Below are positions 1-20,487 of a stretch of 20,487 bases of DNA, piece by piece; the stretch's first letter is position 1; the number at the start of each line of letters is the position of its first letter. This DNA is from a virus. The stretch lies in the IMG/VR virus record IMGVR_UViG_3300048135_000367, positions 1 to 20,487 of that record; one strand, 5' to 3'. The position numbers were made by a program, and so were the translations under genes. Below the pieces are notes generated by a model. The model saw nothing but the letters and a program-made list of their open reading frames with translations. It did not search any database and had not been told where the DNA came from.

Positions 1-300
1 AGTTGCATCATCTATTAAATATTCCAATCCATTAGGCAATTCTATAATTGGTGTTTTTCTAAATGCCGCACCGACTAATGCATTCTTTGTACGACCTGTA
101 AAATTAGTATACACGGCTCTTTTTATATATTGCTTGTATCTTATACTGTCAGTACCCATTGGATTTGTATCAGCGTCAGGTACAGGTAAATATTGTGCCT
201 TCTTATCTTTTACCGCTACTGAACCATTGCAAGCATCTCTTGTCTTAATCCACTCATTTTTATATAAATCGTATGTCGGGTTGGTTGTATCTACTGGCAT
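1..300 (-). CDS. Portal protein, DUF4055-type, N-terminal 100 residues (3' end outside window)
   Basis: Reading the reverse strand from the ATG at 298-300 gives 100 codons without a stop up to the window edge. The product begins MPVDTTNPTYDLYKNEWIKT and goes on with a YIKRAVYTNFTGRTKNALVG stretch followed by AAFRKTP. This start and the Y..R..Y.N.TGRT..GLVG..FRK.P pattern match my memory of the DUF4055 portal-like family of phage head proteins, which forms the dodecameric DNA entry channel. An AGAGGT ribosome site lies about 7 nt before the ATG. It follows terL directly, the usual terS-terL-portal order, which supports the call. The remainder of the gene lies left of the window, so neither its length nor its channel domain can be checked. 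The family name is from recognition, not a search. Confidence 0.82.
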   Translation of the reverse strand, partial: MPVDTTNPTYDLYKNEWIKTRDACNGSVAVKDKKAQYLPVPDADTNPMGTDSIRYKQYIKRAVYTNFTGRTKNALVGAAFRKTPIIELPNGLEYLIDDAT

Positions 301-338
301 AATTGTACCTCTTTTTCAGTCATACTACTATTTATTAG

Positions 339-1568
339 TTAATTTGTAAACGAGAAGTCAACTTTTGCAACTGGCCTTACTATCGGAAACTCATATGCAA
401 TAGGATACGTTGTTGCGTCGTTCTGATGGTCTGTACCACTAGTCTTGTCGGGTTCACCGTTTTTATATGCTTGTTGTTCTAAACATTCTGCTGTTCTTGG
501 GCAAGCACTATCGTTAATTTTTACATAGCCTTGATCTAGTGCGCGGTTCGTTGCCATTACTCTGTCACGTACTCTTGGATTACTTGGCTTGGCACGCACT
601 ACAAATCCAGCCTGTTGTAATAAGCTTATATCGCTAACACTTGCATTATTAGTGCTACGACCTCGACCTGATGCGTCTGGATACATATAAATTTTATGGT
701 CACTATATTTTTGCTTTATTAATTGTATCATATTAGGTGTATCATACATATCGACTAATTCATCTACAGCGTGCCATGTTTTATTTCTTATAACATATAC
801 AGTTGCCGCTTGCTTAGTCACGTTAAAGTCACAACCAATATATAGTGGCTCACTATCACTTACGACTTCAAAGGATCTACAAGCAATCCGATCATATGCA
901 TTATAAACAGATCCACTATTAAGATTAACAAACTGACCTTCTAAATATGCCGATAATAGTTGTGGTGTGTATGTCTCTTTTAATCTATCTATGTAATCAG
1001 CAGGTAGATGCTTGCTGTTACTGCGTGTTGGTGCTGTTATTAATTTATACGAATCACTTGGACTTTTCTTCCATCTCTCATATACAAATCCAAATCCTTC
1101 TGGCGTTGTACCAACACCAACTGTATTAATGCCACTTTGTTTCTTCTGTCTGTTACGTGCAATAATTTGTTCCCAGCATCGCTGGGCTTTTAATTTAGGT
1201 AATGTATCAAGTTCATCTACGTAACTGTCTGACACCTCATAGCCAACTATACGTTCTGGTCTGTCTAATGTACGGAATATAATGCGCTTGCCTAGTACCT
1301 CAATATAATTACCTTGAGTGTTTAATTTGTATGGTATGTTACAACTACCAAGTAATTCACGCCATCTCGGATAGCATATGTCACGTATTAATCCGTATGT
1401 TGGCATATAAAAAGCTTGGTCAATTCCATCTGTAATTAACTTTCTAAGGCATCTCAGCATTAGTGAATGTGTTTTACCACTACCAAAACCACCTACAAAG
1501 GCTGGAAAGGGTGCGTCATTCATTATAAATTGCTTTTGTGGTATGCTTGCTGTTGTTTCTAGTATCAT
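339..1568 (-). CDS. terL: Terminase large subunit (packaging ATPase and nuclease)
   Basis: 409 residues, full length for a TerL. Seen in the sequence: a Walker A P-loop GGFGSGKT at residues 26-33; a Walker B segment SYVDELD with D118 and E119; a coupling motif VGTTPEG around residues 152-157; and a C-terminal RNase H-fold nuclease with candidate metal-binding acids D247 (IGCDFN), D298 (YPDASG) and D380/D384 (GTDHQND). The protein powers DNA translocation into the prohead through the portal and cuts the concatemer. Its ATG overlaps the terS stop codon as ATGA, which implies translational coupling. The portal gene follows after 38 nt. Both enzymatic halves look intact. The packaging type (cos, pac or headful) cannot be told from the sequence. 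Confidence 0.96.
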   Translation of the reverse strand: MILETTASIPQKQFIMNDAPFPAFVGGFGSGKTHSLMLRCLRKLITDGIDQAFYMPTYGLIRDICYPRWRELLGSCNIPYKLNTQGNYIEVLGKRIIFRTLDRPERIVGYEVSDSYVDELDTLPKLKAQRCWEQIIARNRQKKQSGINTVGVGTTPEGFGFVYERWKKSPSDSYKLITAPTRSNSKHLPADYIDRLKETYTPQLLSAYLEGQFVNLNSGSVYNAYDRIACRSFEVVSDSEPLYIGCDFNVTKQAATVYVIRNKTWHAVDELVDMYDTPNMIQLIKQKYSDHKIYMYPDASGRGRSTNNASVSDISLLQQAGFVVRAKPSNPRVRDRVMATNRALDQGYVKINDSACPRTAECLEQQAYKNGEPDKTSGTDHQNDATTYPIAYEFPIVRPVAKVDFSFTN

Positions 1569-1957
1569 TCCGATAGATCTATTTCTTCGTCATCTACTAT
1601 ACGAAATCCAGTAAGTTGTACTTCGGCTTGTACTTGTTGAGCACTATCTGATTGTCCTAACCAATTTTGTCCTAACCATTTAAGCAAGCTTGGATTACCT
1701 TGCATTGCCACTTTATATTGTTGCCGACGTAACGACACTAAACCTGCGGCACGCTTTTCTTTAAAATAGTCCGTAAAACCTTTACCAATTTCACGCTTTA
1801 ATCCATTATTTAATGTATCGTAATCCATACCCATTGCACCTGCTATTTCTGCACCAGTACATTGCAAAGCGCATAAATTATCAAGCATTTTATAATCTAT
1901 AACTTTATATGGTCTGCCGTTACGCTTTGACTGGTTTTTCGGATTTAGCTTTGTCAT
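1565..1957 (-). CDS. terS: Terminase small subunit
   Basis: 130 residues. A basic N-terminus (residues 1-16, ending NGRPY) is followed by a helix-turn-helix-like stretch, LCALQCTGAEIAGAMGMDYD, at about residues 28-47. Then come an amphipathic region with ..GLVSLRRQQYKVAMQGN.. and the typical small-terminase ending, LLKWLGQNWLGQSD, followed by an acidic tail. Small terminases bind the packaging initiation site and load TerL. Position directly before terL with a 4-nt ATGA overlap supports the role. Its start lies 38 nt inside the previous gene, with a modest AAGAG element about 10 nt upstream. The next in-frame ATG is too far downstream to keep the basic N-terminus, so this start is preferred. 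Confidence 0.9.
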   Translation of the reverse strand: MTKLNPKNQSKRNGRPYKVIDYKMLDNLCALQCTGAEIAGAMGMDYDTLNNGLKREIGKGFTDYFKEKRAAGLVSLRRQQYKVAMQGNPSLLKWLGQNWLGQSDSAQQVQAEVQLTGFRIVDDEEIDLSE

Positions 1958-2240
1958 CTATTATTGCTCTTTCGTTTATAAACATTAATGAAGTTATTGC
2001 ATGGCTTATATGACTATAACCTGTTTCACTATCATACCTTTCACCCCTTTGATGTGCATTTATATGTCTTAATGCGGCCGCTATATATCTTTTTTTGTAG
2101 CCTTCAACATATAACCAATTATTGTCGTCATATTTTCTACTGCCAACACCAAGTACATTGCTAACCTCTAATAATGTATTTGGTGGCAACAAGTCCATTC
2201 TAGCTTTTCCACTATCATATTTTCTTCCTGCTTGTTTCAT
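1920..2240 (-). CDS. dATP/dGTP diphosphohydrolase-like protein (DUF5664/all-alpha NTP pyrophosphatase type)
   Basis: 106 residues. The family pattern is visible in order: GKARMDLLPP (residues 11-20), an E..NVLGVGSRKYDDNNW block (E25, K36-Y37, N41-W42), R58-H59, RGE with E67, D70-SETG, and SHISHA with H77 and H80. I recognise this as the phage DUF5664 family, named as the dATP/dGTP diphosphohydrolase N-terminal domain. Relatives belong to the MazG-like all-alpha fold that cleaves (d)NTPs to (d)NMP and PPi. In the phage it may adjust the dNTP pool. No purZ-like adenylosuccinate synthetase or base-modification gene is seen in the window, so a link to unusual bases is not supported here. The gene ends 38 nt inside terS. 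Activity is inferred from family only. Confidence 0.72.
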   Translation of the reverse strand: MKQAGRKYDSGKARMDLLPPNTLLEVSNVLGVGSRKYDDNNWLYVEGYKKRYIAAALRHINAHQRGERYDSETGYSHISHAITSLMFINERAIIDDKAKSEKPVKA

Positions 2241-2250
2241 ATTAGTGCTT

Positions 2251-2832
2251 TCATTCTTTTATAATTGTTAGTTCAAATCTGCAAGCATCAATCATATTAA
2301 GTGCTTGTGTATATGTACCTCGCCATGAATATATTTTTTGTATTGTTATTGTCTTACCTGACATATGCAAATAACCAGTAACGTGTTTTAATCTATAACC
2401 TTCACCAACTTTGGCATATTTACCTTCCGTTACTATATAATCATCACGCTTTATACGTCTTTGTTTATCTCTTTCTTTAAATCTAGCTGGTGCATATTCT
2501 CTCATTTTAGCGAATGTCTTTTCGCTCATGTTTAATGTTTTATATATATCTTTTATGTATGCCTGTTGTTCCCATAATTTAACTGCTTTATTGATTTCTT
2601 TATTGTCAGCATATCTTTTATAACGCTGTCGTATTGTCTTATTGTTATTTTTCTTAACTTTTGTTTTAGTGCGTCTGGGCAGTCCATTAGCTCTGTTTCT
2701 GTGCGCGTGTAATTGTAAACTAGCATATGTTACGCCTAAACGCTCTGCAATTAGTATAGTGCTAAGATCTGTGTGCCATAATTCTACAGCTTTACTATGT
2801 TTGTAGGCTGTCCATGTGCGTTTTTTAGGCAT
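2251..2832 (-). CDS. Basic HTH-containing protein of unknown function
   Basis: 193 residues, strongly basic (KKKR, KTKVKKNNNK, KERDKQRRIKRDD). Two helix-turn-helix-like segments can be proposed: residues about 13-40 (KAVELWHTDLSTILIAERLG followed by VTYASL) and residues about 82-110 (VKLWEQQAYIKDIYKTLNMS). Both have the look of repeated DNA-binding helices (..vklW..........ia..l..s...). The C-terminal 60 residues, starting DDYIVTEGKYAKVGEG, look like a beta-rich small domain. The function is not recognised; a DNA-binding or homing-type accessory role is conceivable. It starts with ATG sharing one base with the stop codon of the preceding gene, so it is part of the same tightly coupled leftward operon. 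Confidence 0.7.
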   Translation of the reverse strand: MPKKRTWTAYKHSKAVELWHTDLSTILIAERLGVTYASLQLHAHRNRANGLPRRTKTKVKKNNNKTIRQRYKRYADNKEINKAVKLWEQQAYIKDIYKTLNMSEKTFAKMREYAPARFKERDKQRRIKRDDYIVTEGKYAKVGEGYRLKHVTGYLHMSGKTITIQKIYSWRGTYTQALNMIDACRFELTIIKE

Positions 2833-3044
2833 TATTTTTTATTATGTTTTTCTATCAGTTCATTTAATAATGTACTTTCATTAATAATATAAGCATTTAT
2901 GACTGCATAACTGTGTGTACCAGCTGTACTTACTGCACTAAGAGAGAACACACCACCTAATATAGATCCATCATCAAGTACAATACAGGCATCACCATTC
3001 GATACCTCTACATATTGTATATAACGTGTGACATCGTTATTCAT
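2832..3044 (-). CDS. Small phage protein of unknown function
   Basis: 70 residues beginning MNNDVTRYIQYVEV. The middle part is hydrophobic and beta-like (DACIVLDDGSILGGVFSLSA), and the end is a charged helix (LLNELIEKHNKK). No known motif is seen. It overlaps the upstream XRE-like gene by 8 nt and the downstream gene by 1 nt. This operon packing and the plain ATG start are the main reasons to accept it as real. Confidence 0.65.
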   Translation of the reverse strand: MNNDVTRYIQYVEVSNGDACIVLDDGSILGGVFSLSAVSTAGTHSYAVINAYIINESTLLNELIEKHNKK

Positions 3045-3264
3045 GGCTATGTTTTTTATATACTTTTTTCTTTTTTATTACTGGCTTTTGTAGTTTACCT
3101 TCATCAAGCCATAACAATATCTGGCAATATACGTTTGGTATTGGTGTAATTGCACCTTGGCAATAACGTATAATAGTGCTTCTATTTACACCTACAAACC
3201 TTGCAAAACTAGCAAAATTAAATCCGTGATTATTTATTTTAGCTTTAAATTCAACTGCTTCCAT
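3037..3264 (-). CDS. Small XRE/Cro-like helix-turn-helix DNA-binding protein
   Basis: 75 residues. Residues about 15-45 (FNFASFARFVGVNRSTIIRY followed by CQGAITPIP) form a classic helix-turn-helix: a short helix, A.FVGVNRST turn, recognition helix IIRYCQG. The tail is basic (KPVIKKKKVYKKHSHE). The best reading is a Cro/XRE-type regulator acting on phage operators. An AGGAG ribosome site precedes the ATG by about 7 nt and overlaps the stop of a 25-codon reading frame. Which operator it binds is unknown. The repeated GTAAAAAAATTAC boxes near 4034, 5131 and 9517 are candidates, but nothing in the sequence ties them together. Confidence 0.72.
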   Translation of the reverse strand: MEAVEFKAKINNHGFNFASFARFVGVNRSTIIRYCQGAITPIPNVYCQILLWLDEGKLQKPVIKKKKVYKKHSHE

Positions 3265-3274
3265 GTGATTGCTC

Positions 3275-3352
3275 CTAAATTGTGTAATAAAGCATTACAG
3301 ATACAAATAACCATAATGCCTTATTCCTATGTTTGTAAAGATATTTATTCAT
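3275..3352 (-). CDS. Possible 25-residue membrane microprotein
   Basis: A 25-codon frame, MNKYLYKHRNKA followed by a hydrophobic end, LWLFVSVMLYYTI. Its ATG overlaps the stop of the Zn-ribbon gene as ATGA, and its TAG stop sits in the ribosome site (TTTAGGAG) of the next gene. That stop/SD arrangement is also seen between the tail tip and tail fibre genes here. A positive N-terminus and a short hydrophobic C-terminus would suit a small membrane peptide. At this length chance cannot be excluded. The alternative is that 3265-3348 is only a leader or promoter stretch. Confidence 0.38.
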   Translation of the reverse strand: MNKYLYKHRNKALWLFVSVMLYYTI

Positions 3353-3606
3353 CCTGCTAAACCTATTGCAAATAATGTAAATCCGAATGTTGCACCTGCA
3401 CATAATATAAAACGCACTAATTCACGCAACATTGTCTTAGCATTTATGATAGCTTCTGCACGTTCCTTACGCGTTGCAAGATCCCAGTCTAGTAAGCTTA
3501 TATTAAGTCTGATAGGCTCGTAGTAACAGTCGTAACAACTAACAACACCATCAGTAATGTTAGCGTCACGATTATCTATTATAGTTTTACACTTACTGCA
3601 CTTCAT
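3349..3606 (-). CDS. Zinc-ribbon membrane-anchored small protein
   Basis: 85 residues from the ATG at 3604-3606. An N-terminal pair C3-x2-C6 and C24-x2-C27 forms a zinc-ribbon-like knuckle (MKCSKCKTI ... SCYDCYY). A charged helix follows, then one predicted membrane segment at residues about 63-84 (LVRFILCAGATFGFTLFAIG). This would place a cytoplasmic metal-binding head on the inner membrane. I chose this start over an ATG 24 nt upstream (3630), because GGGGTGA lies about 8 nt before it and it avoids a 23-nt overlap with the previous gene. Function unknown. The stop overlaps the ATG of the 25-codon frame downstream. Confidence 0.68.
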   Translation of the reverse strand: MKCSKCKTIIDNRDANITDGVVSCYDCYYEPIRLNISLLDWDLATRKERAEAIINAKTMLRELVRFILCAGATFGFTLFAIGLAG

Positions 3607-3607
3607 T

Positions 3608-3949
3608 TTATTCACCCCACTTTCTAACATTGCCTTTGCTATCGATTACACGAAATTTTTGCACCCAAAAATCATCTGTCTCTTGTAAAAACAGCGAAAA
3701 GCCATCTTCGTCATACCACTTAGCTTCAATTACATATTCACGCCAAGCATCATTATAGCTTAAGTTTAAATTCTTAATTATACTCGTGATGTTGTTAAAA
3801 TCATGTGCAGTCTCATCGTCATGCGCGTAATATACGAATGTGTCACCAAACTTGTAGCGCCATGCCTCTGGACACTCGCCCTCGCCGTTCCAAGTAGGCC
3901 AAGCTTTATTTTCCATTGCTTGTGTTTTTATTACTAATAATTTGTACAT
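3608..3949 (-). CDS. Conserved phage protein of unknown function (GEGECPxxWKFK-type N-terminus)
   Basis: 113 residues. The N-terminus, MYKLLVIKTQAMENKAWPTW followed by NGEGECPEAWRYKFGDTFV, resembles a small phage family that typically reads ..MENYGAHDWDGEGECPQYWK.., which I recall only as hypothetical. The rest is aromatic and acidic (NDAWREYVIEAKWYDEDGF). No catalytic motif is evident. AAGGAA stands about 8 nt before the ATG, and the repeated GGCAATTAAGCC leader box stands 18 nt before it. The gene therefore belongs to the group of small early genes sharing that leader. Confidence 0.7.
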   Translation of the reverse strand: MYKLLVIKTQAMENKAWPTWNGEGECPEAWRYKFGDTFVYYAHDDETAHDFNNITSIIKNLNLSYNDAWREYVIEAKWYDEDGFSLFLQETDDFWVQKFRVIDSKGNVRKWGE

Positions 3950-3967
3950 TTTATTTCCTTTGTTTAG

Positions 3968-4034
3968 GTGGCTTAATTGCCTGTATGACTTATTGTTATA
4001 TTGTTGTACTATTGCTGTAAAGTAATTTTTTTAC
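3968..4034 (-). promoter_or_regulatory. Leader/promoter module, copy A
   Basis: In the direction of the 3949 gene the module reads GTAAAAAAATTACTTTACAG, then an A+T-rich stretch with TACAAC and TATAAC, then GGCAATTAAGCCAC ending 18 nt before the ATG. The first 21 nt are identical to copy B at 5111-5131, and the last 14 nt to copies B and D. TTTACA and TATAAC could be -35 and -10 elements, though the 15-nt spacing is short. The upstream box lies inside the 3' end of the 4009-4560 gene, where it encodes KKIT. Confidence 0.6.
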
Positions 4035-4560
4035 GCTGATCTGCTTCTAAGAGTTTATACGCTCTTGGATTGTATACCTCATCTAGTATTGCTGGCATAA
4101 TACGGCTTTTATATTTTAAGATCTTACGTTTTGCATTCGAGTAATAACGTAAATATGCGAAGCGTGTATAACTGTGTTTGTATATATCTGGCATACATTG
4201 TGGTGGTGGTATAAACTTTGTATTTGCAATATTTTTAGGTGGATTGCTTAGCAGTGCAAGTAATTTTGTTTCTGTAGCATGAACTCTGCCGTAAATTTCA
4301 CTATATATAACACAAAGTCTGCTAAATAGTAATTCGAGATAAGCATAATGTGTACTTGATTGCCTTACCCATACATTACTAGGGTGATTTACATACGCTG
4401 GTTTATAGATCTTGTCTGTAATATCGCTATCACAGCCATCTACGATATGGTGTGCGGTGCTTAATAGTTGGGCATACTCTAATATCATTTTTACAACGTG
4501 TTTATCACAGTGCATTGATGCGGCTTTTATAGGGCATTCGTCTAAATAAAATATATTCAT
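4009..4560 (-). CDS. Conserved phage protein, MNIFYLD...CDKHVVKMILE family
   Basis: 183 residues. The N-terminus (MNIFYLDECP, then CDKHVVKMILEYAQLLSTAH), the internal NHPSNVWVRQS and the FIPPPQCMPDIYK segment match a family I know from many cyanophages and other marine phages, usually left as hypothetical. The conserved C-D-K-H, H and W-R-Q residues look like a possible active or metal-binding site. A distant link to pyrimidine-dimer glycosylase-like folds has been in my mind for this family, but I cannot confirm it. AGGGAG about 8 nt before the ATG is a strong ribosome site. It is the longest gene in the small-gene cluster between the replication and packaging genes. Confidence 0.75.
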   Translation of the reverse strand: MNIFYLDECPIKAASMHCDKHVVKMILEYAQLLSTAHHIVDGCDSDITDKIYKPAYVNHPSNVWVRQSSTHYAYLELLFSRLCVIYSEIYGRVHATETKLLALLSNPPKNIANTKFIPPPQCMPDIYKHSYTRFAYLRYYSNAKRKILKYKSRIMPAILDEVYNPRAYKLLEADQRKKITLQQ

Positions 4561-4574
4561 TTTTACATCTCCCT

Positions 4575-4853
4575 TTAATTATATTGCTTTTTTACTTTTA
4601 TATATTGCCATGAAATTACGTTATGAAAACTAATTGTATCATCATGCGAATTATATCTACTAACTTCACAACCCCAAAATTTAACACCATATTGATCAGT
4701 ATGTATATAATAGAATGCATGGTATTCTTGACCTTCATATTCAAATATAAATTCTGCATCAGTGCATTTAATATTTTGCTCTAATTTGTGCATTAACATT
4801 TTAATAGTTATAGCTTTAAGTTTAGATTTATTTATTTTTGTTTGTTTAGTCAT
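4575..4853 (-). CDS. Small phage protein of unknown function
   Basis: 92 residues. A basic N-terminal helix (TKQTKINKSKLKAITIKM) is followed by a beta-rich, aromatic C-terminal part (FIFEYEGQEYHAFYYIHT, FWGCEVSRYNS). No recognised domain. AAAGGA lies about 7 nt before the ATG, and the GGCAATTAAGCC leader box lies 16 nt before it. This links the gene to the 3949, 5047 and 9435 genes by shared control. Confidence 0.65.
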   Translation of the reverse strand: MTKQTKINKSKLKAITIKMLMHKLEQNIKCTDAEFIFEYEGQEYHAFYYIHTDQYGVKFWGCEVSRYNSHDDTISFHNVISWQYIKVKKQYN

Positions 4854-4869
4854 TTTGTTTCCTTTAATG

Positions 4870-4883
4870 GTGGCTTAATTGCC
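4870..4883 (-). promoter_or_regulatory. Leader box, copy D (partial module)
   Basis: GGCAATTAAGCCAC (reverse strand) ends 16 nt before the ATG of the 4853 gene, and it is identical over 14 nt to the boxes of copies A and B. The upstream GTAAAAAAATTAC part is missing here. The 3' end of the small 4898-5047 gene lies just upstream and contains TATAAG, a possible -10. Confidence 0.55.
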
Positions 4884-4897
4884 TTTTTTTACTAACC

Positions 4898-5047
4898 TTA
4901 TATTGCTTTGTGAAATTCACATCTGTAACCTTGTGATTGTATTTCTTTTACAGCCTGCAACATTGCTTCGTAACTATCAGCACAATCGACTGCATATAAC
5001 TCTACATTAATAATTTCTGCTTTTTTCATTGTAATAACTACAAACAT
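4898..5047 (-). CDS. 49-residue phage protein of unknown function
   Basis: A short frame of 49 codons. The product starts MFVVITMKKAEIINVELYAV, passes through DCADSYEAMLQAVKEIQSQG and ends YRCEFHKAI. It has the make-up of a small beta-alpha-beta fold (strand, strand, amphipathic helix EAMLQAVKEIQSQG, strand). AGGAG stands about 7 nt before the ATG, and leader-module copy B is just upstream, so it has its own complete expression signals. An internal ATG at codon 7 is an alternative start but is further from the ribosome site. Function not recognised. Confidence 0.68.
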   Translation of the reverse strand: MFVVITMKKAEIINVELYAVDCADSYEAMLQAVKEIQSQGYRCEFHKAI

Positions 5048-5063
5048 TTATTTTCTCCTATGA

Positions 5064-5131
5064 GTGGCTTAATTGCCTTTGATGATTTTGTAGTATATTG
5101 ATTGTATTTAGCTGTAAAGTAATTTTTTTAC
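5064..5131 (-). promoter_or_regulatory. Leader/promoter module, copy B
   Basis: Same architecture as copy A in the direction of the 5047 gene: the 21-nt block beginning GTAAAAAAATTAC at 5131, then TACAAT and TATACT in an A+T-rich core, then GGCAATTAAGCCAC ending 16 nt before the ATG. The distance between the two conserved boxes is the same within one nucleotide in A and B. Here the upstream box starts at the stop codon of the 5128 gene and is otherwise non-coding. Confidence 0.62.
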
Positions 5132-5337
5132 ATCTTAATATTACGTAGCATTTTGCTATTTACTTCATATTCTTTTAAACGTCTTATTTCAGAAGTTTTA
5201 ATTTTATTAAATGTAGTACCTGCCGCGCTACATGTACCTGTTACGCTTGCTGGTGTTGTGTTTAAAGCAAATGCAACTTGACTTATAGTCCACCATGGAC
5301 AACGTTTAACTTCTTCATATATTTTATTAATTAGCAT
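5128..5337 (-). CDS. Small winged-helix/HTH-like DNA-binding protein
   Basis: 69 residues. The segment WWTISQVAFALNTTPASVTG (residues about 15-34) reads as a helix-turn-helix: helix ISQVAFAL, turn NTT, recognition helix PASVTGTCS. A basic helix follows (IRRLKEYEVNSKMLRNIKM). It may regulate the nearby genes. Its end abuts leader copy B, so it could be the last gene of the replication transcript. Its ATG lies 11 nt inside the upstream gene, with TGGAG as ribosome site about 7 nt away. Confidence 0.6.
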   Translation of the reverse strand: MLINKIYEEVKRCPWWTISQVAFALNTTPASVTGTCSAAGTTFNKIKTSEIRRLKEYEVNSKMLRNIKM

Positions 5338-5812
5338 TTATAATCTCCAATACTGATACTGCTTTGCGATACATTACAACACGCCTGACATATTCTTGCT
5401 TAACGCTTTCCATTAAAACACCTGCAGATCTCGGCGCATAGTTGTTATTACTCTTACGCCAATTATTACACGCTAACTCTATTAAGTCTGCTGGATACTC
5501 GCTAAGATCCTCAATCCATTCTTTATCAATTTCATCTTGTACCGTAGGATTTGTATCGCGCTGGTAGTAACGACTTTCTAATATTTCAATCTTTCCTAAA
5601 ATATATGTTGGTTCACTTGGTTGTAGTAGTGACAAATAATGTTCTCTGACTTGTATTATATTCTGCTTTTGCTCTATTGCATTGTTATCATCTTGCACAC
5701 AATTAAATTGTCTAGGCCAGCCCACTAGCTTTATATTGTTCAAGCAACGCACCCCTTCGACTACGTCTTTGTTCGCTAATCTCTTTGAGTTTATCGGTAT
5801 TATGTTTGACAT
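5327..5812 (-). CDS. Putative replication accessory protein (helicase-loader-like by position)
   Basis: 161 residues. A region around residues 50-145 (REHYLSLLQPSEPTYILGKI ... DLSEYPADLIELACNNWRKS ... RSAGVLMESVKQEYVRR) resembles short helical proteins of alphaproteobacterial phages and prophages that sit next to replication initiators. The pattern is L.....P....i...le.l...y, then YPAD....A...Wr, then P..g.l...v. I infer a replication role, such as helicase loading, from this and from the DUF1376 gene just before it. No ATPase motif is present. The ATG at 5810-5812 has a strong AGGAG about 8 nt upstream, which places 101 nt of its start inside the 3' end of the preceding gene in another frame. 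Confidence 0.62.
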   Translation of the reverse strand: MSNIIPINSKRLANKDVVEGVRCLNNIKLVGWPRQFNCVQDDNNAIEQKQNIIQVREHYLSLLQPSEPTYILGKIEILESRYYQRDTNPTVQDEIDKEWIEDLSEYPADLIELACNNWRKSNNNYAPRSAGVLMESVKQEYVRRVVMYRKAVSVLEIINAN

Positions 5813-6464
5813 TAGTTTTTTCTCCTATTTTTTCTATTTTCCATTGCACATTGTTTTGCAACCATGCACGCCATTGTCTGTTAAAGTCTGTTGATTTTGT
5901 TTGCTTGTCAGTATGATAGGCAATGAACTTTTCTAGTTGTAATTCTAATTCATCAGTTGTCATATGCTTTTCAATAAGCTTGTAAGTTTTAGTGTTTTTG
6001 TTTAGCTCCTTTGGTATAAAATTATTAATAATAATCTGGTTATGGTTATGGTTATGGTTATGGTTATGGTTGCTAGGGCTTTGCTTTGTTTTTGCTATAG
6101 CTTTGCTAGAACTTTTATTGTTACTTTTCATTGACTTAGCGTGACCACCCCTTTTTCCTGCATCAACACGCGCTTTATGCTTTGCATTTGACTTGTCATA
6201 TTCTTCCATTAATCTTTTGTTATAATATCTGCCTTTTTTTATAATAAAAAATTCATCTAATATTGTTTGTATTGTAGCAATATCTTCATCTGATCTACAA
6301 AGACATTTACGTGCAATCCATATAATGTCGTTCGGTATTGTGCAACCTACTGTAGTCCAACATAAGCTTAGTAATCTGTTATATGCACCAAACTCTGCTA
6401 ATGTAAGATGCATTGTTTTGTAACCCATATCTTTTGGAAAGTAACAGAAATACGGTAATGTCAT
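5712..6464 (-). CDS. Replication protein with DUF1376 (YdaU-like) N-terminal domain
   Basis: 250 residues. Residues 1-95 show the DUF1376 pattern: LPYFCYFPKDMGYKTMHLTL, EFGAYNRLLSLCWTTVG, then a C.C/DE..I..IL..FF..K..RYYNKRL block. A basic stretch (HKARVDAGKRGGHAKSMK) and a low-complexity linker rich in N and H follow. The C-terminal domain (residues about 165-215) has LEKFIAYHTDKQTKSTDFNR followed by QWRAWLQNN, typical of replication proteins that pair with a helicase loader. Family members are found in phage replication modules and are thought to act at origin recognition or initiation. AAGGGA lies about 8 nt before the ATG. The linker is encoded by a six-base microsatellite, so its length may vary. 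Confidence 0.82.
   Translation of the reverse strand: MTLPYFCYFPKDMGYKTMHLTLAEFGAYNRLLSLCWTTVGCTIPNDIIWIARKCLCRSDEDIATIQTILDEFFIIKKGRYYNKRLMEEYDKSNAKHKARVDAGKRGGHAKSMKSNNKSSSKAIAKTKQSPSNHNHNHNHNHNQIIINNFIPKELNKNTKTYKLIEKHMTTDELELQLEKFIAYHTDKQTKSTDFNRQWRAWLQNNVQWKIEKIGEKTNVKHNTDKLKEISEQRRSRRGALLEQYKASGLA
6038..6071. repeat. Six-base microsatellite (GGTTAT, five full units plus GGTT)
   Basis: Five perfect consecutive GGTTAT units at 6038-6067, then GGTT. On the coding strand this gives alternating Asn-His codons in the linker of the DUF1376-type protein. The period is a multiple of three, so gain or loss of units keeps the frame. Confidence 0.95.
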
Positions 6465-6466
6465 TT

Positions 6467-6844
6467 TTAATCCCTTTTTATTTTTCTATCTATTGTTGTA
6501 CTGTAGTTGTCTATAATTATTTTTGCATAACCACCTTTACGTCTTTCTAACCAATACAAGTTTAGTTCTTTAATTAGGCTATCATCTACAATTACAGTAC
6601 CAGTTAAAACATCTTGTATGCCTTTTGCATGATTATCAAGATCTCTACGTCTCTTACAAGGCGGGCTGAGTGCTATAATTAATTTAATGTCGTAATCTAT
6701 AAGACTATCGTAATATTGTTCTGTCAGTGCTGTAGTGGCTTTTCTGTACCATTCTCGATATCTCTTTGACTTTATACGACGACGACCATGATTTGAATAC
6801 ATGGAATTTACAGATATTGGAAATGGCAAGATTAAATTAAGCAT
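6467..6844 (-). CDS. rusA: RusA-type Holliday junction resolvase
   Basis: 125 residues, normal for RusA. It begins LNLILPFPISVNSMYSNHGR, the usual N-P-I-S-V-N-x-x-y start, then carries a basic region (RRRIKSKRYREWYRKA). The catalytic acids are in RRRDLDNHAKGIQDVL (D68 and D70, with K74) and VIVDDSLIKEL (D87, D88). RusA dimers cut four-way junctions, resolving recombination and packaging intermediates. The ATG lies 8 nt inside ninB, and only 2 nt separate its stop from the next start. It therefore sits in one transcript with ERF, exonuclease, SSB and NinB. Confidence 0.93.
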   Translation of the reverse strand: MLNLILPFPISVNSMYSNHGRRRIKSKRYREWYRKATTALTEQYYDSLIDYDIKLIIALSPPCKRRRDLDNHAKGIQDVLTGTVIVDDSLIKELNLYWLERRKGGYAKIIIDNYSTTIDRKIKRD

Positions 6845-7253
6845 CAGGCTGTATGTCCTTTATATTAATGCCCCATTTACTTGCTTGTGCAATAATTAGT
6901 TCACAGAGTTCGCTGTGTTGTTCTTTGCTCATATTGCTTGTACTTGGATTAAGTGGCAACATACCACCATCAAGATCTGGCATAAATTGTGTTTTGTACA
7001 GACTTGCCGCAAATAATTGCTTCCAATTCTCAGGACTATAACGACCACCAATGTCGCTTATAATCCATTCATTTCCATTCCACCGTATTTGTTTGCTTAT
7101 GATTGTAAGTAGTGCCCACATTAGACTATTCTGGTCTGTAGTGCGTTTATTACGTTTCCATGTAATGTAAGTGCCAGTTGGTGCTTTTTTAGTCAGGTCG
7201 AGTGCTTTTAACCTTTCAACCTGACTATTAATTTGTAATGTATATTGCCCCAT
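6837..7253 (-). CDS. ninB: NinB-like recombination protein
   Basis: 138 residues, the usual size for NinB/Orf of lambdoid phages. Family features seen: KRNKRTTDQNSLMWALLTII, an I.W.G.EW....W.QLFAASL region (residues about 55-85), a PSTSNMSKEQHSELCELIIA block, and a terminal WGI. Lambda Orf (NinB) binds single-stranded DNA and SSB and supports RecF-pathway-like strand exchange, in place of RecFOR. The start follows the ssb stop by 2 nt, and no clear ribosome site is seen, so translation is probably coupled to ssb. Neighbours on both sides are recombination genes. Confidence 0.88.
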   Translation of the reverse strand: MGQYTLQINSQVERLKALDLTKKAPTGTYITWKRNKRTTDQNSLMWALLTIISKQIRWNGNEWIISDIGGRYSPENWKQLFAASLYKTQFMPDLDGGMLPLNPSTSNMSKEQHSELCELIIAQASKWGINIKDIQPDA

Positions 7254-7255
7254 TT

Positions 7256-7672
7256 TTAAAATGGTATATCATCGTCAAGAGGATAATCTGTTGTTATTGG
7301 CTTATCAGGTAATGTTGCAAGTCCTGTACCACTGTTATTGTTGCCTAACAATTTAATTTCACCATTATAACGTTCTAGCACAATCTCAGTTACATACTTA
7401 TCACCGCTATCGGTACTGTATTTGCGTGTTAGCAATTTGCCTTCAACGTAGATCTTAGAACCTTGACTGCTATAACTTTCCATTAACTTTATAATATTTT
7501 CATTAAATATGCTAATTTTATGCCATGATGTTTTTTCTTGCTTCTCACCAGTCTTTGACTTCCACCGTTCATTAGTTGCTAGTGTGAAACTCATATGTTT
7601 ATTGCCGTTGCTAAAAGTGCGTACCTGTGGCTGACTTCCTATGTTTCCAATTAAAATAACTTTATTAACCAT
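7256..7672 (-). CDS. ssb: Single-stranded DNA-binding protein
   Basis: 138 residues with one OB fold: VNKVILIGNIGSQPQVRTFS (residues 2-21), FTLATNERWKSKTGEKQEKT, SWHKISIFNEN, then GSKIYVEGKLLTRKYSTDSG. A short linker leads to the acidic tip DDDIPF. That DDIPF tail is the known docking site for SSB-interacting proteins, so the phage protein can probably recruit host or phage replication and repair enzymes. AAGGAG lies about 7 nt before the ATG. It starts 8 nt inside the exonuclease gene. Confidence 0.96.
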   Translation of the reverse strand: MVNKVILIGNIGSQPQVRTFSNGNKHMSFTLATNERWKSKTGEKQEKTSWHKISIFNENIIKLMESYSSQGSKIYVEGKLLTRKYSTDSGDKYVTEIVLERYNGEIKLLGNNNSGTGLATLPDKPITTDYPLDDDIPF

Positions 7673-8345
7673 TTTTTTCTCCTTGTGTTTGGTTATTCCA
7701 TGAAATTATTGCATTTTTTTTCTGTTCTAATTCTAATAATAATTTTTCAACTTCTGTATTAGCACATTGTATTTCTTCTAACATATATTTTTGATATTCT
7801 ATATCTGGAAACACTCTAAGGCGCGCTAATTGTAATCCAACTGGAAAGCGTGGATCATAAGAAACTATGTCAACCCATTCTTTTTTAGTTACCATTAGTT
7901 GATGCTGTAATTGTGTTTTATATTCAACTGCGTGTGCATTTTCTTGTAAATAGCTGACGTGCTTATGCATTGCAGATGGACATTTAATTTCTACTAATCC
8001 ATCATTATCAACTAAACCATCTGGCGAACACGTTATATAATCGTAGTTAGGGTGAGTTACCATACCTACTTCTTTTACATTTATATAACCAAACTCAAAT
8101 GCGTAACAATCTCTTGCTTCAGCCTCTAAGTCTGTTCCACGTTGCATAGCAGGGCTAGTATATGTATTTTGTTCGACATGACCAGTCATGCGTTCTAGTG
8201 CTAATTTTACAATCATGTTTTTACGAGATGTACTATAGCCAGATTTTGTCTTAGCTAATATGTCTTTAATACGAGATGCAGTAAAATTACCGCACCTCGC
8301 TTCGAACCATTCTTGGCTACCTTGTTCTACATTATGTATTTTCAT
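7665..8345 (-). CDS. YqaJ-type (lambda exonuclease family) 5'-3' DNA exonuclease
   Basis: 226 residues. The YqaJ pattern is clear: EQGSQEWFEARCGNFTASRI (residues 7-26), AMQRGTDLEAEARDCY (about 66-81), and the PD-(D/E)xK core D109 in CSPDG with E119-I-K121. EYKTQLQHQLMVT follows at about 141-153. The enzyme resects double-stranded ends to give 3' single strands for the ERF annealing protein encoded just upstream. I start it at the ATG 8343-8345, which opens MKIHNVEQ and has GAAG upstream. A GTG at 8357 has no ribosome site. It overlaps erf by 14 nt and ssb by 8 nt. Confidence 0.93.
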   Translation of the reverse strand: MKIHNVEQGSQEWFEARCGNFTASRIKDILAKTKSGYSTSRKNMIVKLALERMTGHVEQNTYTSPAMQRGTDLEAEARDCYAFEFGYINVKEVGMVTHPNYDYITCSPDGLVDNDGLVEIKCPSAMHKHVSYLQENAHAVEYKTQLQHQLMVTKKEWVDIVSYDPRFPVGLQLARLRVFPDIEYQKYMLEEIQCANTEVEKLLLELEQKKNAIISWNNQTQGEKNG

Positions 8346-8931
8346 TATTATCTTCACTTTTTAACATAGATCTTTTAGCTGTAAGATATAAACTACGTAA
8401 TGTAGCTTTGCTGTCACTAGGCATTTTTGTATGTCTTATAGTGTTAGCTATTGCATCTAATTCTTCTATTGTTACTGCTTGATAAATATTTTTTATCAAT
8501 GGTTCAGTATCAAAGTCAGGTTCTTGCTCTTTTGCATCATGTGACTTATTTCCATCATCGTCCTCAACTGGCATATTAAGTAGTGCTGATATTGCATTAC
8601 GTCTGCAATAAGTAAAGGTTGACATTAACACGTGTATGTCTTTGTTTTTAAGTGGTGCTTCTGTATCTGTTTCGTACCACTCACTACTTTCACCATGCGT
8701 TAATCGTGTGACTACTATGATTGTTTGGTTTTTAGTTATGCGTCCAAGCTCTTGCTGTATACTTAAATCATTATCAACAAGCGGTTTATTAGACGCATTA
8801 ATAACTGAACTGAGTGTCGCATATGTTGATTTGTAATGTGGGTTTTTGCCATCTTTCTTAGCACCCGTGATAGCATTACTAGCGGCTGTCACCGCTGGTG
8901 CTATGTTCTTTGTTGTTTCTGATGTTCGCAT
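8332..8931 (-). CDS. erf: ERF-family single-strand annealing protein
   Basis: 199 residues. The ERF signature is present: APAVTAASNAITGAKKDGKN, PHYKSTYATLSSVI (residues about 31-44), and the later FTYCRRNAISALLNMPVEDD block (about 112-131). The family forms rings on single-stranded DNA and anneals complementary strands, as in phage P22. The C-terminal part is acidic and helical, with no known domain. Strong AGGAG lies about 9 nt before the ATG. With the exonuclease downstream it makes a Red-like pair. Confidence 0.93.
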   Translation of the reverse strand: MRTSETTKNIAPAVTAASNAITGAKKDGKNPHYKSTYATLSSVINASNKPLVDNDLSIQQELGRITKNQTIIVVTRLTHGESSEWYETDTEAPLKNKDIHVLMSTFTYCRRNAISALLNMPVEDDDGNKSHDAKEQEPDFDTEPLIKNIYQAVTIEELDAIANTIRHTKMPSDSKATLRSLYLTAKRSMLKSEDNNENT

Positions 8932-8952
8932 ATTTAATCTCCTATTTTTATG

Positions 8953-9147
8953 CTATGTAATTTTTACAGGAACTAAGTCAGTTCCATGTGTTTCTGAATT
9001 ATAGTGTGTTATGTACCACTTACCATCACGACCATAATGTTTATGATAATCGGCTATGTAATTGTTCCAATTATCTCGTGGTATTTCAATATGTTTTGTT
9101 GTTTCGTTATAATTATAATAGCTGTTTGCTGGTTCGTACTGTACCAT
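8953..9147 (-). CDS. Small aromatic phage protein of unknown function
   Basis: 64 residues, very rich in Tyr, Asn, His and Trp (YEPANSYYNYNETTKHIEIP, ADYHKHYGRDGKWYITHYNS). No domain is recognised. The clear AGGAG about 7 nt before the ATG, the position between two other leftward genes, and the 9-nt gap to the gene before it support expression. It is the second gene of the leftward early transcript. Confidence 0.62.
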   Translation of the reverse strand: MVQYEPANSYYNYNETTKHIEIPRDNWNNYIADYHKHYGRDGKWYITHYNSETHGTDLVPVKIT

Positions 9148-9156
9148 TTTGCACTC

Positions 9157-9435
9157 CTATATCGCTAATGCTTGCGCTAAATGTTTAAAATAATGTACAA
9201 TATCTGCATTAATAAAGTCTAATTCTACTAATGTATTGTAAATTTGTTTTTGTTCTATTTCATTAGTTCTTTTCATCTCACTAACTACTGACTTGATTGG
9301 TATTAAATTTAAACCACTTTTACCCTCGACTTCTAATAGTTGAAATATATCAATATTTTTTTCTTCTATAAATGTATCAATAAATTTATTAAATCTTTGG
9401 TTTTTTTGGCTTTTATTATAAACTTGTATAGTCAT
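9157..9435 (-). CDS. First leftward early gene, unknown function
   Basis: 92 residues, helical and charged (NKSQKNQRFNKFIDTFIEEK, VVSEMKRTNEIEQKQIYNTL, ADIVHYFKHLAQAL). No known motif. GGAG about 8 nt before the ATG, together with the diverged leader-module copy C just upstream, makes it the first gene of the long leftward transcript. First genes of phage early operons often affect host takeover or regulation, but that is inference from position only. Confidence 0.65.
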   Translation of the reverse strand: MTIQVYNKSQKNQRFNKFIDTFIEEKNIDIFQLLEVEGKSGLNLIPIKSVVSEMKRTNEIEQKQIYNTLVELDFINADIVHYFKHLAQALAI

Positions 9436-9605
9436 TTTTTACTCCAGTAAATGGTTGCTTAATTGCAATATAGTTACACCTTAAATTGTATTTTTAGATC
9501 TGTAAACAAAATAATAGTAATTTTTTTACTTTACTTCTACGAATAAATAAATTACCCTACAACCATTACTAGGCGATTTTGCCACCAAATATAGGAGTTA
9601 GTAAT
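9436..9605. promoter_or_regulatory. Divergent control region between leftward and rightward operons
   Basis: 170 nt without a gene, very A+T-rich, between the divergent starts at 9435 and 9606. It holds leader-module copy C for the leftward side and the near-palindromic GTAATTTTTTTAC box at 9517-9529. The box is followed on the + strand by TTACTTTAC, as it is on the - strand in copies A and B. Promoters for both directions must lie here, since both flanking genes have their own ribosome sites. I cannot fix the -10 elements with confidence. An operator for one of the small HTH proteins is likely. Confidence 0.6.
9453..9529 (-). promoter_or_regulatory. Leader/promoter module, copy C (diverged)
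   Basis: In the leftward direction: GTAAAAAAATTAC (9529-9517), TTTACAG (9506-9500), TACAAT, then GCAATTAAGC (9466-9457) and AACC, ending about 17 nt before the ATG at 9435. Box order and box-to-start distance match copies A and B, but the distance between the outer boxes is about ten nucleotides longer. The outer G and C of the GGC...GCC pair are lost. Confidence 0.52.
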
Positions 9606-10223
9606 ATGAATAGTTTAGTTATAGATTATGACAAACCTGAGTATAAACGTCTTTATGAAGTTTATTTAGAGAAATTTAAACTTAGGCAAAACAAAGGTTC
9701 ACATGGAAAAAAAGATAGTGAAAGACAAAAGACATATGCCGCTGAAAGTATATATCGCAAAGCAATGAATATTAAATGTACATACCATGATGTTCGGCTT
9801 GATTCTGGAGCTTATAGAAATAGTGCATACGAATTTCACAATAAAATAGTTAATTCTAAAACATGGGCAAACCACACTAAATATCCAAGCATTAAGCCAC
9901 GAGCTACATTTTCTAGCAGACTAAGGGGTGCTAATGCAAACCGATATAGGGTTTTATATGGTGGACTAAGAGACAAAACTACAATAATACATGAACTAGC
10001 GCATAGTATAGGCAATCACCATCATGGCAGATCGTTTAGACAGTCACAAGTTATGCTAACAGGCAGGTTCTTAGGATCTGAACATAAAAAGGCACTCATG
10101 AAAGCTTACAAAAATGCAGGGCTTAGTTATGGTAAAGAGCGCAAACCAAAGACTTTCGAAAAGTATATCAATAATTATATTCACATGACGACTACACTAA
10201 ATCATCACAACAAGAAAGGTTAA
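9606..10223 (+). CDS. Zinc metallopeptidase-like protein (HExxH; SprT-like or TIGR04338-like)
   Basis: 205 residues from the ATG at 9606, which has AGGAG 8 nt upstream. A TTG nine codons earlier is less likely. A zincin motif HELAHSIGNHHHGRSF (H129, E130, H133, then H138-H140) is clear, with an HG..F spacing like SprT-type proteases. Upstream, ERQKTYAAES (residues 39-48) resembles the R..vY.AE start of the TIGR04338 putative metallohydrolase family. A basic C-terminal tail ends NHHNKKG. Possible roles are DNA-protein crosslink or host protein cleavage, but the substrate is unknown. It is the first gene of the rightward operon, so it would be expressed early. Confidence 0.75.
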   Translation: MNSLVIDYDKPEYKRLYEVYLEKFKLRQNKGSHGKKDSERQKTYAAESIYRKAMNIKCTYHDVRLDSGAYRNSAYEFHNKIVNSKTWANHTKYPSIKPRATFSSRLRGANANRYRVLYGGLRDKTTIIHELAHSIGNHHHGRSFRQSQVMLTGRFLGSEHKKALMKAYKNAGLSYGKERKPKTFEKYINNYIHMTTTLNHHNKKG

Positions 10224-10233
10224 TACAATTAAC

Positions 10234-10253
10234 ACCCTGTTTTCGGGCAGGGT
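10234..10253 (+). other. Intergenic hairpin ACCCTG-N8-CAGGGT
   Basis: A perfect 6-bp stem with an 8-nt loop (TTTTCGGG) between the metallopeptidase-like gene and the next gene. It is followed by AATAATTAAAG rather than a T run, so it is not a standard terminator. It may reduce readthrough, protect the upstream message, or mark a processing site. Confidence 0.5.
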
Positions 10254-10273
10254 AATAATTAAAGAGAAACATT

Positions 10274-10567
10274 ATGACTAAGATTAAAACAGTTTGGCAG
10301 AAACTTATAAAAACAGCCGCTAACAATTATCAAGATAATATGGTTGATTCACTCTACGTTGCAAAAGACAAAATTAATTGCGGTGATGAACCACTATCAG
10401 ACGCTTTTGCAATATTAGCAATAACAGCGCGTAATTTAAAAGACACTAAATTACAGAGAGCGACACTACATGATATAGAAACTCAAACACCAGATAGGCT
10501 ACAAGATCTAATTGAAATGGCGCTTAGCTACGACAAAAAGAGTAAAGAATTTAAATTAAATATATAA
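10274..10567 (+). CDS. Small phage protein of unknown function
   Basis: 97 residues, helical and charged (MTKIKTVWQKLIKTAANNYQ, LSDAFAILAITARNLKD, RLQDLIEMALSYDKKSKEFK). No motif is recognised. AAGAG lies about 8 nt before the ATG. It is the second gene of the rightward operon, separated from the first by a hairpin and from the third by 10 nt. Confidence 0.65.
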   Translation: MTKIKTVWQKLIKTAANNYQDNMVDSLYVAKDKINCGDEPLSDAFAILAITARNLKDTKLQRATLHDIETQTPDRLQDLIEMALSYDKKSKEFKLNI

Positions 10568-10577
10568 AGGTAAAATA

Positions 10578-10787
10578 ATGACTATTACGATAAAACAAAT
10601 AATCGAACAATGCGGTGGAACTAAACTGTTAAGTAAGAACTGCAATACACAATCACAAAGCGTAAACAAGTGGAAATACAATAATGGCATACCAGAAAAA
10701 CATTGGAGTACGATTATGAAATTATACGGTGCAGATCTAACGCCAGCAATATTACATGAGCTAAATGAAAGTATTAGAAATGATTGA
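10578..10787 (+). CDS. Cro/YdaS-like DNA-binding protein
   Basis: 69 residues. The start MTITIKQIIEQCGGTKLLSK, then NCNTQSQSVNKWKYNNGIPE and KHW, matches the YdaS/Cro-like pattern (..i...GG...la......svs.W...G.IP..hw). The recognition helix is at SQSVNKWKYN. Such proteins are transcription regulators of temperate-phage type. It may bind operators in the divergent region and balance the two operons. AAGG lies about 8 nt before the ATG. No partner repressor of full cI size and no integrase are in this window. Confidence 0.75.
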   Translation: MTITIKQIIEQCGGTKLLSKNCNTQSQSVNKWKYNNGIPEKHWSTIMKLYGADLTPAILHELNESIRND

Positions 10788-10959
10788 GCAGATTAAAGAC
10801 AAAACAGGTGTTATTACATTTTACACTAAACATCCTTACTATAATAAATTTAAGTATCGTAACGCCGTTATACGAGGTGACAAACGTGATCAACATAAGT
10901 GGCTTGTTAAAGTAAAGAAAGACATAACAAACGCGTTAGGCAGTAACTATGAAATTTAG
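10765..10959 (+). CDS. Small basic phage protein of unknown function
   Basis: 64 residues, basic and aromatic (FYTKHPYYNKFKYRNAVIRG, DKRDQHKWLVKVKKDITNAL). It overlaps the Cro-like gene by 23 nt. Another ATG at 10780 would reduce this to 8 nt, and neither start has a good ribosome site, so the first five residues are uncertain. Function unknown; a nucleic-acid-binding role would suit the charge. It overlaps the HNH gene by 11 nt. Confidence 0.6.
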   Translation: MKVLEMIEQIKDKTGVITFYTKHPYYNKFKYRNAVIRGDKRDQHKWLVKVKKDITNALGSNYEI

Positions 10960-11329
10960 TGAGCACCCTGATTACATTAAATACAAGCCATTAACTAAAA
11001 TGCAGTTTGGTAAACTACTTATTGAGCAAGATGGTAAATGCGCAACCTGTAAAGATCCTTTGGTATTTAAACCAAGGCACATACGAGAAGAACACTTACA
11101 TCAACGTGCGTTAGGCGGCAAACATGAATTGAGAAACATTTCACTGACTTGCATAAAGTGTGCAATCAAGAAAGATAAAGCAGACAGTTTAGCACGTAAA
11201 AAGTTACGCTCGCTACTTAAAACAACAAAGAAGTCACAGAAACCTAAGCAGAAAATACAAGGTCGTACTAAAATACAATCAAGAGGGTTTAAAAGTACTT
11301 ACAAACCAAACATACGGGAGATCGATTAA
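10949..11329 (+). CDS. HNH endonuclease
   Basis: 126 residues. Two cysteine pairs, C31-x2-C34 and C68-x2-C71, frame an HNH core: EEHLHQRALGGKHELRNISL (residues 47-66) with H49, H51 and N63, then TCIKCAIKKDK. The first pair and the E-H in place of the more common D-H fit the zinc-bound HNH branch. The C-terminal third is highly basic (ARKKLRSLLKTTKKSQKPKQ). HNH nucleases in phages serve in packaging, homing or host DNA breakdown. This one is in the rightward operon, away from the terminase genes. Its stop shares one base with the next start. Confidence 0.87.
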   Translation: MKFSEHPDYIKYKPLTKMQFGKLLIEQDGKCATCKDPLVFKPRHIREEHLHQRALGGKHELRNISLTCIKCAIKKDKADSLARKKLRSLLKTTKKSQKPKQKIQGRTKIQSRGFKSTYKPNIREID

Positions 11330-11631
11330 TGCCTTTTATACAAACATGGAATTGGATGGACAACATAGACGAATATATGGACATCTACTTTCTTAACCAA
11401 GAATGCGTACACGATGACGGTGAAGTCAGAAAGTACAAGTTTCATTTGTTTAGACGTGATGTTTATACTAACAAATTTAATTTTATTGAGACATTAAACT
11501 GGTGCTGTTATACACATTATGGCGCAGACAAGGCAACTGAGTTCTATGCGATCTGTGAGAAACATGAAGTAAACTATAAACAAGCCGCTAGCGTGGCCGA
11601 ACGGTTGTTCGGTGTACCTCGCCGAGCTTAG
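11329..11631 (+). CDS. Small phage protein of unknown function, last gene of rightward operon
   Basis: 100 residues, acidic and aromatic at the start (FIQTWNWMDNIDEYMDIYFL), with cysteines C24 and the pair in LNWCCYTHYG. No known domain. The ATG overlaps the HNH stop (TAATG), and GGGAG lies about 9 nt upstream. Its last 44 nt overlap, tail to tail, the end of the leftward metallophosphoesterase gene. The shared part contains a short hairpin. Confidence 0.66.
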   Translation: MPFIQTWNWMDNIDEYMDIYFLNQECVHDDGEVRKYKFHLFRRDVYTNKFNFIETLNWCCYTHYGADKATEFYAICEKHEVNYKQAASVAERLFGVPRRA

Positions 11632-12769
11632 AATGATATGTAATCACTTTAGCACCTCTTGCCGATACCCAACCGCCTCTGGCCGCATAAGCGTCTCTGG
11701 CTGATAATGTTGGGTGTTGCTCGACTATAGCACCTGCATCTTCAACTGTACGTTCGTGGTGCATATGGCCAGTGTGAATGTAAGCCTGTGTTGCTTGTCC
11801 CCACAACTTACGGAAACGTGGTTCACTAGCAAACAGCTTTGGCAGTTGTGCCATTCTTTTTTTATGCCCATGATGAAAGCCTAATAAGATCTCACCATGC
11901 AGATGTGCGTAATATGGGAATTCATTATCAACAACATTAACTCTGTCATCTTTACTAAATACATATTTAATATGCTTTCTAAGCCAAATCGAACCTGACA
12001 TATCATGGTTGCCTTCGGCCTGTACTACTACAACTTTACCAAATTTCTTTAGCATCATATGAACCGCTTCCGTCATTATCTCGATTGTTAGCTCAACAAG
12101 TTTACTATAGCGCGTATCAGCATCAAGAATATGCCCTGACATCGGCGTGATAGCCGTTATGCCATCGAAATGTAGAAAGTCACCTAATTGGCAAAGCACG
12201 CCTGTATCGGCTTTAGGTGCGGCTTCTATCATATCTGACACTGCATTAAGAAAAACACGTTTAGATATATTTACATCCCAATCGTCACCTGTTTCAGCTT
12301 CCCACGCGTACATCCCTAAGTGAAAGTCAGTAATCGTAATTAATGATAATAAGTCTTTATCTGTGTGCTTTACTTTAGGGCTTGGCTTAAATGGCTTATA
12401 GTTTTTATGCGTTTCTTCAATCGCTTGTAACATAATCTCATGTTGACGCTCTTTGTCACCAACCGTCTTAACCCACTGTCCTGTTGGCTGTCCATTCGCA
12501 TTGTAATAAGTGCTTACGCCTTTGACTTGAAATCCGTCTGGTGCAGTAGCAGTCATATCATGCTCTGGTGCATAGCCTTTGCGTGCGGCTCTTGCTTTAA
12601 CTGCACTACAAATTGTGTATATAACTCTGCTAGTTAATCCAAAAGATGCGGCAATTTCATCAACCGTTTTATCTGCAATACGTTGATTTATAACAGTAGT
12701 CTCACGCTCAGTAATACAATATTCACTAAGTTCCGACCAATTTACTTTGCTTTTCTTTGTAAAACCCAT
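11588..12769 (-). CDS. Metallophosphoesterase with N-terminal helix-turn-helix
   Basis: 393 residues from the ATG at 12767-12769. The calcineurin-like pattern is complete: D148-x-H150 (ITDFHLG), GD197 (QLGDFLHFDG), GNH255D (AEGNHDMSGS), FHHGH (H299-H302) and TGHMHH (H332-H338). These are the expected two-metal ligands. Residues about 24-58 (INQRIADKTVDEIAASFGLT, then SRVIYTICSAVK) form a helix-turn-helix. The protein may be a DNA-targeted nuclease or phosphatase; the substrate is unknown. A TTG start 13 codons upstream is possible but has a poorer ribosome site than the GAGAAG before this ATG. It follows the endolysin and converges with the rightward operon. Confidence 0.88.
   Translation of the reverse strand: MGFTKKSKVNWSELSEYCITERETTVINQRIADKTVDEIAASFGLTSRVIYTICSAVKARAARKGYAPEHDMTATAPDGFQVKGVSTYYNANGQPTGQWVKTVGDKERQHEIMLQAIEETHKNYKPFKPSPKVKHTDKDLLSLITITDFHLGMYAWEAETGDDWDVNISKRVFLNAVSDMIEAAPKADTGVLCQLGDFLHFDGITAITPMSGHILDADTRYSKLVELTIEIMTEAVHMMLKKFGKVVVVQAEGNHDMSGSIWLRKHIKYVFSKDDRVNVVDNEFPYYAHLHGEILLGFHHGHKKRMAQLPKLFASEPRFRKLWGQATQAYIHTGHMHHERTVEDAGAIVEQHPTLSARDAYAARGGWVSARGAKVITYHSKLGEVHRTTVRPR
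11597..11612. other. Hairpin in the convergent overlap (CCGAAC-GGTT-GTTCGG)
   Basis: A perfect 6-bp stem with a GGTT loop, lying where the rightward 11631 gene and the leftward metallophosphoesterase gene overlap. It is coding in both. There is no T run on either side, so it is not a standard terminator. It could slow convergent transcripts or pair between them. Confidence 0.5.
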
Positions 12770-12804
12770 TTGCTTCTCACTTCTTTCTATGCTAACGAAA
12801 TGGA

Positions 12805-12833
12805 ACAAGGTTTCTTATCCCCTATTTCCTTGT
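12805..12833. repeat. Inverted repeat ACAAGG / CCTTGT in the endolysin-metallophosphoesterase gap
   Basis: Two perfect 6-nt arms (12805-12810 and 12828-12833) flank a 17-nt spacer in the 71-nt gap between the two leftward genes. Apart from this and the terminator at its edge, I see nothing else in the gap. It could be an operator or a weak RNA hairpin; chance is quite possible. Confidence 0.3.
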
Positions 12834-12840
12834 AGCAAAC

Positions 12841-13254
12841 TTAGAGGCTACTTAATTGTGGCCTCTTTTTTTTTAGTTGAAAGTGTGGCATATCAATAAA
12901 TGATTTCCATAAACCACCCCATTCTAGTTGAACACCTAATTGGCTGGCTGATTGTAGCATAGCTGTTGCAACCATTGTTAAGTGTTGTTCGTTCCAAGAT
13001 GCTTTGCCATCAACATAAGCATATACGTCTAACGCCTCACCTGTTTGGTGTGCGCTAATCTTTTCATATCCATCGCACTTAGATAAGCCAGCTGTAAATA
13101 GTTCATATTGCTCTGCTTGTGTACGCAAGCCACCATGCAGTGGTATGCCAAAATCAATCTTAGTAATCTGTATAGCAAGCCTTGCTACTTTGTATATATC
13201 GGGGTCAACACCAAGCAGACGATTGCTACTACTTTTGCTAAATCTAAATGGCAT
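12841..13254 (-). CDS. Endolysin, M15-family (VanY/L-Ala-D-Glu type) zinc peptidase
   Basis: 137 residues. Seen: PLHGGLRTQAEQYELFTAGL (residues 38-57), then SAHQTGEALDVYAY with H69 and D76, and EWGGLWKSFIDMPHFQL with D121 and H124. This matches the H-x6-D ... W-(K)-x2-D-x2-H arrangement of single-domain phage M15 endolysins such as that of T5. The three zinc ligands (H69, D76, H124) and the catalytic acid D121 are present. No cell-wall-binding domain and no signal peptide are seen, so release depends on the holin gene just before it (TAATG overlap). The last codons form part of a + strand terminator. Confidence 0.9.
   Translation of the reverse strand: MPFRFSKSSSNRLLGVDPDIYKVARLAIQITKIDFGIPLHGGLRTQAEQYELFTAGLSKCDGYEKISAHQTGEALDVYAYVDGKASWNEQHLTMVATAMLQSASQLGVQLEWGGLWKSFIDMPHFQLKKKRPQLSSL
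12843..12874 (+). terminator. Rho-independent terminator for rightward transcription
   Basis: On the + strand AGAGGCTAC pairs with GTGGCCTCT (9 bp with one G-U), closing a 6-nt TTAATT loop, followed directly by an uninterrupted T run. It lies in the 3' end of the leftward endolysin gene. It would stop transcripts that started in the rightward operon and read on antisense through the metallophosphoesterase gene. The reverse strand lacks a T run after the stem, so it does not serve the leftward genes. Confidence 0.85.
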
Positions 13255-13670
13255 TACTCGCCTGTACTTTTGTAGGTTTTGATAGCTTTTTCTACTGATC
13301 TACCACCAATATAACCACCTACGCCTAACGTGATTAAGTTCCACAAGCTTTGATACTCTTTTTCTGTCATGCCTTCAGCCTCAAAGCCAAGAAAACGTGC
13401 TACAACTAATCCCGTAAACGTAAGCATAACTAATGGCCGCCAATTAGCTGTCAACCAATGTTCTGAGCTTGCTTCGCTGTTTACGATCTTGGCCTGTCCC
13501 ATAAGCAACTCTGTGTTGTACTCATGCACCCTGTCCATCGCTCGACCTTGTACCTCAAGTAATAGCCGCTTCTGCTCAAGCTTTTCTTCCTTAGACGTAT
13601 GTAAGTTGTCTATTAGTTCCGTAGCAGGTTTAAATATTCCTGCTATAAGTTCTGTTATACCAAGGCTCAT
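13254..13670 (-). CDS. Holin-like protein, GTA_holin_3TM type
   Basis: 138 residues. After a helical, charged first half comes TANWRPLVMLTFTGLVVARF (residues about 74-93), the first strong membrane segment. A second follows at about 108-126 (LWNLITLGVGGYIGGRS), with the closing R-S-x-E-K. The NWRP..ML..T and GGYIGGRS.EK signatures are those I know from the holins linked to gene transfer agents and many alphaproteobacterial and marine phages. The N-terminal ITELIAGIFKP may form a third amphipathic helix. It lies between the 13918 membrane protein (ATGA overlap) and the endolysin (TAATG overlap), a standard lysis cassette. AAAGG precedes the ATG. Confidence 0.85.
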   Translation of the reverse strand: MSLGITELIAGIFKPATELIDNLHTSKEEKLEQKRLLLEVQGRAMDRVHEYNTELLMGQAKIVNSEASSEHWLTANWRPLVMLTFTGLVVARFLGFEAEGMTEKEYQSLWNLITLGVGGYIGGRSVEKAIKTYKSTGE

Positions 13671-13918
13671 TTATCGGCCTTTGCATCTAACTTTTGATCA
13701 ATGCTATCTAACTTGGTAAATAATCTTTCGATTGTGTTAATAAATTCATCACGCTTTACGTAATTACCCGCAACAGCAACCTCTATGGCTGATAGCTTTT
13801 CATTAATGTCTTTATCAGTTCGTTCTAGTTCTTTTACACTATTGTAAATTGACGATATAACTGCGCCTATAATAACGCTTAGACCGCCTAATAATACGTT
13901 TATGAGATTTTGTTCCAT
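13667..13918 (-). CDS. Membrane/coiled-coil lysis-cassette protein (possible spanin- or XhlA-like)
   Basis: 83 residues from the ATG at 13916-13918. An N-terminal membrane segment (NLINVLLGGLSVIIGAVISS) is followed by a heptad-like coiled coil to the C-terminus (VKELERTDKDINEKLSAIEV, RDEFINTIERLFTKLDSIDQ, KLDAKADK). Similar small proteins often precede the holin and endolysin in phages and are named spanin-, holin-accessory- or XhlA-like. No second (outer) spanin lipoprotein is seen. GGTGG stands about 6 nt before this ATG. A GTG three codons upstream is the alternative start. The gene begins 19 nt inside the upstream gene. Confidence 0.68.
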   Translation of the reverse strand: MEQNLINVLLGGLSVIIGAVISSIYNSVKELERTDKDINEKLSAIEVAVAGNYVKRDEFINTIERLFTKLDSIDQKLDAKADK

Positions 13919-14316
13919 AATGACCACCGCTCGTAGCGACCTAGTAACAACTTATACGCTATGTAAGGTATAGGAAGTCTAAATCTAAATATATAAATTG
14001 GGTCATTGCACTCTAAGTAACAACGATTAACCCACTTACGTAGTTTTAAATCTATGAAACGTCCCTGACTTTTCACTACTATGTGTTTGGCTCCGCCAAC
14101 TCTAACTGAGTATAAACTTGTACGTCTGGTCAATAACGAAAACAATGTCTTTTTTATACTGTTATTGTTTAATAAATACATTGCTGTGACTGCAAAGTCA
14201 AATTGATCGCCAACATATTGTTTATCGCCATTAGGCTTTACAATTTCCCAACCATTGACTAGCTTATGTCCGTCAACTTCTTTCCACTTCTTCGTAAAAA
14301 ATGTAATATCAATCAT
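13900..14316 (-). CDS. Phage protein of unknown function between tail fibre and lysis genes
   Basis: 138 residues, basic and aromatic. It begins MIDITFFTKKWKEVDGHKLV with a GWEIVKPNGDKQYVGDQFDF strand-rich part, then a basic middle (KKTLFSLLTRRTSLYSVRVG) and a C-terminal IYIFRFRLPIPYIAYKLLLG stretch that may be amphipathic. No known domain. Position suggests tail-fibre-associated or lysis-accessory use, but this is only context. Its ribosome site, AAAGG, lies in the second copy of a perfect 19-nt tandem duplication just upstream. Confidence 0.66.
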   Translation of the reverse strand: MIDITFFTKKWKEVDGHKLVNGWEIVKPNGDKQYVGDQFDFAVTAMYLLNNNSIKKTLFSLLTRRTSLYSVRVGGAKHIVVKSQGRFIDLKLRKWVNRCYLECNDPIYIFRFRLPIPYIAYKLLLGRYERWSLWNKIS

Positions 14317-14322
14317 TTAGCC

Positions 14323-14360
14323 CTACCTTTACTACTACATACTACCTTTACTACTACATA
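14323..14360. repeat. Perfect 19-nt tandem duplication before the 14316 gene
   Basis: Two identical consecutive units, CTACCTTTACTACTACATA on the + strand, at 14323-14341 and 14342-14360. Read leftward, each unit holds TAGTAAAGGTAG, so the ribosome-binding AAAGG is present twice. The copy next to the gene is about 9 nt from the ATG. The repeat fills nearly the whole gap after the tail fibre stop. Confidence 0.95.
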
Positions 14361-14366
14361 AGATCA

Positions 14367-17300
14367 TTATGCTTCTAATGCCTCTAGTCTTGTTTCTAGT
14401 GCTTCAATCTTAGCAATAGCATCTTGCAATGCAGACGTTAGCAACGGCACTATCTTACTTTGGTCAATACCTTGATAATCTGGCACTTGCCTTGTTGCCA
14501 TAACTTTTTCTGTTGTTTCGCGCCATAGTTGACCTTCCTCAAGTTCATCTGGCTTCTCAACATCTGAGCTATGTATTACTTCATCAATAGCAGGGGTTAG
14601 CTCTTGCTCTTGCTCCTCATAAGTAGCCTCAACAGCAGGTGTAACAAGTTGCTCACGTTCTTCTGTTACCGCTTCAATTGCAGGTGTAACAAGTTGCTCT
14701 TGTTCCTCTGTTATCGCTTCGACAGCAGGTGTTAACTCATTTCCATCATCGTCATAGGTAGCTTCAACAGCAGGGCTAATCTCTACTGTGATTGTTTCAT
14801 AAACAGCATCAACGGCAGGGCTTATTTCTACTGTTACAGTTTCATAAACGGCCTCAACAGCAGGTGTTAGCTCAACTTGTATTGTCTCATATGTAGCCTC
14901 AATAGCAGGGGTGTATATGTCACCTGTTGCTTCGCTTTCAACATACTGTTGGTCTTGCATTGCATCTTTATCACCTACAATAGCTTCTGGTACTACCTCT
15001 TGAGCCTCATGTGCTATAAATCCATCTACTCTGCCGCCATCATTAACCCACTCAAAGTTACAGGGCTTAAGTGCTTTAACTCTATCAATACTACCTTGCA
15101 TAGGCTGTATATCAGTCTTGAGCCTATAGTCTGAGCTAGTTACATAAAAAGTTTGTGTACCTGTTGTGTTAATCTTACCTACTTGCCCATTAACATTTTC
15201 AAAACTAATATGCGTTCTAAGTGAGCTACTACCTGAGTATGTTATCAATGCAGGTGTGCTACTACTTTGCACGTGGCTTTCAATAGTGCCACCACCAGCA
15301 GGTGTTGCGTTACCAACATTTAAGTTAGTTGATACTGTAACACCACCTGTTACACTGAGCTTAGCACTCGGATTTGCGTCTCCTATGCCTACGTTACCGT
15401 TGCTATCAATACGCATACGTTCTGCGCCTGCTGCTTTAATAACAGTTGCAAAACCACCATCATTAGCATTTAACGTTAAATTAGAATTATGCGCTTGTAT
15501 CTCCGCAGGATACATATGCGTTCTGACTGCATCTGTATCGTTAGTAATTCTTATTGCCTCTGTAGAGGAGTTTGCAACAGTTGTTTGTAGCTTTACAGAT
15601 GGTGACGTAGTTCCTATGCCCAAGCGGCCATAATTATCAAGACGCATACGTTCAGTTACAACATCATCTACACCGCCATTATTTTGCAATGTACCAAATC
15701 TAATGCAACTATCGGGCGTTGTGTCTAATGCGTTTGCCCTAATAAATGCAAGCACTTCATTACCATCTTCAGATGTATCATTTCCTTTAAAATCAATACC
15801 GCCAATCAACTCATTAGCGCTTATAGATGTAATAGAATTTTCTAGTGTTAGTGTAGAGCCACCGCTTCTAGTAGCATTTAGATTACCTGATGGTATACTA
15901 ACGTCACCGCCTGTAGCAATCGTTAATCTTTCTGATGCGGCGGCAGTCCCCTCACTGATTGTGAAAGACGTACCTAAGTTTCCTGATATACCTGCTTTCC
16001 ATTCTGCTGTAGTTACATTGTTTCGTCCAAACGTAACATTTGGCGCACCATTTCCCCTTAGATGAATACCTGTGTAGTTTGTAGGATTAGCAACCTCTAT
16101 ACCACCTGTTACATCTATACCACCTGCAAAGTAACCTTTACCATCACCTTTAATCGAATGACGTAATGTACCACCTGCACTGTACTTACTAAAATAACCG
16201 CCTGTAACAGCACCACTTGCCGCATGGTCTATACTTATTATACCGCCATCGCTTTCAAAGTTAGTACCGCTAGTAGCAATAGCAAGACCTTTAGATGTAT
16301 TAGAAGCACCTGATGTAGCAACATCTATAGCACCTGTTACATCTATACCAGAAGATGTTGTCTCAAGTTTCTTAGCGTTGTCATAATATAAATCAACAGA
16401 ACCATTAGCAGTAAACTGTGCCATTTTCTCATTGTTTGCGGCATTATCAATGTGTACTGTATCTGACCTTATATCGAGAAAACCTGTACTATTTGTGATA
16501 ATACTATTTGTGGCATTATGTGATATTTTTAAATCGTTACCCGTACCAACTCTTATTTCACTATTGTCTGGTAAAGATATATTACCACTTGCCTCTATAT
16601 TACCTGTTACATCTATATTACCTGTGCCTATAATATCGTGTGAATTAAGCGTTAAGTCTCCACCTAACTCTGGTGACGTGTCGTCTACTACATTTGTAAT
16701 ACCACCACTTGCAGTTGCACTAATAACACCACCTGCGGAAATTGCCACATTTGCACCTGCCGATATTTCATCTAGTGTTACATCTGCACCTGTAGCTATT
16801 CCGTCTAATTTTGTATGGTCTGCATCTGTAAATGCGTTTGTATTACTGTTACTTTCATACGCTGTTTTGATTTGCGCGGCTGTCTGGTCTGCTGTTGCAC
16901 CTGCTTCAATACCATCAAGCTTTGTGCCGTCTGTCGCTAAGTCACGACTATCTACTGTGCCGCCAACAACTATATTTCCAGATACATCTAATACGCCATT
17001 CACATCTACTGTTGTGGCCGCTATTTGTATCTCTGTATCAGCCACTAAATCTAATTGTCCATCTGCACTAGAATTTATATAAATAGCACTATCTCTAAAC
17101 TGTACTTTCTGTGCTGTTGTAACTTCTATGTTATTACTGCCTGTAGTATTACCAAGCCCTAGTACCTCTGATAAGGTATCTGCTGTACCTACCTGCGCGT
17201 CTACATATGCTTTGATTGACTGCTGTGTAGCTAGTTTTGTGGCACTATTTGATGCCATATTATCTTCGTCGGCAATGTCTGTAATTGTAACTGTGCCTGT

Positions 17301-17675
17301 ACCTGATAGTCCATCAAACTCAACAGTTCCAGTAACGTCTATGCCTGATGCCGATACGCTTACACGCTCTGCACTAGCCGTCTGTATACTTATTGCACTG
17401 CCATCAATTGTTAAGTCGCCTGTGCCTGTATCTCGTATAAAACTACCTGAACCACTATGATATATTTCTAGGTCATTACCTGTGCCAAATCGGGCTTTAG
17501 CATTATCAACAAAGTCAATGCCATTACTGCCAATACTCGCAAGAAATTGCTGTATAGATTGTACTGATGTGCCACCAGATGTTGTATAACCTGTCGCTGA
17601 ATTAACAAACGTGTCTAATCTGTCCTCGTTAGCCTTAAACCTTGGAACGGCTTGGTCTAGTGGTAATTCTGCCAT
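14367..17675 (-). CDS. Tail fibre protein with C-terminal S74 intramolecular chaperone
   Basis: 1102 residues. The N-terminus (LPLDQAVPRFKANEDRLDTF) is of a type that anchors marine-phage fibres. The shaft is Gly/Ser/Thr-rich, with short repeats such as SGIDVTG, GTGNDLEIYHSGSGSFI and KLDGI..GA. Residue 847 onward is a Peptidase S74/endosialidase chaperone: SSDYRLKTDIQPMQGSIDRV, then FEWVNDGGRVDGFIAHEAQE and VVPEAI. The known family cuts itself at the serine before DxRLK after helping trimer folding. The closing YQGIDQSKIVPLLTSALQDA and a leucine-rich coiled coil (IAKIEALETRLEALEA) are also typical. Between the two halves lies an unusual 15-residue repeat array (residues about 922-1033). AGGAG precedes the ATG. 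It follows the tail tip gene by 10 nt and probably contacts the receptor. Confidence 0.9.
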   Translation of the reverse strand: MAELPLDQAVPRFKANEDRLDTFVNSATGYTTSGGTSVQSIQQFLASIGSNGIDFVDNAKARFGTGNDLEIYHSGSGSFIRDTGTGDLTIDGSAISIQTASAERVSVSASGIDVTGTVEFDGLSGTGTVTITDIADEDNMASNSATKLATQQSIKAYVDAQVGTADTLSEVLGLGNTTGSNNIEVTTAQKVQFRDSAIYINSSADGQLDLVADTEIQIAATTVDVNGVLDVSGNIVVGGTVDSRDLATDGTKLDGIEAGATADQTAAQIKTAYESNSNTNAFTDADHTKLDGIATGADVTLDEISAGANVAISAGGVISATASGGITNVVDDTSPELGGDLTLNSHDIIGTGNIDVTGNIEASGNISLPDNSEIRVGTGNDLKISHNATNSIITNSTGFLDIRSDTVHIDNAANNEKMAQFTANGSVDLYYDNAKKLETTSSGIDVTGAIDVATSGASNTSKGLAIATSGTNFESDGGIISIDHAASGAVTGGYFSKYSAGGTLRHSIKGDGKGYFAGGIDVTGGIEVANPTNYTGIHLRGNGAPNVTFGRNNVTTAEWKAGISGNLGTSFTISEGTAAASERLTIATGGDVSIPSGNLNATRSGGSTLTLENSITSISANELIGGIDFKGNDTSEDGNEVLAFIRANALDTTPDSCIRFGTLQNNGGVDDVVTERMRLDNYGRLGIGTTSPSVKLQTTVANSSTEAIRITNDTDAVRTHMYPAEIQAHNSNLTLNANDGGFATVIKAAGAERMRIDSNGNVGIGDANPSAKLSVTGGVTVSTNLNVGNATPAGGGTIESHVQSSSTPALITYSGSSSLRTHISFENVNGQVGKINTTGTQTFYVTSSDYRLKTDIQPMQGSIDRVKALKPCNFEWVNDGGRVDGFIAHEAQEVVPEAIVGDKDAMQDQQYVESEATGDIYTPAIEATYETIQVELTPAVEAVYETVTVEISPAVDAVYETITVEISPAVEATYDDDGNELTPAVEAITEEQEQLVTPAIEAVTEEREQLVTPAVEATYEEQEQELTPAIDEVIHSSDVEKPDELEEGQLWRETTEKVMATRQVPDYQGIDQSKIVPLLTSALQDAIAKIEALETRLEALEA
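14577..14912 (-). repeat. Seven-and-a-half-unit coding repeat, 45-nt period, in the tail fibre chaperone
   Basis: Residues 922-1033 are in exact 15-residue register: TPAIEATYETIQVEL, TPAVEAVYETVTVEI, SPAVDAVYETITVEI, SPAVEATYDDDGNEL, TPAVEAITEEQEQLV, TPAIEAVTEEREQLV, TPAVEATYEEQEQEL, then TPAIDEV. Each unit starts with T/S-P-A-[IV]-[ED] and ends with acidic beta-like residues. The array sits between the S74 core and the final coiled coil. Confidence 0.93.
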
Positions 17676-17685
17676 TTACTTGCTC

Positions 17686-20487
17686 CTAAATTGCATCGCC
17701 ATCAATATCTACAACACCTGTAAGATAATCATTATCTTGGGTATAGTATTTGTCACTATAATTAACAGCTGTTAGTCTCGACGTAAAGTTATCGTTTGCT
17801 TGCTTCTCTGTGACTAAGAACGCTGTGCCTCTTGCGTCATTGCTTGCTACTATATTATAACCTGTTCTAGCGTATTTATTTTGGTCTGTGACTAAGCTCA
17901 ATCTAGGTGCATTAGCCAAAACAACTTTATTGTCTGCTGTACCTGCTGTAATGCCAATGCTTTCTACTGTACCATCGATATGCTGTAAGAATATAGTATA
18001 TGTAACACCGCCACCTGCAAAAGTAACATCTTGTGATAAGGTTAGCTCTAACACATTAACAGCTGTCACTTCGCCGTCTTGTGTGCCAGTTCGTGTATTG
18101 TCTGCAACTAAAATCCTATCATTTGTAACTAATAAGTCTGCTTCTTGCGTTGCCTCGAAGTCAACCAGTGTATTTTGATACTGTATTTTATTCCAAGCTC
18201 TGTTTGCTGCAAAGTATGCTTGCACGCCGTTTCTTACTCCAACGCTTTCTATCTTATCTGGATTTGTTGCAGACTGGTCACTTGGGATATTTATACTTAT
18301 TAAAGCATCATCAACTGGACTAGCATATACAAACTCTATGCCATCGTGGTCACTTGTATTGCCAAATCTAACTGAACGTGCTTCTGACTGTGGTAATTTG
18401 TTTCTATGATTAAATAATAACACACTGTCGTCTGTTTCCTTCTCGAAGCTCAACTTTAACTTGCTGCCTTGCCTGTATGCCTGACTGTAAATTGCTGTTG
18501 CTATAGTTTGTGCAGTTTCCTCGAAGCTTAAATTATCAGCGTCAAACGTGTAATTGAACTCTGATGCTTTAGTTGTCCCAAAGTAATCTGAAACGCTCTC
18601 AGCTGTGCTTAAAACGCTTTCTAGGTCTACTTCTGTCAATAATCTGCGCCCAATGTAAGGGTCAACACATATATTAGTCAATATTTGTGCCGCGTCTGTC
18701 GTCGCATACTTACTAACACCAAGTTCTTGCGCTTTAATTTTTAGGTTACGCAAGACAAAGAATGTAGTGCTCTGCGTACTATATATAACAACTCTACCTG
18801 CTGTACTTGCTGTATGTGTTAGTGTTACTGACCTAGCACCTGCTGTAACAGTTTCTACATTTGACATTGGTTGATTTGAGTTATCTAGTATAACAACGCT
18901 AACAGACGTGCTAGTTGATACTGATAGCAAGTCAAAGTCTACAACAGTTACATAGCCTGTGTTGCCATATTCAATAGGCACGCTAACGCCATAAGAACCA
19001 GTATCATTAGCAACCTTAACGCCGCCATATTGATAAGTAATTACGCCGCCATAATAACTATCTGCACTAATAGTCTGCGTACTTGGGTAATCCTCGCCAC
19101 TAACCTGCATATCTGTTACAGTAAAATATGTGTCATTATTGCCACACTGTAATAAGACAAATGGATTTGCCTCTGCGCTTGTTGCAGTTAAGGTATATGT
19201 CGCTGTACCATTAGTTACTGTAGCTGTATTAGATATAAAGCTTGTGCCATCGTGAAGTCCAATAGTCACTGTAGTTGCTGTTGTCTTAGTATTATCCAGT
19301 GTAAGTGTTACTGTAATAACCTGCCCATTACTGACGGCATCTAAATCAGCATAGCCACCATAACTACTACCATCTGAACTAATAGTCACATTGTTACCTG
19401 CAACCTTAACCAAGCCGTTGCTGTGACTTGTCCATGTCATAGGAAATGTAAATCGGTCATATTGTATTCTAGGTAATTTACGTGTCACTTCCATATTGAG
19501 CTTACGTGACTTAACAGCTAATGCGCCATCAGTAGAATACGTTACTGATTGCACTGTAGTTACATCACCAAAGTGCTGCTCTGTCACTGGTGACATTGCA
19601 TATAAATCACGCCACTTTACCTCATCAACTACGCTACCTTCAAAGTTAGTATCACTGTTTGTAATGCGTTTAACTCGTACCCTGCAATATCCTGTAAAAG
19701 TAGGATTTATTTTCATAGTCAAAGCACGTGTACTCTTGCTGCTACTTGAACCTAATACTGTGCCTGTAAATGTTTCTACCGTACCTGTTGGCGTACCAGT
19801 TGCACTTGTTTGCTCGACTTGCACCTGCACTGCTATGTTGAACGCATATTGCTGCTCGCCATCGTCTTTATATAACCCCTGCAATGCAACCAAGTTAATG
19901 TATATCTTATCAAGGTCTGCAACCAGCAAGTTAAACCAGCCTATAAAAGCTTCGCCTGTAGAATACATATAAGGACTAAGTAAACCTGTTTCGTCTGCGG
20001 GGTTGTCATAGTCATCTAATTTGTTCCAGTCACTATTTACACTAGCAGGATTACTTAAACTAACTGTTGTTGATGTTACACTTGATATTGTATAGTCACC
20101 TGCTAGATTAACAGACACAATGCTACCAAGATTTGTTAAAAATACATTCTTTGTGCCTGTCTCGTTTGCGGCAAACTCATTTTGTATTTGCCCCCAATTA
20201 GCGTTAATACTTTCTGGATAGTCTAATGTTATTGTTGTACTTGTAACAGCTTTAACAACATAATCACCATTAAGATTTAATGTGCTATTATCATCTGTTT
20301 GAAACAATGCAAAAGCAAGTCTTATACTATCATTAACGCTAAAATCATTTGTTGCATTACCAGATGTATATATTATCTCGCCATCAAAGCCATTAGACGC
20401 TATTTTACATTTTACATTACGTGTTAGTTGGCTACCTGCTGTTCCAACCACTGCTGTATAACTAGCATTAGTTACTGTTAATGTTGC
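17686..20487 (-). CDS. Tail tip/host-specificity protein, lambda J-like (5' end outside window)
   Basis: The reading frame is open through the right window edge, so the true start is further right; 933 codons are inside. Counting from the GTG at 20451, residues about 290-340 and 575-921 look like the phage tail tip (J-like) core: WRDLYAMSPVTEQHFGDVTT, then QILTNICVDPYIGRR, EFNYTFDADNLSFEETAQTI and LLFNHRNKLPQSEARSVRFG. Residues 340-573 are two Thr/Ser/Val-rich beta-sandwich-like stretches of carbohydrate-binding-module style. Residues about 51-142 hold two related GDY..(T)STT(I/V)(T/S)L repeats. The protein would sit at the tail end and carry receptor contact. It is translated just before the tail fibre; its TAG stop overlaps the fibre ribosome site. 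Confidence 0.85.
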   Translation of the reverse strand, partial: ATLTVTNASYTAVVGTAGSQLTRNVKCKIASNGFDGEIIYTSGNATNDFSVNDSIRLAFALFQTDDNSTLNLNGDYVVKAVTSTTITLDYPESINANWGQIQNEFAANETGTKNVFLTNLGSIVSVNLAGDYTISSVTSTTVSLSNPASVNSDWNKLDDYDNPADETGLLSPYMYSTGEAFIGWFNLLVADLDKIYINLVALQGLYKDDGEQQYAFNIAVQVQVEQTSATGTPTGTVETFTGTVLGSSSSKSTRALTMKINPTFTGYCRVRVKRITNSDTNFEGSVVDEVKWRDLYAMSPVTEQHFGDVTTVQSVTYSTDGALAVKSRKLNMEVTRKLPRIQYDRFTFPMTWTSHSNGLVKVAGNNVTISSDGSSYGGYADLDAVSNGQVITVTLTLDNTKTTATTVTIGLHDGTSFISNTATVTNGTATYTLTATSAEANPFVLLQCGNNDTYFTVTDMQVSGEDYPSTQTISADSYYGGVITYQYGGVKVANDTGSYGVSVPIEYGNTGYVTVVDFDLLSVSTSTSVSVVILDNSNQPMSNVETVTAGARSVTLTHTASTAGRVVIYSTQSTTFFVLRNLKIKAQELGVSKYATTDAAQILTNICVDPYIGRRLLTEVDLESVLSTAESVSDYFGTTKASEFNYTFDADNLSFEETAQTIATAIYSQAYRQGSKLKLSFEKETDDSVLLFNHRNKLPQSEARSVRFGNTSDHDGIEFVYASPVDDALISINIPSDQSATNPDKIESVGVRNGVQAYFAANRAWNKIQYQNTLVDFEATQEADLLVTNDRILVADNTRTGTQDGEVTAVNVLELTLSQDVTFAGGGVTYTIFLQHIDGTVESIGITAGTADNKVVLANAPRLSLVTDQNKYARTGYNIVASNDARGTAFLVTEKQANDNFTSRLTAVNYSDKYYTQDNDYLTGVVDIDGDAI

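Follow-up and report, generated by a model that had tools for sequence, protein, structure and literature searches.

Leader modules and their copies

The window, that is, the whole stretch of 20,487 nt of viral DNA that was analysed, contains a leader repeated ahead of small genes (Table 1). All boxes were checked base by base. Modules A and B contain an identical 21-mer, GTAAAAAAATTACTTTACAGC, and an identical 14-mer, GGCAATTAAGCCAC, with a box spacing that agrees within 1 nt (module lengths of 67 and 68 nt). In module C the elements GTAAAAAAATTAC, TTTACAG and TGCAATTAAGCA follow in the A/B order, in a diverged form and with a 10-nt insert 3' of box 1, and copy D is the last box alone. These four copies are located as claimed by an initial annotation of this DNA, which overlooked a fifth one, E, lying on the plus strand (9517-9583) and having its box 1 in common with C.

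The genes downstream of A, B, D and C encode 113, 49, 92 and 92 aa, as had also been claimed, and show no mutual resemblance by eye; the one after the module C hairpin (9157-9435) is phrog_6004. Three exact 13-mers on one strand are beyond chance, the expectation being 2.5 even with two mismatches allowed, and no 21-mer repeat arose in 100 dinucleotide shuffles. The proposal of a dispersed control element rather than a gene duplication is supported by conservation in relatives, where copies are again present at gene starts, and duplication of genes is ruled out by the unrelated flanking genes and the diverged spacers.

The 14-nt box is identical as described, but it actually consists of the hairpin GGC-AATTAA-GCC with one further pair of bases beside it. 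The module is composed of two separable parts, namely the dyad with its putative promoter, followed by a predicted RNA hairpin with a fixed loop. The earlier notion that the promoter would contain its own operator is supported by conservation in relatives, but not that of a single multi-part leader.

Table 1. Coordinates of the leader elements and associated features in the window
Feature	Position	Strand	Remark
Box 1 of module A (dyad GTAA-N5-TTAC), possibly an operator or UP-like element	4022..4034	-	within the 3' end of the preceding ORF
Module A putative -35 TTTACA	4016..4021	-	
Module A putative -10 TAACAA, spacer 17	3993..3998	-	weak consensus match
Module A predicted RNA hairpin GGC-AATTAA-GCC	3970..3981	-	
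Shine-Dalgarno AGGA of the 113-aa gene (3608-3949)	3956..3959	-	can pair with CCU directly 3' of the hairpin
Module B box 1 dyad GTAAAAAAATTAC	5119..5131	-	shares bases with the stop codon of the preceding gene
Module B putative -35 TTTACA	5113..5118	-	
Module B putative -10 TACTAC, spacer 17	5090..5095	-	
Module B predicted RNA hairpin GGC-AATTAA-GCC	5066..5077	-	ahead of the 49-aa gene (4898-5047)
Copy D, hairpin box only	4872..4883	-	ahead of the 92-aa gene (4575-4853)
Box 1 common to divergent modules C (leftward) and E (rightward)	9517..9529	.	
Module C putative -35 TTTACA	9501..9506	-	box 1 lies 10 nt away, one helical turn
Module C putative -10 TAAGGT, spacer 17	9478..9483	-	
Module C predicted RNA hairpin TGC-AATTAA-GCA	9456..9467	-	compensated outer pair
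Module E putative -35 TTTACT	9530..9535	+	abuts box 1
Module E putative -10 TACCCT, spacer 17	9553..9558	+	
Module E predicted RNA hairpin GGC-GATTTT-GCC	9572..9583	+	ahead of the rightward gene, ATG 9606
Cro/YdaS-like small HTH protein	10578..10787	+	Pfam YdaS_toxin, E 6e-07

The promoter part and its dyad

At every promoter-type copy among the close relatives, a dyad accompanies TTTACA/T, a 17-nt spacer and a hexamer starting with TA, and this part can probably be regarded as a putative sigma70-type phage promoter with an operator. Within the window the -10 hexamers are weak, and scanning the region for generic promoters gives no excess over shuffled sequence; copy D has no recognisable promoter. 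Four of the five copies in the window carry a dyad, which is offset by 10 nt between copies, either touching the -35 or lying one helical turn away from it. The promoter part varies between relatives, and the symmetry of the dyad survives sequence change: it reads GTAA-N5-TTAC (the module A form, unchanged in the sister contig L004), GTAAAT-N-ATTTAC or, in L257, GGACAAAAAGTCC, and at the position of module B box 1 the contigs L087, L090 and L099 have GTAAATTATTTAC. The dyad would most plausibly be bound by the small HTH protein encoded at 10578-10787, whose match to Pfam YdaS_toxin scores 29.6 bits, slightly below the curated cut-off of 30.

Box 1 is A/T-rich and adjoins the -35 as UP elements do, and it might accordingly be a mere A-tract or UP element and no operator. 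This explanation is possible, if rather doubtful, because the dyad symmetry is maintained while the sequence changes and because a single box serves both divergent promoters, C and E.

The hairpin and its distribution

In the phage group of the window, the GGCAATTAAGCC box lies about 17-23 nt ahead of the ATG, and the hairpin sits 9-15 nt 3' of the -10 and 5' of the Shine-Dalgarno. The outer pair varies across this group (G-C, T-A, A-T or C-G) and the loop is constant, with E as the sole exception; at this copy, the relatives have the loop AATTTT (L093) or AATTAA (L085, L087 and L090). Further stems that the first search pattern did not require (GAC/GTC, GGT/ACC and TGTTGGT/ACCAACA) enclose the same loop. 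At the level of sequence, the covarying outer pair with a fixed loop defines the hairpin as an RNA element. A known RNA family as its identity was rejected, since an Rfam search of the window returned no gathering-level match. The 3-bp stem of the window is only marginally stable by itself, and members of the window family have a Shine-Dalgarno able to pair with bases just 3' of the hairpin (CCU/AGG, CUC/GAG and CCA/UGG), a pairing that is weak and is absent among the other carriers read.

In IMG/VR, 109 stretches contain GGCAATTAAGCC followed by a Shine-Dalgarno and an ATG, compared with 1 for the control of the whole collection, which was one dinucleotide-matched loop with the GGC stem. As a second control, all A4T2 loops were counted in the examined contigs, and a generic AATTAA terminator loop was discarded, as outside the pre-Shine-Dalgarno position AATTAA shows no enrichment relative to the other A4T2 loops. 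Terminators with an AATTAA loop do exist, at 12843-12866 in the window and in L113, L126, L257 and L280.

Furthermore, flanking bases extend the viral stems by a mean of 2.1 extra pairs, versus 0.63 ± 0.10 in permutations; the same pattern gives 0.70 versus 0.52 ± 0.12 in cellular genomes, where, over 257 Gb, there is no stem excess distinguishable from chance. These comparisons point to a phage-specific hairpin, which many unrelated phages carry and bacteria do not. No AATTAA hairpin before a start was found in 79 contigs (739 kb) unselected for the motif, indicating that most phages do without it. A search of the freely available phage literature gave no report of the box or of an AAUUAA hairpin, and the 20 papers listed among the 44 containing the 10-mer were non-phage, with matches that look like primers or chance. 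Close isolated relatives in the phage collection were rejected as well, the terminase and exonuclease matches being nearly all below 60% identity. The presence of the hairpin in many unrelated phages but not in bacteria suggests a hitherto undescribed signal in the leading part of phage mRNAs.

In other phages, the hairpin follows at 6-15 nt after the end of 18 out of 23 strong promoters, whereas shuffles give about 3.5 strong promoters at any distance. One 153.5-kb phage (G001) has 11 Shine-Dalgarno-associated copies, eight of which place the hairpin exactly 8 nt past a family promoter. Some hairpins elsewhere abut tRNA-like 3' ends, and that of L190 begins beside the end of tRNA-Phe. From these positions, after sigma70 promoters or at tRNA-like 3' ends, we infer that the hairpin marks mRNA 5' ends, near which transcripts would start.

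Proposed function and alternatives

On balance, we lean towards regarding the full modules as a promoter, an operator and a 5'-end AAUUAA hairpin acting as a phage-specific cis-acting RNA element. Modules A, B, C and E would each be a phage promoter for a host-type RNA polymerase, with -35 TTTACA/T, 17 nt and a -10 starting with TA, and the dyad would be its operator in either of the two placements described above. The transcript would begin a few bases 5' of the hairpin, followed by the Shine-Dalgarno and mostly a small gene, and hairpin-only copies such as D would serve genes within operons. Most likely, the hairpin would shield the mRNA 5' end from 5'-dependent decay and keep the ribosome site presentable, or assist translation. 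The fixed loop suggests recognition by a widely conserved factor, for example the ribosome or a decay enzyme. As counterpoints, a simple protective stem needs no fixed loop, and copy E has a different one.

Phage messages compete with host mRNAs for translation. Tentatively, the hairpin may be a phage-wide signal, with its invariant AAUUAA loop and free stem at the 5' end read by a factor common to many bacteria, for which the ribosome, RNA polymerase and the decay machinery are candidates. Unrelated phages would in this way give their own mRNAs an advantage over those of the host, and the hairpin would come to lie at the 5' end through a promoter, or through cutting off a preceding tRNA or tRNA-like element. 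If true, this would be a simple, portable signal for translating phage messages against host competition, and the hairpin could be used for locating phage transcript starts and promoters in metagenomes.

It is unlikely that the hairpin is a translational operator, on which a phage-encoded RNA-binding protein would block or open the adjacent Shine-Dalgarno. The fixed loop and the possible Shine-Dalgarno pairing in the window family agree with it, but that pairing is weak and confined as noted above, and the carriers, which look unrelated, have no known phage protein in common. An antitermination or RNA polymerase-modifying signal of the boxB or HK022 put RNA type, at an early transcript start, is quite unlikely: the hairpin does lie at the 5' end of early-type transcripts and combines a fixed loop with a free stem like protein-bound RNA hairpins, but it is much shorter than put, in the sets studied it always directly precedes the Shine-Dalgarno (in part because they were selected for this), and there is often one per small gene, with others at tRNA ends and inside operons.

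A leader recognised by a phage regulator had been one of the earlier proposals, and GGCAATTAAGCC could be a DNA operator at the transcription start, its symmetry reflecting the site of a repressor dimer. The imperfect palindrome would span roughly +3 to +9 relative to the putative promoters, and the gene for a small Cro/YdaS-like HTH protein lies close by. This is improbable, because the stem bases vary freely with compensation and the centre alone is constant, and because the hairpin occurs without a recognisable promoter (D, L087, L257 and the tRNA-linked copies) and in many unrelated phages.

In the sister contig L004, A and B are present without D, and its homologue of the D gene sits elsewhere, without the hairpin box. 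Small genes are reshuffled around the leaders in L004 versus the window, in L087 and in L257, as would fit copies that arose by recent duplication or as recombination linkers and have no part in regulation, an explanation of very low probability since the boxes of A and B are identical while the stretch between them has diverged, and since the unrelated stems of other phages mean that shared DNA descent cannot explain the fixed loop. As part of the promoter and hairpin module favoured here, the leader would be a junction for the exchange of small genes, and locally it may explain how small accessory genes move between phages yet stay expressed.

Comparison with known systems

In Cluster K mycobacteriophages, the start-associated SAS, GGGATAGGAGCCC, which includes the Shine-Dalgarno, is a short box recurring directly before the start codons of numerous small non-structural genes; roughly half of the copies have a second, inverted-repeat element upstream (ESAS), the carriers come from different gene families, and the function is unknown, with a role in translation suggested (PMC3203893). 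Similarly, the box of the window is repeated before small genes, in five copies of which four have a dyad. Unlike SAS, the window hairpin lies 5' of the Shine-Dalgarno, has a fixed AAUUAA loop and a variable stem, and is spread over unrelated phages.

Stabilisation of bacterial mRNAs by a 5' stem-loop (ompA, papA and synthetic ones) is a general principle in the works listed in PMC3997798. The phage element resembles these in being a predicted stem-loop at the mRNA 5' end, before the Shine-Dalgarno. Such stabilising stem-loops are not known to need any particular loop sequence, whereas the loop of the phage hairpin is fixed and its stabilising effect putative. The T7 gene 10 leader is another phage leader with a 5' hairpin and gives strong translation; it has a T7 RNA polymerase promoter, a different loop and no repeated dyad, in contrast to the AAUUAA loop, the repeated dyad and the putative host-type promoter of the window. 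Finally, lambdoid early promoters, which have Cro/C1-type operators, resemble the window in its putative divergent promoters, its dyads and the presence, within the rightward operon, of a gene for a small Cro-like HTH protein. In the window, a single dyad is common to both putative promoters and further copies lie inside the leftward operon; the dyad is a putative operator of this type, and the Cro/YdaS-like protein a candidate for binding it.

The leader module in the window and its relatives

Re-examination of the sequence confirmed the positions that the initial annotation gave for four leftward copies of the leader (A-D), while its count overlooked a fifth, rightward copy, E (see Table). 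On the minus strand, copies A and B read GTAAAAAAATTAC-TTTACAGC ... GGCAATTAAGCCAC ... AGGA ... ATG from 5' to 3'; the two are the same at both ends and have diverged in between. Copy C keeps this order, but 10 nt are inserted behind GTAAAAAAATTAC and its last box is TGCAATTAAGCA. Copy D is the last box alone. Exact 13-mers, three on one strand, are above chance expectation, and 100 shuffles of the sequence produced no 21-mer repeats. Because the box of copy C (9517-9529) also serves copy E on the plus strand, C and E are divergent modules with one common box.

The window is a virus contig from IMG/VR, and its close relatives are few (the sister contig L004, L085-L093, L099-L104 and L257), and the module is present in those examined except the more distant L092, where no copy was seen. 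In the close relatives, TTTACA or TTTACT is present in all copies of the promoter type and is followed 17 nt on by a hexamer starting with TA (TAACAA, TACTAC, TACTAG, TATATA, TACTGT, TACTAT, TAAGGT or TACCCT), which lies 9-15 nt before the hairpin. Box 1 occurs as GTAAAAAAATTAC, GTAAATTATTTAC (a perfect dyad) and GTAATTTTTTTAC, and in L257 as GGACAAAAAGTCC upstream of a different -35-like hexamer. Where the window's modules diverge, the box abuts the rightward -35 and is separated from the leftward -35 by one helical turn (10 nt); in the corresponding region of L085-L091, by contrast, it is the leftward -35 that adjoins a box-like sequence. Box 1 and the hexamers are read here as a putative promoter plus operator. 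Since the -10 hexamers are weak and a generic promoter scan gave no excess, support comes from conservation rather than from a consensus score. The dyad is probably bound by a phage regulator, for which the Cro/YdaS-like protein is a candidate.

Exchange of genes at the leaders is also seen among these relatives: L004 has the D gene elsewhere, with the box absent, L087 has a B-like leader in front of the 113-aa gene, and some of the six leaders of L257 precede genes that are leaderless in the window.

Features located in the window and in compared contigs
Feature	Contig	Position	Strand	Description
TGGTTA hexamer run	Window	6039-6069		Gives (HN)n stretch in 250-aa primosomal-like protein; codons and run length differ among relatives
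Copy E	Window	9517-9583	+	Box 9517-9529, then directly TTTACT, 17 nt, TACCCT, GGC-GATTTT-GCC; gene start 9606
Gene behind E	Window	9606-10223	+	HELAHSIGNHH, a zinc motif resembling that of metzincins (HExxHxxGxxH); HExxH with a different tail in the L087 and L090 homologues
Cro/YdaS-like protein	Window	10578-10787		Candidate dyad regulator
Terminator-like hairpin	Window	12843-12866	-	AGAGGCCAC-AATTAA-GTAGCCTCT, A run ahead, loop also AATTAA; homologue in L257
Degenerate 45-nt tandem repeat	Window	14570-14913	-	Rich in TPA(V/I)EA; encodes C-terminal part of 1102-aa tail-like protein
GC-rich tetraloop hairpins	L257	6431, 10875		GGGGGCGCAAGCCCC, GGGGGCGTAAGCCCCC; ~8-9 nt upstream of AATTAA hairpin in hairpin-only leaders; perhaps terminator or processing site
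tRNA-Phe	L190	4138-4209		ARAGORN-confirmed; hairpin from about 4210
tRNA-Phe/tRNA-like minihelices abutting AATTAA hairpins and small genes (G002-G004)	L190	4138-4250		Minihelices by eye: acceptor stem plus T arm only
As above	L250	about 8850-9560
As above	L165, L360

The last box as an RNA hairpin

Base-pairing across copies identifies the last box as an RNA hairpin. Within the group to which the window belongs, its outer pair is G-C in A, B, D and E, T-A in copy C of the window and L093, A-T in copy C of L085, L087 and L090, and C-G in L257, around a constant C-AATTAA-G whose loop differs only in E of the window and L093. RNA folding returned the hairpin as the local stem in all leaders tried. 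Often the Shine-Dalgarno was also paired, in another small hairpin (through CCU/AGG in A, CUC/GAG in B, CCA/UGG in C). The first stem is short and of marginal stability only.

The AATTAA hairpin is not peculiar to the window's phage. A scan for TTTACA...GCAATTAAGC...AGGA retrieved unrelated contigs that share this layout and loop but have other, longer stems (CCAGC-AATTAA-GCTGG and CATAGC-AATTAA-GCTATG are examples). In IMG/VR, GGCAATTAAGCC followed by a Shine-Dalgarno and ATG occurs in 109 stretches, against one for the control loop AAATTA, which has identical dinucleotides. Further support was provided by 88 non-redundant matches selected on GCAATTAAGC alone, whose flanks extend the stem by a mean of 2.1 pairs, compared with 0.63 +/- 0.10 when the 3' flanks are permuted (maximum of 5000 permutations, 1.02); at least three extra pairs are found in 29 of the 88, versus 5 by permutation. 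GAC/GTC, GGT/ACC and TGTTGGT/ACCAACA stems were found in copies outside the demands of the first pattern. With two pairs left free between R/Y combinations, paired combinations dominate (C-G with G-C, 24/73), the T-A/A-T class being inflated by TAA stop codons.

In bacterial and archaeal genomes (257 Gb) the same pattern gave 48 matches, close to the roughly 34 estimated from base composition, with no significant stem excess (0.70 vs 0.52 +/- 0.12 permuted). Viral contigs that had been selected by a different gene (739 kb) showed no AATTAA hairpin ahead of a start, so the element belongs to a minority of phages.

Position and possible function

A strong sigma70 promoter lies upstream of 23 of the 130 non-redundant AATTAA hairpins that precede a Shine-Dalgarno, versus 3.5 in shuffles, and in 18 of the 23 the stem begins 6-15 nt after the end of the -10. 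The 153.5-kb phage contig G001 (L349-L356, ~26% GC) has eleven Shine-Dalgarno-associated copies; eight hairpins stand exactly 8 nt behind a promoter of the family TTGACAAATCC...TATACT, which numbers ten similar promoters. Three more contigs, G002-G004, have the hairpin immediately behind tRNA or tRNA-like 3' ends, as if phages used tRNA processing for making mRNA 5' ends. Apart from the tRNA-Phe of L190, these ends were read by eye from acceptor-stem and T-arm sequence, and ARAGORN calls none of them. By either route, promoter or tRNA end, the hairpin would come to lie at the 5' end of an mRNA.

A 5'-end mRNA element is the best supported reading, and works listed in PMC3997798 describe bacterial mRNAs stabilised by 5'-end stem-loops. 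The location ahead of the Shine-Dalgarno would also suit a role in translation. Stability alone does not explain the fixed loop, which suggests a recognised motif; as carriers span 25-63% GC, a widely conserved factor is likelier than a phage's own. Alternatively, the hairpin may be an antitermination signal or the target of a phage translational repressor.

Relation to known elements

A search of the window gave no gathering-level match in Rfam, and no paper with the AATTAA motif in phages was found in the open literature; judged on that literature only, an AAUUAA-loop element spread over phages seems undescribed. The nearest precedent is SAS/ESAS of Cluster K mycobacteriophages (PMC3203893), which is alike in anatomy but differs from the AATTAA module in sequence and spread.

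Follow-up and report, generated by a model that had tools for sequence, protein, structure and literature searches.

A conserved predicted terminator inside the end of an opposed endolysin gene suggests antisense read-through of a metallophosphoesterase gene in a phage clade

Intrinsic (Rho-independent) terminators combine a G+C-containing stem, a short loop and a T-run, and compensatory and G-U changes have been described for them (PMC5381666, available text). One subtype of the excludon consists of convergent genes that overlap through a long 3′ UTR with no terminator between them and, in the available portion of the source, mutual repression is its defining behavior (PMC7154746). The same portion of that source reports noncontiguous operons, in which the transcript spans a gene running in the opposite direction, for S. 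aureus phages (PMC7154746). In phage LUZ100, antisense RNA has been seen in RNA data from the structural region, its role being given as unknown in the accessible part of the report (PMC10134795).

The locus described here has the stem, loop, T-run and compensatory and G-U changes of an intrinsic terminator but, unlike a typical one, lies wholly within coding sequence, at the end of an opposed gene. With the excludon it shares convergent genes that have no strong stop between them (a weaker candidate, at 11818–11854, is present), so that the predicted mRNA of one gene would also be antisense to the other. In contrast to the excludon, which is defined by mutual repression, the layout in our phage clade is predicted from sequence, belongs to a phage and is bounded by one conserved terminator. 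The noncontiguous operon likewise has an opposite-direction gene inside the proposed transcript, but we rejected this class because no rightward gene follows that gene before the terminator. LUZ100 offers a parallel, with antisense RNA from a late region of the phage; in the clade such RNA is deduced from the DNA. We conclude that the layout resembles the long 3′ overlap type of excludon and is ordinary in kind, and that the position of the terminator, between two co-directional genes, is modestly unusual.

The window, which is the whole of virus record IMGVR_UViG_3300048135_000367 (20,487 bases), carries leftward replication and terminase genes in its left part, then a short rightward set (9579–11631) and then leftward genes for a metallophosphoesterase (MPPE), an endolysin, a holin and tail proteins. 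MPPE (11588–12769, − strand; phrog_704, DNA repair exonuclease) has an ATG start at 12769, as judged from alignment. The endolysin gene (12841–13254, − strand; Peptidase_M15_4, phrog_465) is neighbored by a gene for a GTA-type holin. The rightward set closes with the unit p64–HNH–p100 (10765–11631, + strand), and the p100 stop at 11631 is the last rightward stop and gives a 44 bp overlap with the 3′ end of MPPE. This unit is kept beside MPPE in the clade and is convergent with it in 12 of 12 clade loci, a comparison in which the L010 contig starts within p100 and the L011 contig just before p64. The upstream rightward genes (9579–10787, + strand), encoding proteins of 214 aa and 97 aa and a YdaS/Cro-like protein, are variable between relatives. 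The YdaS/Cro-like gene (10578–10787) is rightward in the window, whereas L004, L009 and L012 have the homologue in leftward orientation, so the regulatory end of the operon has been rearranged in the clade.

At 12843–12874 on the + strand, within the end of the endolysin gene and about 1.2 kb beyond the stop codon of the last rightward gene, lies a predicted intrinsic terminator for rightward transcription with a stem at 12843–12866 (nine pairs and a loop of six) and a T-run at 12866–12874. A sequence-only reading of this DNA had placed a terminator here, and its structure, its score, the shuffle tests and the gene coordinates all agree with that proposal. By a simple score of our own that combines hairpin energy and T-run, the element reaches 36.4, the highest value among 58 candidates on both strands of the whole window and one that was never attained when the window was dinucleotide-shuffled 40 times. 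Its + strand fold has an energy of −15.3 kcal/mol, and none of 200 shuffles was as good; the copy of the stem on the − strand folds more weakly (−10.9 kcal/mol). A stable stem-loop followed immediately by a T-run, beyond what chance provides, is thus present. A bidirectional terminator would have a T-run on both strands; no − strand candidate was found at the stem, so the terminator appears to be one-way. The same reading had called this the only strong + strand terminator, which holds insofar as it is the strongest, but two weaker + strand candidates intervene, at 11818–11854 (score 23.0) and 12361–12401 (score 24.1).

The last codons of the endolysin gene are the reverse of the terminator, and the T-run corresponds to lysine codons on the opposite strand. 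Clade endolysins have an additional C-terminal tail (KKKRPQLSSL in the window; 12841–12880) which is the terminator read backwards. Among 30 more distant relatives of the endolysin that were compared at their ends, most stop near where the terminator would begin, which suggests that the tail in the clade is a by-product of this overlap. Terminators hidden in the ends of opposed genes would mark true transcript ends that gene maps miss.

The terminator occupies the same place in all 12 clade loci from IMG/VR that reach the site, whose endolysins are 88–93% identical; partial clade loci ending within MPPE (L102, L103, L104/L199 and L160/L086) are outside these counts of 12, with L160 and L199 used solely for the candidate at 11818–11854. 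The identical rows L097, L100 and L101 were excluded from distinct-sequence counts (promoter, synonymous-change and ORF comparisons) and likewise from the clade scan for terminators. Thirteen sequences reduce to six distinct stems, in which 54 of 54 pairs form on the + strand, the helix being paired 100% on + and 88.9% on −, with the caveats that endolysin codons could bias pair counts somewhat and that the sequences are related. All six imperfect pairs among these stems are G-U on the + strand and A-C mismatches on the − strand, the mirror kind (G-U on the − strand only) occurs zero times, and two pairs are changed on both sides. The T-run lies 3′ of the stem on the + strand only and is kept in all rows. 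The structure thus appears to be maintained by selection in the relatives. Because the G-U pairs are confined to the + strand and all pairs are kept on it, selection probably acts on the rightward RNA, and the polarity of the pairs matches what is predicted for such selection. The earlier claim that rightward RNA reaches 12843 is in this way well supported, indirectly, by the compensatory changes and the + strand-only wobble pairs. Strand polarity of wobble pairs offers a cheap test of which strand is transcribed where RNA data are lacking.

A counter-oriented terminator at the endolysin stop is present in 14 of 80 endolysin loci, namely the 12 clade loci, L014 and L017, and is lacking in 66. 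Outside the clade (n = 68), a co-directional ORF lies at most 150 nt from the endolysin gene in 61 loci, none of which has the terminator; the largest neighboring ORF is opposed to the endolysin in two (L014 and L017), both of which have it; and the neighbor is unclear in five, with the terminator in none. L014 and L017 represent a different phage with a related holin and endolysin and no MPPE there. At the endolysin stop each carries a strong terminator of its own in opposed orientation (L014:6375–6410 and L017:6380–6410), which faces a convergent operon.

HNH relatives outside the clade show no strong + strand terminator after HNH, and their later genes, where identified, are rightward. MPPE follows the endolysin gene directly solely in the clade, among the loci examined; its homologues outside the clade follow other genes, and where their upstream sequence was compared the endolysin end was absent from it. 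Searches via p100, holin and HNH found no relative that lacks MPPE but has the terminator beside the p100 operon, and for this reason an insertion of MPPE is something we infer.

As to the origin of rightward RNA across MPPE, the + strand of 11632–12842 contains no promoter-like site matching at least 9 of 12 consensus positions, and a relaxed position-weight scan of the + strand of MPPE gave weak sites only, none clearly above background; these scans assume sigma-70-type promoters. A dedicated antisense promoter was set aside on these results and is retained as a minor rival. A hidden rightward gene over MPPE was likewise rejected, since none of five + strand ORFs of at least 50 aa in 11714–12899 is conserved, stops or frame changes being found in most of nine distinct relatives. 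Nothing convincing was seen in the MPPE leader as a dedicated leftward MPPE promoter, and positions 9400–13400 have no match to a known RNA family in Rfam at E up to 1. Since neither a conserved gene nor a convincing promoter was seen on the + strand between the operon and the terminator, read-through from p64–HNH–p100 across MPPE is the likeliest and simplest source of rightward RNA at the terminator.

We therefore favor, with reasonable though incomplete confidence, a reading in which the one-way terminator mainly insulates the late genes while operon read-through covers MPPE in antisense at least partly. A host-type RNA polymerase would leave the p64–HNH–p100 operon, meet no strong stop at 11631, continue antisense through MPPE (11632–12842, + strand, a presumptive long 3′ UTR of the rightward transcript) and be released at about 12874 before entering the leftward lysis and tail genes; MPPE, lying in this buffer zone, would receive antisense RNA wholly or in part. 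The insulating role is favored because the terminator, in other endolysin loci, occurs only where a convergent operon abuts the endolysin gene, although L014 and L017, as near relatives, supply about one independent case for this argument. Against it, the immediate neighbor of the terminator, MPPE, is co-directional with the endolysin gene, so a boundary role needs 1.2 kb of read-through, and the inner candidate at 11818–11854 could stop much of the RNA. It is possible, at rather long odds, that rightward RNA ends mostly at this inner site and that the terminator at 12843 is a back-up. The site is a weak candidate within MPPE, a + strand hairpin 0.2 kb past the operon, found in 10 of 10 distinct clade sequences with scores of 20.0–28.1, and the homologous place scores lower in most MPPEs outside the clade; yet its T-run is interrupted, 32% of codon shuffles that preserve the MPPE protein of the window gene equal its score, L127 and L128 outside the clade reach 25.4 and share its Lys codons, and there is no excess synonymous conservation at 11818–11854 (p 0.30). 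Protein constraint on MPPE may explain the conservation of this candidate, which could nonetheless end some rightward RNA early. That the stem instead acts in leftward mRNA between endolysin and MPPE, in processing or translation control, seems highly improbable: the stem does fold on the − strand, though more weakly, but its six imperfect pairs pair on the + strand only, the T-run follows the stem on that strand only, and on the − strand the site is translated as endolysin.

The sequence-only reading had gone further than insulation, proposing that rightward RNA antisense to all of MPPE silences it early and that late leftward transcription then releases it, an excludon-type switch. The conserved convergent layout, the 3′ overlap of the two genes and the position beyond MPPE of the sole strong + strand stop are in keeping with this, as is the fact that other phages have MPPE elsewhere and not after the endolysin gene, from which it follows that the transcription of MPPE in the clade is probably linked to that of late leftward RNA. 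However, the operon is taken to be early on account of its gene content, the timing of MPPE could be set by any of the leader hairpin, the inner candidate and ordinary control of late promoters, and the insulating role accounts for the terminator by itself; we regard such a switch as doubtful, and insulation of the lysis and tail genes as better supported than this silencing and timing mechanism. Slightly more doubtful still is the fuller scenario in which MPPE was inserted between an early operon and a terminator that formerly guarded the late genes, and early antisense RNA over the whole of MPPE times its expression; the locus would then be a phage-borne excludon, maintained among sequences of about 80% identity. 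Should antisense control of MPPE be demonstrated, phages of this kind would provide a clear example of an excludon. A short + strand antisense RNA that starts within MPPE, extends over the start and leader of that gene and has its 3′ end at the terminator, in the manner of the OOP RNA of phage lambda, is in our estimate quite unlikely. The hairpin at 12805–12833 and the terminator together resemble an RNA 3′ end, both being kept in the clade, and all 10 rows have a weak + strand promoter-like site (TTTAGG-17-TATAGT/TATAAT) with its −10 at 12397; but this site scores 5.7 to 7.3, which is above the 99th but below the 99.9th percentile of all positions, and the absence of a consensus + strand promoter in 11632–12842 and of an Rfam match also counts against such an RNA. 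Around the site, from 12350 to 12454, MPPE shows little synonymous change in the clade, a signal that is only marginal once corrected (p 0.04 for 25 codons, 0.17–0.20 for 10 and 15).

The hairpin in the MPPE leader is a second inverted repeat (12805–12833, assigned to neither strand) of the form ACAAGG-N17-CCTTGT, a type found in 3 of 100 shuffles of the window. Its loop core, TTATCCCC on the + strand and GGGGATAA on the − strand, is the same in all 10 clade rows, whereas its flanks vary, and the ACARGGA part of the repeat is reminiscent of CsrA sites.

No clade member was found in the phage collection, in which the best DNA match of 11000–13700 covers 11% at 69%, and literature searches found no paper on this phage clade. 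A search of genome contigs with p100 for a prophage host gave no match, and the corresponding MPPE search returned distant Stutzerimonas loci only (41–46%). The terminase is about 51% identical to those of Escherichia and Raoultella phages among the matches listed; XY1, one of these phages, belongs to Guernseyvirinae, and these terminase matches suggest a gammaproteobacterial host.
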